Source: Prevotella sp.
Lineage (GTDB): Bacteria > Bacteroidota > Bacteroidia > Bacteroidales > Bacteroidaceae
Direction: 5' to 3'
Assembly (NCBI GenBank): GCA_017618275.1
Contig: JAFZUS010000210.1
Location: 26,803 to 90,802 of the forward strand
Length of the DNA: 64,000 nt
Within the stretch, counting starts at the first letter, position 1. Every line of letters starts with the position of its first letter. A model generated the notes under the pieces. The model did no database searches. It saw only the letters and a list, made by a program, of their open reading frames with translations, and was not told the origin of the DNA. The position numbers were made by a program, and so were the translations under genes. Positions 1-64,000 of the stretch are shown one piece after another.

Positions 1-2
1 GC

Positions 3-1277
3 ATCTGGTCGTGGCGATTGTCGGCTACCCGTATGGAAGCAATTGTCAATAGCGTGGTGGCTATCCTGAGTGTCGCTGTTGTACCATTGGTCTGCTACCG
101 ATACATCTATTACCAGATTAACTTAGACAACGCCCTATGGGCGGAATTGCCGCTCTTCTTCGTCACTGAGGAATACCATGCCTATTATATCCCTTACTAT
201 CTACTGGCCCTCTTCTTTGTGGTTCTGGCCGTTACCTACCGTGCCGACCGAGAGACAGGCAAGCCCATGAAGAAACTCTATTATCTGGTGTGCCAAGCCC
301 TTGTAGCCATCCTGTTGGTGGGCAGTGTCTACCACTTCTGGATGAAAGACGAGAATTTCCACCACGAACTGACCATGCAGCATCGTATTGCTAATCTCGA
401 CTGGATGGGCGTATTAGAAGAGGCTGCTGACCAAAAGGACGAACCGACACGTGCTATTGTGATGATGCGCAACCTTGCCCTTTCGCGACTCGGCAAACAA
501 GGTGACACCATGTTCCTTTATAAGAATGGTGCTAAAGCCTACGCCGCACCCTTTGGCATGCGTCTGATGCTGGTGGCAGGACCAATGATCTATTATCAAT
601 ATGGTATGTTGAACTACTGTAATCGCCTGTGTATGGAGATGGGTGTGGAGTTCGGTTTCCGTACGGAGGATTATCAGTTGTTGGTGAATTGTATCCTTCT
701 TGAGAATGATCAGCCTCTGGCTCGTAAGTATATTAACATCCTGAAACAGACCATCTTCTACAGCGACTGGGCTGAACAGGCAGAAGCCCTATTAGGTCAT
801 CCCGAACTGATTGCCAAGGATGCGGAACGCGAGCCTATTACCCACATGCTCCATTATGGCAACTATCTCGGGGGCGATGATGGTTACACGGAACGTTTCC
901 TGATGAATCAGTTGGTGAGGAGCGCCTATACAGGCGATCCTATCTTCCAAGAGCAGACCTTACTGGCTTCCTTGTGGACTAAAGATATCAAACAGTTCTG
1001 GTATCATTTCTATGACTATGTCAGACTACACCCCAAAGGTCCTATACCACGTTACTATCAGGAAGCCGCCTATCTTTACGGTAAATTACAGGATAGGAAG
1101 GATTTGGAAAGGATGCCTTTCGATAAAGGCATTAAGGATACGTTCGAGCGTTTTATGACCTCAGCATCCAACTACGAAAATAAGAGGGTAGAGGAGGGGC
1201 GTCAGGGGCTATACCCCTTCTATGGCGAGACCTACTATTACGACTACTACATGATGAAGAATTTACCGGAATACTAA
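3..1277 (+). CDS. DUF6057-like membrane protein (5' end outside window)
   Basis: The frame is open from base 3, so the true start lies upstream; the internal TTG at 18 is not a convincing start. The visible part has two hydrophobic segments (about residues 8-27 and 55-75, then another near 90-105) followed by a long soluble, helix-rich and aromatic-rich region of about 300 residues. It resembles the DUF6057 family of Bacteroidales, whose function is unknown. It ends 7 bases before a lipoprotein gene on the same strand, so the two are probably co-transcribed. The family assignment is from memory of the sequence pattern. Confidence 0.6.
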   Translation: MWSWRLSATRMEAIVNSVVAILSVAVVPLVCYRYIYYQINLDNALWAELPLFFVTEEYHAYYIPYYLLALFFVVLAVTYRADRETGKPMKKLYYLVCQALVAILLVGSVYHFWMKDENFHHELTMQHRIANLDWMGVLEEAADQKDEPTRAIVMMRNLALSRLGKQGDTMFLYKNGAKAYAAPFGMRLMLVAGPMIYYQYGMLNYCNRLCMEMGVEFGFRTEDYQLLVNCILLENDQPLARKYINILKQTIFYSDWAEQAEALLGHPELIAKDAEREPITHMLHYGNYLGGDDGYTERFLMNQLVRSAYTGDPIFQEQTLLASLWTKDIKQFWYHFYDYVRLHPKGPIPRYYQEAAYLYGKLQDRKDLERMPFDKGIKDTFERFMTSASNYENKRVEEGRQGLYPFYGETYYYDYYMMKNLPEY

Positions 1278-1284
1278 AGAAGTT

Positions 1285-2784
1285 ATGATTAGAAAATTAG
1301 CATATATCGGTTTTTGTCTGGTAATGATAGGCTGTTCAGGTCCTTCCGTACCAGAGGTGTTTAATGACTCCAAGGCCTTGCCTAAGATTTATCCCGACTA
1401 TACCAACGTGACTATCCCCATCAACATGGCTCCGCTTTCTTTCGAACTTGATGAGGAGGCAGACGATATGATTGCTCGCTATGCCTTTGGCGATGAGGAG
1501 ATTGTCTGTGCCGGAAAGGCCCAGCCTGAGATAGACGAATGGCGCACACTGACAGAGAAGGCAAAAGGCAATGCCATCACTGTGGATGTCTATGCCCTCA
1601 AGTCAGACCAGTGGACCCACTACAAACCCTTCAGCATCTTTGTTTCGCCGGATAGTATCGACAGTTACTTGAGTTACCGTCTCATCTATCCCTCCTTTGT
1701 CAGTTATGAGGCTCTGACCATTAATCAACGTTGCTTGGAGAATTATGACGAGAGTGTCATCTACGACAATGTACTTTGCAGTTTCGAGAAAGATGGCCAG
1801 TGCATCAACTGTCACAACTACCAGCAGTATAATCCTGAGCGCATGCAGTTCCACGCTCGTCAGAACAACGGTGGTACTGTCATCACTTACGACGGACATA
1901 TCAAGAAGGTGAACATGCGTAACGACTCTATCGTGTCGGCTGGTGTATATCCCGCCTGGCACCCTTGGCTGAAACTGATTGTATATTCCTCCAACAAAAC
2001 CAACCAGAGTTTCCACACCACCCACCACAATAAGATTGAGGTCTACGACTCACAGAGCGACCTCATTGCCTACGACATCGATAAAGGTGAGATTACCAAC
2101 CTTGAGAACGACACTACTGAACTGGAAGTGTTTCCTGCCTGGGCTCCCGATGGCAAGACCCTCTACTACTGTAGTGCTCATTATGTGAAACAGGATTCAA
2201 CCCTTTCGAGACCCCGCGAAGTTGCAAAGCGTTCGCAGGAAATAAAATACAATATCTACAAGAAGAGTTTCGACCCAGAGACGATGGCGTTTGGTCCACG
2301 TGAACTGGTCTTTGCTGCCGATAGTCTCAACAAGAGTGCCACCCTGCCGCGTATCTCACCTGACGGACGCTATCTGATGTTTGCCCTTGCTGAGTACGGT
2401 GTGTTCCACATCTGGCACCATGATGCCGACCTTTGGTTGCTCGACCTTCAGACAGGTGAAGCGCGAGCCGCAGATGAGATCAACTCACCCGATACGGAGA
2501 GTTATCACTCTTGGTCGAGCAACGGCAAGTGGGTTGTCTTCAGCAGTCGCCGTGACGACGGAACTTATACCCGTCCTTTCTTTGCCCACATCGACAAGGA
2601 TGGGCACGGTACTAAGCCCTTTGAGTTGCCGAGTGCCGACCCAAACTATCACCGTGAATTTATGAGGTGTTATAACATCCCGGAATTCATGTATGGGCCT
2701 GTCACAATCAAGCCGCAGACCTTTGCAGACATCCTCAAAGGTGACGGTGAACCCGTGAAATACGTGCAGAAACTGACGAAGTAG
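1285..2784 (+). CDS. TolB/PD40-like beta-propeller lipoprotein with a CxxCH motif
   Basis: A 499-residue protein with a lipoprotein signal (lipobox MIGC, Cys17). It has several propeller-blade motifs of the TolB/WD40-like type, e.g. WAPDGKTLYY, ISPDGRYLMF and WSSNGKWVVF, in the C-terminal two thirds. A single CINCH motif (Cys173-His177) looks like a c-type heme attachment site, in a segment rich in His and Asn. It probably sits lipid-anchored in the periplasm or outer membrane. It follows the DUF6057-like gene by 7 bases and ends 3 bases before the convergent butyrate kinase. Function unknown; the heme idea rests on the motif alone. Confidence 0.75.
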   Translation: MIRKLAYIGFCLVMIGCSGPSVPEVFNDSKALPKIYPDYTNVTIPINMAPLSFELDEEADDMIARYAFGDEEIVCAGKAQPEIDEWRTLTEKAKGNAITVDVYALKSDQWTHYKPFSIFVSPDSIDSYLSYRLIYPSFVSYEALTINQRCLENYDESVIYDNVLCSFEKDGQCINCHNYQQYNPERMQFHARQNNGGTVITYDGHIKKVNMRNDSIVSAGVYPAWHPWLKLIVYSSNKTNQSFHTTHHNKIEVYDSQSDLIAYDIDKGEITNLENDTTELEVFPAWAPDGKTLYYCSAHYVKQDSTLSRPREVAKRSQEIKYNIYKKSFDPETMAFGPRELVFAADSLNKSATLPRISPDGRYLMFALAEYGVFHIWHHDADLWLLDLQTGEARAADEINSPDTESYHSWSSNGKWVVFSSRRDDGTYTRPFFAHIDKDGHGTKPFELPSADPNYHREFMRCYNIPEFMYGPVTIKPQTFADILKGDGEPVKYVQKLTK

Positions 2785-2787
2785 GAA

Positions 2788-3858
2788 CTACATATAGACC
2801 TTGGCCTGGCGCTTGCCGCGAAGTACGGCAAGGGCATTGAGGGCCAAGGCTTCCATTTCATCCTCACCAGGGAAGCAGCGGACGGGTGCAAGGAACCCGA
2901 TACGCTTGCGCAGACGACTGACCACATACTCGCTACGGGCCAGTCCGCCTGTGAGCAGGATGGCATCAATACTCCCACAGAGTACAGCCGACTCGGCTGC
3001 AATGTTCTTCGCCACATGATAGATCATCGCATCAAGGATCAGACGGGCATGCTCGTCACCATAGTCCTCGATACGCCGTATCACCTCCTTCACGTCGTTG
3101 GTGCCAAGATGGGCATTCAAACCGGCCTTGCCCGCAATACGCTTCAATAGTTGCTTCTCATTATATTTCCCACTAAAGCAAAGACGGATCAGGTCTGAGG
3201 CGGGTAGTGATCCTGCTCGCTCAGGAGAGAATGGCCCTTCGCCATCCAATGCATTATTGGCATCTACGGCCCGCCCGTGATCGTGGGCTGCCACAGAGAT
3301 ACCACCACCCATATGACAGATAATCAGGTTCAGGTCCTCATACTCCTTACCTATCTCAGCCGCATAGCGACGGGCTATGGCCCGCTGATTCAAGGCATGC
3401 CAGATACAGATGCGGTTCATCAGCGGGGAGCCAGAGATACGGGCATAATCGTTCAGTTCGTCGACAACACCAGGGTCGGCAATGAACGAACGGCAACGAG
3501 GGATGGAGGCTGCAATCTCATGGGCTATCAGACAACCGAGGTTGCAGGCATGGTTGTGGAGGGCAATACCGCTATGGGTGTCCTGAATCATTAGGTCGTT
3601 GATCTCATAGACGCCACCTTCGAGGGGTTTTACCAGTCCGCCACGTCCGATGACGGCATCAAACTCCACAGGGATATCGGCTTGGTGCAATTCATCGAGT
3701 ACCAGTTGTTTGCGGAAGTCCTGCTGTTCTATCACATCGTCGAAGCCAGCCAGTTCCTCGGGGCTGTGAACGATATTACGCACCAGCACAGGGGTCTCAT
3801 CCTCGAAGACAGCCATCTTCGTAGAGGTGGAGCCGGGATTGATCACGAGGATTCTCAT
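2788..3858 (-). CDS. buk: Butyrate kinase
   Basis: A 356-residue member of the acetokinase family: N-terminal NPGSTSTKMAVF phosphate-binding motif, CHMGGGISVAAHDHGR in the middle, and the second ATPase motif LTGGLARSEYV near residue 300. Length matches butyrate kinases (about 355) rather than acetate kinases (about 400). It interconverts butyryl phosphate and butyrate with ADP/ATP in the cytoplasm; branched-chain acyl phosphates are alternative substrates in this family. The start overlaps the stop of the upstream ptb gene by 4 bases, a translationally coupled pair. Confidence 0.93.
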   Translation of the reverse strand: MRILVINPGSTSTKMAVFEDETPVLVRNIVHSPEELAGFDDVIEQQDFRKQLVLDELHQADIPVEFDAVIGRGGLVKPLEGGVYEINDLMIQDTHSGIALHNHACNLGCLIAHEIAASIPRCRSFIADPGVVDELNDYARISGSPLMNRICIWHALNQRAIARRYAAEIGKEYEDLNLIICHMGGGISVAAHDHGRAVDANNALDGEGPFSPERAGSLPASDLIRLCFSGKYNEKQLLKRIAGKAGLNAHLGTNDVKEVIRRIEDYGDEHARLILDAMIYHVAKNIAAESAVLCGSIDAILLTGGLARSEYVVSRLRKRIGFLAPVRCFPGEDEMEALALNALAVLRGKRQAKVYM

Positions 3859-4691
3859 ATAGCGGCAAGGGCAAGGGAGTAGTATTTCGATTCAGGACTA
3901 TCAGCACGGGAAGGCAGCACGCAGCAGCACTGGGTACCTTGTAGTACACCCGCCGTCTTGGCATAGCCGAAGAGGGTGAGTGTCTTGTAAAAGACATTAC
4001 CCGCTACAATATCGGGGAAGATGAGTGCATCTGCCTGTCCGTCGATAACGGAGTGGATACCCTTCTCCCGCAGACTCACACTATCCAATGAGGTTTTCAG
4101 GTCGAGCGGTCCGTCGATGATGCAACGTCCGAACTTACCTGTCTGTGCCTCAGCAATAATCTCCAGATAGTCGACCGTATAGGGGAAGGTCTTGGCACTC
4201 ACTTTCTCAGCACAATGGATTAGCGAGATGCGTGGTTCCTCAATGCCAAGTGCATGACAGACATAATTCATATAGTGAATCTGCTGACGGCGCTGGGCTT
4301 CCGTAGGCACAGGAATCACAGCCGCATCAGTAAAGAAGAGCAGTTTCTCGTATTTTGGAATCTCAGCCATTGCCACATGGGTCAGCACATGACCAGGACG
4401 GAGGATGCCATTCTCCTTATCTAATATCGCGCGCAGGATGACATCGGTATTGATGAGGCCCTTCATCAGGATATCTGCCTCACCGTTTTTACAAAGAGCC
4501 ACTGCCCTGCGGGCACACTCGTCCTTGTCGTCACCATCCACGTAGATGGGTTCGATAAATCCCATCTCCTTGCCTTTCTCCACGGCATAACGGGTGCTTG
4601 CATCATTGGCACACACCACCGCCACACGCTTCTTGTCACCCCGCTGTTGGAGGAAAACAATCATGTCGTTCAATGTCCTGATAGACTGCAT
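3855..4691 (-). CDS. ptb: Phosphate butyryltransferase / acetyltransferase family
   Basis: A cytoplasmic phosphate acyltransferase converting butyryl-CoA and phosphate to butyryl phosphate, which the following kinase uses for ATP. Typical blocks are VVCANDASTRYAVEKG, LMKGLINTDVILRAIL and the C-terminal PDIVAGNVFYKTLT. I place the start at the ATG at 4691 (278 residues, beginning MQSIRTLND). The longer frame starts at a TTG that is itself part of the TATCTTTG promoter box, so it would lie upstream of transcription. Pairing with buk supports a short-chain acyl role; chain-length preference cannot be read from sequence. Confidence 0.92.
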   Translation of the reverse strand: MQSIRTLNDMIVFLQQRGDKKRVAVVCANDASTRYAVEKGKEMGFIEPIYVDGDDKDECARRAVALCKNGEADILMKGLINTDVILRAILDKENGILRPGHVLTHVAMAEIPKYEKLLFFTDAAVIPVPTEAQRRQQIHYMNYVCHALGIEEPRISLIHCAEKVSAKTFPYTVDYLEIIAEAQTGKFGRCIIDGPLDLKTSLDSVSLREKGIHSVIDGQADALIFPDIVAGNVFYKTLTLFGYAKTAGVLQGTQCCCVLPSRADSPESKYYSLALAAI

Positions 4692-4718
4692 AACTTTATA
4701 ATTTTTGGTTTTATGCTG

Positions 4719-4746
4719 CAAAGATACATTTTTTTTCGTATCTTTG
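4719..4746. promoter_or_regulatory. Divergent promoter with back-to-back -7 boxes
   Basis: The stretch begins with CAAAGATA (4719-4726, the -7 box TATCTTTG for ptb-buk on the minus strand) and ends with TATCTTTG (4739-4746, the -7 box for the GH95 gene on the plus strand). The two boxes are an exact inverted repeat separated by 12 bases, so polymerase binding at one should exclude the other. Confidence 0.7.
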
Positions 4747-4765
4747 CAAGCGAAAGCAACTAAAA

Positions 4766-7150
4766 ATGATAATAATGAGGAAATATCTGCTTTTTACGGC
4801 TCTTATCACAAAGTGTCTGACACTTTGTGAGGCTCAGACAGCACAGGCACCGATGGTGCTGCAATACGATAAGCCTGCCACTTATTTCGAAGAGTCGCTC
4901 CCCATCGGCAACGGGAAGATGGGGGCTCTTGTCTATGGGGGTACCGACGATAATATCATCTATCTGAATGATATCACCCTGTGGACGGGTAAGCCAGTGG
5001 ACAGGAACCTTGACAAGAATGCCCACCAGTGGATACCTGCCATTCGCGAGGCTCTCTTCGATGAAGACTATGCCCGGGCCGACTCGCTGCAACTGCATGT
5101 ACAGGGTCCCAACTCACAATATTTCCAGCCATTAGGAACCTTGCATATCAAGGACCTGGGATTGGGAGAGGTCAGTGGTTATCACCGAAGCCTCAACCTC
5201 GATAGTGCCATTATTAGAGATAGGTACGTGCGCAATGGCAAATCCATTTCAAGAGAGTATTTTGCCTCGAACCCAGATAAATTTATTGCCATCCGTCTGC
5301 AAGGCGACATCAACTGTCGTATTGCCCTGACGGCCCAGGTGCCTCATAAGGTGAAAGCCATCCCCACACAACTCACCATGACGGGCCATGCTACTGGTAA
5401 TCCACAGGAGAGCATCCATTTCTGCACCATGCTTAACGTGAAGACCGATGGTGAGGTGACAGCAGCAGATTCTTCCCTAACCATCACCCATGCCAAGGAT
5501 GCCATCATCTATATCGTCAATGAGACCAGTTTCAACGGTTTTGACAAACATCCCGTGAAAGAGGCTGCGCCCTACTTAGAAAATGCCGCCAATGACCTCT
5601 GGCACACTCAGAACTTCAACTATGAGCAGTTTTATGAGCGCCATCTTGCTGACTATAAGGATATCTATGACCGAGTGAAGATCAGGCTGTCAGGAGATTC
5701 CGAAAATTCCGGTACATCCGGCTTTCAAGGTAATACCGATGACCTCCTCAAAGAATATACTGATGGCGGGGGTAACAGCCGATACCTCGAAGAACTCTAT
5801 TTCCAGTTCGGACGTTATCTGCTGATTTCCTGTTCCCGTACATCCGGTGTACCCGCCAATCTGCAAGGTCTTTGGACACCCCACCTCTGGTCACCTTGGC
5901 GAGGCAACTATACCGTGAACATCAACCTCGAAGAGAACTATTGGCCTGCCTTTGTAGCGAATATGGCAGAGATGGCACAGCCGCTTGACGGTTTTGTTGA
6001 GGCTCTTGCCACCAATGGTCAATATACCGCCAAGAACTATTATCATATAGATGCAGGTTGGTGTTCCAGTCATAACTCCGACATCTGGGCCATGACTAAT
6101 CCTGTTGGCGAGAAGCGTGAGAATCCGATGTGGGCCAACTGGAACATGGGCGGAGCCTGGTTGGTGAATACCCTCTGGGAACGGTACCAGTTTACACAGG
6201 ATAAAGACTATCTGAAGACTGTCGCCTATCCATTGATGAAGGGAGCAGCCGACTTCTGTCTTCGCTGGCTCGTCGAGAACCCCAAGGCACCAGACGAATT
6301 GATTACAGCCCCCAGTACCTCACCGGAGAACGAATACATCACCGACAAGGGCTATCACGGTGTAACTTGTTATGGTGGTACGGCGGATCTGGCAATCATC
6401 CGTGAACTCTTCATCAACACCATAGCTGCAGGAAAGATTCTTGGAGTAAAGGATAAGGAGATGGAAAAGGCCCTCGTCCGTCTGCACCCCTATACTGTCG
6501 GACACATGGGTGACTTGAACGAATGGTACTACGACTGGGACGACAGGGACTTCAAACATCGTCACCAGAGTCATCTGATAGGGCTTTATCCAGGTAATCA
6601 CCTGACAGATGCCGTCCTTCAGAAGGCGGCAGAAAAGTCACTGGAGATTAAAGGCGACGAGACCACTGGTTGGAGTACAGGCTGGCGCATTAACCTATGG
6701 GCACGACTGAAGAACGGAGAACAAGCCTATCATATATACCGCAAACTTCTGACTGCCGTAGCACCAGAGAGAAGCGGAATACCCAACTATAGCAAGGGAG
6801 GCGGTACCTATCCCAACCTCTTCGACGCTCATCCCCCCTTCCAGATTGATGGAAACTTTGGCGGTACGGCTGGTGTCTGCGAGATGCTGATGCAGAGTCA
6901 ATGCACAATGCAAAATGCACAATACACAATTGAACTCCTGCCCGCTTGTCCTGATGCATGGAAGGACGGAAAGGTCAGTGGACTCTGTGCCCGTGGTGGC
7001 TATGAGGTCAGTTTCGAGTGGAAGGATGGTAAGGTGCGCGACTGTAGCATCAAGGCCAGGAAGAACGGAACCGTCACCTTATTATATAATGGACAGCAGA
7101 AGACGGTGAAGTTGAAGGCTGGACAAACACAGCCCATAAAGACTTGGTGA
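4766..7150 (+). CDS. GH95 family glycoside hydrolase (alpha-L-fucosidase/galactosidase type)
   Basis: A 794-residue exported protein with an N-terminal signal peptide. An N-terminal beta domain (LPIGNGKMGALVYGG near residue 45) precedes an (alpha/alpha)6 barrel. Motifs matching the GH95 catalytic site are VNIN (Asn385, Asn387), PSTSPEN (Glu521) and QIDGNFGG near 700. It would cleave alpha-linked L-fucose, or L-galactose in some members, from plant or host glycans in the periplasm. ATG codons at 4766 and 4775 are both possible starts. Two short repeat-like inserts (residues about 310-319 and 710-722) break otherwise conserved regions. It stands alone, divergent from ptb. Confidence 0.88.
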   Translation: MIIMRKYLLFTALITKCLTLCEAQTAQAPMVLQYDKPATYFEESLPIGNGKMGALVYGGTDDNIIYLNDITLWTGKPVDRNLDKNAHQWIPAIREALFDEDYARADSLQLHVQGPNSQYFQPLGTLHIKDLGLGEVSGYHRSLNLDSAIIRDRYVRNGKSISREYFASNPDKFIAIRLQGDINCRIALTAQVPHKVKAIPTQLTMTGHATGNPQESIHFCTMLNVKTDGEVTAADSSLTITHAKDAIIYIVNETSFNGFDKHPVKEAAPYLENAANDLWHTQNFNYEQFYERHLADYKDIYDRVKIRLSGDSENSGTSGFQGNTDDLLKEYTDGGGNSRYLEELYFQFGRYLLISCSRTSGVPANLQGLWTPHLWSPWRGNYTVNINLEENYWPAFVANMAEMAQPLDGFVEALATNGQYTAKNYYHIDAGWCSSHNSDIWAMTNPVGEKRENPMWANWNMGGAWLVNTLWERYQFTQDKDYLKTVAYPLMKGAADFCLRWLVENPKAPDELITAPSTSPENEYITDKGYHGVTCYGGTADLAIIRELFINTIAAGKILGVKDKEMEKALVRLHPYTVGHMGDLNEWYYDWDDRDFKHRHQSHLIGLYPGNHLTDAVLQKAAEKSLEIKGDETTGWSTGWRINLWARLKNGEQAYHIYRKLLTAVAPERSGIPNYSKGGGTYPNLFDAHPPFQIDGNFGGTAGVCEMLMQSQCTMQNAQYTIELLPACPDAWKDGKVSGLCARGGYEVSFEWKDGKVRDCSIKARKNGTVTLLYNGQQKTVKLKAGQTQPIKTW
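5695..5721 (+). repeat. 9-bp CCGG-type tandem repeat inside GH95 gene
   Basis: Tandem 9-base units with core wTCCGGnnn (ATTCCGGTA then CATCCGGCT) encoding S-G-T-S-G. The same unit occurs in sufB and dusB. Confidence 0.55.
6899..6932 (+). repeat. TGCACAATGC-type dispersed repeat inside GH95 gene
   Basis: CAATGCACAATGC units encoding C-T-M-Q-N-A-Q-Y-T, inserted just before the conserved ELLPACPDAW block. A longer copy lies at 58111-58160. Confidence 0.55.
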
Positions 7151-7159
7151 CCCCTAACC

Positions 7160-7777
7160 TTATAGATACCCCTGCGCTTTCAACTCTTTTACGGTATCAA
7201 GCAACTCCTGATACCAGGCTTCGCCAAAGCGTCGGATGAGTGGATCTTTCAGAAACTGATAGAGGGGAAGGTTCAGTGCCTTCCCTTTTTCAATGGCTGC
7301 CTTGCAGACATCCCAACGGTTATAATTCAGACCGATGAGATTCTCGCCAATCTTCTTGGCGCGAATAGGATACAGTGCACAACTCACAGGCTTGCAGAAC
7401 CGAGTCTTACCTGCCCTGTAAGCCTTCTCCAACGCACAAAGACAACAATCGGAAATTCCTCCAAGTTCACCATAGTAAGTAAAGACACAATCCTTACCAC
7501 GGACAATACTCGTTACAAGGTCACCCTCCTGATCGGTATAAGCCACACCCTGTTTGTCGATTACGCTCTGAGCCGAAGCAGAGAGATCAGCCCATACGGC
7601 ATCCAGACAATCCTCAATCTCTGCGATCTCTTCCATGGTTACAGGGGCACCTGCATCACCCTCCACACAGCACTGGCCCTTGCAGACGCTGAGGTCACAA
7701 CAGAACTCCTCCGTCAGAATCTCTGACGAGAGCAGCACGTCGCCGACTTGGATGATGGGAGGAAGAGCGGGCATCAT
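7160..7777 (-). CDS. DUF3109 family cysteine-rich protein
   Basis: A 205-residue protein with a cysteine pattern typical of DUF3109: CCDLSVCKGQCC (about residues 26-37), ISDCCLCALEKA, FCKPVSCALYPIR and a later WDVCKAA. The family is common in Bacteroidetes and related to the YkgJ-type putative metal-chelating proteins; its biochemical role is unknown. It has no signal peptide, so it is presumably cytoplasmic. It is convergent with the GH95 gene (9 bases between stops) and lies downstream of ung on the same strand. Confidence 0.85.
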   Translation of the reverse strand: MMPALPPIIQVGDVLLSSEILTEEFCCDLSVCKGQCCVEGDAGAPVTMEEIAEIEDCLDAVWADLSASAQSVIDKQGVAYTDQEGDLVTSIVRGKDCVFTYYGELGGISDCCLCALEKAYRAGKTRFCKPVSCALYPIRAKKIGENLIGLNYNRWDVCKAAIEKGKALNLPLYQFLKDPLIRRFGEAWYQELLDTVKELKAQGYL

Positions 7778-7813
7778 AATTAGTAATGAGTAATTAGTAA
7801 TTAATAATTATGA
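7778..7813. repeat. AT-rich tandem TAATTAGTAATGAG-type repeat
   Basis: The short gap between ung and the DUF3109 gene consists almost entirely of ATTAGTAAT/TAATTA units. It contains no gene and looks like a low-complexity dispersed repeat. Confidence 0.5.
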
Positions 7814-8479
7814 TTACCAAGATATTGGAGTCTGGCCGTTCGCCTCAAGATATTGATTGCAGCGCGAGAACTGATGCTGACCAAACCAGCCTCCACGATT
7901 CGCTGAGAGCGGAGAGGGATGCACGGACTCAAGCACCAGATTCTTTGACTTGTCAATCATATAGGCCTTCGAGCGGGCATAGCCACCCCAGAGCATATAG
8001 ACGATATGTTCGCGATGAGCAGCCAGTGTCTGAATGGCGGCATCTGTAAATTTCTGCCAACCCAGTGCGGAATGGCTGTTGGCCTGATGGACACGCACCG
8101 TCAGTGAGGCATTCAGCAGCAGCACGCCCTGCTCAGCCCAACGTGTCAGATTACCTGATGTCGGAATCGGCGTACCGAGATCATCGTGTATCTCCTTGAA
8201 GATGTTTTGTAGCGATGGTGGGAACATCACCCCGTCCTGTACCGAGAAACTCAACCCGTGGGCCTGGCCTGGTTCGTGGTATGGGTCCTGTCCGATGATT
8301 ACCACCTTCACCTTGTCGAACGGACAAAGGTTGAAGGCGTTGAATATCAGTTTGCCAGGAGGATAGCAGACGGTCTGCGTATACTCCTTCCGCACAGCCT
8401 CAGTCAACTGTGCAAAATAAGGCTTCTCGAACTCAGCGCCAAGGTGCGCCTTCCAAGTCTCTTCTATCTGTACATTCAT
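7814..8479 (-). CDS. ung: Uracil-DNA glycosylase, family 1
   Basis: A 221-residue family-1 UDG that removes uracil from DNA as the first step of base excision repair. It shows the catalytic water-activating motif GQDPYHEPGQAHG (about residues 62-74), the uracil-pocket LLLNASLTV, and the His-containing leucine loop HPSPLSANRGGW near the C-terminus. Length and motif order match the family. It is followed on the same strand by the DUF3109 gene after an AT-rich repeat gap. Confidence 0.96.
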   Translation of the reverse strand: MNVQIEETWKAHLGAEFEKPYFAQLTEAVRKEYTQTVCYPPGKLIFNAFNLCPFDKVKVVIIGQDPYHEPGQAHGLSFSVQDGVMFPPSLQNIFKEIHDDLGTPIPTSGNLTRWAEQGVLLLNASLTVRVHQANSHSALGWQKFTDAAIQTLAAHREHIVYMLWGGYARSKAYMIDKSKNLVLESVHPSPLSANRGGWFGQHQFSRCNQYLEANGQTPISW

Positions 8480-8564
8480 CTACAAAAACTATTTTGGCTG
8501 CGAAGTTACTCATTTTATCCCGAATAACGTCACATTTTCCAAGAAAAGTTTTCTTGATAAAAAT

Positions 8565-8595
8565 TTTGTGGTTTCGAGATAAAAATGTATCTTTG
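8565..8595 (+). promoter_or_regulatory. Bacteroidetes-type promoter
   Basis: TTTG at 8565-8568 and TATCTTTG at 8588-8595, spaced 19 bases, matching the Bacteroidetes sigma consensus. It lies 29 bases upstream of the start at 8625. Confidence 0.8.
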
Positions 8596-8624
8596 CCGTT
8601 GGAAATAACTAATGATTCCATCAA

Positions 8625-9536
8625 ATGATGAAAAATAGCATAATACTGATTGCTGACAGTGGCAGTACAAAGACCGACTGGACACTTCTCAACCCATCCG
8701 ACCGTGATGGTAACGGCGTCATCGCCACGTTTCACACCCAAGGTATCACACCTATCCATCAGACACCAGAACAGATCAGGCAGATCATCGGACAAGAACT
8801 GGTACAACAGTTATCGTCCTTCCCCCGAGCCCGTCTGATAGACTCCGGCGTCCTGGAGACACCATTGTTGTCGAACCTCAACATCGTGTTCTATGGCAGC
8901 GGATGTACACCGGTACATGCGCCCCACATGCGTCAGTTGCTGATGAGCGTCCTCTCAACACAGACTGTCGAGGTGTATAGCGACCTGATGGGTGCTGCCC
9001 GTGCCCTTTGCCAACAGGAGGAAGGTATTGCCTGTATCCTGGGAACAGGGGCCAACAGTTGCCTGTATGACGGACAAGCCATCGTGCAGAACACCCCAGC
9101 GCTAGGCTATATCCTGGGCGACGAGGGTAGCGGTTCTGTACTGGGACGAATGTTCATGAACGCTATATTCAAGAATCCTGACTTTGCCGATATCCGCGAC
9201 GAGTATCTGGCTAAGGAAAAACTGACACAGGCTGATGTCATCCGTAAGGTATACCATGAGCCTATGGCCAACCGTTTCCTTGCTACCACGTCTTTATTTA
9301 TTGGCGAACATCTGGACAACCCGTTGCTGCAACAGTTGGTGGTCGACAATTTCCGCAGTTTCTTCCAACGTAACATCAAACCCTACGGACGTCGCGACCT
9401 ACCTGTCAGTTTTGTAGGCAGCATGGCCGAACATTATCCTGATCAGTTGGAAGCAGCAGCCCGTGCCGAAGGCTTTACCATCGGCCACGTTGCCAAGAGT
9501 CCGATGGAAGGACTGGTTGCATACCACAAGAAATAA
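8625..9536 (+). CDS. BadF/BadG-type ATPase, N-acetylglucosamine kinase-like
   Basis: A 303-residue sugar-kinase-fold (ASKHA) protein. Motif DSGSTKTDWTLL at the N-terminus is the phosphate-1 loop; CILGTGANSCLYDG (about residue 143) and LGDEGSGSVLGRMF (about residue 168) are the adenosine and sugar-binding blocks shared with N-acetylglucosamine kinases; a final GSMAEHYPD follows. It probably phosphorylates an amino sugar in the cytoplasm, perhaps during cell-wall recycling; the substrate is inferred from similarity only. It is monocistronic: own promoter upstream and a strong hairpin downstream. Confidence 0.83.
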   Translation: MMKNSIILIADSGSTKTDWTLLNPSDRDGNGVIATFHTQGITPIHQTPEQIRQIIGQELVQQLSSFPRARLIDSGVLETPLLSNLNIVFYGSGCTPVHAPHMRQLLMSVLSTQTVEVYSDLMGAARALCQQEEGIACILGTGANSCLYDGQAIVQNTPALGYILGDEGSGSVLGRMFMNAIFKNPDFADIRDEYLAKEKLTQADVIRKVYHEPMANRFLATTSLFIGEHLDNPLLQQLVVDNFRSFFQRNIKPYGRRDLPVSFVGSMAEHYPDQLEAAARAEGFTIGHVAKSPMEGLVAYHKK

Positions 9537-9573
9537 CAAATACTTATTAGATAATAACCCTGCCTTATTGAAA

Positions 9574-9611
9574 AATAACCCACCCTTATTGAGCGATAAG
9601 GGTGGGTTATT
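9574..9611. terminator. Bidirectional terminator hairpin
   Basis: A perfect 16-bp stem (AATAACCCACCCTTAT at 9574-9589 pairing with 9596-9611) with a 6-base loop, between the convergent kinase and gpmI genes. Part of the stem sequence is repeated imperfectly just upstream (9552-9569). Confidence 0.8.
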
Positions 9612-9643
9612 CAAATTGTACCTTTTATTATATATACAATCCG

Positions 9644-11164
9644 TTAATCGCAAATCAAATTCTCACCCGTCATGTCTGCAGGCTGCTCCAGGCCCATGAT
9701 ATGGAGGATGGAGGGAGCCACGTCTGCCAAACGTCCGTCCTTCACCGTTGCCGAGTTATTGTTCGTCACGTAGATGAACGGAACAGGATTCAGTGAGTGG
9801 GCGGTATTCGGCGTACCATCAGGGTTGATGGCATTATCAGCGTTACCGTGGTCGGCAATGATGATTGCCTCATAGTCGTTGGCCTTGGCAGCCTCGATAA
9901 CATCTTTCACGCAGTTGTCGACAGCCCAGACGGCCTTGGCAATAGCGTTGTAGATACCCGTGTGGCCCACCATATCACCGTTGGCGAAGTTCACCACGAT
10001 GAAGTCATACTTATTCTCGTTGATAGCAGCCACGAGCTTGTCCTTTACCTCGAAGGCGCTCATCTCGGGCTTCAGGTCGTAGGTAGCCACCTTTGGAGAA
10101 GGAACCAGAATACGGTCCTCACCCTCGTAAGGAGCCTCGCGACCACCATTGAAGAAGAAGGTCACGTGAGCGTACTTCTCAGTTTCAGCGGTGTGCAGCT
10201 GCTTCTTGCCCTGCTTGGAGAGATACTCGCCCAGGGTATCCTCTACGTTCTCCTTGGGGAAGAGAATGTGAACACCCTTGAAGTTGGCGTCGTACGGAGT
10301 CATGCAATAGTACTGCAGGCCAGGGATGGTCTTCATGCCCTGCTCAGGCATATCCTCCTGAGTCAAAGCGATGGTCATCTCCTTGGCACGGTCGTTACGG
10401 AAGTTGATGAAGATAACGACATCACCCTCCTCAATCGTGCCATTCACTGAAGAATTGTGGATAGGCTTGATGAACTCATCTGTCACACCCTCGTCGTATG
10501 ATTCCTGCATAGCAGCAACCATATCAGTAGCCTGCTTACCAACGCCGTTGACAATCAGGTCGTAACCCTCTTTCACACGCTCCCAACGCTTGTCGCGGTC
10601 CATAGCGTAGAAACGACCAACGATTGAGGCGATAGCAGCATCATTCTCAGCACATACCTTCGATACCTGCTCGATGAAGCCCTTACCGCTCTTGGGGTCG
10701 GTGTCGCGTCCGTCCATATAGCAATGCACAAACACCTGATTCTTCAGGCCGTATGCCTTACCAATCTCAATGAGTTTAAAGAGGTGGTCGAGGCTTGAGT
10801 GAACGCCTCCGTCAGAGGTCAGACCCATCAGGTGGAGTTTCTTATTGTTCTCCTTGGCGTAGGTATAGGCAGCCTTTACCTGGGGATTCTCCATGATAGA
10901 ACCATCCTTGCAGGCACGGTTGATCTTCACAAGGTCCTGATACACGATGCGTCCAGCACCAATATTGAGGTGACCCACCTCAGAGTTACCCATCTGTCCG
11001 TCAGGCAGACCAACGTCCTCACCAGAGGCCTGGAGTTGAGAGTGGGCTGATGTTGCTGTTAAAAGGTCGAGATACGGGGTCGGCGTATTGAAGATGACGT
11101 CACCCTTACCATGCTTACCGATTCCCCATCCGTCGAGAATCATCAAAAGTGCTTTCTTTGCCAT
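9644..11164 (-). CDS. gpmI: 2,3-bisphosphoglycerate-independent phosphoglycerate mutase
   Basis: A 506-residue alkaline-phosphatase-superfamily enzyme interconverting 3- and 2-phosphoglycerate in glycolysis, with two metal ions and no 2,3-BPG cofactor. Visible blocks: LMILDGWG at the N-terminus (metal), [15 protein letters not shown] with the phosphorylated Ser (about residue 62), [22 protein letters not shown], and C-terminal [12 protein letters not shown] plus [10 protein letters not shown]. Full length with no anomaly. It has its own promoter and shares a bidirectional terminator with the kinase gene. Confidence 0.97.
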
Positions 11165-11205
11165 AACTTATTACTATTTTACACGTACGTTTTATTTTGC
11201 GGGTG

Positions 11206-11237
11206 CAAAGGTACAAATTATTTTGGAATTACACAAA
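11206..11237 (-). promoter_or_regulatory. Promoter of gpmI
   Basis: On the minus strand TTTG (11237-11234), 20-base spacer, TACCTTTG (11213-11206), about 40 bases before the gpmI start. Confidence 0.78.
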
Positions 11238-11259
11238 AGGGACGGTTCTTTTTGTGTAA

Positions 11260-11973
11260 TTATTCACCGAAATCAAGACTCAACTGTCCGTCACCTAAGA
11301 GATTATAACTCTTGCGGTGGTAGGGCGTAATGCCGAACTGCTTGATAGCCTCACGGTGTTTTTTGGTAGGATAGCCCTTATTCGAGAACCAGTCGTATTG
11401 CGGATATTCCTTGGCAAGTTCGTTCATATAGTCGTCACGATAGGTCTTGGCAAGGATGGATGCAGCAGCGATGGAGAGATACTTCCCATCACCCTTTACA
11501 ATGGTGGTGTGGGGTAAAAGCAATTGCTCTCCCCCTTCAGGGGGAGCAGGGAGGGGGGCTCTATAGGGCTTGAAGCGGTTGCCGTCTACGATGATAGCCT
11601 CAGGGCGCACTTTAAGCTGATCGAGGGCGCGATGCATGGCAAGAATGGAGGCATTCAGGATGTTGATCTTATCGATTTCCTCTGGGGTGACGATACCCAC
11701 GGCCCAGGCTACAGCATCGCGCTGGATGATCTCACGAAGTTGGTAGCGACGCTTCTCCGTCAACTGCTTTGAGTCGTTGAGGAACTCGTTCTTATAGCCA
11801 TCGGGCAGTATGACAGCAGCAGCATAGACGCTGCCTGCCAAGCAACCACGACCAGCTTCGTCGCAACCAGCCTCAATCTTGCCTTCGTAATAATGACTTA
11901 GAAGACCTTTTCCCAGCCCCTCCCTAATATGGAGGGGTGTAGATATTGCATCCTTTATTGTCTCTTTCTTCAT
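11260..11973 (-). CDS. rnhB: Ribonuclease HII with two repeat-derived inserts
   Basis: RNase HII cleaves RNA in RNA/DNA hybrids. Catalytic signature [13 protein letters not shown] (about residues 35-47), [11 protein letters not shown], and the distal [14 protein letters not shown]. At 237 residues it is longer than the usual about 200. The excess is an N-terminal stretch (about residues 12-26) and a Pro/Gly/Glu-rich loop after NRFKPY (about residues 142-157). Both are encoded by G+C-rich palindromic repeats (11904-11939 and 11529-11560). The insert sits in a surface loop before [12 protein letters not shown], so activity may persist. It begins 3 bases after the sufS stop. Confidence 0.93.
11529..11560. 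repeat. CCCCCT...AGGGGG palindromic repeat in rnhB
   Basis: CTCCCCCTTCAGGGGGAG hairpin followed by CAGGGAGGGGGG, in frame within rnhB. Same style as copies at 11904, 20166/20243 and 57140. Confidence 0.6.
11904..11939. repeat. CCCAGCCCCTCCCTAA-type dispersed repeat in rnhB
   Basis: Shares CCCAGCCCCTCCCTAA plus a GGAGGGG arm with the reverse complement of 57140-57175; both copies lie inside coding sequence. Confidence 0.65.
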
Positions 11974-11976
11974 TCT

Positions 11977-13254
11977 CTAAAACATTTGGGCGACGCGACG
12001 GATACCAGCCACAAGCGTATCAATCTCTTCCTTTGTATTGTAGAGGGCAAAGGAGGCACGGACGGTACCAGAGATACCCAGACGGTCCATCAGGGGCTGG
12101 GCGCAATGATGGCCTGTGCGTACAGCAATACCCAGACGATCCAAGAGGGTTCCCATATCCAAATGGTGGATATCACCCACGTTGAAAGAGACTACTGCGT
12201 CGCGCACACAGGGGACAGTCCCCCTGCAATTCGCTTCGCTGCTCACAGAGGGGACAGTCCCCATTGTGCCCTGAGAGCCGTAGATATTCATTCCTTCGAT
12301 GCTCTGGAGTTGTTCCATGCAGTAGCGGGTGAGTTCCTGCTCATGCTGTTGGATGGTGTCAAAGCCGATAGACTCGATATACTCGATGGCTTTGGCGAGA
12401 CCGTGGGTGGCTACATAGTCGGGAGTGCCAGCCTCAAACTTAAACGGTAGACGCTCGAAGGTGGTTTTCTCCCACGTCACCTTGTCGATCATCTCGCCTC
12501 CGCCCTGATAGGGAGGCAGTTTATCGAGCCATTCCTCTTTGCCATAGAGCACTCCGATACCCGTAGGTCCGTACATCTTGTGTCCACTGAAGGCGAAGAA
12601 ATCACAATCCATTGCCTGCACATCCACCTTAAAGTGGGGTGCGCTCTGGGCTCCGTCCACCAAGACAGGGATACCGTGTGCATGGGCGATACGGATAATA
12701 TCCTCTACAGGGTTGATGGTTCCCAGTACATTGCTGACGTGGGCCACACTGATGAGCTTAGTGCGCTCGGTTATGTATGTTGCGATGTCATCGCAACATA
12801 CCAAACGGCCATCGTCCGTAATGGGAAGATGCTTGACGATAATCCCCCGTTTCATCGCCTGGAGTTGCCAACTGACGATGTTCGAGTGGTGCTCCATCTC
12901 CGTCACAATCACCTCATCGCCTGCCTGCATCTGACTTTCGCAGAACGACGAAGCGACCAGATTGATGGCCTCCGTCGTACCACGGGTAAAGACAATCTCC
13001 TCTGTCTTCGAGGCATTGATAAACTGACGTACCTTCTCTCGTGCCGCCTCATGCAGATCCGTCGCCTGCTGACTCAGGTAATGCACTCCACGATGCACAT
13101 TGGCATTCACATTGAGGTACTCGTCTCGCATCGCATCAAGCACACACAGCGGCTTCTGCGTGGTTGCCGCATTGTCGAGATACACCAGCGGCTTGCCATA
13201 CACCTCTCTGGATAATATCGGAAAATCCTCGCGTATTTGACTGATATCAAACAT
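11977..13254 (-). CDS. sufS: SufS-type cysteine desulfurase with repeat-derived insert
   Basis: A PLP enzyme that takes sulfur from cysteine for Fe-S cluster assembly. PLP lysine in FSGHKMYGPTGIGVLYG (about residue 225) and catalytic Cys in RTGHHCAQPLMDRLG (about residue 382). At 425 residues it is about 20 longer than E. coli SufS. The excess is a loop after NIYG (about residues 330-353, with repeated G-T-V-P) encoded by a palindromic dispersed repeat at 12203-12269. It is transcribed separately from the sufBCD genes, with rnhB immediately downstream. Confidence 0.95.
   Translation of the reverse strand: MFDISQIREDFPILSREVYGKPLVYLDNAATTQKPLCVLDAMRDEYLNVNANVHRGVHYLSQQATDLHEAAREKVRQFINASKTEEIVFTRGTTEAINLVASSFCESQMQAGDEVIVTEMEHHSNIVSWQLQAMKRGIIVKHLPITDDGRLVCCDDIATYITERTKLISVAHVSNVLGTINPVEDIIRIAHAHGIPVLVDGAQSAPHFKVDVQAMDCDFFAFSGHKMYGPTGIGVLYGKEEWLDKLPPYQGGGEMIDKVTWEKTTFERLPFKFEAGTPDYVATHGLAKAIEYIESIGFDTIQQHEQELTRYCMEQLQSIEGMNIYGSQGTMGTVPSVSSEANCRGTVPCVRDAVVSFNVGDIHHLDMGTLLDRLGIAVRTGHHCAQPLMDRLGISGTVRASFALYNTKEEIDTLVAGIRRVAQMF
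12203..12269. repeat. GGGGACAGTCCCC palindromic repeat in sufS
   Basis: Two GGGGACAGTCCCC palindromes about 40 bases apart, preceded by CGCACACA. The layout matches the repeat at 57713-57797. It is in frame within sufS. Confidence 0.7.
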
Positions 13255-13275
13255 ACCTATTCAATAATTGCGCGA

Positions 13276-13283
13276 CAAAGGTA
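13276..13283 (-). promoter_or_regulatory. -7 box of sufS promoter
   Basis: TACCTTTG on the minus strand, 21 bases before the sufS start; no clean TTTG at the usual -33 distance. Confidence 0.55.
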
Positions 13284-13301
13284 CAAAATAAATATCAAAA
13301 G

Positions 13302-13334
13302 TTTGGTTACATTAAAAACTTTTTTGTATCTTTG
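13302..13334 (+). promoter_or_regulatory. Promoter of secreted 258-residue protein gene
   Basis: TTTG at 13302-13305 and TATCTTTG at 13327-13334 with a 21-base spacer, 31 bases upstream of the ATG at 13366. Confidence 0.72.
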
Positions 13335-13365
13335 CACCCAAACCTGACTTTTAAACTTATTGCGT

Positions 13366-14142
13366 ATGAAACAACTTGTACTTTTAATGATTGTGGCGAT
13401 GGGGCTGAGTACTACGGCCTTAGCACAAAAGAGAGTGAAGAACATTTACGCCAGTTCCCCTAAACTGGACATAGAGTTGATGCAGAACAGCGAGCAGACG
13501 ATTCAGTTGAACCGCTATTTCTATGCAGGTTACAATACACTCTGCCTGCCCTTCTCCCTGACAGCCGAACAAGTGGCAGTTGCCGCCAAAGACCTGAAGG
13601 TGGAACGTCTGGCTGGCATTCAGCAGGAGGGAGCAACGCTGAACCTCTATTTTGTAGATTGTACTGACGAAGGCATTCAGGCTGGTGTACCTTATCTGAT
13701 CTTCTCACCTACATCACAGTATCTGAGGGTGAAGAATACCGATGTCCTGAATTTCGACCAAGAACTCAAGTCCGTCCGTATGACTGACGACAAGGGAAAC
13801 ATCGTGACTTTTGGTAGCAGTTGGGAGAGTTTGGAGAAGGTGGGACGCTATGGCATCCCCGCCAAGCAGAACGTGGCACCACTGGAAAGTGTGCTTATAA
13901 AGACTGAGGGAGACAAGACCTTCTTGCCCACACGTTGTGGTTTCACCTGGGTGCAACAGGCTGCATCAGCCAACGACCTGAAGATTCAGCACGCAGCCAG
14001 CAAGGGTGAGGTAACAGCCATCTTAGGGGTTAAGTGGGACAAATCTTTTAGCAGCGATTCCTACGACCTGCAGGGCCACAAGACTTCCCAGAACGCCAAA
14101 GGTATCCGTATCCAAGACGGTAAGAAGACAATCGTTAGATAA
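13366..14142 (+). CDS. Secreted protein with Prevotella-type C-terminal tail
   Basis: Starts at ATG 13366 (258 residues); the upstream TTG adds only two residues. A clear signal peptide ends near ALAQ (about residue 20). The mature part is beta-rich with repeated Y-N-T-L-C-L-P-F and G-V-P-Y-L-I-F elements, as in many Prevotella secreted proteins of unknown role. The C-terminus (SYDLQGHKTSQNAKGIRI, then a basic GKKTIVR end) resembles the short conserved tail on exported and putatively type-IX-secreted proteins of this group. It is monocistronic with its own promoter. Confidence 0.75.
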   Translation: MKQLVLLMIVAMGLSTTALAQKRVKNIYASSPKLDIELMQNSEQTIQLNRYFYAGYNTLCLPFSLTAEQVAVAAKDLKVERLAGIQQEGATLNLYFVDCTDEGIQAGVPYLIFSPTSQYLRVKNTDVLNFDQELKSVRMTDDKGNIVTFGSSWESLEKVGRYGIPAKQNVAPLESVLIKTEGDKTFLPTRCGFTWVQQAASANDLKIQHAASKGEVTAILGVKWDKSFSSDSYDLQGHKTSQNAKGIRIQDGKKTIVR

Positions 14143-14161
14143 CAATCCACAGATTTCAGTC

Positions 14162-14196
14162 ACAGGCAGGGAGTCCAAAAGATTTCCTGTCTTTTT
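14162..14196 (+). terminator. Possible weak terminator
   Basis: ACAGG (14162-14166) can pair with CCTGT (14186-14190), directly followed by CTTTTTC. The stem is short, so this is tentative. Confidence 0.35.
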
Positions 14197-14409
14197 CTTG
14201 TTTGTCTCAAAAATTATGTGACCATTTTCCGTCATATCTGACGTTTTTTCCAGAAACAGACAAATTTGGCTATTTTTATGTCTGTTTTTGTGTCTGTTTT
14301 TCTTCAGAAATGGTCAAATCTGACCTTTCTGTTATTAATCATAACACTTCATCATTTCTTTTATGATCTTCTTCATCTATGTACTGAAACGATTAATAGT
14401 TTTGGGTGT

Positions 14410-14511
14410 TAGTATTAATACTAGCAATTGCTAGATTTAATGCTAGCAATTTTTCCCAGGCTGGGAATTATTTTTCCCCAGGCTGGGAATATTTTTTCCC
14501 TAGGCAGGGAA
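14410..14511. repeat. Cluster of five short palindromes
   Basis: In order: TAGTATTAATACTA (14410-14423), CTAGCAATTGCTAG (14421-14434), TTCCCAGGCTGGGAA (14453-14467), CCCAGGCTGGG (14477-14487) and TTCCCTAGGCAGGGAA (14496-14511). The last three are imperfect repeats of one another about 22 bases apart. Confidence 0.75.
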
Positions 14512-14762
14512 CAAATTTTATATAGTTATCGCGTAAAAATGGTTACACTCAACCCTGTTGGATGAAGTCCCCTATAAACACTGGCAATATGGTGGGGTGG
14601 GTGTTCAAGCAACACCCACCCCTTTGCAATGCATAGCTGGCAAAAGTCTCAACGGAATCTGGGGCATGAAATTCTTGCGTCCCGATGGTAGCAAGCGCCC
14701 CCAAGGGGTCGAGCGCCGACCTGGGGAAAACGTCAACCGAATCACGGGCTTGATTTCCCGCC

Positions 14763-16736
14763 TTATGAATGACGATATTGGATGGCGAGCATCGTCAGGT
14801 CATCACTCTGCTCAGCATCGCCCACAAAACGATGGACTGCCTCTTCCATCTGACTGACGATGGCGACAGGTTCAAGTGCTCCATCAACAATCTGCTTTTC
14901 TGCCACGCGGAGCATACGCTCTTCACCGAACTGGGCTTGTGCACTATCCTCGGCCTCGTTGAGGCCATCGGTATAAAGGAAGATGGTGGTCTGCGGTTCC
15001 AACTGTATCTCCTGAAGCGTAAACGCCCATCCGTCAAAGGCTCCGACAGGCAGGTTTGGGTCGCAATCCAAAGTCCTGACATCACGGCCAATCAGCAAGG
15101 GAGAGTTGTGTCCTGCATTGCAGTATTGGAGTACCCCCGTGTGCAGGTCGAGCACGCCCAGGAAGAGTGTCACGAACATATTTTGCTCATTCCCTTTGGC
15201 TATTGACTCGTTGAGAGCCTCCACAATCACATTCGGCTCTGACACATGTAGCGAGATATTTCGGAACAGCGAGCGCGTCACGGCCATCACCAAGGAGGCT
15301 GGAACACCCTTGCCAGATACATCACCAATACAGAAGAACAATTTCTCGTCGCGGATATTGAAGTCGAACAGATCACCGCCCACATCCTTCGCTGGGGTTA
15401 ACTTACCGTAAATATCCACATCATCACGCTCCGGATAGGGCGGGAAGGTCTTGGGGAGCATCGACATCTGGATGTCGTGGGCCACCTTCAGTTCATTCTC
15501 GATAGCAGCCTTCGAGGCGGTGGTCATTTGCAGTTGGTCGATATATTGCGTCAACGATATCTGCATGTTCTCAAACGAGTCACGCAACTCACGGATCTCG
15601 TCTTGTGTCTTGATTGCAGGCAGTTCGGCATGAAAATCTCCCTTTGCCACTTCCGATGCTGAATGAGCCAGCGTCTTTAGTGGGAAGAGTTGTAAATGGA
15701 TAACCCTTCTCAGCACAATACCGATTACCAATAGGAGAATAATGAGCAGGAACAGCATGCTATGTTGCAGACGATTAGGTTGTTCCATGATTTTCGATTC
15801 AGGAATGGTGAAACAGACAGACCATTGCACTCTGGACACAGGCGCATAGAACACCAGTGATGCCTCACTGTTCTTCTGGGTTGCACTTGAAGTGAATAGT
15901 GAGAGGTCGCTGACTGTATCGACACCCTTTCCTCCTCTTAGCATCTTGTTGGCCAGTATTGATGCTTCTTCGCTTTTCCTCTTCTCGAGTTGAGTGATGG
16001 CATTGTGTGTCTGAATCCATTGTATATCTGGATGGCATACGAACTGCGAGTCGCGTCCCAAGATAAAAACCTCTGAATAGTCGTAGGGCTTGGCACTCTC
16101 CACAATCTGCTGCACCCAGCGCAAGTCTACATCAGCACAAAGAATGGCATAGGTCTCACCTTTCTCGTCGTGCAACGGTACAGAGTATGACACCATAGCG
16201 CGCTTGGTGGACATAGAGTCGATGTAGGGCAGACACCAGTATCCTGCATCGAGTTTGTTGCTGTATACCCAGTTGCTGTCGGTCTCCAGATAGCAGAAAT
16301 CGTTTTCAGGACCGCCTATCTCATCCTCCTCCAGCGCCCCTGTAATGGGGTCGCGCGAAATGGTTGGCGCGTAGTAGCGTCCATGATTGGGGAAATAGTC
16401 GGCTTTATACATCAGCGTCACAGCAGCAATGTCTTCGTTGGCTTCTATGAGTCGTTGCAACAGAGTGATCCCCAACACCTCGTGCGGTGCCATCATATAG
16501 GCATAACTGGCAGCCGTATTAACCGCAGTCTCTACATTCGACACGCGGTTGTCTAAGACCTTGATAGCACTCTCCATTGAACGGCTGGCCTGACGATGCG
16601 TCTCTTCCGTAACAATCTCACGCATATAGTTTATTTGCCATAATCCCGCTACAAGCATAATGACAGTAACGATACCCAACACCAGGATGGTGGTGCGTAG
16701 CGCAACAGATCTGTCCAGCAGTTTTGGTAGTCTCAT
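14763..16736 (-). CDS. Membrane sensor SpoIIE-type PP2C phosphatase (third in operon)
   Basis: A 657-residue protein: N-terminal membrane segment (about 13-34), periplasmic Cache-like sensor domain, second membrane segment (about 328-346), HAMP linker, short coiled coil, and a SpoIIE/PP2C domain from about 425. The phosphatase metal motifs are [10 protein letters not shown] and [16 protein letters not shown], with SDDLTMLAI at the end. It should dephosphorylate a serine or threonine on a regulatory protein, typically an anti-sigma-antagonist, in response to an extracellular ligand. The catalytic half is almost identical to the phosphatase at 21765-23834. It is the last gene after the decarboxylase-like gene. 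Confidence 0.9.
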   Translation of the reverse strand: MRLPKLLDRSVALRTTILVLGIVTVIMLVAGLWQINYMREIVTEETHRQASRSMESAIKVLDNRVSNVETAVNTAASYAYMMAPHEVLGITLLQRLIEANEDIAAVTLMYKADYFPNHGRYYAPTISRDPITGALEEDEIGGPENDFCYLETDSNWVYSNKLDAGYWCLPYIDSMSTKRAMVSYSVPLHDEKGETYAILCADVDLRWVQQIVESAKPYDYSEVFILGRDSQFVCHPDIQWIQTHNAITQLEKRKSEEASILANKMLRGGKGVDTVSDLSLFTSSATQKNSEASLVFYAPVSRVQWSVCFTIPESKIMEQPNRLQHSMLFLLIILLLVIGIVLRRVIHLQLFPLKTLAHSASEVAKGDFHAELPAIKTQDEIRELRDSFENMQISLTQYIDQLQMTTASKAAIENELKVAHDIQMSMLPKTFPPYPERDDVDIYGKLTPAKDVGGDLFDFNIRDEKLFFCIGDVSGKGVPASLVMAVTRSLFRNISLHVSEPNVIVEALNESIAKGNEQNMFVTLFLGVLDLHTGVLQYCNAGHNSPLLIGRDVRTLDCDPNLPVGAFDGWAFTLQEIQLEPQTTIFLYTDGLNEAEDSAQAQFGEERMLRVAEKQIVDGALEPVAIVSQMEEAVHRFVGDAEQSDDLTMLAIQYRHS

Positions 16737-16760
16737 TCTCTCCCTCTTAATCCGTTCCCC

Positions 16761-18020
16761 TTATTTCACATTCAGTTCAGCATATCCTTCTCCCATCAGC
16801 AAGAAGTCGTCATGATGCAAAAGAGTCACCTCGACACCCCGCTGGAAAATCAGCACGATGTCGGAACCGCCAAACTGGAAAAATCCCATCTCATCGCCCC
16901 GCTGTAGTTGCTGACCTACGTGCAGAGAGGGAATCCAGTTGACACTACATATCTGCGACATACCCACAGGCAACATCGCCACGAGTCCGTAGTCCTTCGT
17001 CTCTATGATGGCACAGGCACGCGTCTCCACCATCTGGAATCCTATGTTGTTCTGATAGTAGTACAACTTCTGTTCATTGTCCCAAAGGGTATATCCGCCA
17101 CCAGCAGCAACACCGGGAATCTTACGTAACTCCACCAGTTTGCCATCCACAGGTGCATGGTAGCGATGGTAACAGTTGACATCCAGGAACGTATGTGTCA
17201 GTGTGCCTCCAGCAAAGGCTTCCTTATAGGCCGAATCATCACCGATGAGTTGAGAGATATCGCTGATCTTGGCGGTCTTGATTTGCAAGTCGTCATATAC
17301 CAGTTGATTGTTGTCATCAATAGCCCATGTCTTCTTAGGCCAGGAGTCGGCGGGTGCTATCACGTCCACATCAGCAAGAGGGCGCATGTCAGGTGATGCC
17401 AGGCTACGGGCAAAAAACTCGTTGAATGTCTTCCATTGGTTCCCTTCCCCATACCAGCCTTCCGTCAGTCCCCAGTCTGGATCGGTAGCCACCATCTCAT
17501 AGTAGTCATCATTCCAACTCTCTTCCGTATCCAGGAAGTCTCCCCATGACTGACTATAGGTGGTGAGCCAGGTAGCGAAGGGTTCCACAAACTCCACGGT
17601 GGGATAGTAGAAACCACGGTCCTTTAATGCCTCCAGTGGCTGGTCAACCACAAACCAGAAGTAGCCAATACCCTGATCCACTCTTCCGTAGAGCGACTGT
17701 CCATAGTCGTTAGGGGCTGGATAGAGCATCACATCCCAGGGCAGGCAACGGATGTTGCGGTCAACAAAGTCGTAGAACTCGTCCAGGTTTTGTGCTGGAT
17801 TATACCGTCTGTCGGGATTGATTGTTGCAGCCTGACTGATAGCCTGTTCAAGCAACTGCCTTACTTCTATGTTTTCGTCACAGATGCGTATCAGTTCCTG
17901 AACCGCTTTGGTGTGCTGTTTCTGTGGTGGCACCACAGGACTGTCTTCCACACTACATGAGGCGTAGAAGAGGCAGAAAACCGTTGTGAAGGCAAATAGC
18001 CTGAGATGGTACTTATTCAT
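16761..18020 (-). CDS. Phosphatidylserine-decarboxylase-like lipoprotein
   Basis: A 419-residue protein with a lipoprotein-type signal (Cys22 in YASC). An N-terminal helical domain like the one found ahead of some PSD-family decarboxylases precedes the PSD core. The triad of the family is visible: Asp in VIAPAD (about 222), His in YHRYHAPVDG (about 287), and a GGS autocleavage-type site in FQFGGSDIVLIF near the C-terminus, where Ser would become the pyruvoyl group. Exported or lipidated members are unusual, so the substrate is open: a phospholipid head group or a free amino acid. It lies 5 bases downstream of sufD. Confidence 0.82.
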   Translation of the reverse strand: MNKYHLRLFAFTTVFCLFYASCSVEDSPVVPPQKQHTKAVQELIRICDENIEVRQLLEQAISQAATINPDRRYNPAQNLDEFYDFVDRNIRCLPWDVMLYPAPNDYGQSLYGRVDQGIGYFWFVVDQPLEALKDRGFYYPTVEFVEPFATWLTTYSQSWGDFLDTEESWNDDYYEMVATDPDWGLTEGWYGEGNQWKTFNEFFARSLASPDMRPLADVDVIAPADSWPKKTWAIDDNNQLVYDDLQIKTAKISDISQLIGDDSAYKEAFAGGTLTHTFLDVNCYHRYHAPVDGKLVELRKIPGVAAGGGYTLWDNEQKLYYYQNNIGFQMVETRACAIIETKDYGLVAMLPVGMSQICSVNWIPSLHVGQQLQRGDEMGFFQFGGSDIVLIFQRGVEVTLLHHDDFLLMGEGYAELNVK

Positions 18021-18025
18021 AAGAT

Positions 18026-19387
18026 TTATTTACAGAGACGACAGCCTGCGCACTTGTTGAGTTCACCACGGAAACGCTTCTCCACGAGGTAGTGGAGGCG
18101 GTCACGGAGAGGTTCGAGTGCCATATGGTCGATAACCTCATTGATGAAGGCATTCTGCAGGAGGAGTTTGGCTTCTTCGAGGGAGATACCTCTCTGGCGC
18201 ATATAGAAGAGGGCAGCATCGTTGAGTTGACCAACAGTTGAGCCGTGGGCACACTTCACGTCATCAGCATAGATTTCCAACATCGGTTGGGTGTACATAC
18301 GAGCCTCCTTTGTGGCAGTGAGGTTCTGGTTGGTCATCTGCGAGGCAGTCTTCTGAGCGCCATGTTCTACCAACACACGTCCTGCAAAGGCACCAGTGGC
18401 CTTGTCGTCGAGGACATATTTATATAGTTCGTTCGAGGTGCAATGTGGCACTTTGTGGGTAATCAGCGTGTTGTTATCCACATGCTGTTGCTTGTCGGCT
18501 ATCACACAACCGTAACAGCCGCATTCTGCCCCTTCGCCAGAGAAGGTGATGTCGAGTTTGTTGCGGGTAATGCCATTGTGGAGGGTGATGACGTTGTGGT
18601 TCACACGACTGTTGCGATGCTGGTCGATATAGACATTGCTCACGCGGACATTCTTGGCGTGGGTTTCCTCCAGACAATACAGATCCAACGAGGCATTGTC
18701 ACCTACATAGGCCTCGATGACCTGGGTAGCAAGGAAATTCCTGTCATCGGCAGCATGATCGCAGAAGAGCATCTTAATCTCTGCACCTTCTTCGAGGATG
18801 ATGAGCACGCGACGGTTCACCATCAAGTCAGGCACAACACGCTGGGCATTGCTGGGTGTGGCCTTTAAGATATTAATGACCTGAATGGCACGATCGACCT
18901 TGACGTTCTTGGGTACATAAACCAGCATACCATCCTGCGCCAACATCGTATTCAGAGCCGTAATGGCATCTTCGTTGGTCTTGGCGAGTTTGGTATAGTA
19001 TTTCGCTACAAGTTCAGGATAGTCGCGTATCGAGCCAACTATCACACCCTCAGGCAGATGGCCTTTTGGCTTATCATCGCGATAGAACATATCGTTCACC
19101 ACGAAATAAAGACTCGTGGAGAGGTTTGGTACATCGCAACGAAAAGCCTGATAGGGATCGACAGGGATTTCAAGGCGATTTAGATTGACGCCATAATCAG
19201 GTGCGAAGAGTTTCTGAATATCAGTATATTTATAGCGTTCCACCTTTTTCATTGGAAAACCTTGCTTACGGAAGTCCTCAAAGGCTTGATCACGCACAGC
19301 ATTCATTGCCTCAGGCGCATGACTGAAGATCATCTGCCGAGCCTGCTCATAAAGTTCTATATACTGTTGCTCACTTGAAGTAATCAT
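18026..19387 (-). CDS. sufD: Fe-S cluster assembly protein SufD
   Basis: A 453-residue member of the SufB/SufD beta-helix family, the non-catalytic partner of SufB in the SufBC2D scaffold. Characteristic parts: SLDLYCLEETHAKN, CGCYGCVIADKQQHVDNNT and CAHGSTVGQLNDAALFYMRQRGI (quoted in part; the last block carries the conserved His). An N-terminal helical region ends about residue 90. The extreme C-terminus carries CAGCRLC, an extra cysteine cluster. It lies between sufC (15 bases upstream) and the decarboxylase-like gene. Confidence 0.93.
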   Translation of the reverse strand: MITSSEQQYIELYEQARQMIFSHAPEAMNAVRDQAFEDFRKQGFPMKKVERYKYTDIQKLFAPDYGVNLNRLEIPVDPYQAFRCDVPNLSTSLYFVVNDMFYRDDKPKGHLPEGVIVGSIRDYPELVAKYYTKLAKTNEDAITALNTMLAQDGMLVYVPKNVKVDRAIQVINILKATPSNAQRVVPDLMVNRRVLIILEEGAEIKMLFCDHAADDRNFLATQVIEAYVGDNASLDLYCLEETHAKNVRVSNVYIDQHRNSRVNHNVITLHNGITRNKLDITFSGEGAECGCYGCVIADKQQHVDNNTLITHKVPHCTSNELYKYVLDDKATGAFAGRVLVEHGAQKTASQMTNQNLTATKEARMYTQPMLEIYADDVKCAHGSTVGQLNDAALFYMRQRGISLEEAKLLLQNAFINEVIDHMALEPLRDRLHYLVEKRFRGELNKCAGCRLCK

Positions 19388-19402
19388 AATTACTAATTAA
19401 AA

Positions 19403-20164
19403 TTACTCTTCTCCAATTTCTTCCTTTATCCAGTCGTAGCCATGCTCCTGAATCTGTACAGCGAGTTCAGGACCGCCCGTCTTGACAATCCTACCTTTAT
19501 ATAATACGTGTACATACTGTGGACGGATCATCTCCAGCAGACGATCATAGTGGGTAATCACGATACAGGATGTCTCAGGTGTCTGTAACTTGTTCACACC
19601 CTCTGCCACAATGCGCATAGCATCCACATCAAGACCAGAGTCCGTCTCGTCGAGGATGCTCAGTTTCGGCTCCAGCATCGCCATCTGGAAAATCTCGTTG
19701 CGCTTCTTTTCACCACCGCTAAAACCTTCGTTCACGGAGCGGTTAGCCAATTTCGAGTCGAGTTCCACAATCTTACGCTTCTCGCGCTGCAACTTCAGGA
19801 ACTCTGCCGCATTCATGGGTTCCAAGCCCTGATACTTGCGCTTCTCGTTGATGGCAGCCTTCATAAAATTGGTCATTGACACACCTGGAATCTCAACGGG
19901 GTATTGGAAACTCAGGAAGAGTCCCTCGTGAGCCCTGTCCTCAGGCTTCATCTCGAGCAGGTTTTTACCGTTGAAGTAGGCCTCACCCTCTGTGACCTCG
20001 TAGAGCGGATTGCCCACAAGCACAGCACTCAACGTAGACTTACCTGATCCGTTGGGGCCCATAATGGCATGTGTCTCACCATCGTTAATAGTCAGGTTGA
20101 TTCCTTTCAGAATCTCCTTATCACCTATTCTTGCATGTAAGTTTCGAACTTCTAACATTTTCAA
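19403..20164 (-). CDS. sufC: Fe-S cluster assembly ATPase SufC
   Basis: A 253-residue ABC ATPase that drives conformational change of the SufBD scaffold. Walker A GPNGSGKSTLSAVLVG (about residues 36-51), signature EGFSGGEKKRNE, Walker B-type KLSILDETDSGLDVDAMR, and H-loop VITHYDR. No membrane domain is attached. The gene is separated from sufB by 114 bases containing a large inverted repeat, unlike the tight spacing elsewhere in this unit. Confidence 0.96.
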   Translation of the reverse strand: MKMLEVRNLHARIGDKEILKGINLTINDGETHAIMGPNGSGKSTLSAVLVGNPLYEVTEGEAYFNGKNLLEMKPEDRAHEGLFLSFQYPVEIPGVSMTNFMKAAINEKRKYQGLEPMNAAEFLKLQREKRKIVELDSKLANRSVNEGFSGGEKKRNEIFQMAMLEPKLSILDETDSGLDVDAMRIVAEGVNKLQTPETSCIVITHYDRLLEMIRPQYVHVLYKGRIVKTGGPELAVQIQEHGYDWIKEEIGEE

Positions 20165-20165
20165 G

Positions 20166-20273
20166 CCCCCTAAGTTAGGGGGATGGGGGTCTGAACAAGC
20201 GTTTACCAGACCATTTATTGTTTCTACTGAGAGTCTGCGCCTGTTCAGACCCCCTACCCCCTAACTTAGGGGG
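20166..20273. repeat. 31-bp inverted repeat in the sufB-sufC gap
   Basis: Left arm 20166-20196 (CCCCCTAAGTTAGGGGG then GATGGGGGTCTGAAC-like), right arm 20243-20273, near-perfect reverse complements around a 46-base loop. Each arm is itself palindromic. In sufBC mRNA it would form a long stem. Confidence 0.8.
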
Positions 20274-20278
20274 TTCTA

Positions 20279-21772
20279 TCATCCTACCGTACCCTCGAGG
20301 GAAACGGAGAGCAGTTTCTGAGCCTCAACAGCAAACTCCATGGGGAGTTTCTGGAGGACTTCCTTGGCATAGCCGTTGACTATAAGACCTACGGCCTGCT
20401 CGGTAGGGATTCCACGCTGGTTGCAATAGAACAACTGGTCTTCCGAGATCTTTGAGGTTGTGGCCTCATGTTCGAAGACGGCAGTGTCGTTATGTACATC
20501 CATATAGGGGAAGGTATGTGCACCACAATTAGAACCCAATAGCAGCGAGTCGCAACTGGAGTAGTTACGGGCATTATCTGCGGTAGATGCTGCACGCACC
20601 AGACCACGGTATGAGTTCTGCGAGTGACCTGCCGAGATACCCTTCGAGATGATGGTCGACTTGGTATTCTTGCCAATATGGATCATCTTCGTACCTGTAT
20701 CAGCCTCCTGATAGTTGTTGGTCACAGCGACGGAATAGAACTCCGCCTGAGAGTTGTCACCTCGCAAGATGCAAGAGGGGTATTTCCAGGTAATGGCAGA
20801 ACCTGTCTCCACTTGTGTCCATGAGAGTTTGGAGTCTGCACCACGTAGGTCGCCACGCTTCGTCACGAGGTTTAAGACCCCCCCCTTGCCGTTTTCATCG
20901 CCAGGGTACCAGTTCTGAACGGTAGAATACTTTACCTCTGCACGGTTCATCACGATAATCTCAACGATAGCCGCATGCAACTGGTTCTCGTCGCGCATAG
21001 GAGCGGTACAACCTTCAAGATAAGAGACATAGGCATCGTCATCTGCAATAATCAGCGTACGTTCAAACTGGCCTGTATTCCTGGCATTGATACGGAAATA
21101 CGAACTGAGTTCCATGGGGCAGCGCACACCCTTGGGGATATACACAAACGAGCCATCGCTGAAGACAGCACTATTCAGGGCTGCAAAGAAATTATCCTTA
21201 TAAGGCACCACAGTTCCCAGGTACTGACGCACCAGGTCGCCATGTTCCTTGATGGCCTCACCAATGGAGCAGAAAATGACCCCTTTTTCACGGAGTTTCT
21301 CTTTGAAGGTGGTCTTTACGCTCACAGAGTCCATGATAGCATCGACAGCGGTATTACCTGATAGTGCAAGACGTTCCTCAAGGGGAATACCCAGTTTATC
21401 GAAAGTCTTTTCGAGTTCGGGATCGATAGTAGCAGATTGTCCGGATTGTCCGGATTTTCCAGTTGTAGGGTCTGCATAATATGAGATCGCCTGATAGTCA
21501 ATCTCGGGCACATGAACATGTCCCCACGTAGGTTCCGTCTGTTCTTTCCAATAACGAAACGCTTTCAAGCGGAAGTCAAGCATCCATTCCGGCTCCCCCT
21601 TTTTGGCTGAGATAAGTCGGACGACATCCTCGTTAAGACCTTTCTCAATAATATCTGTATGCACATCCGTCGTAAAGCCGAATTCGTATTTTTGTTCGGC
21701 AATACTGCGCACAAAGTCATTTCCATTCTTTGGTGCTGATCCAGTGTTTTGACGGTTGTTCTTTTTATCCAT
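20279..21772 (-). CDS. sufB: Fe-S cluster assembly protein SufB
   Basis: A 497-residue scaffold on which the [Fe-S] cluster is built. Typical blocks: [16 protein letters not shown] near residue 60, [21 protein letters not shown] (quoted in part), [18 protein letters not shown] and [18 protein letters not shown], which includes the conserved Glu and His, and the C-terminal [15 protein letters not shown]. The loop before [14 protein letters not shown] contains G-K-S-G-Q-S-G-Q-S encoded by a 9-bp tandem repeat. The start overlaps the upstream phosphatase gene by 8 bases, implying translational coupling. Confidence 0.96.
21436..21460. repeat. 9-bp CCGG-type tandem repeat in sufB
   Basis: Coding-strand unit AATCCGGAC repeated about 2.5 times, encoding S-G-Q repeats. 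Same unit family as 5695 and 47582. Confidence 0.6.
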
Positions 21773-23834
21773 TTATTCTCATATATTTGATGGCGAGCAT
21801 CGTCAGGTCATCACTCTGTTCAGCATCGTCAACGAAGCGATGGACAGCCTCTTCCATCTCACTAACAATCATGGCAGGCTCAACCGTTCCTTTAGTCATC
21901 TGTGACTCCGCCACACGGAGGATACGACCTTCGCCAAACTGGGCATGCAAACTGTCCTCTGCCTCGTTGAGACCATCGGTATAGAGGAAGATGGTGGTCT
22001 GCGAGTCCAGTTGTATCTCCTGACGCGTAAATGCCCAGTCGTCCATCACACCGATAGGCAAGTTAGAGTCGCAATCCAGCATTCTGACGTCTCTATCTAT
22101 CAACAACGGTGAGTTGTGCCCTGCGTTGCAGTATTGGAGAATACCCGTGTGCAAGTCGAGTACTCCAAGGAAAAGTGTAACGAACATAAAAGTCTCATTC
22201 CCGTCAGACACAGCAGCATTGAGAGCCTTCACAATGACGTTCGGTTCTGCTACATGCAGGGAGATGTTACGGAAGAGTGAACGCGTCATAGCCATCACCA
22301 GAGAAGCAGGAACACCCTTACCTGAGACATCACCGATACAGAAGAACAGTTTCTCATCACGGATATAGAAATCGAACAAGTCGCCCCCCACATCCTTCGC
22401 AGGCATCAACTTACCGTAAATATCCACGTCATCACGCTCAGGATAGGGTGGGAAGGTCTTGGGCAGCATGGACATCTGGATGTCGTGGGCTACTTTCAGT
22501 TCATTCTCGATAGCGGCCTTTGAGGCAGTTGTCTCCTTGAGTTCCTTGATATATTCAGTCAGAGAATGCTGCATGCCCTCGAACGAGTTGCGCAACAGTC
22601 TGATCTCATCGTTATGCTTGATAGTCGGCAGGGGCGTATTGAAGTTGCCTTTTGCCACCTCGTCAGCAGTCTGAGCGAGTTTTCTCAGCGGCTTGGCAGC
22701 CCGTTTGATGGTGATACGTCCGGCAATACGAGTCACCAACATAGCGAGTCCGATCAATATCACCAAAACGAAAGCAATAGCAAAGGCAGTCCAGTCAATC
22801 GCGACCCTTGGTACAACTGAGGCGATACTCCATGTTGTCTTCCCAATTGGCTCATAGAACACATAGGCTTTAGACCCGAACTCTATATCGAAGAACTCTA
22901 TAGAACTAGGAAGCGCCCACGAAGAAGATCTTATGCCAGCCACCATCTGATGTCCGACATGATCATCCAGTGTATCGGTAGTCAGTTTGGCATGATTGAA
23001 ATAGTTCTCATTGATAACATAACTGCTGTCAGGATGAGCCAAGAACGTACCATCGCTGTCGATAATGAAATTGGTGGCTGCTAACCGCCATTTCTTATCC
23101 ATAAAGTTTATGCCCATCGTGTTACTGTCTTCTGAGTTAGGATCAGAATTGTCATTGACATCAATGCGGGCTTCACCATGATAATTCATGCCAATGCCAG
23201 TTATCCTGCTCCCACTTAGCCAATGGAGCGAAAGATCGGCTCCGAGAATAGCAACAGTCTTGCCCTCTTTGTTGTGAATGGGAATCATGTAAGATATCAG
23301 CGGAGTGATGGAATCAGTAGAATCGAAGAAAGGTTTCGACCAGTAACTGCTGTCGGCTTTTAATGCCTCAGTGAACCACTCGGCCTTCAGGTAGTCATGA
23401 TTTTTATCGCCAATGAAACGCTGTTCAATCTGCGTACTGTCATTCCTCACTGCATAGGGACAGTACCAACGTCCTTTCTGAGGATAGTAATCTGCCACGA
23501 AACTGATACCGCAACTGCGGATATGAGGATTCTGGGCGACAACCTCTTTCATGATGGCAATCATTTTGTCTGGCTCATTGATGTGTTCCTCAATCTCATT
23601 CACACGGTTCTCCGTACTGGCAGAGACCTCTTGTACTATCTGCTCCACATTGGCCTTAGCCGTCCATAGGTAACTCTTATAGAGGTCTGTTTCCTCTATT
23701 GTGAACATGAACTTGGCAAAAAGATAAATGAGCCAGGAGACCAATCCCATCACAACCATCTGCGAGAGAGCAATCCACCACGTCAGTCTTTTGGCAAATG
23801 AATGTATCTTAGGCTTCTTTTCCTTGGTTCCCAT
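21765..23834 (-). CDS. Membrane sensor SpoIIE-type PP2C phosphatase (second in operon)
   Basis: A 689-residue protein with membrane segments at about 17-42 and 345-370 enclosing a Cache-like periplasmic domain ([42 protein letters not shown] in part). HAMP and coiled coil follow, then SpoIIE phosphatase motifs [10 protein letters not shown] and [17 protein letters not shown]. The phosphatase half is nearly identical to 14763-16736 while the sensors differ, suggesting duplication with sensor divergence. It overlaps the previous phosphatase gene by 26 bases and sufB by 8. The ligand is unknown. Confidence 0.9.
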
Positions 23835-25848
23835 CAGACTTTAAATATTTAATAGCCAGCATCGTCAGGTCATCACTCTGCACAGCCTCACCTACAAAGT
23901 CACGGACAGCCTCTGTCATCCTTTCAATAATCTCTGCGGGCCTGTTCTTGTCTTCTGACAACAATTCCTCAGCGAGACTCATGACACGCTCGGTGCCAAA
24001 CTGAACGTGTTTGATATCCTCGGCCTCGTTTAATCCGTCAGTATAGAGGAAGATAGTGGTCTGCGGTTCAAGTGTCAACTCCTGGAGAGAGTACTTGCTC
24101 CCTTGTATAGCACCAAGAGGAAGATTCGGATTACAAGGTACCAAAGAAACGTTCTGTCCTATGAGCAACGGTGCATCGTGACCAGCATTACAATAGCGCA
24201 TATGTCCGCTGGTAAGATCAAGAATACCTACGAAGAGTGTTACGAACATATTCGTCTCGTTGCCGTCGGCCAGTGCCTCATTGAGGGCACTGACAATCTG
24301 ATCAGGTTCTGACGTATGTGTTGCGACATTACGGAATAGCGAGCGTGTTACTGCCATTACCAACGACGCAGGCACCCCCTTTCCAGATACGTCGCCGATA
24401 CAGAAGAAGAGGCTGTTGTCTATGATAAAGAAATCGAACAGATCGCCACCCACTTCCTTTGCTGGGGTTAGTGAGCCGTATATATCAACATCTTTACGTT
24501 CAGGGAATGGAGGGAAGATTTTCGGCAACATCGCCATTTGGATATCATGGGCAACCTTCAACTCGTTTTCGATAGCCGCTTTCGAGGCCGTTGTTGTCTG
24601 GAGTTCACTCACATATTTTGTCAGCGAATGCTGCATATCCTCGAATGAGTCGCGTAACAGACGAATCTCATCATTGTGCTTGATATTGGGAAGCAGCGTA
24701 TCAAAATTTCCTTTAGCCACCTCATTTGCTGAGGAAGATAACTGCTTCAACGGCTTGGTGGTACGTTTAATGGAAATCCGAGTGACAAGCCATACTATGA
24801 GGACAGCAAGAAGAATGAAGAAGACAAGAATACCACCGATAACGTAGGCGATTAAGTCAAGTGCCATTTCTGGTGCGAACAAGACCATCGACCAACCAGT
24901 GTGTTTGATAGGCTTGTAGAACACATAACCATCACGGCCCTCGAAATCCTTGCAACTGTAGTTGTTGTCATTAATCAATTCAAAATTCTTACTGGCTTTC
25001 CCTTCCATAATACGTTGAACCATCACAGTAACGACAGTATCCTTGGAAGCCTTTGCAATAGAACCGATACTATCATGGATGATACGCTTTTCGTCAGGAT
25101 GCACAATGAATGTTCCCTTTTTGCTGACAAGCATGCTATATGCCATCCATTCCTTAATCTCTTTTTCTCGTCTTTTCTCGGTCATTCCTGCCCACTGCTG
25201 GGTATACAGTTTCCAGTCCGCTTCTTTCATCTTTTCTCTCAGCCAGTCGAGAGAGATGTCAGCCCCAATCACTGCTACAGGACGTCCTTGCTTGTCACGG
25301 ATAGGATGAAGGTAAGCAACCAAGGGTAGAGTGCTGTCATTTTTCTCAAAAAAAGGCTCCGACCAGTATCCTTCCTCTGCTTTCAAGGCATCTAGAAACC
25401 AGTCCTCACGAAAATAGTCTTCACACTTGGTTCCAATATCTGATACCTCGATACTGTTACTGTCTCGTCTGACGGCATAGGGCATATAGCAACGGCCCTT
25501 GTTAGGATAAAAGTCCTCAATGAAACTGATACCGCAACTACGTATGCGAGGATTCTGGGCAATGGTGCGCTCAACTAGTGTCATCATCCGATCAGGACGG
25601 TCAAGGCTCTCCTCTATCTCTGGTAACTGATTTCTCACTGCCACATAGACATCGGACACCACCCGGCAAATATTCTCTGTCGTTGCCTTAACCATTGCCT
25701 CATGACGAAAGATTTCTTCCTCTTGGGCAAAAGATGCTCCCAGGACAAAAAGCCAATAGGAGGTTAGCCCCATGATGATTAACAACACGAGTACTATCCT
25801 CCAGGTAAGCCTTCCTGCAAAGGTGCGCACCTTGCGTTTCTTCTTCAT
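23809..25848 (-). CDS. Membrane sensor SpoIIE-type PP2C phosphatase (first in operon)
   Basis: A 679-residue protein: membrane segment about 13-33, Cache-like sensor region with CGISFIEDFYPNKGRCYMP and VAYLHPIRDKQGRPVAVIGADI (in part), second membrane segment about 330-355, HAMP, and SpoIIE domain with [11 protein letters not shown] and [17 protein letters not shown]. It is the more divergent of the three phosphatases in this unit. It starts 3 bases after infB stops, in the place where many Bacteroidales have cvpA between infB and sufB (synteny from general knowledge). Confidence 0.9.
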   Translation of the reverse strand: MKKKRKVRTFAGRLTWRIVLVLLIIMGLTSYWLFVLGASFAQEEEIFRHEAMVKATTENICRVVSDVYVAVRNQLPEIEESLDRPDRMMTLVERTIAQNPRIRSCGISFIEDFYPNKGRCYMPYAVRRDSNSIEVSDIGTKCEDYFREDWFLDALKAEEGYWSEPFFEKNDSTLPLVAYLHPIRDKQGRPVAVIGADISLDWLREKMKEADWKLYTQQWAGMTEKRREKEIKEWMAYSMLVSKKGTFIVHPDEKRIIHDSIGSIAKASKDTVVTVMVQRIMEGKASKNFELINDNNYSCKDFEGRDGYVFYKPIKHTGWSMVLFAPEMALDLIAYVIGGILVFFILLAVLIVWLVTRISIKRTTKPLKQLSSSANEVAKGNFDTLLPNIKHNDEIRLLRDSFEDMQHSLTKYVSELQTTTASKAAIENELKVAHDIQMAMLPKIFPPFPERKDVDIYGSLTPAKEVGGDLFDFFIIDNSLFFCIGDVSGKGVPASLVMAVTRSLFRNVATHTSEPDQIVSALNEALADGNETNMFVTLFVGILDLTSGHMRYCNAGHDAPLLIGQNVSLVPCNPNLPLGAIQGSKYSLQELTLEPQTTIFLYTDGLNEAEDIKHVQFGTERVMSLAEELLSEDKNRPAEIIERMTEAVRDFVGEAVQSDDLTMLAIKYLKSDGNQGKEA

Positions 25849-25851
25849 TCC

Positions 25852-28704
25852 TTACAGTTTCTGTTCTACCTCGATCTCTGTGAAAGTCTCGATGATATCA
25901 CCTACCTGTATATCGTTGAAGTTGACCAATGAGATACCGCATTCTAAGCCAGTTGCCACTTCCTTGGCATCGTCCTTGTAGCGCTTCAGGGCATCAATCG
26001 GAGCGGTGTGAATCACGATACCATCGCGGATTACACGAGCCTTATCCTTGTTATGTACTTTACCATCGGTAACGAGACCACCGGCAACGGTACCCACCTT
26101 AGAAATCTTGAACACCTGCTTCACCTCGATCTCACCAGAGATTACCTCCTTCTTCACCTTGTCAAGCATACCCTGCATGGTCTGCTTCACATCATCGATG
26201 GCATCATAGATGATAGAATATGTGTTGATCTCGACACCTTCGCGCTCAGCAGCACGACGGGCATCAGCAGAAGGACGTACCTGGAAACCAATGATGATAG
26301 CCTGGGAAGCCGAAGCCAGCATGACATCGTTCTCTGATATCTGACCCACAGCCTTTGAGATTACATTCACCTGAACCTTCTCTGTAGAGAGTTTGATGAA
26401 TGAGTCTGACAGAGCCTCGATAGAACCGTCGGTGTCACCTTTCACGATGATGTTCAGTTCATGGAACTCACCCAGAGCGATACGGTGTGACAGTTCATCA
26501 AGACCGAGTTTGGTAGTGGTACGCAAACTCTGCTCGCGTTGCAACTGGATACGTTTGTTGGCAATTTCGCGAGCCTCTTGCTCTGTCTCCATCACGTGGA
26601 ATGAGTCACCAGCGGTAGGAGCACCGTTAAGACCCAGAATAATGGCGGGCTCGGCAGGACCAGCCTCCTCAATACGCTGATTTCGTTCATTGAACATGGC
26701 TTTCACCCTGCCCCATGCTGTTCCAGCAATGACTACATCACCAATCTTCAAGGTACCATTCGATACGAGAACCGTAGAAACATAACCACGACCCTTGTCA
26801 AGCGAAGACTCGATGATAGAACCAGTAGCCTTGCGGTTGGGGTTTGCCTTCAGGTCGAGCATCTCGGCCTCAAGCAACACCTTCTCCAACAGTTCATAGA
26901 CACCAATACCCTTCTTAGCCGAGATTTCCTGGCATTGGTACTTTCCGCCCCAGTCTTCAACTAAGAGGTTCATGTTTGCTAAGTCTTCACGAATCTTATC
27001 AGGATTAGCACCTGGTTTATCAATCTTGTTGATGGCAAACACCATCGGTACATTAGCAGCCTGTGCATGGGCAATGGCCTCCTTGGTTGTAGGCATCACA
27101 GAGTCGTCGGCAGCGACGATGATGATGGCGATATCCGTCACCTGGGCACCACGGGCACGCATAGCGGTGAAGGCCTCGTGACCAGGGGTGTCGAGGAAGG
27201 TAATGCTATGACCGTCCTTCAACGTCACGTTGTAGGCGCCGATGTGCTGTGTGATACCACCGGCCTCACCGGCAATCACGTTAGTGTTACGGATATGGTC
27301 GAGTAGCGAAGTCTTACCATGATCAACATGACCCATTACGGTGACAATCGGCGCACGCGTCACGAGATCATTCTCGTCATCCTCTTCCTCAGTAATAGCA
27401 TTCTGCACTTCAGCACTCACATACTCAGTCGTGAAGCCGAACTCCTCAGCCACGATGTTGATGGTCTCAGCATCTAAGCGCTGATTGATGGACACCATGA
27501 TACCGATGCTCATGCAGGTACCGATGACCTGGTTCACACCTACGTTCATCATGGTGGCAAGTTCTGATACCGTCACAAACTCGGTCAGTTTCAGTACTTT
27601 GCTCTCTGCTGCCTCTGCTGCCATCTCTTCGTTCATGCGCTCAGCCACGGCGTCACGCTTCTCACGACGGTACTTGGCACCTTTCTTGTTCTGGTTCTTC
27701 GAGGTCAGACGGGCCAGTGTCTCCTTTACCTGACGGGCTACTGCTTCATCATCCACCTCAAGTGGCTTCACGGGACGGTTCTTCTTATTTTTCTTACCAC
27801 CCTGCTGCTGATTACCGCTGTCTTGGAAGTTCTGGTTACCGCCCTTGGACTTGTTGTTCTTCTTATTGTTCTTGCCGTTGTCCTGATTGGCAGCAGCCTC
27901 AATATCCACACGTTCCTTGCCACCACGGATACGCTCACGCTTTCTTTTCTCGCCGTTGGTGCCATTGTGCAACTGAGCCTGTTTCTCTTCACGCTCCTTA
28001 CGGCGCTCTTCCTTAGACTTTTTCTTCGGACGAGTACTCTGGTTGAGCGAGTCAAGATCGATCTTACCGACAACATTGAGGTTGGGTGCGGCCTTTTGTT
28101 CCGTCTTCAGTTTGAAAACCTTGACCTCTTCCGGTTCTTCCTGTTGTTCTTCCGTAGGCGTTGCCTTTTCTGGTCGTTCCTGAGTCGACACAGGTTCTGT
28201 AACAGGTTCCGGTTTGGTTTCTTTTGTTTCAACTTTCTGTGCAGGCTTAACCTCTTCCTTCACTTCTTCAACCTTCATGTTTTCCTTCACCGGGCTCTCG
28301 GCAGCAACCGCTTTTGGTGCAGGTTTCTCCTCCTTGGCAGGTTCCACTGCAGGCTTAACTGGAGCGGATTTCTTACCATTGAGGCTATCAAGGTCTATCT
28401 TTCCTAAGGGTGTGAACGTCTGGCGAGGCTCTTCTTTGGGCTTCACCTCTACTGTCACCGTCTCCTTGGGCTTCGGCTTTTCCTTCTTTTCCTTCTTGGG
28501 GAAGATCATATTGGCCTGAGTCTTCACGTCCTTGTCACCCTTGAACTCCTTGACGAGTGCTTCATACTGTTCATCGGAGATCTTGGTGTTGACATTGGCA
28601 TCATCCTTTATCTCACCCAGACTTTTCTTATTTTTCAGGTAATCAACTGCCGTTTGAAGACCTATGTTCAGTTCTGTTAATACTTTATTTAATCTGACTC
28701 CCAT
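25852..28704 (-). CDS. infB: Translation initiation factor IF-2
   Basis: A 950-residue GTPase that brings initiator fMet-tRNA to the 30S subunit. A short N-terminal IF2-N module is followed by a long low-complexity region rich in K/E/P/N (about 60-370), then the second IF2-N, the G domain ([19 protein letters not shown] about residue 455, [19 protein letters not shown]), and domains II, III and IV. The extended charged linker is normal in Bacteroidetes. It is preceded by nusA after a 36-base AT repeat and followed closely by the phosphatase genes. Confidence 0.97.
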
Positions 28705-28705
28705 C

Positions 28706-28743
28706 TAAATTTACAATTTGACAATTTACAATTTGACAATTTA
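28706..28743. repeat. TTTACAATTTGACAA tandem repeat between nusA and infB
   Basis: Tandem AATTTACAATTTGAC units fill the nusA-infB gap and reach the nusA stop codon. Confidence 0.65.
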
Positions 28744-30000
28744 CTCAAACTCCGAACGGAGCACTTCCAGCAGATGATCTACCGTCTCCTCCTCCAGGTC
28801 GGCCTTCTCAATCAGCATCTCACGCGGTGCATTGAGCACAGCCTTGGCTGTATCCAGACCAATGGCCTTGATGGAGTCGATGACCCACTGGTCAATCTCG
28901 TCAGCGAACTCATCCAGATAGATATCCTCGTCGGCCTCGCTCTCGTTGACCACACGATAGACATCGATCGTATATTCCGTCAGCATCGAGGCTAGTTTGA
29001 TGTTCATACCGCCACGACCGATGGCCAGCGATACCTCTTCGGGCTCCAGATAGACCTCAGCCTTGTGATTCTCCTGATCGATAGTGATGCTGGAAATCTT
29101 GGCGGGGCTCAGTGCACGGGTAATATACAACTGTATATTGCTCGAGTAGTTGATCACATCGATGTTCTCATTGCCAAGTTCACGCACGATGCCATGTACA
29201 CGACTACCCTTCACACCTACACAGGCGCCTACTGGGTCGATGCGCTCATCATAACTTTCCACAGCCACCTTGGCACGGTCGCCTGGCATACGAGCCACCT
29301 TCTTGATGGTAATCAGACCATCGTTAATCTCAGGCACCTCGGCCTCCAGCAGACGCTCTAAGAACAATGAACTGGTACGTGACAAGATGATTCGTGGGTT
29401 GTTGTTCTCGTTCTGCACCTCCTTTACGATGGCACGAACGGTCTCACCCTTGTGATAGTTGTCGTTGGGAATCTGCTCACCCTTCGGCAGATGGAGTTCA
29501 TTACCCTCATCGTCGATGAGCAGTACTTCGCGCTTCCAGATCTGATAGACCTCGCCACTGACAACCTGTCCCACACGATCCTTATATTTCTGATAAAGTG
29601 AGTCGTGTTCCAACTCGAGGATTTTTGAGGCCAGTGTCTGACGTAGGTTCAGGATGGCGCGACGGCCAAATTTCTGGAAGTTAACCTCTTCTGAAACTTC
29701 CTCACCGATCTCATAGTCAGGCTCAATCTCCTGAGCCTCACTCAGAGCGATTTCCTTGTTCTCATCCTCCACCTCACCGTCGGCTACCACCACACGGTTA
29801 CGGTGAATCTCAAAGTCACCCTTGTCGGGATTGACAATCACGTCGAAATTCTCGTCTGATCCATAGATCTTGGCGATCACATTGCGGAAACTCTCTTCTA
29901 GGACACTCACCAGCGTGGTGCGGTCAATGTTCTTCGTCTCTTTAAATTCCTGAAAGGTCTCAATCATTGAGGGGCCTTTCGCATCTTTTTTTGTTGCCAT
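28741..30000 (-). CDS. nusA: Transcription termination/antitermination factor NusA
   Basis: A 419-residue protein: N-terminal RNA-polymerase-binding domain (MIETFQEFKETKNIDR onward), S1 domain (GQVVSGEVYQIWKREVLL), and two KH domains with GACVGVKGSRVHGIVREL and AIGRGGMNIKLASML. A C-terminal segment (LDTAKAVLNAPREMLIEK) follows. It modulates pausing, termination and antitermination. It sits in the classic rimP-nusA-infB order. A terminator-like hairpin in the leader upstream of rimP makes autoregulation plausible (inference). Confidence 0.97.
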   Translation of the reverse strand: MATKKDAKGPSMIETFQEFKETKNIDRTTLVSVLEESFRNVIAKIYGSDENFDVIVNPDKGDFEIHRNRVVVADGEVEDENKEIALSEAQEIEPDYEIGEEVSEEVNFQKFGRRAILNLRQTLASKILELEHDSLYQKYKDRVGQVVSGEVYQIWKREVLLIDDEGNELHLPKGEQIPNDNYHKGETVRAIVKEVQNENNNPRIILSRTSSLFLERLLEAEVPEINDGLITIKKVARMPGDRAKVAVESYDERIDPVGACVGVKGSRVHGIVRELGNENIDVINYSSNIQLYITRALSPAKISSITIDQENHKAEVYLEPEEVSLAIGRGGMNIKLASMLTEYTIDVYRVVNESEADEDIYLDEFADEIDQWVIDSIKAIGLDTAKAVLNAPREMLIEKADLEEETVDHLLEVLRSEFE

Positions 30001-30031
30001 TAATTATTATTTTTGTTTTACTTTTTTCTCA

Positions 30032-30499
30032 TTACTTGAAAGCCAGCACATATTTGGCATATTTCACATTGTCCATGGAATAGGTCCTGTCCACATCCGT
30101 CAGAACGGGGCGCTTCTTGCCTTCTACGGTCTGCTTCTCCTTCACAGTCAGTACGAACTCACGTCCGTTGACCTCTTTCAGGATGCCCTGCACCTTCTTG
30201 CCGTCGCTACCAAGTACTTCCAGTTCGTCACCGATATGGTTTACGTATTGTTGCTCCACCTTGAACGGCTGTCCGATACCAGCACTGCCTACTTCCAATT
30301 CGAAGTCGCCTAATTCATCACCCAAGCGCTCCTGTAGGAAGCGGCTCAGTTCTGCACAGTCTTCAATCCATACGCCGTCGGCATGGTCAATCTCAATCAC
30401 GATGCGATCGTCTGCACCAAACATGATGTCTACTAGAAAATAGTCGTTGCCCTGCAACCACTCTTCCACTAAAGTCTTAACTGTTTCCTTATTAATCAT
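30032..30499 (-). CDS. rimP: Ribosome maturation factor RimP
   Basis: A 155-residue protein needed for 30S maturation. An N-terminal alpha/beta domain with DCAELSRFLQERLGDE and FELEVGSAGIGQPFK (the family motif E-V-S-S-P-G-L is here E-V-G-S-A-G-I) is followed by an SH3-like C-terminal domain. It is the first gene of the long rimP-nusA-infB-suf unit and is preceded by a canonical promoter and a leader of about 60 bases with a hairpin. Confidence 0.93.
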   Translation of the reverse strand: MINKETVKTLVEEWLQGNDYFLVDIMFGADDRIVIEIDHADGVWIEDCAELSRFLQERLGDELGDFELEVGSAGIGQPFKVEQQYVNHIGDELEVLGSDGKKVQGILKEVNGREFVLTVKEKQTVEGKKRPVLTDVDRTYSMDNVKYAKYVLAFK

Positions 30500-30523
30500 C
30501 GATAACTGTTTGTATTTATAATG

Positions 30524-30550
30524 AAAAAGAGAGGCCCTTGCGGGTCTCTC
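30524..30550 (-). promoter_or_regulatory. Terminator-like leader hairpin upstream of rimP
   Basis: On the transcribed (minus) strand GAGAGACCC-GCAA-GGGCCTCTC forms a 9-position stem with one A-C mismatch and a GNRA tetraloop, followed immediately by TTTTTC. It lies between the promoter (30568-30599) and the rimP start (30499), so it could act as an attenuator. Confidence 0.6.
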
Positions 30551-30567
30551 ATTCCACTGAACGGGTG

Positions 30568-30599
30568 CAAAGGTACTACTTTTTCCCTATTCTACCAAA
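30568..30599 (-). promoter_or_regulatory. Promoter of the rimP-nusA-infB-suf unit
   Basis: Minus-strand TTTG (30599-30596), 20-base spacer and TACCTTTG (30575-30568). Confidence 0.8.
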
Positions 30600-30614
30600 T
30601 ATTTAGCCATTTTT

Positions 30615-32372
30615 TTATGATAATGCACTAAAGATTTCCAAATTCTTTGGTTTCAGCGAGATGTTTTCAATTGGTTTTTGACCAATTTTGATCAGCGACG
30701 AGGTTTCTTTAGGTTTCTTTGGAGCCAGTATTTTTTTGTACTCCTCAGGATTCTTCAGCAGGCGTTCGGCCTCTTTCAGTTGACGGTCATAATTTAGCCC
30801 TGCCTCGATGGCACCAGCCTGATAATAGTAGGCTGCAATAATGTCACTCTCCAAAATCTGCAGGAGCACGGCCTTGTGCTTCTCCAGGTCGAAGGCGACA
30901 TCATGGTTCAACTTCGACGCCAGATTATCAAAAGCAGCCTTCGCATCTTCGTAATATCCTTCGAACTGGGCTGTTTTCACCAACTGGTCAAATTGTTTCT
31001 TACTCACAGGGTCATAAGTAAAGCCACTCTTGATGACACGCGCCTTGAACTCTTCCCAGTCAGCATCGGTAAGATGGAATTCTGCGGGCTTGGCGATAAC
31101 AGGGTGCTTGGCGATATAATCCACCACATAGTCGAACATCACCTCAGTAGAATCCTGACCTGTGGCAGAGAGATAAAAGGCGATATTGGGAATGGTGTCG
31201 GCCTTTATCTCTATATCGGGCTTAATTCCGCCTCCGTCACGCACCTCACGGCCTATAGCCGTATGGAACAATTTCGTCAGCGAGTCGGGGATATGTTCCA
31301 GATAGCCGCCGCTACTATGCTTGTAGTTGATGGCCTGTATGCATCGTCCGCTGGGGATATAATACTTCGAGGTGGTCACTTTCAGATTGGTATTATAGGG
31401 TAGGTCAATAGGAATCTGTACCAACCCCTTCCCGTACGTGCGTGTACCTAAAATTATTGCGCGATCCAAATCTTGTAAAGCACCACTGGTGATCTCACTG
31501 GCACTGGCTGACTCACCATTTACCAACACTACGATGGGCATTATTGTATCAACTGGCTCCAACAAGGTCTTATATGTACGAGATGCTTCTTTCAGTTTAC
31601 CTCTGTTCTCTACGACAGTAACACCTTTAGGTATCCAGAGGTTTACGATGTTCACTGCCTCTGCCTCTGAGCCGCCGCCATTGTTGCGCAGGTCGAAGAT
31701 CAACGAGGTGGCACCTTGCTTCTTCAGGTCGACAAAGGCACGGCGCACCTCCTTACTACTCTCCTGAGTGAACGAGTTGTAATTGATGTAGCCGATATTG
31801 CCTTCGCGCATGCCATAATAAGGCATTTCCGGTAGTTTGATATTCTTGCGGGTAATCTTGAAATTCATCTCTTTGGCCGTTGAGGGACGGAATACCTTCA
31901 ACAAGAAACTTGTACCAGGTTCGCCCCGAAGATGGTTGCTGACATAGTTCACGGCCTTGTCTGTCATCAGCGAGTCATCTATGCTTAAGATAATATCCCC
32001 TTTTTTCAAACCTGCCTCAGCGGCTGGCATATTGGCATAAGGTTCATCTATAACCACACGATCCAGTTTCTGGTGCTTACGGATGAGTGCTCCTATACCT
32101 GCGTATTTACCCGTCAGCATCATCCGCAAGTCCTTGGTGTTCTCCTCTCCATAATACTCCGTATATGGGTCTAAACTGTTCAACATCGCATTGATGGCTG
32201 TACCGATAGTTTCCTTCGGATTGAGCGTGTCGACATAAAGCAGTTCAAGGTTCTTGTATATATTATTAAATATGTCAAGATGCTTGGCCACCTCGAAGTG
32301 ATGGTCATTCTGAGTCTGTGCCGACAATGTGATTGGCACCACCAGAACCCATACTAAGAACCATTTCCTCAT
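30615..32372 (-). CDS. S41 family C-terminal processing protease
   Basis: A 585-residue exported protease: signal peptide ending about LSAQ, N-terminal helical region, PDZ domain (KYAGIGALIRKHQ, GLKKGDIILSIDD), and the S41 catalytic domain with serine in NGESASASEITSG and lysine in TRTYGKGLVQIP. A long C-terminal extension (about 400-585) is rich in charged helices. It acts in the periplasm on C-termini of exported or misfolded proteins. It starts within the end of the GH5 gene (4-base overlap) and is the last gene of the GH10-DUF3237-GH5 operon. Confidence 0.92.
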   Translation of the reverse strand: MRKWFLVWVLVVPITLSAQTQNDHHFEVAKHLDIFNNIYKNLELLYVDTLNPKETIGTAINAMLNSLDPYTEYYGEENTKDLRMMLTGKYAGIGALIRKHQKLDRVVIDEPYANMPAAEAGLKKGDIILSIDDSLMTDKAVNYVSNHLRGEPGTSFLLKVFRPSTAKEMNFKITRKNIKLPEMPYYGMREGNIGYINYNSFTQESSKEVRRAFVDLKKQGATSLIFDLRNNGGGSEAEAVNIVNLWIPKGVTVVENRGKLKEASRTYKTLLEPVDTIMPIVVLVNGESASASEITSGALQDLDRAIILGTRTYGKGLVQIPIDLPYNTNLKVTTSKYYIPSGRCIQAINYKHSSGGYLEHIPDSLTKLFHTAIGREVRDGGGIKPDIEIKADTIPNIAFYLSATGQDSTEVMFDYVVDYIAKHPVIAKPAEFHLTDADWEEFKARVIKSGFTYDPVSKKQFDQLVKTAQFEGYYEDAKAAFDNLASKLNHDVAFDLEKHKAVLLQILESDIIAAYYYQAGAIEAGLNYDRQLKEAERLLKNPEEYKKILAPKKPKETSSLIKIGQKPIENISLKPKNLEIFSALS

Positions 32373-33538
32373 TTGTCTGCCTCCAATTTCTTACCCGACA
32401 TCAGGAGTTCCACCAGAGGACGATCCTTGTAGGTATGGCGCTGCTGGTCCCAGAAACCGAAATCGGCATCATAGCACCACGTAGTCCAAGCAATGTTGAA
32501 CTCATCGAACACCGTCAGCATATCCTTTGTCCAGTTATAAGCCAACTCGCGGTCAACGGGCTCATAAACACCCCACTCGCCACAGAACAACTGCAGATCG
32601 TATTTCTTGGCAGCCTCGATGGCATCCTTGAACTGTTCGCGAATCTTGTTGATATCCCACACCTCCTCAGTATATTGCTTCAGTTGGTCTTTGATGTCGG
32701 CAGGGGCAGCATCATAGTCTTCCTTAGATATCAACACACCGGGATAGTTCACCTTACCCTTATATTTTCCTAATGGTGTCCACCATGCCCCGTAGTGGGT
32801 CAGAATCATCGGGTTATAGTAATGGAAACTGAGAATGATGTTTTTGTCCCCCTCGGGCACCTTCAGGTATTTCATTGTCTCGTGGCCCTGCCAACGGTTT
32901 GAGCCGATAACCAGTGTACGCTGAGGCTCCCTTTCACGGAGGGCTTTATGTACTTTTGCCACGAGAGCATTCCACTGCTCGTGTTCATCGGCCACAGGCT
33001 CGTTCATAAACTCATAGGCCACCCAGTCACAACTGCGGTCTTTCAGGAAGTCAGACAATTGATACCAAAGGTTAATCAGTCCCTGTTGGGCCTCTTCGGA
33101 AGTGAAGAGTGTATTGGCTGACTGTCCCCCCTCATTTACAGCATTGAAATAGTGTGAGCGGATGATATGCAGATCAACGATGGCACGAAGATTGTGCTTG
33201 CGAGCCCAGTCGAGGGCATCCTTCAGCAGATTCCATGCCTCAGGCAGTTTGTTCCCCTGCTCATCCCAGAACTGTACCTCGTCAATGGGGATGCGTACGA
33301 AGTCGAAGCCCAACTCCTCCAATCGTGCGAAGTCATCCTCTTGGATGTGCAGCCGACGGGCCTCGCCACGCTGTTCCGATTGTGAAAGCCAGTGACTGAC
33401 ATTTGTACCGCGTTTGATGCGGAAGTTATTCACGTGTCCTGTCTGATTATCATTTTCACTTTTGCTTTTGTTCTGACAAGACGTAGTTACAAACAATGCC
33501 GCAAAAATGATGGTCAGGGTGAAGATACTTTTTCTCAT
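32369..33538 (-). CDS. GH5 family glycoside hydrolase (endoglucanase type) lipoprotein
   Basis: A lipoprotein signal (TTSC, about Cys21) precedes a TIM-barrel GH5 domain. The acid/base is Glu180 in YEFMNEP and the nucleophile Glu321 in FCGEWGV; also RGTNVSHWLS, FVRIPIDE and FHYYNPM. I start at the ATG at 33538 (389 residues) because the longer frame uses a TTG. It is expected to cut beta-1,4-linked glucans or mannans; the subfamily is not determined. It is placed between DUF3237 and S41 genes downstream of a GH10 xylanase, pointing to hemicellulose use. Confidence 0.9.
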   Translation of the reverse strand: MRKSIFTLTIIFAALFVTTSCQNKSKSENDNQTGHVNNFRIKRGTNVSHWLSQSEQRGEARRLHIQEDDFARLEELGFDFVRIPIDEVQFWDEQGNKLPEAWNLLKDALDWARKHNLRAIVDLHIIRSHYFNAVNEGGQSANTLFTSEEAQQGLINLWYQLSDFLKDRSCDWVAYEFMNEPVADEHEQWNALVAKVHKALREREPQRTLVIGSNRWQGHETMKYLKVPEGDKNIILSFHYYNPMILTHYGAWWTPLGKYKGKVNYPGVLISKEDYDAAPADIKDQLKQYTEEVWDINKIREQFKDAIEAAKKYDLQLFCGEWGVYEPVDRELAYNWTKDMLTVFDEFNIAWTTWCYDADFGFWDQQRHTYKDRPLVELLMSGKKLEADK

Positions 33539-33568
33539 AATCAAAGGGTATCTTTAAAAAATGCTTAA

Positions 33569-34078
33569 CTATTTGACGCGCCAGACGTTCAGGACGATGC
33601 CTTGGAAACCTTGAGAGAAGGAGGGGGCGCATAGGAAGAGCGAGTTGTTCAGCCACGCATATTTACTATCGGCAGGTGCTTCAAACTGGGGAGCGCAGCG
33701 GAAATAGAATGAGGGGTTGCCCTGTGCATCCTTGCTGTTAGCGATGATACCGCGGTTGCGGATATGGATATAGACGCCATCATCAGTCTTGATGCTGTAG
33801 ATGGCCTCTATTTCAGTGCGTCCTCCATTTGCCAACTGGTAGTCGGCACCACCATTGAGGATGGTTCCTTTGATATTCGGTCCTTCAAAGGTGCCGCCTG
33901 TGATGGGGATAACGGTACGACGACCATGCTGTGTCTCACCGCAAGAATAAGTTTCACCCAATGTGACCTTCAGTTGCATGACGAACTCCGCCTGCGGAGC
34001 CTCTGGAATATTATCCTGTGCGCTGACATTCAGTACGAATGCCAGCAGCACAGCGATCATTGTTATAGTCTTTTTCAT
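33569..34078 (-). CDS. Secreted DUF3237 domain protein
   Basis: A 169-residue protein: signal peptide to about residue 21, then a DUF3237 beta-barrel domain covering nearly the whole mature protein (MQLKVTLGETYSCGETQHG, GPNIKGTILNGGADYQ, YFRCAPQFEAP). DUF3237 has no established biochemical function; members occur near sugar and aromatic catabolism genes. Its start overlaps the stop of the GH10 gene by 4 bases, so it is coupled to xylanase translation. Confidence 0.88.
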   Translation of the reverse strand: MKKTITMIAVLLAFVLNVSAQDNIPEAPQAEFVMQLKVTLGETYSCGETQHGRRTVIPITGGTFEGPNIKGTILNGGADYQLANGGRTEIEAIYSIKTDDGVYIHIRNRGIIANSKDAQGNPSFYFRCAPQFEAPADSKYAWLNNSLFLCAPSFSQGFQGIVLNVWRVK

Positions 34079-36732
34079 TTGTTAATATATTTTTTACCGT
34101 TTCTGATGATGATACCCTTATAGTTGTTGTCTACCTTGCGGCCGAAGAGGTCGTAGGAATTCTGGTTGGTAACAGGAACGTCATAGAGCATGTCATGGAT
34201 ACCTGCAGTGAGACACTTCAACTCAACCTTATCGATGTTGCAGTTAGCACCTGTAATCGTGAAGCGGAGAATCTGTTCGCCAGCCTCCAGTTCTTTGCTG
34301 AACTCGCCTTCTACGGTAGTGTATGTGTCCCAGTTGTTGTTCCCTGTTTGCGGAACGTTTATTGTGGCGAGTATAGGAGTGGTTACTCTACCGTTTTTGA
34401 CCAGATTGATTTTGAAGCCTGAACCAGTCGTGCCAGAAGAGACTGTTGCTATGTACGCATATTTGCCTGCCTCCTTGACATTGATGGTGTATTCCAACCA
34501 TTCGTTGGCAGCAGTATAGCCGATACAGGTGCCACCATTACCCTTTACGAAGTCAATGCCTTCGCCATCAGTACGATAGTTGGTGTCGCCTTCTCTGTTG
34601 CTGTCGGAATCGTGGAAGGTCATGCCCTCTCCACCCTTGTCGAAGTTCTCGGCCTGAATGATACCTGGGATTTCAATGACACCCTTATAAGGCTCGCGTT
34701 TGCCATTGACCGTTAGTTTCTTCTTCGAAGAGATGTTCTCCTTGCCTTCTGTACTGGTGGCAATAGCCGTAATAACATAACTGCCTTTTGCGGTGGGTTC
34801 ATATTCCATCGTATAAGGCGCCTCTTTCATGGTACCAATCAATAAGTCGTTGGCATAGACATTTACATGATCAATGGTGCTGGTGGAACTCTCAGCCTTC
34901 ACCTCGATAATGGCCTTGTCGCCCAACTCAATGGTATTGGACCTGCTGGAGGGATTGAAATATGAAGAAGAGGGGATAGAGACTTTGATGTTCTTGTCCT
35001 GCTCGCAGCGGTTGAAGGTCATACTCTTAAGATAGAAGCCACCTTTATCGATGTTCACACATAATATGTGGCGACCAGCCGTCAGAGTGTCCTTCAACAC
35101 GACATGCATGGTTTGGAAATCAGTGGTGCTGCCCGTCTTAGGAACTTCAATGAAATCGGTGAGATAGGTCAGATTGTCGAGCGAATACTCTGCCAGATGG
35201 AAGGTGCCGCCTGTTTGCGTGGAAGCAATTTCCACATCCATAGAATAGAGAGCTTTCTCTGCGACATCAACAGTGTATTCCATCCAAGCATTGGCCTTAG
35301 TGGCTGTGGTGGTGTTGCGTGATGCGTTACTATAGGATACGCCTGATGCACCATTATCATATTCTTCTGCCTTGATGGTACCGGGTAATGTCGGTACAGT
35401 CTCATTGTAGGGGGCACGTTTTGTTGTAGAACTAAGCACATTGAAGCGCCCATAACGTTCGTATGTAGAACCGTCGGTAGTTGTGACGACAGCCTTGAGG
35501 AACTTCCAACCATTTTTTGCATCAGTTGGCACGGCATATTCTGTCACATAAGGAGCCTCTGTAAGTGTGGTCATCAACTCCATGTTGTTTTCTTTTTCGC
35601 CAACGTACAGGTCAATCTTCTGAATGGTTTTTGTTGCCATACTAGCGCGTACCTTGATAGGGAGTACATCACCCTTGGCAACCTTCAAATCGCGAGGTCT
35701 TATATAAATGGAGGCCTCTTTCTTCATGCCGGGGAAGGGGCTCTTGGCGTTCTTGGCTGCATCGGTAGCCATGTATTCGCGCAGCCAGGTCATGGCAGGA
35801 CGATCCTTGCCGTTCTTGATGATACCAGAGTTACCGTCGGTAGTCCAAGTGGCACCATAGATATAGCCCCACAGGGTAATACCGGCGCAATAGTCATTCT
35901 CCCACATATATGGAATCTGCTCCTTATAGCGCTTCAATTGAAGAGCGTCATCACTTGTACCGATATCATATTCTGTACTGTACATCGGCATTCTCAGGGC
36001 ATCCTGGATTTTTTTGTCAGCGGTCTTGAATTTATTAACATCGCAGTCCGTCAGGTCGTGCGACTGGCAGCCGTATGCATCAATGGGTGCACCAGAATCG
36101 CGCAGATATCTTACAAGGTCGATGTACTCATCGGTGTTCCATTGGAATGTGTTATAGTCGTTGTAAATCAGGATAGCATCCGGCCAACGCTCATAGGCCA
36201 GTTCAAAAGCCTTAATGAGCCAGTCGTAACCAGTCTTGCCACCACCGCCTAAAGACTCCTTCATCATCGGGTTGCCTGGCTGGTGTGTTCCAACGGCCTC
36301 ATTCACCACATCGATCATGGGTAGGGTCTTGTACTTTTTCTTCACAGCGTCGAACCATGTCGTAATAGCGTTGTAGCGGTCTTTGATAGACATACTGGTG
36401 CTAAACCAGTTAGGATACTGTGCACCCCATACCAATGCATGGAACTTATAGGTAAAATTATGGTTTTTGGCATAGTTGAAAGGTGTGTCGCAACCCCAGT
36501 TATAACTACCTTTCGTTCCTTCCACAGAGCCCCATTTCGACTCGTTCTCAGGGGTAACCTGATTCCAAAGTTCGTAATACTTCTGTACACCACCCCCGGC
36601 ATCCATTTGATACCTTGTTGTAATGTTGCCCAGGAACTTGTCGGGATTAGATGATAACTGTGCTGAAGCCTGTGTGGTAATAAGGCCAGCACCAAACAAA
36701 CAGATTAGTGTTTTTTTACAAAATTGATTCAT
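34075..36732 (-). CDS. GH10 endo-1,4-beta-xylanase with CBM6-like and Ig-like modules
   Basis: An 885-residue secreted enzyme. Signal peptide to ASAQ (about residue 24), then a GH10 barrel (25-335) with acid/base Glu145 in DVVNEAVG and nucleophile Glu254 in MYSTEYDIG. Then alternating modules: an Ig-like domain, a first CBM6-type module (about 445-570), a second Ig-like domain, and a second CBM6-type module (about 690-835, IQAENFDKGGEGMTF). A Prevotella-type tail follows (SYDLFGRKVDN...GIIIRNGKKY). It cleaves internal xylan bonds; the binding modules target it to polysaccharide. First gene of the operon. Confidence 0.92.
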   Translation of the reverse strand: MNQFCKKTLICLFGAGLITTQASAQLSSNPDKFLGNITTRYQMDAGGGVQKYYELWNQVTPENESKWGSVEGTKGSYNWGCDTPFNYAKNHNFTYKFHALVWGAQYPNWFSTSMSIKDRYNAITTWFDAVKKKYKTLPMIDVVNEAVGTHQPGNPMMKESLGGGGKTGYDWLIKAFELAYERWPDAILIYNDYNTFQWNTDEYIDLVRYLRDSGAPIDAYGCQSHDLTDCDVNKFKTADKKIQDALRMPMYSTEYDIGTSDDALQLKRYKEQIPYMWENDYCAGITLWGYIYGATWTTDGNSGIIKNGKDRPAMTWLREYMATDAAKNAKSPFPGMKKEASIYIRPRDLKVAKGDVLPIKVRASMATKTIQKIDLYVGEKENNMELMTTLTEAPYVTEYAVPTDAKNGWKFLKAVVTTTDGSTYERYGRFNVLSSTTKRAPYNETVPTLPGTIKAEEYDNGASGVSYSNASRNTTTATKANAWMEYTVDVAEKALYSMDVEIASTQTGGTFHLAEYSLDNLTYLTDFIEVPKTGSTTDFQTMHVVLKDTLTAGRHILCVNIDKGGFYLKSMTFNRCEQDKNIKVSIPSSSYFNPSSRSNTIELGDKAIIEVKAESSTSTIDHVNVYANDLLIGTMKEAPYTMEYEPTAKGSYVITAIATSTEGKENISSKKKLTVNGKREPYKGVIEIPGIIQAENFDKGGEGMTFHDSDSNREGDTNYRTDGEGIDFVKGNGGTCIGYTAANEWLEYTINVKEAGKYAYIATVSSGTTGSGFKINLVKNGRVTTPILATINVPQTGNNNWDTYTTVEGEFSKELEAGEQILRFTITGANCNIDKVELKCLTAGIHDMLYDVPVTNQNSYDLFGRKVDNNYKGIIIRNGKKYINK

Positions 36733-36763
36733 ATCGATTGCTGTTAGTTATTATTTTCGGATG

Positions 36764-36771
36764 CAAAGATA
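36764..36771 (-). promoter_or_regulatory. -7 box of the GH10 operon promoter
   Basis: Minus-strand TATCTTTG, 31 bases before the GH10 start; no exact TTTG at the -33 distance. Confidence 0.6.
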
Positions 36772-36826
36772 TACATTATTTATGATTTCTGTTTTTATGC
36801 GACACTTAAAAAATGTTATTTTTTAA

Positions 36827-38227
36827 TTAGAACTTGTAGTCAATACCCAAGCCAATGACATGGTTAGTGCGGCTATAGGTCTCTATGCCGTAGGAGGCCT
36901 GTTTCTTGTAATCGCTGTAGATACTACAAAAGTATCCTGCATTTAGGCGGACTTTCTCGTTGATGTTCCATGCTCCACCGAAGCCAACGCTGTAACTGTC
37001 ACAGGCGAAAGAGGTGTTCTGTTGATAACCGTCGGAGAGTCCGTAGTCGGTACGCTGACCACCACAACTGATAGTGAACTTATCATTGATATCGTATTCG
37101 ACACCAGCAAGAATCTCGTGGGTGCCGTGGGTCAGTTCCTTCTGGCGATCGTTGGCCATTTTGGCGTTCTTATCGTCAAAGAAATGGTACTCAAGGGTGG
37201 CACGGAGTTTTGGAGTGAACTCGTAACCGGCTGCTACTGAGAGTAGTGCGGGCATGTCGTAACGGGTGCGGGCACCATCCTGATAAGGAGCCGTGTAGGT
37301 AGCCAGACCGCTTTCTACTGTGGTTTCAATCTGCGTGGCCATTGCCATAGCCTGCTCTGTAGACAACTTTCCGGCAGCAACCAGTTGTGTCAACGGAGCG
37401 ATAACCAGTTGGTTAGAGTTGAGTGAAGCCGCCAGGGAGTTGGTCTCATTCTTGGTGCTGATCTTAGTGCGGAACTCATAGCGGGCTGTCAGAGTGAGGG
37501 GACCCTGATGGAAGTTGACGCTTACCATCGGTGTAAAGCCCCATCCTTTCTGATCGACATCGAGCGAGAGGGCTGCGAGGTTACCCATCGTGGAGTGATT
37601 GGCATTGACATGTCCGCGATAGTAGCCGTCGTAATAGTTGGCACGAATACCTGCTGCTGCTGAGAGACAATCAAGGAGTTTATAAGTGAAATTGATTTGT
37701 CCCCCGTAAATATATTGCTTACCTTTCATCTCAGAATCGAACTGGTCAGGTGTTACGACGGGCGCGAAACCTTGTGTAGCCTGATTCAGACTCTGTGTCA
37801 GCGAGGTGATGGTGCTGCCTAACAATACGTTGAACATAGGGACACCCTGTTTATACTCTACGAAGCCACCACTACCCACTATACCAATCATCGATGAAAT
37901 GGCCCATTTGTCTTTTTTGTAAGAAGCAAAGAGGGCTGGTACGATGGGGGCAGAGGCCTTACCTTCGTATTTGGTATCGCCCAGTTTGATATCACGGTAT
38001 TGCCAGGGCTTCTGGAAGTTGAGCGAGAGTTGCCAGCCTTCGTGTCCCCAGGCAAGGCCAGCGGGGTTGGAGTAGGCTGCATCGATGTCGAACGTAGCAC
38101 CTCGGGCCATCATTCGGTCGAAGGCGATGTGATAGTTGGTGTTGGTCATCAGTCCGCCTGCACGGACGTTGGCAGCAAATGCTATCGTCATGACTGCCAG
38201 GATCAGGGTCTTCTTTTTCATTTTCAT
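36827..38227 (-). CDS. OmpP1/FadL family outer-membrane transporter
   Basis: A 466-residue outer-membrane beta-barrel: signal peptide to about NVRAG, then GGLMTNTNYHIAFDRMMARG and the family signature AAYSNPAGLAW. Many alternating beta strands follow, ending in an aromatic C-terminus (IGLGIDYKF) typical for barrel insertion. The family moves hydrophobic compounds such as fatty acids through the outer membrane. I start at ATG 38227; the longer frame begins within the -7 promoter box. It stands alone between the xylanase operon and the methyltransferase gene. Confidence 0.9.
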   Translation of the reverse strand: MKMKKKTLILAVMTIAFAANVRAGGLMTNTNYHIAFDRMMARGATFDIDAAYSNPAGLAWGHEGWQLSLNFQKPWQYRDIKLGDTKYEGKASAPIVPALFASYKKDKWAISSMIGIVGSGGFVEYKQGVPMFNVLLGSTITSLTQSLNQATQGFAPVVTPDQFDSEMKGKQYIYGGQINFTYKLLDCLSAAAGIRANYYDGYYRGHVNANHSTMGNLAALSLDVDQKGWGFTPMVSVNFHQGPLTLTARYEFRTKISTKNETNSLAASLNSNQLVIAPLTQLVAAGKLSTEQAMAMATQIETTVESGLATYTAPYQDGARTRYDMPALLSVAAGYEFTPKLRATLEYHFFDDKNAKMANDRQKELTHGTHEILAGVEYDINDKFTISCGGQRTDYGLSDGYQQNTSFACDSYSVGFGGAWNINEKVRLNAGYFCSIYSDYKKQASYGIETYSRTNHVIGLGIDYKF

Positions 38228-38258
38228 CCTTTTTAATGTAATTATGGTTGTTTGGGTG

Positions 38259-38266
38259 CAAAGGTA
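38259..38266 (-). promoter_or_regulatory. -7 box of the FadL-like gene
   Basis: Minus-strand TACCTTTG, 31 bases before the ATG at 38227. It fixes the start, because the longer frame would begin upstream of it. Confidence 0.62.
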
Positions 38267-38348
38267 CAAAGAAAATTTGGAATAAAAGGAGAAATGCTGA
38301 AAAAAGTAACGTAAATAATAAATGTTCTATACGATGTTATTTCTATTT

Positions 38349-38420
38349 CAAACTTTGGGATGTAAGTTGCAAACTTTGCAATGTAAATCCCAAACTTTGA
38401 AATATACGTTGCAAACTTTG
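38349..38420. repeat. Four CAAACTTTG units at exact 21-base intervals
   Basis: CAAACTTTG at 38349-38357, 38370-38378, 38391-38399 and 38412-38420. The flanks alternate between TTGCAAACTTTGCAA-type and CCCAAACTTTG-type contexts. It lies between the divergent FadL-like and methyltransferase genes. Confidence 0.85.
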
Positions 38421-39203
38421 CAATAAAATCACCATAAGGATAAACAAAAGAAAAATAGCAGAAAGAGCGGGAATATTAGAAAAAAAGTGTAATTTTGCAG
38501 ACGATATGAATCAGGCTACGAAAGATTTTATACGTGAACATGCTGAGGCGGATGTCCGTCAGTTGGCACTTCGGGGGACGAAAGACCCTGAAGTGGACTT
38601 GACGTTTGCCTTGGAGCAGATAGCGGGCAGGCAGATGGCGAGGACAAAGATTCCCTCATGGGCGGTTGTCGAGGACATTATCTATCCCCCACATCTGTCG
38701 ATGGAGCAGTGTTCCAGTGAACAGACAGCCAGATATAAAGCAAGTATCGCAGGAGAAGGTGCTCTTGTCGTAGACCTGACAGCAGGTTTCGGTGTGGATA
38801 TGGCTTTTATCTCACAGGGCTTTGAACGGGCTGTCCATGTAGAGCGCCAGCCATCATTATGTGCCATTTCATCGGAGAATTTTAAACGTTTAGGCCTTAA
38901 GCATATCGAGGTAGTTTGTGGTGATGGGGTTGAGTATCTTCATAGTTTGGATCATGCAGACCTGATTTTCGTTGACCCAGCCCGTCGCGATGAACATGGA
39001 GGCAGGACATACGGCATTGCTGATTGTACTCCCAATGTGCTGGAAATCCTCGATGAAATGGTGGAAAAGGCTGATTGTGTGATGTTGAAACTATCACCAA
39101 TGCTTGACTGGCAGAAGGCCGTAGAGGATATTCAGCAGACAGGAGTGGGATATGTTTATGAGGTACATATCGTCTCGGTGGATAATGAGTGCAAGGAACT
39201 GCT

Positions 39204-39242
39204 GGTGAAGGTGAGAAAGGGAGAAGGTGAGAAGGTGAGAAA
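39204..39242 (+). repeat. GTGAGAAGG-type repeat, forward copy
   Basis: GGTGAAGGTGAGAAAGG... run encoding V-K-V-R-K-G-E-G-E-K-V-R-K inside the methyltransferase gene. Confidence 0.65.
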
Positions 39243-39305
39243 GCACAAAGTCTTTTGTGTCAATCTCTTACATGACAATACCCGAGAAACCTTCGAATTC
39301 GAAGC

Positions 39306-39333
39306 CCCTCTCACCCTCTCACCTCCTCACCTT
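39306..39333 (-). repeat. GTGAGAAGG-type repeat, reverse copy at frameshift
   Basis: CTCTCACCCTCTCACCTCC run, the reverse orientation of the copy at 39204, about 65 bases away, so the two form an inverted pair. Confidence 0.65.
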
Positions 39334-39708
39334 CTGATCTTCCCACCTTCCTCTTCGAGCCCAATGCTTCCATCATGAAGGCTGGTTGCTTTGAACTGCT
39401 GGAACAACGTTTTGGAGCAGGGCAACTTGACAAAAACAGCCATTTGTATGTTTCTGAAACGGATATACCTGACTTTCCAGGTCGTCGTTTCGTTATAGAA
39501 AGGATAACTTCGTTGAACAAACGCGACCTAAAAACGGCTCTTATGGGTATCGACAAAGCCAATATTGCTGTTCGCAATTTCCCGATGTCCGTCGCAGAAC
39601 TCCGCAAAAAACTGAAACTGAAAGACGGTGGCGATATATTTATCTTCGCTACAACGGTTGCAGGAAAAGGCCATCAATTGTTCATTTGCCGAAAAAAAAC
39701 TTAATAAT

Positions 39709-39740
39709 TTTGTTTTTCTGAGCCTTTTTCCTTATCTTTG
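39709..39740 (+). promoter_or_regulatory. Promoter of the GNAT-parE genes
   Basis: TTTG (39709-39712), 20-base spacer, TATCTTTG (39733-39740), 29 bases before the ATG. Confidence 0.8.
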
Positions 39741-39769
39741 CAACGATTTAAGGCTTAAAAGACAAAAAT

Positions 39770-40927
39770 ATGTCATCAGTAGTTATTAAGAAGGTAACGG
39801 ACAAGAAGGGTCTGACTGCTTTCATCGACTTTCATTACGATTTATACGAGGGTAATCAGTACGATGCGCCCAACTTGTTTTCTGACGATATGCATACCTT
39901 GAGCAAGGACAAGAATGCTGCCTTTGAATTTTGTGAGGCTGAGTATTTCCTTGCCTATAAGGACGGAAAGGTCGTAGGACGTATTGCGGGTATCATCAAT
40001 CGTAGGGCCAATGAGAAATGGGAGCGCAAGAGTGTGCGTTTCGGATGGGTCGATTTCATCGACGATATCGAGGTGAGTCGAGCCTTGTTTGATGCTGTAG
40101 AGACATGGGGACGAGAGAAAGGCATGACAGAGATTGTTGGTCCTTTGGGCTTTACAGATATGGACCCAGAAGGCATGCTGATAGAAGGCTTCGACCAAAT
40201 GGGAACGATGGCTACCATCTATAACTATCCCTATTATCCCAAGCACCTGGAACAATTGGGTGGCTGGGAGAAGGACAACGACTATGTGGAGTTTAAACTC
40301 ATTGTGCCGAAAAACGGCGAAATGCCCGAGAAATATAAGAAGATTGCGGAACTGGTGATGAAACGCTATAACCTGCACCCTATGCACCCCAAACGCAGTC
40401 AGGTATTCGGCAAAGAACAGTATGGTCGTAAGGTGCTCGATGTCGTCAACAAGTCGTTTGGCCATCTCTATGGCTATTCGCAGATGACGGAGGCACAGAT
40501 TGACGAATACCTGAAGATGTACTTCCCCATGCTCGATATGGATTTGCTCTGTCTGATAGAGGATTGGAATACGCCCAATCATGATGTCATCGGTGTGGGT
40601 ATCTCCATTACCTCGATGACCCGAGCCCTTCAGAAGTGCCGTAGGGGTCGTCTTTGGCCTTTTGGTTGGTGGCATTGTCTGAGGGCCTTGAAGATGCACA
40701 AGGCCGAATGTGTCGACTTGATGTTGGTGGGCATCCTGCCCGAATATCAGCAGAAGGGAGCCAACGCCTTGTTGTTCTACGATCTCATTCCCCGTTATCA
40801 GAAGTACGGCTTCAAGTGGGGTGAGACCAATGTCGAGATGGAAACCAACGAGAAGGTGCAGTCGCAGTGGCAGTATCTGGAGCAAATACAACATAAACGT
40901 AGAAGGTGTTTTAGAAAGGATCTATGA
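39770..40927 (+). CDS. GNAT-like protein of the YghO type
   Basis: A 385-residue cytoplasmic protein with an N-terminal GNAT-like half ([23 protein letters not shown], quoted here only as a landmark near residue 65, then [18 protein letters not shown] near 123). The C-terminal half contains [20 protein letters not shown], an acetyl-CoA-binding-like segment. It resembles uncharacterised GNAT/YghO family proteins of Bacteroidetes; substrate unknown. The stop overlaps the parE start by 4 bases, so the pair is co-translated. Confidence 0.75.
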
Positions 40928-42870
40928 ACGAAGAAATAAACCTGTCCCCCCAGGAACAAGTACAGTATGATGACGAGAACATCCGTCATCTGAGTGATAT
41001 GGAGCATGTACGTACGCGTCCGGGTATGTATATCGGACGTTTGGGCGACGGCTCGTTGCCAGAGGATGGTATCTATGTCCTGCTGAAGGAGGTCATCGAC
41101 AACTCCATCGATGAATTCAAGATGAAGGCAGGCGACCGTATCGAGGTGACTATCGAAGAAAACCTCCGTGTCTCCGTCCGTGACTATGGTCGAGGCATTC
41201 CGCAGGGAAAGATGATTGAAGCCGTTTCTGTGTTGAATACTGGTGGTAAGTACGACTCGAAGGCTTTTAAGAAGTCCGTAGGTCTGAATGGCGTTGGTGT
41301 CAAGGCCGTCAATGCCCTGAGCAGCCACTTTGAGGTGCGCAGTTATCGTGATGGCATGATGCGCAAGGCCACCTTCGAGAAAGGCGAGATGACCAGCGAT
41401 AAGACTGAAAAGACGCAGGATGAGAACGGTACCTATATTTTCTTCGAGCCTGATGATACGCTCTTCCTCAACTATAAGTTCCAGGATGATATCGTGGAGA
41501 ATATGCTCCGTAACTATACTTACCTGAATACAGGACTGGCTATCATGTATAACGGACGTCGTATCCTCTCCCGTCATGGGTTGGAGGATCTGTTGAATGA
41601 CCGTATGACCAACGATGGCCTTTACCCCATTATCCATCTCAAGGGCGAGGATATCGAGATTGCCTTCACCCATGCCAACCAATACGGTGAGGAATATTAT
41701 TCCTTTGTCAATGGTCAGCATACCACGCAGGGCGGTACGCACCAGAGTGCCTTCAAGGAGCATATCGCCCGTACCATCAAGGACTTTTATGGGAAATATG
41801 AGTATGGTGATATCCGTACGGGTATCGTTGCCGCTATCGCCATCAACGTCGAGGAACCTATGTTCGAGAGTCAGACTAAGATCAAACTCGGCTCCCTCAC
41901 GATGGCTCCCGATGGGGTCAGCATCAACAAGTACGTGGGCGATTTCATCAAGCAGGAGGTGGACAACTACCTGCATATCCATGCTGATGTGGCGGAAGTG
42001 CTTGAAAATAAAATCAAGGAGAGCGAGCGCGAGCGCAAGGCGATGGCAGGTGTTACCAAACTGGCCCGTGAGCGAGCCAAGAAGGCCAACCTTCACAACC
42101 GCAAACTGCGCGACTGCCGCATCCATTTTTCAGATGTCAAGGATGCACGTAAGGAGGAGTCAAGCATTTTTATTACTGAGGGCGACTCTGCCAGCGGAAG
42201 CATCACCAAGAGCCGCGACGTGAACACACAGGCTGTCTTCTCGCTGCGAGGCAAGCCGCTCAACTGCTTCGGCCTCACCAAAAAGGTGGTCTATGAAAAC
42301 GAGGAGTTCAATCTCCTACAGGCAGCCCTTGATATCGAGGAAGGTCTCGACACATTAAGATATAATAAGGTTATCGTGGCCACTGATGCCGATGTCGATG
42401 GTATGCACATCCGACTGCTCATCATCACCTTCTTCCTTCAGTTCTTCCCTGAACTCATCAAGAAAGGTCATGTCTATGTGCTCCAGACGCCACTCTTCCG
42501 TGTGCGCAACCGTCGTACGAAGATCAAGAGCAAGAAAGTGTTGGCAGAGGCTGAGGCGAAGGGAAAGGTCGATAAGAAAAGTGACTTCATCACTCGTTAC
42601 TGCTACAGCGAGGAGGAACGATTGAAAGCCATCAGTGAACTCGGCCCTGATCCTGAGATTACCCGTTTCAAGGGCCTTGGTGAGATTTCTCCTGAAGAAT
42701 TTGCCGGTTTCATCGGTCCAGACATCCGTTTGGAGCAGGTCACCCTCCACAAAAACGACCAGGTACAGAAACTTTTGGAATATTATATGGGCAAGAACAC
42801 GATGGAGCGTCAGAACTTCATCATCGATAACCTCGTCATTGAGGAAGACCGCCCGGAAGAGGAATTGTAA
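40924..42870 (+). CDS. parE: DNA topoisomerase IV subunit B
   Basis: A 648-residue type IIA topoisomerase ATPase subunit: GHKL ATP site ([45 protein letters not shown]), transducer domain, and TOPRIM with [10 protein letters not shown] (about residue 418) and [10 protein letters not shown] (about 486). The extra-long GyrB TOPRIM insert of some bacteria is absent. With ParC it decatenates chromosomes; parC is not in this window. It is followed directly by a GTGAG-type repeat. Confidence 0.9.
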
Positions 42871-42917
42871 AGGTGAGAAGGTGAGGAAGTGAGAAGGTGA
42901 GGAAGTGAGAAGGTGAG
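42871..42917 (+). repeat. GTGAGAAGGTGAGGAA tandem repeat upstream of four-helix-bundle gene
   Basis: Five GTGAG(A/G)AG units fill the complete gap between the parE stop and the start of the next gene. The inverted counterpart is at 43302-43335. Confidence 0.8.
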
Positions 42918-43271
42918 ATGAAGAATCGAAATGTTATATCAGAATTAAGTATAAAGTTTGCTCTTAGGATAATTAAGTTGTATAAATATTTATGTGAGGA
43001 AAAGCATGAATATGATATGTCAAAGCAATTATATCGCAGTGGTACGAGTATAGGAGCAAATATTGCAGAAAGTAATAATGCTCAAAGTAAGGCAGATTAT
43101 ATTAACAAACTCAGTATTGCACTTAAAGAAGCAGATGAAACAGAGTATTGGCTAACACTATTGTTTTTATCTGATATAATTAGTGAGTCCGAACATGAAT
43201 CTATTCAAGGAGATTTAGATATTATTATTGGAACATTAGTAAACATTATAAAGAAAGTAAAAGAACAATGA
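42918..43271 (+). CDS. Four-helix-bundle protein (S23/Avd-like family)
   Basis: A 117-residue all-helical protein with the family signature KQLYRSGTSIGANIAES (about residues 35-51) and KADYINKLSIALKEADETEYWL. It belongs to the group named after proteins encoded by intervening sequences in 23S rRNA, structurally akin to the accessory proteins of diversity-generating retroelements. No reverse transcriptase is in the window. It is more A+T-rich than its neighbours and is bracketed by inverted GTGAG-type repeats, pointing to a mobile cassette. It overlaps the downstream protease start by 4 bases. Confidence 0.85.
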   Translation: MKNRNVISELSIKFALRIIKLYKYLCEEKHEYDMSKQLYRSGTSIGANIAESNNAQSKADYINKLSIALKEADETEYWLTLLFLSDIISESEHESIQGDLDIIIGTLVNIIKKVKEQ

Positions 43272-44860
43272 AAAAAATATTATTGATTATAGTTTTGGTG
43301 TTCTCACCTTCTCACTTTCTCACCTTCTCACCTTTATTCGCTCAATTTAGAATCAACAACAGCAGCGACTCCCCTATGCGTAAGTTGCAGTATGCTGAGA
43401 TGGCAATCAGCAACCTCTATGTTGACAGCGTTGATGAACAGAAGTTGGTTGAGGATGCTATCCGTGGGATGCTCGACAAACTTGATCCCCATTCCACCTA
43501 CTCCACACCTAAGGAAGTAAAGGATCTTAACGAACCTCTTAACGGCAATTTCGAAGGTATCGGCGTACAGTTCAATATGTTGCAGGATACGTTGATGGTG
43601 ATCCAGCCCGTTACCAACGGTCCTTCGGAGAAGGTGGGCATCATTGCTGGCGACCGTATCGTCAGTGTCAACGATACTGCCATTGCGGGTGTCAACATGT
43701 CGAAGGAAGAGATCATGAAGCGCCTGCGTGGCCCGAAAGGGACGAAAGTAAACCTTGGTATCATCCGTACAGGCATTAAGGATAAGTTGTTTTTTACCGT
43801 TGTCCGTGATAAGATTCCCATGAAGTCTGTCGATGCCACCTATATGATTCGCCCAGGCATCGGCTATATCCGTATTGGCAACTTTGGGGCGCAGACCCAT
43901 GAGGAGTTTGTGGAGAGTCTGGAGAAACTCCGCAACGAGGGCATGAAAGACCTGATACTCGACCTACAGGAGAATGGGGGAGGCTATCTGAAGGCTGCCG
44001 TTGATATTGCCGACGAGTTCCTGCGACAGGGCGACCTGATTGTCTATACAGAAGGTCGCAGCACCCAACGGTCAGAGTATCATGCCCACGGGAATGGCCG
44101 ATTTACGACGGGCAAGGTGGTGGTCTTGGTAGACGGTTATACCGCCTCGGCTTCCGAGATTGTTACTGGAGCCATCCAGGATCAGGATCGTGGCCTCGTC
44201 GTGGGTCGTCGCACCTTTGGCAAGGGATTGGTACAGCGTCCCATCGATTTGCCAGACGGTTCGATGATCCGCCTTACTGTCTCTCATTACTATACGCCCT
44301 CAGGTCGATGTATCCAGAAGCCTTACACCAAGGGTGAGGGCAAGGATTATGCGATGGATATGGTAAACCGTCTGAAGAGTGGCGAACTGACCAATGTCGA
44401 CAGTATCCACTTTGCCGACTCGCTGAAGTTCGAGACGCTCCGTGAGCATCGTACTGTCTATGGTGGCGGTGGTATCATGCCCGACTACTATGTGCCGCTC
44501 GATACCACCATTTATACCCGATTCCATCGTGAGTTGGCGGCCAAGAGCATTGTCATCCAGTCGAATCTTCGCTATGTCGACAAGAACAGAAAGAACCTGA
44601 AGAAGCGCTGGGAGTCGTTTGCCGACTTCAAGCAGAACTTTGAGGTGCCACAGAGTTTGGTGGATGAAATAATCGCTGAAGGTAAAAAGCAGAAGATTGA
44701 ACCCCTGGACGAGGCAGAACTGGAGAAGACGCTGCCTTATCTCCGCCTTCAGTTGAAGGCTTTGATAGCGCGCGACCTCTGGGACATGAGTGAATATTTC
44801 TCCGTCTTCAACGAAAGCAGCGAGATTGTCAAAAAGGCTTTAGAGGTTATCAGTCAGTAG
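43268..44860 (+). CDS. S41 family C-terminal processing protease
   Basis: A 530-residue periplasmic protease. N-terminal signal segment, then KLQYAEMAISNLYVDSVDE, a PDZ domain (FEGIGVQFNMLQDTL, IIAGDRIVSVND), and catalytic Ser in GYTASASEIVTGA (about 294) with Lys319 in RTFGKGLVQRP. Shorter than and distinct from the protease at 30615. Its signal peptide ([13 protein letters not shown]) is partly encoded by a CTCACCTTCTCAC repeat, so the repeat appears domesticated as export signal. The 3' end overlaps the convergent ybeY by 11 bases. Confidence 0.92.
   Translation: MKKILLIIVLVFSPSHFLTFSPLFAQFRINNSSDSPMRKLQYAEMAISNLYVDSVDEQKLVEDAIRGMLDKLDPHSTYSTPKEVKDLNEPLNGNFEGIGVQFNMLQDTLMVIQPVTNGPSEKVGIIAGDRIVSVNDTAIAGVNMSKEEIMKRLRGPKGTKVNLGIIRTGIKDKLFFTVVRDKIPMKSVDATYMIRPGIGYIRIGNFGAQTHEEFVESLEKLRNEGMKDLILDLQENGGGYLKAAVDIADEFLRQGDLIVYTEGRSTQRSEYHAHGNGRFTTGKVVVLVDGYTASASEIVTGAIQDQDRGLVVGRRTFGKGLVQRPIDLPDGSMIRLTVSHYYTPSGRCIQKPYTKGEGKDYAMDMVNRLKSGELTNVDSIHFADSLKFETLREHRTVYGGGGIMPDYYVPLDTTIYTRFHRELAAKSIVIQSNLRYVDKNRKNLKKRWESFADFKQNFEVPQSLVDEIIAEGKKQKIEPLDEAELEKTLPYLRLQLKALIARDLWDMSEYFSVFNESSEIVKKALEVISQ
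43302..43335 (-). repeat. GTGAGAAGG-type repeat, reverse copy in protease signal peptide
   Basis: TCTCACCTTCTCACTTTCTC... run, the reverse orientation of 42871-42917, encoding part of the hydrophobic signal of the S41 protease. Confidence 0.78.
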
Positions 44861-45272
44861 TCACTCTCATGGCGAGTGCCTTGTCTTCAGCGGCTTCCAT
44901 CTGTTCACGTTCGCCTGGACCTTTGTCGTTGAGGCCGCAGAGGTGCAGGATACCATGGATGATCACACGGTGCAGTTCTTCGTCGTAGGGACGCCCGAAT
45001 TTGTCTGCGTTAGTGAATACGGTGTCGAGTGATATCATCAGGTCGCCATTCAGCACCTTGCCTTCGCAATAGTCGAAGGTGATGATGTCCGTATAGTAGT
45101 CGTGTCCGAGAAACTGGTTGTTGGTCTCGAGTATCTTGTCATCGTTGACGAACAGATAGGCGATATCCCCCACCTTCTTGCCATAGGAGGCTGCCACCCG
45201 ATGGATCCAGTTGGAGGTTTCGCGCTTTCCGATGTTGGGGAACTTCACCCCTTCTGCTTCGTATGTAATCAT
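44850..45272 (-). CDS. ybeY: Endoribonuclease YbeY
   Basis: A 140-residue metal-dependent RNase involved in 16S rRNA 3' maturation and ribosome quality control. Zinc site HRVIIHGILHLCGLNDKGPG near residues 104-123; the usual third His (H-x-x-x-x-x-H, final D-H) is here replaced by N-D-K, as in other Bacteroidetes members. It also has LMISLDTVFTNA. First upstream partner of coaD is on the same strand (4-base overlap). Confidence 0.92.
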   Translation of the reverse strand: MITYEAEGVKFPNIGKRETSNWIHRVAASYGKKVGDIAYLFVNDDKILETNNQFLGHDYYTDIITFDYCEGKVLNGDLMISLDTVFTNADKFGRPYDEELHRVIIHGILHLCGLNDKGPGEREQMEAAEDKALAMRVTTD

Positions 45273-45724
45273 TGTTTGTCTTTTTTTGGTAAATAGGGGC
45301 TGATGTCAACGCCGAAGTGCTGCAGTTCGCGCAGGGCACTCGACGAGACACTGGCCAGTTTAGGCTCCGTATAGAGCAGGATGGTCTCGATGCCTCCCAG
45401 TCGACGGTTGAAGTCGGCCTGCCACTGTTCGTACTCGAAGTCACTCACTGACCTTACACCTTTTATTATATATTGTGCACCCTCGGCTTTGGCAAAATCC
45501 ATCGCCAGTCCGTGATAGGGCTTCACCTCGATGCGAGGCTCATCGCTATAGAGTTGTCTGATGGCCTCCATCCGCTCTATAGCAGGTGGCATATCGGGCT
45601 TGTGCACATTGTCTCCCACCACGCCTATTACCAGTCGGTCGAACAACGGCAGGACCCGCCTGACAATCGAGTCGTGCCCGATAGTAAACGGATTGAAACT
45701 GCCTACAAATACGCCTGTCCTCAT
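45269..45724 (-). CDS. coaD: Phosphopantetheine adenylyltransferase
   Basis: A 151-residue nucleotidyltransferase making dephospho-CoA from phosphopantetheine and ATP. Motifs: FVGSFNPFTIGHDSIV (the T/H-x-G-H site), IIKGVRSVSDFEYEQWQ and SVSSSALREL. The start is ATG 45724, one base after the ruvB stop; the much longer open frame upstream is only an out-of-frame shadow of ruvB. It overlaps ybeY by 4 bases. Confidence 0.94.
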   Translation of the reverse strand: MRTGVFVGSFNPFTIGHDSIVRRVLPLFDRLVIGVVGDNVHKPDMPPAIERMEAIRQLYSDEPRIEVKPYHGLAMDFAKAEGAQYIIKGVRSVSDFEYEQWQADFNRRLGGIETILLYTEPKLASVSSSALRELQHFGVDISPYLPKKDKQ

Positions 45725-45725
45725 A

Positions 45726-46763
45726 TCAGTCAAAGAGATTTGGTTCCATAATGTTGCCACCGTAGGGGTTGCGGCCGAAGTGCCTGTAGGCCAGTTCGGT
45801 GACCATGCGACCTCGGGGGGTACGCTTGATAAAACCTTCCATAATGAGGAAGGGCTCGTAGACCTCTTCGAGGGTGCCTGCGTCCTCGCCGACGGCGGTG
45901 GCGATGGTGGTGATGCCCACAGGGCCGCCCTTGAACTTGTCGATGATGGTGAGAAGGATCTTATTGTCGATCTCATCGAGACCATACTTGTCGATGTTAA
46001 GCGCTGTCAGGGCCACACGGGTAATCTTCGTGTCGATACGTCCGTCGCCCTTCACCTGGGCAAAGTCGCGCACACGGCGCAGCAGGGCGTTGGCGATACG
46101 TGGCGTGCCTCTGGAGCGGCCTGCAATCTCAAGGGCGGCATCTTCCGTGATGGGTACACCGAGGATGCCAGCCGAGCGCTCCACAATCTTCTGCAACGTC
46201 TCAGGGTCGTAGTACTCCAGGTGCATGTTGATGCCGAAACGGGCCCGGAGCGGGGCCGTCAGCAGACCGCTACGGGTGGTGGCGCCCACGAGGGTGAATG
46301 GGTTGAGGTCGATCTGTATCGAACGGGCCGAGGGGCCTTTGTCGATCATGATGTCAATACGATAGTCCTCCATCGCAGAATAGAGATACTCTTCTACGAC
46401 GGGCGACAGACGATGGATCTCGTCGATGAACAGCACATCATTTTTGTCGAGTGAGGTGAGGATGCCTGCCAGGTCGCCGGGTTTGTCGAGCACGGGGCCT
46501 GAGGTGATCTTAAAGCCTACACCGAGTTCGTTGGCGATGATGTTCGACAGCGTGGTCTTACCCAGTCCTGGAGGACCGTGCAGCAGCGTGTGGTCGAGGG
46601 GCTCGCCGCGATACTTGGCTGCCTCGACAAACACCTCCAGGTTCTCCACAATCTTCTTCTGACCGCTGAAATCCTTGAAGGCCAGTGGTCGCAGCGCGTT
46701 CTCAAAGTCTTTTTCGCCCTGCGAGTACCGTTCTTCGCGTATGTCAAAATCCTCGTTCATCAT
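45726..46763 (-). CDS. ruvB: Holliday junction branch-migration helicase RuvB
   Basis: A 345-residue AAA+ motor. Walker [16 protein letters not shown] (about residue 60), Walker B FIDEIHRL, sensor [11 protein letters not shown], arginine-finger region [11 protein letters not shown], and C-terminal winged helix ([13 protein letters not shown]). The start is ATG 46763; the frame further upstream is spurious because it runs antisense through dusB. The -7 box (46780-46773) is only 9 bases from this ATG. First gene of ruvB-coaD-ybeY. Confidence 0.96.
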
Positions 46764-46772
46764 ATCTGCGTG

Positions 46773-46780
46773 CAAAATTA
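46773..46780 (-). promoter_or_regulatory. -7 box of ruvB
   Basis: Minus-strand TAATTTTG (TAnnTTTG), 9 bases from the ruvB ATG, implying a leader of only a few bases. Confidence 0.5.
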
Positions 46781-46825
46781 CGAAATAATTTCCAATTATC
46801 CATCCTGAATCTTCATATTTTTTTG

Positions 46826-46833
46826 TACCTTTG
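46826..46833 (+). promoter_or_regulatory. -7 box of dusB
   Basis: TACCTTTG, 8 bases from the dusB ATG at 46842, implying an almost leaderless transcript. Confidence 0.58.
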
Positions 46834-46841
46834 CAGCAGTT

Positions 46842-47828
46842 ATGAGGATAGGCGAGATAGAATTCGGCCCAAAGCCGGCGTTCCTGGCTCCGATGGAGGA
46901 TGTGACCGACATTGGTTTCCGACTGCTCTGCAAGCGGTTCGGGGCATCGATGGTGTATACGGAATTCGTGAGTGCTGAAGCCTTGATACGCAATGTGAAG
47001 TCGACCATCTCGAAACTCACCATCAGCGACGAGGAACGACCCGTGGGCATCCAGATCTACGGGCGAGATATCGATGCGATGGTGGAAGCCGCAAAGATGG
47101 TGGAGCAGGCAGGGCCTGACCTCATCGACCTGAACTTCGGTTGTCCCGTGAAGAAGGTGGCTGGCAAGGGCGCAGGAGCCGGTATGCTGCAAAATATCCC
47201 CAAGATGCTGGAGATTACCCGTAAGGTGGTGGATGCCGTGAAACTGCCTGTGACGGTGAAGACCCGCCTGGGTTGGAACCACGAACAACTCATCATCACC
47301 GAACTGGCTGAGCAGTTGCAGGACTGTGGCATTCAGGCGCTGACCATTCATGGCAGGACGCGCTCGCAGATGTATACGGGCAATGCCAACTGGACCCTCA
47401 TCGGCGAGGTGAAGCGCAATCCACGCATCCATATCCCCATCATCGGCAATGGCGACATCACCTCAGCCGAAGATGCCAAGAGAGCGTTTGAAGAGTATGG
47501 CGTGGATGCCATCATGATAGGTCGGGCCACCTTCGGACGACCATGGATATTCAAGGAAGTGAGAGATAGTTTGGACTCTCCAGATTCATCCGGTAATTCC
47601 GGGCTATCCTTTAATACAAAACTCGATATCCTCGAGGAACTGCTCCGTATCAATGTGGAACGTATCGACGAGAAGCGAGGCATCCTCCATACCAGAAGAC
47701 ACCTCGCTGCCACACCTATCTTTAAGAGTATTCCCAACTTCCGCCAGACGCGTATCGCCATGCTCCGTGCTGAGACGATGGACGAACTGTTGGGAATCCT
47801 CGAAGAAACCAGAAAACTGTTAGGTTAA
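46842..47828 (+). CDS. dusB: tRNA-dihydrouridine synthase DusB
   Basis: A 328-residue FMN enzyme reducing uridine in tRNA. FMN/tRNA motifs: [16 protein letters not shown], catalytic Cys in [20 protein letters not shown] (about residue 100), [19 protein letters not shown], and [16 protein letters not shown]. The loop at about 245-256 ([10 protein letters not shown]) is encoded by 9-bp CCGG-type units. Divergent from ruvB. Its stop codon overlaps that of the convergent esterase gene. Confidence 0.94.
47582..47605 (+). repeat. 9-bp CCGG-type tandem repeat in dusB
   Basis: CATCCGGTA then ATTCCGGGC units encoding S-S-G-N-S-G; same unit class as in GH95 and sufB. Confidence 0.58.
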
Positions 47829-48958
47829 TACCAATTCATCAACTTGCGAAGGAAGGGCGTGAGTTCGTCTGCCATCTTCTCGTCCTGACGGATGTTGGGA
47901 TGCCAGTCGTTGCCATAGAAAGCATCACTGTCGATGTGGGTCATATCGAAGCGGTAGACCTCCTTGTCGCCAGCTTTTTTGGCTTCTGCAGTTACCTCGT
48001 CGAGCAGTTGTTTCTGCAGCCTCTCTTCTTCGTTGTAGAGCATCGAACCCGTCAGGAACACAATTTTCGCCTTCGGGTTGTGCTGGCGTACCGTCTTCAG
48101 CAGCGTTTGGTAGTTCTGCTTAAGCAGGCTCAGGTCGAAGTTGGGGGTAGAGAGGTCGTTGGTACCCAGGTTGATGCAGATGAGGTCGGGCTGGTAACGG
48201 TTAAAATTCCATTTCTCCGACAGGAAGGTTGGCTCCTGTCGCAGTTCAGGTTTCCAGGCATAGCCTGTATACTCATACTGTGCCAGTATATTGGATTCAG
48301 GATTGCCCGTCTTGGGACCGTTGTAGTTGCGATAGGCTCCCATGCCGCTACGGGCCACCACCCAGTGCTGTGCCTCCAGGTTGCGTGCCGTGATGGCAGC
48401 GTAGGAGTAGTAGTGGTTCTCTGTCTCGTATTCGAAGCCTTGGAACTTGTCTATACCCTCGTTGCCATAGCCGCAGGTGATGGAATTGCCGATGAATTCG
48501 ATCTTTCTTGTCGGTACTTCTGGGATATCCGGAAGCGAACGGCCCTCATCGAGCACAAATCCCCAGAACTCCGGATAGAACTCATAGCCCTCGATGATAT
48601 ACATCAGGCGCACGGTATGATGGGTGTCTGGCAGGGCTGTCGCCAGCGTCACCACCGAGTCGCGCTCCCCACGGAAAGCCACCTTGAAGGGTTCGGCTTC
48701 GTCGATCTGTGCCATGAAGTAACCGCTCTTGGGCTTCGCCATCATCCGTAGCGATGTGCCTTCGAAGGCCGTGATGATCTGCACACCAGGGTAGTTCCAT
48801 GTAGGGCGTTTGGGATTGGTGAAACTGATACGACCCATATAGCGGATACGGGGATTGTCAGGGCTGAAGAAAGCACCTTTGATAGGGAAGGTCTTGTTAG
48901 CGGCAAAACCGCACTGGCAGGCTACTGCCATCAGGACGAGAATCAATAGTTTTTTCAT
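47825..48958 (-). CDS. SGNH-hydrolase esterase, CE2-like (acetyl-xylan esterase type)
   Basis: A 377-residue secreted protein: signal peptide to about GFAA, an N-terminal beta-sandwich of about 140 residues, then an SGNH hydrolase with EFIGNSITCGYGNEG (nucleophile Ser), NLGTNDLS, and the His/Asp block GNDWHPN. This two-domain layout fits CE2 deacetylases acting on acetylated plant polysaccharides or oligosaccharides. The start at ATG 48958 follows the -7 box at 49001-49008; the longer frame would begin upstream of the promoter. It complements the xylanase operon in function. Confidence 0.87.
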   Translation of the reverse strand: MKKLLILVLMAVACQCGFAANKTFPIKGAFFSPDNPRIRYMGRISFTNPKRPTWNYPGVQIITAFEGTSLRMMAKPKSGYFMAQIDEAEPFKVAFRGERDSVVTLATALPDTHHTVRLMYIIEGYEFYPEFWGFVLDEGRSLPDIPEVPTRKIEFIGNSITCGYGNEGIDKFQGFEYETENHYYSYAAITARNLEAQHWVVARSGMGAYRNYNGPKTGNPESNILAQYEYTGYAWKPELRQEPTFLSEKWNFNRYQPDLICINLGTNDLSTPNFDLSLLKQNYQTLLKTVRQHNPKAKIVFLTGSMLYNEEERLQKQLLDEVTAEAKKAGDKEVYRFDMTHIDSDAFYGNDWHPNIRQDEKMADELTPFLRKLMNWY

Positions 48959-49000
48959 ATTTTTGTTGGTTCTATGTTTATTTTTATTCGTTTCTGCGTG

Positions 49001-49008
49001 CAAAAATA
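49001..49008 (-). promoter_or_regulatory. -7 box of the esterase gene
   Basis: Minus-strand TATTTTTG, 42 bases before ATG 48958. Confidence 0.5.
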
Positions 49009-49051
49009 CAAAAAAATATGAATGATACATTATATATTATGATTTATTTTG

Positions 49052-49059
49052 TATCTTTG
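49052..49059 (+). promoter_or_regulatory. -7 box of lemA
   Basis: TATCTTTG, 29 bases before the lemA start; no exact TTTG at -33. Confidence 0.6.
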
Positions 49060-49088
49060 TCCCCAAAGTATCATTAATTCGTAAAATT

Positions 49089-49661
49089 ATGTTAGTAGTA
49101 ATTCTTGTTTTGGCGGTTATCGTCATTGGTTATTTCATCATGACGCAGCGCTCGCTGGTCAATCTCGATGAATTGTGTAAGAACGCCCTGAGCCAGATCG
49201 AGGTTCAGTTGAATTCCCGTTTCGACGCTGTGATAGCCCTCGCCAAGACGGCTGCCCAGTATGCCAAGCATGAGTCGGAAACCATCATCCAGGCTGTTCA
49301 GGCCCGTGGTGCCAACATGGGTAACGGCAATGTGCCTGCCACACCGGAGAGCATCAATCAGCAGTCGGACCTGCTCACTCAGATGATGGGTCGTCTGAAC
49401 GTGGTCTTCGAACGCTACCCGGAACTGAAAGCCAGCGACCTCTATAAAGAGGCCCAGGAAGGCATGAAGCAGTATGAGGAGAATGTGCGTATGTCGCGTA
49501 TGGTCTACAACGACACTGCCACGAAGATGAACCGTATGGTGCGCCAGTGGCCTTCTTCGATTGTCGCTTCCATGCTCCATTTCGACCAGAAGGACTACCT
49601 GAAGGTTGACAGCGAGGAAAAGAAACAATATCCCAACCTCGATGAAGCGTTCAAGAAGTAA
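49089..49661 (+). CDS. lemA: LemA family membrane protein
   Basis: A 190-residue protein with an N-terminal membrane helix (about 2-19) followed by a long helical bundle with the LemA pattern (NLDELCKNALSQIEVQLNSR, RLNVVFERYPELKAS). Function is not established; LemA genes often pair with DUF2207/TPM-type membrane proteins as here. The end overlaps the next gene's likely start by 20 bases. The helix orientation would leave the C-terminal domain outside the inner membrane (inference). Confidence 0.9.
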   Translation: MLVVILVLAVIVIGYFIMTQRSLVNLDELCKNALSQIEVQLNSRFDAVIALAKTAAQYAKHESETIIQAVQARGANMGNGNVPATPESINQQSDLLTQMMGRLNVVFERYPELKASDLYKEAQEGMKQYEENVRMSRMVYNDTATKMNRMVRQWPSSIVASMLHFDQKDYLKVDSEEKKQYPNLDEAFKK

Positions 49662-51303
49662 GATGGTCTTGTTGCTGATGCTGCTGGCATCAGCAACAAG
49701 CCTCTTTGCAAGGCCGACACTCACTCGCCTCGACATCCGCGTGGTGTTGAGCCGTAATGGCGATGCCCGTATCACTGAGACCCGTCAGATGAATATCGAT
49801 TCTGAGGGGACGGAGTGCTATATCGGTATGGGAACACCCGAAGGGAGCGAGATACGCGACCTGAGTGTATCTGACGAGACCGGCTACGTGTTTGAGAACA
49901 TCGGCAGTTGGGACATCGACCGCAGCCGCAGTTGGAAGGCAGGCAAGTGTGGTATCGTCATGAAGCACGGAGGCTGCGAACTCTGCTGGGGCTTGGGCGA
50001 CAGTGGTGAGCGTACCTACATCACCAGTTATACCTATACCAACCTCGTCCATGCCCATAGCGACTATGATGCTCTTCGCCATGTGTTCCTCGATGAGGGT
50101 GTCTCTCCCAAGCCCGACGAGGCCCGCCTCACCATCGAATACGACTCCCTGTTCACTGAGGACAACTGCGCCATCTGGGGCTTCCGCTTTGGTGGCGAGA
50201 TTGCTTTCACCTCCGACGGCAAGATCGAGTCGTGGAACACCGAACCCTTTGGTCGCAACGGTGCCATGTATATCATGGTGCGCTTCAACAAGGGCCTTTT
50301 CGAGCCCTCCGTGCAGGAGGCAGAGACCTTCGAGCAGAAGCGGGAACAGGCTTTTGAAGGCAGCGACTACTATTACACCGATAATGATGGCGACGGTTCG
50401 TCGTCCGAGGATTTCTTCATCGGGCTCCTCTTCTTCCTGAGTATGTTTGTCACGCCTATTTTGGGCGGCATCTGGTATTTCATCTATGTCTGGCGCGCCC
50501 GGAAGAAAGTAAACAAGAACCTGCTCTGGTTCCGCGACATCCCCCTGAAGGGTAATCTCCAGGCAGCCAACGACATGCTCAATGCCTATAAGTACTTTGG
50601 AGCCGACTACAACAACCTCCTTTCCGCCTGTATCCTGAAACTCATCAACATGGGTTCCATCAGCATCGAGTCACATCTCAACAGCAAGGGCAAGACGGAG
50701 CAGAACTTCGTCATCCACGACCTGCCCGACACTGCCGACCAACCTATTCTGCTGCGCAAGGTACACAACATCTTCAAGTTGGCAGCAGGCAGCGACACCA
50801 TCCTCGAACCCAAGGAGTTGAAGTCGTTTATGCATAGCAGGAAGAATGAGAGCATCACCGACTCGTTCATCAGCACCCTCCACACCAAGACGGGTATCTC
50901 CGCCTATAAGGACCGTCTCGACGAGGTGCGCCAGTTGTTCGGACTGAAAAAATTCCTGAAGGAGTTCACCCTGCTTGACGAGCGTGGTGTGAATGAGGTC
51001 AAGTTGTGGAAGGACTATATGATCTACGCCACCCTCTTCGGCATTGCCGACCAGGTGATAGCAGACATGAAGAAGATCAACCCCGAATACTTCAACATGG
51101 ATCAGGTGGCCGACCAGATGGCCAACAACATGACGTTGCCGATGATTCGTTCCACCCTGTTGAACAGCACCTCCCGTGCCGTTGCCAACAAGGCGGCCCG
51201 CGAGGCACAGGCTCGTCGCATCTCGGGCGGTGGCGGCCACACCTCCTGGGGAGGCGGTGGCGGCGGCTTCTCCGGTGGTGGCTTCGGTGGCGGTGTCAGA
51301 TAG
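49642..51303 (+). CDS. DUF2207 family membrane protein
   Basis: A 553-residue protein from ATG 49642 (signal M-K-R-S-R-S-K-M-V-L-L-L); ATG 49663, two bases after the lemA stop, is an alternative. An N-terminal DUF2207 extracytoplasmic beta domain (about 25-220) and an acidic linker precede a membrane segment (FFIGLLFFLSMFVTPILGG, about 255-275), a cytoplasmic helical domain, and a glycine-rich tail (about 525-553, GGGGGGFSGGGFGGG). It is paired with lemA; the couple's role is unknown. Confidence 0.87.
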   Translation: MKRSRSKMVLLLMLLASATSLFARPTLTRLDIRVVLSRNGDARITETRQMNIDSEGTECYIGMGTPEGSEIRDLSVSDETGYVFENIGSWDIDRSRSWKAGKCGIVMKHGGCELCWGLGDSGERTYITSYTYTNLVHAHSDYDALRHVFLDEGVSPKPDEARLTIEYDSLFTEDNCAIWGFRFGGEIAFTSDGKIESWNTEPFGRNGAMYIMVRFNKGLFEPSVQEAETFEQKREQAFEGSDYYYTDNDGDGSSSEDFFIGLLFFLSMFVTPILGGIWYFIYVWRARKKVNKNLLWFRDIPLKGNLQAANDMLNAYKYFGADYNNLLSACILKLINMGSISIESHLNSKGKTEQNFVIHDLPDTADQPILLRKVHNIFKLAAGSDTILEPKELKSFMHSRKNESITDSFISTLHTKTGISAYKDRLDEVRQLFGLKKFLKEFTLLDERGVNEVKLWKDYMIYATLFGIADQVIADMKKINPEYFNMDQVADQMANNMTLPMIRSTLLNSTSRAVANKAAREAQARRISGGGGHTSWGGGGGGFSGGGFGGGVR

Positions 51304-51311
51304 GGACCATC

Positions 51312-51716
51312 CTACAGATACGGTGCGAAGGCGCGGTCGTAGTCCTCGCTTTCAGCCAGTCGTCCGTTCACGATGCATACCAGTTCGGCATGCGCCCTGA
51401 AACAGAGTTTATCATCTTCCGCCCGACAGATGTCGTGGTGGAAGATGTATTTTACGCCCTCCTTTGTCAGTCCGAGTCGTGATACGAACTCATCGTCTGG
51501 TCTCAGGGGTATCTTAAACTGCATCTGCATGCGTGCCAGCACGGCATCTACGCCTTTTGCGTGCATATCAGCAAAACTCAGTCCGCACTGCTGTAGGAAC
51601 AGGTGTCGTGTGTGTTCACAATAGTGTAGGTAGTTGGCATTGTTCACGATGCCCTCTATGTCACACTCATAGTCGCGCACCTGCATCCGCGTCTCAAAAA
51701 TAAACTTTGTTCTCAT
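51312..51716 (-). CDS. Acyl-CoA thioesterase, 4HBT hot-dog family
   Basis: A 134-residue hot-dog protein with the catalytic-loop pattern RDYECDIEGIVNNANYLHYC (about residues 12-31) of the 4-hydroxybenzoyl-CoA thioesterase/YbgC group. It hydrolyses acyl-CoA thioesters; the substrate is not predictable. The start is ATG 51716, because the -7 box TACCTTTG lies at 51733-51726, inside the longer frame. Convergent with the DUF2207 gene. Confidence 0.88.
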   Translation of the reverse strand: MRTKFIFETRMQVRDYECDIEGIVNNANYLHYCEHTRHLFLQQCGLSFADMHAKGVDAVLARMQMQFKIPLRPDDEFVSRLGLTKEGVKYIFHHDICRAEDDKLCFRAHAELVCIVNGRLAESEDYDRAFAPYL

Positions 51717-51725
51717 AACTGGTTG

Positions 51726-51733
51726 CAAAGGTA
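51726..51733 (-). promoter_or_regulatory. -7 box of the thioesterase gene
   Basis: Minus-strand TACCTTTG, 9 bases from the ATG at 51716, again giving a very short leader. Confidence 0.6.
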
Positions 51734-51773
51734 ATGCAATGAAAGCGAAATGCAAAACAAATCGCGATCTTTT

Positions 51774-52901
51774 TTACATCAACAGGTGATACATCCCGCC
51801 AGCCATGGGCCTGACCACGCCCTTCATTTCCAGTTGGAAGAGAATAGCCGTGAGCGGACCGATGGCTACGCCTGTCTTCACGCTGAGGATGTTCAGTTGC
51901 AGGTCGTTGGTCTGTTGCAATAAACGGACCACCTTACTCTCTTCCGGAGACAGGTTAGGAAATAGATTTCGCTCGATTCCATCGGTAAAAGCCTTCTGTC
52001 TCAGGGCTTCATCCTGCCACCCCATCGCCTTCACAAAGTCACATGCATTGGAGATGAGTCCTGCCACGTTGTCGCGTATCAGGTTGTTGCAGCCTTCCGA
52101 ATAGGTCATGCTGACAGCACCAGGAAAGGCGAACACGGCACGATCGTAACTCTGGGCTATCTCTGCCGTGATGAGTCCACCGCCCTTAGATGCGCTTTCT
52201 ACGACAATGCAACTGTCCGACATACCCGCCACGATACGGTTGCGTCGCACGAAGTTGGGCTTGTCGGCATTCGTCTGCGTCATAAACTCCGTCAGCAACC
52301 CACCGTGACTGAGCATCTGGGTTGCCGTCTCCTTGTGGCGATAGGGGTAGATCTGGTCCAGACCATGAGCCAATACTGCCACCGTCGGGAAACCGTTTGT
52401 CAGTGCCTCACGATGAGCGTGGATGTCCACGCCGTATGCCAGACCGCTGACAATCAGCACTTGCGGACACAGTTGACGTAAGTCCCTGACAAAGCAACGT
52501 ATCAAGTCCTGTCCATAGGCAGTCATCTGACGGGTACCCACAATTGCTACAATCTTTGCCTGGTTCAGGTCGGCATTACCTTTATAATATAATACAATCG
52601 GGGCATCAGCACACTCATGGAGCCGCTGGGGGTAGTCGTCGTCGTTGGGTGTTAGTCCTCGGATACCGTGCTCTTGCATGTATCGGAGTTCCAATTCCGC
52701 CCGTTTCATCGGCTCATTCCAGTCTTTTAGGGCCTCCATCAGACGGGGAGAACAAACCTCGACGATGTCTCCTATATCCATCCGGTGCTCATAGATCTTC
52801 TGGGCACAGCCTACTGCCCTGTACAGTTCCAGCGCCTGTTGGAAGTTAAAGTTCGTTAGACGCGTCAGCGCCATCGCATAAAATAGTTCTTGTTCGTTCA
52901 T
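51774..52901 (-). CDS. dprA: DNA-processing protein DprA
   Basis: A 375-residue protein that loads RecA onto incoming single-stranded DNA during transformation. An N-terminal helical domain precedes the Rossmann-like core with IVGTRQMTAYGQDL, VSGLAYGVDIHAHREAL, TVAVLAHGLDQIYPYRH and NRIVAGMSDSCIVVESAS (about residues 115-245). A C-terminal winged-helix-like DprA domain (about 310-375) follows. It lies 13 bases downstream of the DUF2851 gene. Confidence 0.95.
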   Translation of the reverse strand: MNEQELFYAMALTRLTNFNFQQALELYRAVGCAQKIYEHRMDIGDIVEVCSPRLMEALKDWNEPMKRAELELRYMQEHGIRGLTPNDDDYPQRLHECADAPIVLYYKGNADLNQAKIVAIVGTRQMTAYGQDLIRCFVRDLRQLCPQVLIVSGLAYGVDIHAHREALTNGFPTVAVLAHGLDQIYPYRHKETATQMLSHGGLLTEFMTQTNADKPNFVRRNRIVAGMSDSCIVVESASKGGGLITAEIAQSYDRAVFAFPGAVSMTYSEGCNNLIRDNVAGLISNACDFVKAMGWQDEALRQKAFTDGIERNLFPNLSPEESKVVRLLQQTNDLQLNILSVKTGVAIGPLTAILFQLEMKGVVRPMAGGMYHLLM

Positions 52902-52914
52902 GTCTTTTACCTTT

Positions 52915-54207
52915 CTATCTTTTCAAATACTCGTATCCAAACCGACAGCGCAGGCAGTCCTTCTTGTCGCAATATTCTTTTTTCAGTTGGATGAGGGCCT
53001 GTGAGTCGCCTGCCGTCTTCACAGGGAGTCCCACTTGTTGCCACATCCGGATAATGTGGTTGTTCTCCGCCTTCAACTGTTCCAGGAAGTCGAAGGCCCT
53101 GTCGCAGAGAACTTCTTTTCCTCTATGCCGTCCCACGGCGAAGAGCACGGGGATGGCTGTATTGATGATTAGCAGATTGAGTGAACCGTAGGAGAGATGT
53201 TTCTCATTTTTACTACTGGTGGAACCGAAGGTGTAGTGTGTTTCCCAGTAAGGTGTGACATGCGAACTGAGCAATGTCTTTAACTGCTCGATGGTCTCGC
53301 ACTCGATGAGTTGGCTCAGGCTGGCTTTACGTTGGAAATAGAGGCTGGCCAACTGGGAGATGCGGATGTGCGGGAAGTTCTGCGGACGGAGCCTGAGAAA
53401 GCGCCACATCTTAAAATCTATCGGTTTCATCGAGAATTTATGCGCCAAATAGAGATATTCGTTGCGCATTTTTGCAAAGTATCCTTCGTTAAGGGCCTCC
53501 TGCTGATAGTAGTCAGGTATGGCCTCCAGTTCCAGCAACCCGGCTTGTCCCATGAAGATGGCTTCTATCTGAAACAGGTCGTCGCGGTGGTGGGCCACGG
53601 CACTGAGTGGAATGTTTTGCGCCCAGGTCTCGAACACATCGCCGTTGATGCCGAAACCGTAGTTGCGGGCCAGTGTCACAAAGTAGGCATCTTCCCACGA
53701 CCCGTTACACTGTTCCACCCTGTGACGTATGGCCTCCGTCTTCTGTTCCAATCGCTCTGTCTGCAGGGCCGCCATCCAGGCGTGTACCATCAGGGGTGTC
53801 AGGTTGGGGATTACTCTGTAGCATGGCGGGTAACTGTCTGTCGCCAACAGTTCCTCATAGTGTTCCTTTACTTTTTGGGGCACATCTAATTGCAACTGTG
53901 GTAGATACTCGCCCTTCGAGTTCTTCACATCCGTGTCGATGACGGTCGCCACGTGGAGTATCACATTGTCGTAGCGTGAGTCCATGTCGTGACCGTGCAG
54001 ATACCAGTCGCTCGACTTGTCGTGTATCTCCACATTACCTACCCATAGTGTACTGCCGATCTTTACCTTGGCATTGAAGAAGTCCGGACCCGCATGGTGG
54101 TTGTGCAGGCCGGTGTCTATCACTTCGACATACTTGCCGTCGGTTGTTTCCTGCTCCCTCAACGGGAACATTTTATGTTTCCACACATAATGAAGTAATT
54201 GCTCCAT
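52915..54207 (-). CDS. DUF2851 family protein
   Basis: A 430-residue cytoplasmic protein of the Bacteroidetes DUF2851 family. N-terminal block GLHNHHAGPDFFNAKVKIG with GNVEIHDKSSDWYLHGHD has a nuclease-like look (His/Asp/Glu-rich), followed by a helical middle and a cysteine cluster at the C-terminus (CDKKDCLRCRFGYEYLKR). Function not established. It shares a promoter-proximal position with dprA, suggesting a DNA-related role (inference). Confidence 0.88.
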   Translation of the reverse strand: MEQLLHYVWKHKMFPLREQETTDGKYVEVIDTGLHNHHAGPDFFNAKVKIGSTLWVGNVEIHDKSSDWYLHGHDMDSRYDNVILHVATVIDTDVKNSKGEYLPQLQLDVPQKVKEHYEELLATDSYPPCYRVIPNLTPLMVHAWMAALQTERLEQKTEAIRHRVEQCNGSWEDAYFVTLARNYGFGINGDVFETWAQNIPLSAVAHHRDDLFQIEAIFMGQAGLLELEAIPDYYQQEALNEGYFAKMRNEYLYLAHKFSMKPIDFKMWRFLRLRPQNFPHIRISQLASLYFQRKASLSQLIECETIEQLKTLLSSHVTPYWETHYTFGSTSSKNEKHLSYGSLNLLIINTAIPVLFAVGRHRGKEVLCDRAFDFLEQLKAENNHIIRMWQQVGLPVKTAGDSQALIQLKKEYCDKKDCLRCRFGYEYLKR

Positions 54208-54234
54208 AGCATTCTATTTATTGGTTTGACGCTG

Positions 54235-54266
54235 CAAAGATAGTTATTTTTCCGATAACTACCAAA
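54235..54266 (-). promoter_or_regulatory. Promoter of DUF2851-dprA
   Basis: Minus-strand TTTG (54266-54263), 20-base spacer, TATCTTTG (54242-54235). Confidence 0.8.
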
Positions 54267-54312
54267 TTTATCTGCCTTTTTCTTGTAGTTATCGCATCAT
54301 CAGTAAAGGTGT

Positions 54313-54341
54313 CAAAAAAAAAGCCCGCCAATTGGCGGGCT
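54313..54341 (-). terminator. Rho-independent terminator at the end of the accessory island operon
   Basis: Minus-strand AGCCCGCCAATTGGCGGGCT hairpin followed by TTTTTTTT, 6 bases after the stop of the gene at 54348. Confidence 0.92.
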
Positions 54342-54347
54342 CGATCG

Positions 54348-54782
54348 TTAGGTCTTGCCGACATCAGAGCGGGCAAGTTCCCAACCTTGCATCATCGCGA
54401 AGTAATCCATTGATTCCATTCCATTCTCTTGAATCGCCATTGCAGCACCCACCATCATCCAGCGCGAGGGCTTTTCCGACGGGATGCCGAGGGGCTCGTC
54501 GGGGTTGATGCCGGTGAGTTTCGACACGTTGGCGATATATGCCTCCGTGTTGTTCTCGTTCGACGGTGCCCACCTCGACACGATGCTCCGAATGGTATAG
54601 AGCCGGTACTTGTGGTAGTAGGTACGGGTGAGCAGGTAAAACGCTGCCCGCCAGCCGTACACTAATGATTTGAACTGGCAAAAAGCCCTGTCTGTCTGCA
54701 TGTCTGCAAGACCTTTCCACACATCCTTCGCCGTGCGACGGATATTCAGTGGGTTGTGATTTCTAATTCCTCTTGGTAACAT
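54348..54782 (-). CDS. Phage structural protein P5-like
   Basis: A 144-residue protein beginning PRGIRNHNPLNIRRTAKDVW, the opening of a family annotated in Bacteroides as 'structural protein P5', with FCQFKSLVYGWRAAFYLL and WAPSNENNTEAYIANVSKLTG (in part). The fold is reminiscent of small lysozyme/transglycosylase-like phage proteins acting on the cell wall; catalytic residues are not assigned. No signal peptide. Last gene of the island; strong terminator downstream. A short direct repeat lies 140 bases upstream. Confidence 0.75.
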   Translation of the reverse strand: MLPRGIRNHNPLNIRRTAKDVWKGLADMQTDRAFCQFKSLVYGWRAAFYLLTRTYYHKYRLYTIRSIVSRWAPSNENNTEAYIANVSKLTGINPDEPLGIPSEKPSRWMMVGAAMAIQENGMESMDYFAMMQGWELARSDVGKT

Positions 54783-54922
54783 AATTTAAAAATTTAAAAC
54801 TTTGAATTTCATTCGAGATTTTCCTCGCCACGGCAAAGTCCAAGCAAACTTGGCTTTGCTCATGGCTTACGGAAAACCTTCCTGTCATAATTGAATATTT
54901 GAATATTTGAATATTTCGCTTA

Positions 54923-54964
54923 AGCGAGAGCAGAGTGAAACTTGTTTCAACACTGTCGAGCGGG
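54923..54964 (+). repeat. AGCGAGAG...AAACTTGTTT direct repeat, left copy
   Basis: Aligns without gaps to 60093-60134 (about three quarters identical); both copies precede genes of the leftward island operon. Confidence 0.55.
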
Positions 54965-54988
54965 AGAAATATCGACGAAGTCAATACT

Positions 54989-57628
54989 TTAAGGCAATTC
55001 CTGCAAAATCTTTTTGTAGGAGCCGTGGGAAACTCGCTCAACGATTCCATCCTGAACAAATCGTAAAATAGTACGAGAAGCCGTAGGCTGAGAACAATTG
55101 AATGTATCCATCATCTGCTGTGTCTTGAATTCATCAGGCAACTTGCGGTAGCATTCATCGTAGCGGGTGGTACGTCGCCGTACCACAAACTCCTTGTTCT
55201 GATCGGCGAAATAGTTGAAAGCCATCTCGCCAAAGAAGAACTGTTGGCACTTGTACTGGATTTCCATTGCCAGACGGCAGAGCCGCTTGTCTATGTCATC
55301 CATTGTCAGTGTCTTAGACTCCTGCCACTCGTCCCAATGACGCATCATGATATATGGTAGGCTTACGCCAATGCCGTAGTAAGGGATTCGTTTCAGGAGT
55401 GTCCTATCCGCCTTGTCGTGATTAAACTCTGCAATCTCCATGCGGGAGGATTGCCAGTCGTAAGTCTCATCATTCAAAGGCTCGATGGGGATTTCTCCCT
55501 CCACTCTGTCCAGACGATAAGCCCATGTGCGGAGTGTCTCATTGGCATTGGGATCCACCTGTGGGTGTCGCTGTGCCGATCCCTTATCGGGTAATGGGAT
55601 GACAGCCAAACGGGTGCTCATACCAGTACCGAAGTTCCTTTGGTTCACCTTTCTATGCAAGGCATAGGGAGTTCCCGTGTAGATGAAGTTCCAAAATACG
55701 TTGAACATTCCCGTCATACTATCCTGATTGGCATACATCTGACCATCCTGTTCGTTATGGAATGCCTTTAACTCCAAGATTTCCCTGTCCTTCCAATCGC
55801 CGCCCTTATTATTTTTGGTGACATTATCCAATTCCGAATCGAAACTGAACATGTGGAGATTCAGGTTTCTTCCTTGAATATTCTCTACTGCCGCCTGCAT
55901 GTGGCGAATGAATTCACCTGTAGCCGTTCTGGCTGGATGAACACGAATACCCACAACAGGCCGCTTTAAGGCATCAGCCTTTTGGGCCTTGGAGGATGTA
56001 GACCTCTCGGTACGCCCCTCTTTGTAGCGGTTTACCGCATCAATCAGTCCTTGATCGGCTTGAATCATCGGGTCTGCAATCTTAAAGTAAAACTTTTCAA
56101 TCACATTTTTTCCTGCACCGGGATCACCGATGATAAAGATGCAGTAGTTCAGACGGCGAATGATTTCGGGGTCATACCAGAAATGGTAATAGGCCCGGGT
56201 CATCAGCGTACCAAACAAAGCCGCACTACTAAACAGAATGGCAGGGAGTTTATGCGGATGTGCATTCAAGAAGAGTTCCTTCATACAAGGATAGACCTTT
56301 GCCATCTCCTGCAACTCGTCAGCCCACTTGTCAAGAGGGAGTTGGGCATAAATATCATCTTCTGCGTTAGCAGACTCTGATGTTTTTTGCTGGCATGCCC
56401 CTACTTTCTGCAAGGCTTCTTTCATCTGTTTAGGCATGTGTTCATTATACCTAAATGAGATGACAGAAGATACTGTAGAAGATACATTTTCACCCTCTGC
56501 AGCCAAATCCTGCACCCATTTCAGTTGCATCACCACCTCTTCTATCTTCTTGGCATTCTTACCAATCAAATATCTGAGGTGACTGGCTAATTCCACAAGG
56601 GTATTATGTCGGTTGTTTTCAAGGTTCACCCCTTCCATCCAAGCCTCAATGATCTTGGTGTAAGGAACGCCGTTGTAGGTCAGAAACTCAGCATTCCGCA
56701 CGTTCTCTCCATCACTTCCTGATACAGGTTGTTGGTTTTCTCCAGTACCTTGTACGGCAGATAAACGAGTGTTATCATCGTTACTCTCAGCAAAGTTAAG
56801 AGTAGGCTGAGACTTACCAGCATGATACAGGTCATTATACTTTTTACCAAAGTCTTCATTTTCATAAGTAAATAATTTTTCGTTTAGAATAATAATGTCT
56901 TGTCGCGTAGTTAAGAATGCACCTCGGGATGCATCCTTACAGGCCTCATCGGGATTCAATCCCAACTTGGCAGAGAAAGCCTTTTGGTTGTCAATGAGGT
57001 TGCCAACGGCAACATCAGCCATAAAGACTACTTTCAGACCATGACCGGAGGGTGTGACATACACCAGAAGAATACGTCTTTTATCCTCGTCGGATAATCT
57101 GTCGTATGCCTGCTGCCAAATCTCACGTAGAGTGCGACTGCCCCCCTCCTTCTTAGGGAGGGGCTGGGGGAAGGTCTCCTCATCCACATGGTCAAAATCT
57201 ATCACACACAACCCGTTAAGTCTGCAAGCCGCCTGCTTTCTCCAACACCCTAACTTACCACTTGCAGAAGCGGTTTCAACATAGGTTGCAATAAAGATCA
57301 CAAATGGCAGCGACTTTTTCAGGTTGTCACAATAGGTCTGCAACTTTTTTTCAAGAGACAACTCTTTAAAGGCTTCGCCCTTAGTCTTGCCTCCGGCTGC
57401 TTTCTTTCTACTTGCTTCCTGCCCTTGGCAGAACTTTACAAAATTTTCTTCTTGCGCCCACTTTTGCAGAAGTTCAGAGTCCCCTTGCAAAATGGCGGGC
57501 AGCGCCTCCCGCAACTTTCTGTGCTCGGTTGTGAGCCAGCGAGTTTGTGCACTGTCCACCAGATTATTGAAAATAGACTCAGTTACGATTGTTGTGGGCA
57601 AATCGAATCTTGATTGATTACAAAACAT
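54989..57628 (-). CDS. VirE-N / DUF3987 primase-helicase-type protein
   Basis: An 879-residue protein. The N-terminal third resembles the VirE N-terminal (BT4734-like) domain with CVIDFDHVDEETF and TPSGHGLKVVFMADV, a primase-like fold. The middle contains the DUF3987 ATPase with Walker A IIGDPGAGKNVIEKF (about residue 495) and downstream IPLPDKG. The C-terminus ends in a winged-helix-like MMDTFNCSQPTASRTILRFV. Such proteins occur in Bacteroidetes mobile elements. Residues about 157-170 (P-Q-P-L-P-K-K-E-G-G) come from a CCCCTCCC palindromic repeat. It overlaps the upstream gene by 46 bases. Confidence 0.82.
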   Translation of the reverse strand: MFCNQSRFDLPTTIVTESIFNNLVDSAQTRWLTTEHRKLREALPAILQGDSELLQKWAQEENFVKFCQGQEASRKKAAGGKTKGEAFKELSLEKKLQTYCDNLKKSLPFVIFIATYVETASASGKLGCWRKQAACRLNGLCVIDFDHVDEETFPQPLPKKEGGSRTLREIWQQAYDRLSDEDKRRILLVYVTPSGHGLKVVFMADVAVGNLIDNQKAFSAKLGLNPDEACKDASRGAFLTTRQDIIILNEKLFTYENEDFGKKYNDLYHAGKSQPTLNFAESNDDNTRLSAVQGTGENQQPVSGSDGENVRNAEFLTYNGVPYTKIIEAWMEGVNLENNRHNTLVELASHLRYLIGKNAKKIEEVVMQLKWVQDLAAEGENVSSTVSSVISFRYNEHMPKQMKEALQKVGACQQKTSESANAEDDIYAQLPLDKWADELQEMAKVYPCMKELFLNAHPHKLPAILFSSAALFGTLMTRAYYHFWYDPEIIRRLNYCIFIIGDPGAGKNVIEKFYFKIADPMIQADQGLIDAVNRYKEGRTERSTSSKAQKADALKRPVVGIRVHPARTATGEFIRHMQAAVENIQGRNLNLHMFSFDSELDNVTKNNKGGDWKDREILELKAFHNEQDGQMYANQDSMTGMFNVFWNFIYTGTPYALHRKVNQRNFGTGMSTRLAVIPLPDKGSAQRHPQVDPNANETLRTWAYRLDRVEGEIPIEPLNDETYDWQSSRMEIAEFNHDKADRTLLKRIPYYGIGVSLPYIMMRHWDEWQESKTLTMDDIDKRLCRLAMEIQYKCQQFFFGEMAFNYFADQNKEFVVRRRTTRYDECYRKLPDEFKTQQMMDTFNCSQPTASRTILRFVQDGIVERVSHGSYKKILQELP
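57140..57175. repeat. CCCAGCCCCTCCCTAA-type dispersed repeat in the primase gene
   Basis: Reverse complement carries CCCAGCCCCTCCCTAA followed by GGAGGGG, matching 11904-11939 in rnhB; in frame. Confidence 0.65.
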
Positions 57629-58197
57629 TTATCGATTTCGCTTGTCAGACTGTACAACTCTCTCCTTATTTCCAACAATCCTTTCGTCTCAAATGTGAGC
57701 CAGACCACGACCTTCGCACATGGGGACTTCGCACATGGGGACTGACCCAACTGTGTGGCGCTTGCGGCACACTGGGGGTCTGTCCCCTGTGTGCGAACGA
57801 CCTTCACCTTCAGGTTCTCCTTATTCAGTAGGAACTCACCTTCTGGCATTTCTGGTTCCTTGATCTGTATGTCTTTCGTCAGTTTCGCCAACTCCTTTTG
57901 GAAGTAGGCTGCCTTGTCAGGCACATCCTCGGGACATTTCAGTTCAAGACAAGTCAACGGGGTTTTCCCGTTGGTGGTGTAACGTTTACTTCGTCCCACC
58001 CTTTTGACATCAATCTGCGAGGGCTCGCCCTTTTCCTGGGGTGTCACCTCAATAGAATTGTCGTCAAAGACGCGGGTGTTCGACTTAAAACTCTTCACAC
58101 ACTTTTTCCGTGCATTATGCATTGTGCATTGTGAATTATGCATTGTGCATTGTGAATTGTTCTTCTCTTCCATAAGTTCAAGAAATTCTAATGTCAT
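57583..58197 (-). CDS. Unrecognised island protein with two repeat-derived segments
   Basis: A 204-residue protein if started at ATG 58197 (MTLEFLEL); 58173 is also possible. I recognise no family. The core (T-P-Q-E-K-G-E-P-S-Q-I-D-V and LTCLELKCPEDVPDKAAYF) is charged and mixed alpha/beta. Near the N-terminus a N-S-Q-C-T-M-H-N repeat is encoded by 58111-58160, and a later low-complexity segment by the palindrome at 57713-57797, so a good part of it is repeat-derived. It overlaps the primase-type gene by 46 bases and probably works with it. Confidence 0.6.
   Translation of the reverse strand: MTLEFLELMEEKNNSQCTMHNSQCTMHNARKKCVKSFKSNTRVFDDNSIEVTPQEKGEPSQIDVKRVGRSKRYTTNGKTPLTCLELKCPEDVPDKAAYFQKELAKLTKDIQIKEPEMPEGEFLLNKENLKVKVVRTQGTDPQCAASATQLGQSPCAKSPCAKVVVWLTFETKGLLEIRRELYSLTSEIDKCFVINQDSICPQQS
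57713..57797. repeat. CGCACACAGGGGACAG inverted repeat
   Basis: TTCGCACATGGGGAC occurs twice in tandem (57713-57742) and is inverted at 57782-57797; layout matches the copy inside sufS. Confidence 0.72.
58111..58160. repeat. GCATTGTGCATTGTGAATT tandem repeat
   Basis: Tandem TGCATTGTGCATTGTGAATTA units, in frame as N-S-Q-C-T-M-H-N. Related to 6899-6932 in the GH95 gene. Confidence 0.75.
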
Positions 58198-58217
58198 TAA
58201 TCTGTAAAATCTGTGGC

Positions 58218-58511
58218 TTAGTTTAAATTGATTTTGTCCACATAGATCGTCGTGGCTTGCATGGCCTCGCCGGTCTGTTGTGAGTTCCATTCACGTACCA
58301 CCATCGAACACTGCACCCGGTATAGGCGGGTCGGATCGAACTTCGGGCAGTTGACAGCCCTTTCGCCTGTGATCTCACCTAAAAAGGTGTCAAGGCCATC
58401 CGTCAATTTCAGGGCTACAGAGTTAATGATCTTCTGGTCACCCGTTTTCTTGTCAACATACTGACGTGTCATCAGTGCAGACTGATTCAAAATTCTAACT
58501 GTTTTTTCCAT
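58218..58511 (-). CDS. Small beta-rich island protein, unrecognised
   Basis: A 97-residue protein, no signal peptide. Alternating hydrophobic/polar strands (VALKLTDGLDTFLGEI, YRVQCSMVVREWNS, ATTIYVDKINLN) suggest a small beta-barrel, and its place two genes before a primase-helicase-type protein would fit a single-stranded-DNA-binding or similar accessory role (inference only). Ends 20 bases before the next gene's chosen start. Confidence 0.6.
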   Translation of the reverse strand: MEKTVRILNQSALMTRQYVDKKTGDQKIINSVALKLTDGLDTFLGEITGERAVNCPKFDPTRLYRVQCSMVVREWNSQQTGEAMQATTIYVDKINLN

Positions 58512-58576
58512 AAATAAATCAGTTTATAGAATGTGGCTCTTCCTTTCTTCTTTTTCCTTATTCATTATTAATAGTT

Positions 58577-58939
58577 TTACAATTTTACCTTATAATAAGT
58601 TCTGATACCCTTGTCGCAATTCTTCAGATAATCCATCAGTTTCCTGTAAACATCAGCCCTGAGTGCTTCTGCGAAAGCCTCATAGTTTTCAATTTCGATT
58701 TTCATTCGCTTGGCTTTCATTACCAGCAGGAAGGCATCCGATAGCAGATCAATCAGTTCATCAGGTCTTGGCATCGTGAAACGCATCCAGCAGTTCAACC
58801 AAGAAGCGATAGATACCACAAGGGTATCATAATTCAATTCTGGATAAAGACCTATTTTTTTCTTCTTATCGGCCTCTGCTACAATTATCTCGGCATAGAC
58901 CATAGCATTGAATAGGTCACCTTTTTTCATTATGCTCAT
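58577..58939 (-). CDS. Small helical island protein, unrecognised
   Basis: A 120-residue protein, mostly helical (LFNAMVYAEIIVAEADKKKK, LIDLLSDAFLLVMKAKRM). No family recognised. The start overlaps the stop of the 189-residue gene by 4 bases, so the two are translationally coupled. The last residues (CDKGIRTYYKVKL) are basic. Confidence 0.65.
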   Translation of the reverse strand: MSIMKKGDLFNAMVYAEIIVAEADKKKKIGLYPELNYDTLVVSIASWLNCWMRFTMPRPDELIDLLSDAFLLVMKAKRMKIEIENYEAFAEALRADVYRKLMDYLKNCDKGIRTYYKVKL

Positions 58940-59505
58940 ATTTCTGTGATATTAATGTTTTCGTAAATATTTTCAAGCCAAGCCATCATATAGCTCTCTT
59001 GGATAGTCCATTCTTTATCGATGGGGAAACTAACCTCATGTTTGTCACAGATAATCTTGATTTCCTTCATCACCATACGCTGCCATTTCAGACGGCTCTC
59101 TTTGTCTTTCTTTGCTTTCTTCGGTGTCATCTTCTCAACGACATCCTTTACTTCCCGTGCGCAAAGTACCAGATGATCAGGATAGTCGTTGTAGATGCTT
59201 CCCCAAAGCATGTCAGCGATAATGGCTATCTCAAAATTCCGAGCCAAACCTTTCTTAATGGCAAGTTGTCCATGCTCAAAGGCCTGGGTAAGTCCTTTAT
59301 GTAGTTTGTTGAGATAATCAAGGCATTCTTTTACATCCCAGCCTTCAAAAGGCACCTCAGCCCAAGTACACTCTGCAAGATGATCCTGCATTGGCATATA
59401 GTCACCGGCAACCTTTTCAATCTCTTTGTTTCGGACTACTTCCAGCATCATGCACTGGCTGATCAGCCCCATTCTCATTGTTTTTAATGCTTCGTATAAA
59501 TACAT
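58936..59505 (-). CDS. Island protein of 189 residues, unrecognised
   Basis: A helical, acidic and methionine-rich protein (e.g. MRMGLISQCMMLEVVRNKEI, GLARNFEIAIIADMLWGSIY), no membrane segment or signal. No family recognised. It sits directly after the KilAC-like gene (5-base gap) and is coupled to the 120-residue gene by a 4-base overlap, suggesting a joint function within the element. Confidence 0.65.
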   Translation of the reverse strand: MYLYEALKTMRMGLISQCMMLEVVRNKEIEKVAGDYMPMQDHLAECTWAEVPFEGWDVKECLDYLNKLHKGLTQAFEHGQLAIKKGLARNFEIAIIADMLWGSIYNDYPDHLVLCAREVKDVVEKMTPKKAKKDKESRLKWQRMVMKEIKIICDKHEVSFPIDKEWTIQESYMMAWLENIYENINITEI

Positions 59506-59510
59506 AATCG

Positions 59511-59855
59511 TTAATTTGTAATTTTCAACATTTCCATAATAGTTCTTTGTCCTTTTGTCGTCCAGACTGGATAAATAATTTCTTTCAGGATTCCCGCTTT
59601 GTTATATCGGAAGGTACTACGATATTTCTCAAAGCCCCGCTCCTGATATTTAAGGGTAAGCCTCAACTCACCCCCCCTCCGGCAAAGCACCTTCTTGTCT
59701 ATCAAGAACCGGTGCAAGTCAGACACAGAGATGCCGATTTCCTGTGCCAGTTCAGTGGATGTAATGCAGTCTTCTGTTCCCGCATTACGTTGCTTCAACA
59801 TGTTGCAGACAAACTCCTGAGTCGCCTGCACCTTCATTTTTTCTTTTGCATTCAT
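59511..59855 (-). CDS. KilAC-like DNA-binding protein (phage antirepressor C-terminal type)
   Basis: A 114-residue protein with SSTELAQEIGISVSDLHRFL-like helix-turn-helix content (about residues 28-50 in T-S-T-E-L-A-Q-E-I-G-I-S) and a downstream wing (CRRGGELRLTLKYQERG). This is the layout of the KilAC domain at the C-terminus of phage antirepressors, here without the N-terminal Bro/Ant part. First gene of the leftward island operon, hence a likely regulator. The AGTTGAA repeats upstream may be its operators (inference). Confidence 0.7.
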   Translation of the reverse strand: MNAKEKMKVQATQEFVCNMLKQRNAGTEDCITSTELAQEIGISVSDLHRFLIDKKVLCRRGGELRLTLKYQERGFEKYRSTFRYNKAGILKEIIYPVWTTKGQRTIMEMLKITN

Positions 59856-60092
59856 TTTTTATTCCTTTCTATTAAATTATTATTAATGTACGTGCGTGTG
59901 TGCGTTTGTACGGTGTAAAAGAAAAACTGCCGTGTCATCACGACAGGGCAGAGCCTGGCAGTCCACTAACCGCCTCATCCTTTTTAATCTGAGTCGAAGT
60001 GAGCCATCTCTGACCCTCCTCATCTCGCAAAAATCAAATCATTATGAAAAAAAACATCGTATCAAGTGTATCAACATTTCAAAGACCGCATC

Positions 60093-60134
60093 AGCGAGAG
60101 AAAAGCCAAACTTGTTTGAGCTATTCCGAGCGCC
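60093..60134 (+). repeat. AGCGAGAG...AAACTTGTTT direct repeat, right copy
   Basis: Ungapped match to 54923-54964, 5.2 kb away in the same orientation, in the leader of the KilAC-like operon. Confidence 0.55.
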
Positions 60135-60225
60135 AAAGGTTTTCGAGGCGAAGCCTCAAAGACATCGAAAAAACTTCCTCCCGTGGAGAATTTTCATTCT
60201 TCCTCTCTTGGAAGATTTTCTGGTG

Positions 60226-60233
60226 CAAAAGTA
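60226..60233 (-). promoter_or_regulatory. -7 box of the KilAC-like operon
   Basis: Minus-strand TACTTTTG (TAnnTTTG), 370 bases upstream of the first gene, immediately next to the AGTTGAA repeats. Confidence 0.5.
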
Positions 60234-60236
60234 GAG

Positions 60237-60399
60237 TTCAACTATTCAACTGAAAAATTATTTTTTAGTTGAACTTTCAGTTGAACGCATCAAACAGACT
60301 TACAAAGCCTTTGTTTATCGGTGATGCAAAAAAATAAAAAAAAATAACTGGCCCTCTGAATTGAGAGCCAGTTGAATGCCAGTTGAACTTTCAGTTGAA
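60237..60399. repeat. Seven AGTTGAA/TTCAACT heptamers (iteron- or operator-like)
   Basis: TTCAACT at 60237 and 60245; AGTTGAA at 60267, 60279, 60370, 60381 and 60393. Within groups the spacing is 8, 12, 11 and 12 bases, close to one helical turn. Confidence 0.75.
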
Positions 60400-60401
60400 T
60401 T

Positions 60402-61682
60402 TTAGTGGTTTTTTACATAGTTACAAAACCATTCGCAATATGTTTTTTTCTTGCCTCGACCTATATAAACAGCAAAGGATTTATCATCAAAATCTTCATC
60501 TTTTACTATTTCCGAAGCAATACTCAGGTCACTACTGCTGATGATTCCTGCTTCTTTCATACAGCCAATGATGCAGCCTTTAACAAATAGGGGTTTGTTT
60601 TTCCATTCATCTGCAATCTCATCCCGCCATTTCGATCTCAGTAGGTCATTCAGGAACTGGTCTATCCATTGCAGATTAAATTTCTTATCACTGCGGAACT
60701 CCTTGAACCAAGGCTTTTCGAACATCTTCAGCAGATTGATGTAGATGGAAAAATATCTGGATCCTTCAATCCCTTCGTCATTACTTATTCCCAGATATTT
60801 TCCCAACTCCGGCTTCATTCTCACCATATCCTTGTGAATCAGTTCAAGGCTCTTGATGACTTTGAAGAGGGCTATTTTCTGTTCAGGCCTAAAATTATAT
60901 TGGTGTAGTGCTATATATTTTCCATAACTTCCGTAATCAGGGATGATGAGATTCTCTTTCCGATTGGCATAATGCATGAATTTGGCGTATGAATTCTTAT
61001 ATTCATCACTATCTTTAAATTTGCATGACAGGAAGCCCCTGTGATATTGGTAATCCACGCTCTCAAGAAACTGTGACGAGGGTTCATCTGCATAGTGCAT
61101 GATATCCAACTCCAGTACTTTCTGTAGTTCTTGTTCCTGCTTTTCCTGTAGCCATTCCATCGTCACCCGATTCCTGTTCTTCTCTTTCTGGTACTCCATT
61201 TCCAACTCCGTCCAGTCGTGGCAGTTCATCAGTTTAAAGAAGTTATCTTCAAAGATGGCTGGGTCAGCCTCTTCAATGGCATTGTGGATTTTGATGATCA
61301 GTTCTATCAGTATTTTTGTCTTTTCAACATCAATATTGTAGAGGTCTTCCATCGTAATATCCCAGATAGGCTTGAATAATTTGTAAAGGACTTCCCCGAC
61401 CTTATCGCCATCCTTCGCGAGTTCCTTCATGTCGTGTTTCATCTTACCGGTCCTTTCGTAGTTTTTGAAGTCCGTCACCTCTTTGGTGTTATAGTCAGGA
61501 ATCTCACGGAGTTTTCCTTTCTTCAAGTCCTCATACATCTCTTCCCCCTGTTGGATGGAGCCTGTGACAGCAAGATCATTGCACAAACAGAAAAGTGCAT
61601 AAACACCAGGAAAGTCATCGTTGAGACTTTCATATATTTCCTTACTCAAATAATACTTCTTTACTCGATCACTGAATTTCAT
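60402..61682 (-). CDS. Orphan 426-residue island protein
   Basis: A soluble, highly charged, helix-rich protein with no family that I recognise. Visible segments: VKKYYLSKEIYESLNDDFPG at the N-terminus, a coiled-coil-like MEYQKEKNRNRVTMEWLQEK near 180, aromatic-rich YQYHRGFLSCKFKDSDEYKN near 235, and a C-terminal IVKDEDFDDKSFAVYIGRGK with basic end. No reverse transcriptase, nuclease or helicase motif is apparent. It has a canonical promoter 250 bases upstream and a strongly structured leader. It ends next to the AGTTGAA repeats, so it is monocistronic. Confidence 0.7.
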   Translation of the reverse strand: MKFSDRVKKYYLSKEIYESLNDDFPGVYALFCLCNDLAVTGSIQQGEEMYEDLKKGKLREIPDYNTKEVTDFKNYERTGKMKHDMKELAKDGDKVGEVLYKLFKPIWDITMEDLYNIDVEKTKILIELIIKIHNAIEEADPAIFEDNFFKLMNCHDWTELEMEYQKEKNRNRVTMEWLQEKQEQELQKVLELDIMHYADEPSSQFLESVDYQYHRGFLSCKFKDSDEYKNSYAKFMHYANRKENLIIPDYGSYGKYIALHQYNFRPEQKIALFKVIKSLELIHKDMVRMKPELGKYLGISNDEGIEGSRYFSIYINLLKMFEKPWFKEFRSDKKFNLQWIDQFLNDLLRSKWRDEIADEWKNKPLFVKGCIIGCMKEAGIISSSDLSIASEIVKDEDFDDKSFAVYIGRGKKKTYCEWFCNYVKNH

Positions 61683-61774
61683 TTCGTTTATAAGTTAATT
61701 ATTAGATTCATAAAATTAAGTTTGTTAGTTTTTCATAATACTTATTGAAGACATAAATACGTGGAGCAGTGATT

Positions 61775-61899
61775 AACAGCACAGGGTCTAGCCACCCCTT
61801 ACAAACGCGAAAACCACTGCACCCACGTAAACTACGTGAGTCAGTGGCCATCCGTCGCGTTTTATAACTGTTACTTACTTGGCTAGAGTTCGTGCTGTT
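61775..61899 (-). ncRNA. Candidate structured leader RNA with five nested stems
   Basis: Five perfect, consecutively nested stems: AACAGCAC/GTGCTGTT (61775-61782 with 61892-61899), TCTAGCCA/TGGCTAGA (61787-61794, 61880-61887), AAACGCGA/TCGCGTTT (61803-61810, 61855-61862), CCACTG/CAGTGG (61814-61819, 61842-61847), CACGTA/TACGTG (61824-61829, 61833-61838; 3-base loop). In total 36 base pairs in 125 bases, with internal loops of 4/4, 8/17, 3/7 and 4/3. A canonical minus-strand promoter lies about 40 bases upstream, so it is transcribed as the leader of the orphan gene or as a separate RNA. No known riboswitch is recognised. Confidence 0.65.
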
Positions 61900-61937
61900 C
61901 GAACGACATGGCTCTGATTCAATAAATATCTTGGATG

Positions 61938-61969
61938 CAAAGATAGTCTAAATCTTCCACAAATCCAAA
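61938..61969 (-). promoter_or_regulatory. Promoter of the structured leader and orphan gene
   Basis: Minus-strand TTTG (61969-61966), 20-base spacer, TATCTTTG (61945-61938). Predicted start of transcription about 61933. Confidence 0.8.
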
Positions 61970-62265
61970 TTTATCCCTGTTTTTTATTGCTTCATTGGCA
62001 TTCCTCCATAATTTATTATACCATTACTGGCGGTTTATAACTTGATTATTGCTTTTCACACGTGCATTTTCATATGGTGTGTTTTGCAAACGGACACGAA
62101 GGTACAACATTTCTTTGAAACGACCAAATACCCCCAAATTTACCGTTTCCCTTGTTTTCAGCACTTTTCACGACAAAACTCTGCTTTTTATCGACAAACC
62201 ATTTTTCGCCCTTAAAACTTTTATTTTTCTTTAAGATTTATGAGAAAAAAAGTGGGAATAAAGGT

Positions 62266-62350
62266 TTCGCAGTGATGCAGACTCCTTTTCAATAAAAAAG
62301 ATTTTTAGATTATCATAGTATGTGGGGGGATTCGTAGTGATGCGAGTTCC
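62266..62350 (+). repeat. Pair of TTCGYAGTGATGC direct repeats
   Basis: TTCGCAGTGATGCAGACTCC (62266-62285) and TTCGTAGTGATGCGAGTTCC (62331-62350), 15 of 20 positions identical, 65 bases apart. Confidence 0.5.
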
Positions 62351-62419
62351 CTCATTTTTTTATATTATAATAAGGTGAAAATGGAGGATGCGGAATGAAG
62401 GCACCCTCATGTTATGCTA

Positions 62420-62905
62420 TTATTCTCCCATAATAATATTTACCAACTCTACCACGTCGGCGGCATCCACCTTGCCATCGTTGTTTAAGTCCCCACGAAG
62501 ATTACTAATTGGATCCATCTCTACTATATTTTGAAATTCTCGCCAGCCTTCATAATCAACATACAATCCTTGGGTTCCTGTAGGTATATAGAGTGTACCT
62601 TGCATATAAGTCTCTGTAGGAAACACACTGCTATGGATGGAATATGGCTTAGTGATGTTTGAAGTAACAGACATCAAATTCGGACATCCAGCGAAAGCTT
62701 CAATGCCAATAGATGTAACGCTTTGGGGAATAGCAATCGAAGAAAGGTCTGTACAACTGGCGAATATTTTAAATGTTGATAATCAACAACTTACATCTTA
62801 AACGGTAGAAAAGTGGCCTTGAGGATTCTTGGATGATTCCAAAGCATGTAGATTTAACGTATTTAACGTTCTTAAACTGCCTGCGAATTCAAATTGAAAG
62901 TGCAA
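62420..62905 (-). pseudogene. Remnant of BspA-like leucine-rich-repeat protein with dockerin-like end
   Basis: The distal piece reads F-A-S-C-T-D-L-S-S-I-A-I-P then SVTSIGIEAFAGCPNLMSV, a typical BspA LRR repeat, and ends with RGDLNNDGKVDAADVVELVN, a dockerin/EF-hand-like calcium motif common at Prevotella C-termini. Upstream, a second piece in another frame (EFAGSLRTLNTLNLHALES) is separated by stops and a frameshift. The large N-terminal part is missing. This is a decayed surface-protein gene at the border of the accessory island; the ATG at 62677 is internal. Confidence 0.75.
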
Positions 62906-62923
62906 TAGATCTTTTATCTGCCG

Positions 62924-63760
62924 CTATTCATATCCATATACCAACCCGTACTTCTCATGGAGCTGTCGGAGGCTACCGTCGGCCTTCATTTTGGCGATGA
63001 CGGCGTTGACAAGGGCGAGGAGATCATCCTGACCCTTGGGCATCAGCACACCAATCTCCCCGTGGGTAAAAGGTGTGTTTAGGAGCGGTGCAGCGAGGCG
63101 CGGGTCATTCTGCACGTACCACGGAGCCTCAGTAATTTCAGTAATCATCACGTCGGCATTACCCTCTGCCACCTGATTGGGGATTTCCTCGTTCTTCTGC
63201 CAGACGATGATGGTGGCATGAGTGAGATTCTGGTTGGCAAATTTCTCGTTAAGTCCTCCTGGGTTCACCATCACAAGCACCTCGGGCTTGTCGATGTCGG
63301 CCAGTGACTGGTAGCGGTCGGCCTCAGTAGCACGGCAAAGGATGGTCTTGCCATTGGCCAGATAACCCTCGCTCATCAACATAGTTTCCTTACGGGCATC
63401 TGTAATCGTGATGCCGCCTATGGCAAGGTCAAACATCTGGGGTTCTGCCTGAACATCAGCAGCCAGCGTTGGCCACGAGGTATGTACGAATTCAATGCCT
63501 ACACCGATACGCTCGGCTATCTTTTCTGCCATCTCAATGCCGAAGCCCCAATAGTTACCGTCGGCCTCGAGGTACGAGAGAGGTCGATAGTCGCCCGTGG
63601 TGCCTACCAGCAACTTGCCACGCTCTTGGATGCTTTGAACGGTAGGCTGCGCTGCCGATGGATTATCATCGTTCGCCGCGCAAGATGCAAATGCCGCTGA
63701 GCCGCAGAAGGTAAGGATGGCGGCCAGCATCCAAAGATTCGTTTGCTTCATGGTTTTCAT
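62924..63760 (-). CDS. Periplasmic family-3 binding protein, PheC (cyclohexadienyl dehydratase)-like
   Basis: A 278-residue exported protein: signal with lipobox-like FASC (about Cys27), then the PBP fold. The sequence follows cyclohexadienyl dehydratase closely: VGTTGDYRPLSY, GFGIEMAEKIAERIG, FVHTSWPTLAADV, DLAIGGITIT, VNPGGLNEKFANQNL, and ITEITEAPWYVQ with the Glu that is catalytic in PheC. It could convert prephenate or arogenate in the periplasm, or be an amino-acid sensor or binding protein. It lies 27 bases downstream of a SpoIIE phosphatase gene; no permease genes are nearby, which argues against ordinary ABC uptake. Confidence 0.8.
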   Translation of the reverse strand: MKTMKQTNLWMLAAILTFCGSAAFASCAANDDNPSAAQPTVQSIQERGKLLVGTTGDYRPLSYLEADGNYWGFGIEMAEKIAERIGVGIEFVHTSWPTLAADVQAEPQMFDLAIGGITITDARKETMLMSEGYLANGKTILCRATEADRYQSLADIDKPEVLVMVNPGGLNEKFANQNLTHATIIVWQKNEEIPNQVAEGNADVMITEITEAPWYVQNDPRLAAPLLNTPFTHGEIGVLMPKGQDDLLALVNAVIAKMKADGSLRQLHEKYGLVYGYE

Positions 63761-63787
63761 TTGCTTATTACCATTGTCTCTTACTGT

Positions 63788-64000
63788 TTATAACTTGATA
63801 CACATCATGGTCAGGTCGTCGTTGGGTTCGGCTCCGTCGCGGTGCTTTTCCACTTCGATCTCTATGGCCTCAATGACCTGGCGGGCATTTTCGTAATGGA
63901 TGGCACGTAGAATCTCCAACAGACGGTCGTCACCGAACTGCTCCTGCTGCCGGTTCTCGGCTTCGTTCAGACCGTCGGTATAGATAAACAGCTGCCGTCC
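63788..64000 (-). CDS. SpoIIE-type phosphatase, C-terminal fragment (continues outside window)
   Basis: The frame is open from the window edge to the TAA at 63788-63790. It reads [20 protein letters not shown] near the edge and ends NDDLTMMCIKL, the terminal motifs of the SpoIIE/PP2C domain also seen in the three phosphatases at 14.8-25.8 kb, though clearly divergent from them. The N-terminal and any sensor domains lie beyond base 64000. It is upstream of, and probably co-transcribed with, the PheC-like gene. Confidence 0.88.
   Translation of the reverse strand, partial: GRQLFIYTDGLNEAENRQQEQFGDDRLLEILRAIHYENARQVIEAIEIEVEKHRDGAEPNDDLTMMCIKL

Follow-up and report, generated by a model that had tools for sequence, protein, structure and literature searches.

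Structure and position of the folded element

The window, the whole 64,000-nt stretch of a Prevotella sp. contig analysed here, carries a long nested inverted repeat at 61775-61899, ahead of a minus-strand gene for a 426-aa protein. This raises the question of whether the repeat acts as RNA or as DNA and, if as RNA, what it acts on. The initial annotation had favoured a new structured regulatory or leader RNA made of five perfect nested stems, with a recombination site as the alternative. On the minus strand the segment folds into a single nested rod with a minimum free energy of -56.7 kcal/mol, whereas dinucleotide shuffles give a mean of -35.2 (sd 3.75, z = -5.73) and 0 of 200 are equally stable. 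The five nested stems, running from P1 to the apical hairpin, are thus present at the position and on the strand proposed, and both fold and covariation identify them. P2 (61880-61887 pairing with 61787-61794) and P4 (61842-61849 pairing with 61812-61819, recovered by fold and covariation) have the 8 bp described, P1 (61891-61899 pairing with 61775-61783) has 9 bp rather than 8, and P3 is bulged. The apical hairpin CUCACG..CGUGGG (61822-61840) contains a U.G pair that is conserved in 49 of 61 members of the family described below.

The five stems form only the middle of a larger folded domain of about 200 nt at approximately 61734-61933, which is closed by a further helix, P0 (5' strand 61918-61933, 3' strand 61734-61749). 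The complete domain is seen in the minimum free energy fold and its closing helix is supported across Prevotella members. Between P0 and P1 lie a 5' box, GAGCCATGTCGTTCG (61900-61914), which is kept in near members, and a 3' box, AATCACTGCTCCACG (61760-61774), recognized by comparison of members. The Bacteroidetes-type promoter (TTTG-N20-TAnnTTTG) claimed at 61938-61969 of the minus strand is present as TTTG (61966-61969), a 20-nt spacer and the -7 box TATCTTTG (61938-61945), a box that recurs in other members. The first base of the folded domain is 4 nt past the -7 box, and its last base is 51 nt ahead of the start codon of the 426-aa gene (60402-61682, minus strand). A short upstream ORF overlapping the RNA was noticed by eye in the window and in locus L069 and was set aside, its start codon being missing in L050, L051 and L070.

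Covariation and conserved residues

Relatives of the 426-aa gene are preceded by the same rod written in different letters. Single-sequence folds made before any model was built showed this for L005 (a Prevotella MAG whose protein is 82% identical to the 426-aa product), for same-genome paralogues at 41% and 24% identity and for distant homologues; most stem letters differ among these sequences while the architecture is retained. A covariance model, R1, was built from three sequences, further members were found with R1 and a second model, R2, was built from 11. R1 scores the window at 175.3 bits on the minus strand versus 13.5 bits on the plus strand, and its opposite-strand matches were excluded from alignment A7 by the E-value limit. 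Among the 11 sequences 39 of 43 pairs have changed on both sides, with a covariation of 0.712 compared with at most 0.122 when pairing partners are slid. The corresponding values are 35 of 43 pairs and 0.634 (at most 0.125 slid) for 21 same-genus matches, and 35 of 43 pairs and 0.599 (at most 0.092 slid) for 22 matches from other families of the order. When 61 members are pooled, 41 of 43 pairs are double-changed (752 cells) and covariation is 0.718 versus at most 0.106 for slid partners, with shuffled controls run as well; all of these counts rest on alignments A7-A10, which were fitted to the structure. All nine P1 pairs and all seven modelled P2 pairs covary. Given the same 61 rows, RNAalifold returned 24 pairs, of which 23 belong to P1, P2 or the apical stem and 22 carry double changes; P3 and P4 were not recovered. 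The compensatory changes that had been named as the mark of an RNA are therefore found, with a covariance model, in every helix and in each of the sets of 11, 21, 22 and 61 sequences. Of the 58 members compared, 56 also fold more stably as the transcribed strand than as the complementary one (the difference averages -9.7 kcal/mol), a bias that wobble pairs on the transcribed strand would produce. We are nearly certain that the element represents a real RNA family.

The closing helix P0 was examined separately through its flanks. In 35 Prevotella members each 5' flank pairs better with its own 3' flank than with swapped ones (20.3 versus 15.9), and 0 of 5000 permutations did as well; taken singly, only 8 of the 35 rank above the 95th percentile for swapped flanks, so that the significance is that of the set. 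The test is weaker at order level, where 60 of 5000 permutations were as good, and many closing helices in other families are nearly one sequence, AAAAAGCGT/ACGCTTTTT.

Several unpaired residues are nearly invariant across the 61 members: the AA (91-98%) and CC (93-98%) of the internal loop next after P1, one G (98%) and the AGC of the 5' box (83-95%). These residues bear on the proposal that the rod is a passive 5' element, which would shield the end of the mRNA from decay or insulate it from upstream transcription without sensing anything. Such a role agrees with the pairing of the 5' end in P0 and with the unrelated kinds of genes found downstream, but protection alone needs no near-invariant loops far from the end, and we consider it improbable. 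Together with the apical U.G pair, the invariant unpaired residues look like a recognition surface.

Distribution and relation to known RNAs

R2 matches are widespread in Prevotella and thin out with phylogenetic distance. At E<=0.1, 155 of 398 same-genus genomes contain a match, with up to six matches seen per genome, and at E<=1e-5 a hand count gives 116 of 398. In the order, 29 of 344 genomes (own genome included; E<=0.01) in 26 of 194 genera match. Because only 7-12 candidates were scored per genome, these genome and copy counts are lower bounds. The phylum-level control returned the own genome and 2 of 246 others, which counters generic long palindromes as a source of false matches.

BLAST searches with a 281-base query from L186 placed the RNA in named records. 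In Parabacteroides distasonis (NZ_OY725790.1) it lies 74 nt upstream of WP_005858880.1 and in Phocaeicola massiliensis (OY726002.1) it precedes a histidine kinase ORF (HisKA, HATPase_c). The third match, the gut phage-like record MT835758.1, was missed by R2; folding reveals a promoter box, a nested rod and a GCTCACG/CGTGGGC hairpin. Two ORFs follow there, one of 215 aa that matches nothing in Pfam and one of 708 aa for an AAA ATPase, whose OLD-like TOPRIM match stays below the curated cut-off. Searched by BLAST, plasmids contained no match to the window's own RNA and phages none to the L110 RNA.

No Rfam 15 family matches at its gathering score in the window or in 20 loci, nor at E<=3 in five consensus-like loci. 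The five sub-threshold matches within 61680-62000 (for example mir-9456 at 16.9 bits against a threshold of 80) were taken as noise. Covariance models of 6S RNA, tmRNA, T-box and other known RNAs have no match in the window and ARAGORN detected no tmRNA there, in agreement with the initial annotation, which had recognized no riboswitch, T-box, tmRNA or 6S layout. Its statement that no reverse transcriptase is nearby also holds for the 10 scanned proteins of 54348-63760, so that the adjacency typical of retrons was not found. In the literature, covered mostly through the openings of abstracts, nothing recognizable as describing this RNA was encountered. PMC8040213 describes palindromic Bacteroidetes candidate RNAs, HMP_4078 (109 bp), located near D5_N and integrase domains, and HMP2_4205 (132 bp). 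Like the present RNA these are long, palindromic and from Bacteroidetes, and HMP_4078 and other candidates of that study might overlap this family, as judged from their descriptions.

Position between a predicted promoter and a gene

The RNA has a constant polarity, with a promoter box before it and a gene behind it. Of 58 members, 42 have a TAnnTTTG -7 box in the 75 nt upstream (32 of 36 from Prevotella and 10 of 22 at order level), versus 4 of 58 on the opposite strand, with 2.9 expected from shuffles. The 58-member set, which was also used for the P0 flank, T-run, antiterminator, attC and strand tests, draws for the genus on those matches that were fetched. The first ORF of at least 100 aa within 400 nt shares the strand of the RNA in 51 of 58 cases, is opposite in 2 and is absent or cut off in 5; this count likewise has n = 58, with L112 and L175 (contig ends) replaced by L200 and L201. 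The distance from the modelled core to the ORF has a median of 77 nt and is 27-134 nt in 40 of the 51 same-strand cases. Judged by these sequence features, the RNA is located between a predicted promoter and a same-strand gene.

This arrangement separates a leader from a stand-alone, trans-acting sRNA, for which promoter, rod and terminator would constitute a self-contained gene lying next to others by chance, and whose RNA might, in some loci, assemble with the protein made from the first gene. The RNA does have its own promoter box and a U-run end, occurs in several copies per genome and resembles 6S RNA, which is a rod with conserved open loops. A free gene would, however, be expected to have neighbors on either strand, in conflict with the 51 to 2 ratio above. 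Promoter-like boxes are at chance level behind the RNA (2 of 58 on the same strand and 3 of 58 on the opposite strand in a 75-nt span, 2.9 expected). In L182, moreover, RNA and gene have been duplicated in tandem as one unit, which also speaks for a leader. We regard a trans-acting sRNA as rather unlikely and a cis-acting leader as highly probable.

The same polarity and upstream promoter box disfavor the recombination-site alternative, according to which the repeat would act as a single-stranded DNA hairpin for recombination or cassette exchange of accessory genes, similar to integron attC sites. Those sites are also imperfect hairpins tied to accessory genes, and the position of the element ahead of varied accessory genes would suit such a function. 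So would the tandem RNA and gene units in L182 and the PIN-type toxin-like genes upstream of the RNA in some order-level loci. Unlike attC sites, the element lacks the expected boxes: RYYYAAC is found in 4 of 58 members, GTTRRRY in 2 and both in 1, near the 2.9, 2.4 and 0.16 of shuffled sequences. The integron integrase model TIGR02249 exceeds its cut-off in 0 of 9 genomes, with weaker, below-cut-off matches present as in 14 of 14 control genomes. Longer arrays are not seen either, since 18 of 20 stretches of 3-16 kb hold a single copy, the exceptions being the tandem pair in L182 and two copies on opposite strands in L176. We consider a DNA-level role very improbable.

Genes associated with the RNA

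The 426-aa protein is modular, consisting by eye of a variable N-terminal and an exchangeable C-terminal module. It has no Pfam, NCBIfam, PHROGs or PADLOC match, its family profile matches no solved structure (best E 0.26) and one pattern scan of viral contigs revealed no relative. The gene had been called an orphan, which is incorrect: it has three relatives in the same genome and its family profile matches 54 of 398 same-genus genomes including its own, some of them through the C-terminal part only. Of 35 usable loci of its N-terminal module, 14 have a model-found RNA immediately ahead of the gene (15 when L079, identified by folding, is counted); five of 40 loci were not usable, lacking a start codon or sufficient sequence upstream. 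The expected association with homologues of the 426-aa gene is hence real in these 14 loci and does not extend to the RNA as a whole, many more copies of which precede other genes. An exclusive partnership between RNA and protein is thereby ruled out. In L056 the RNA points away from the gene with this module and instead precedes a Res-like gene of the type III restriction kind, the only gene of such a pair within view.

Two relatives without a model-found RNA have other long AT-rich inverted repeats upstream (L009, ca. 2900-3100; L078, ca. 1650-1850). In L007, L013, L014 and L016 a short ORF ending in ..KGG, identified by eye, is found ahead of the gene and is possibly a leader peptide of a subgroup.

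The rest of the window's cluster (54348-59855, minus strand) encodes a KilAC/ANT-domain protein, small proteins, an 879-aa protein with a BT4734-like N-terminal domain and an endolysin-like protein. On the other side of the RNA, at 62420-62677, an 85-aa ORF resembles a gene fragment, with a dockerin match of 21.6 bits compared with the Pfam cut-off of 22.9.

Among 40 fetched same-genus stretches, picked mostly from top-scoring R2 matches and not at random, the first gene belongs in 20 to F0, a modular family clustered by single linkage, of which the 426-aa protein of the window is a member. By eye, F0 proteins mix different N- and C-terminal modules. Visual comparison of the F0 proteins of the window and of L115-L154 distinguished at least three kinds of N-module, one of them HIRAN-like, and about eight exchangeable C-modules. 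F0 genes often stand ahead of VapE- and HU-HIG-type genes, and the F0 modules that were scanned received no family name. Further downstream, VapE-type (PF05272), HU-HIG (PF18291) and DUF4248 (PF14053) genes are found, as named on L150 representatives. The name HU-HIG was reportedly introduced in an earlier paper. Clusters of HU-HIG, VapE, DUF4248 and amidase genes in Bacteroidetes are headed by this RNA in many same-genus loci, yet genes for type III restriction-modification, RmuC, BspA-like proteins and a histidine kinase stand behind it elsewhere. In L147 and L148 the RNA is 63-64 nt away from a type III restriction-modification gene pair; in L148 the pair matches ResIII and N6_N4_Mtase and is followed by an HNH-like gene. 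First genes in other families encode RmuC (L171), an N6 DNA methylase (L167) or a BspA-like leucine-rich protein (L173). PKD-domain and secreted-looking proteins, the latter without a family above cut-off, come first in L157, L160, L164, L166 and L169.

Upstream of the RNA, several genomes have toxin-type genes recognized by Pfam matches. Genes for PIN or DUF5615 proteins end 32-64 nt away in 4 of 19 order-level loci (L158, L159, L160 and L164). A PIN gene is located 86 nt upstream in L198, from the own genome, and a HepT-like gene 277 nt upstream in L161.

A candidate conditional leader

The covariance models and compensatory changes support what the initial annotation mainly proposed, namely a new structured RNA with a regulatory or leader role, and the RNA probably controls the switching-on of the genes it precedes. 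Transcription from the Bacteroidetes promoter would produce a leader that folds from near its first nucleotides into a closed rod, with P0 predicted to be followed by the conserved open region, P1, the AA/CC internal loop, P2, an asymmetric loop, P3/P4 and the apical CUCACG/CGUGGG hairpin. The rod would end shortly ahead of the first gene, in many members at a U run. The RNA end carries a run of at least five T residues in all 22 order-level members and in 17 of the 35 from Prevotella, compared with a shuffled mean of 2.7-2.8. From this U run at the rod end and the chance-level promoter boxes behind the RNA we infer that RNA polymerase may tend to stop there and that gene expression would require read-through. 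Read-through could in turn be controlled by a protein or small molecule reading the conserved loops. Since 18 of 35 Prevotella members are without such a run, termination cannot be universal. The full reading, a cis-acting structured 5' leader that is probably a conditional terminator with its gene expressed by read-through, stands in our judgment at an even balance of probabilities. An antiterminator-like helix pairing the 3' box with a downstream GGGG seemed convincing on inspection and was not significant, as 396 and 380 of 5000 permutations were equally good.

In general design the RNA is similar to the cis-regulatory riboswitch and attenuator leaders in Rfam, being a structured RNA between promoter and start codon with covarying helices, conserved loops and, in many members, a U run. 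It differs from them in matching no Rfam 15 family and in the unusual heterogeneity of the genes downstream. Because these genes are so diverse, one shared signal is not obvious. We nevertheless tentatively consider, as a rather doubtful extension, an order-wide RNA switch responding to one common signal that would set the expression of imported and conflict-related Bacteroidales genes, with VapE/HU-HIG clusters, restriction systems, the OLD-like AAA nuclease-type gene and surface proteins as its joint targets.

If a large, well-covarying RNA present in so many same-genus genomes (the 116 of 398 counted above) is without an Rfam match, this would be a notable gap, and the covariance model, promoter and conserved loops yield clear testable predictions. 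Being located ahead of unrelated, often accessory or defence-like genes, the RNA may reveal how Bacteroidales control imported genes. Should the order-wide switch be true, unrelated mobile genes would have acquired a shared on/off leader and would form a regulon-like set in which an RNA takes the place of the DNA operator.
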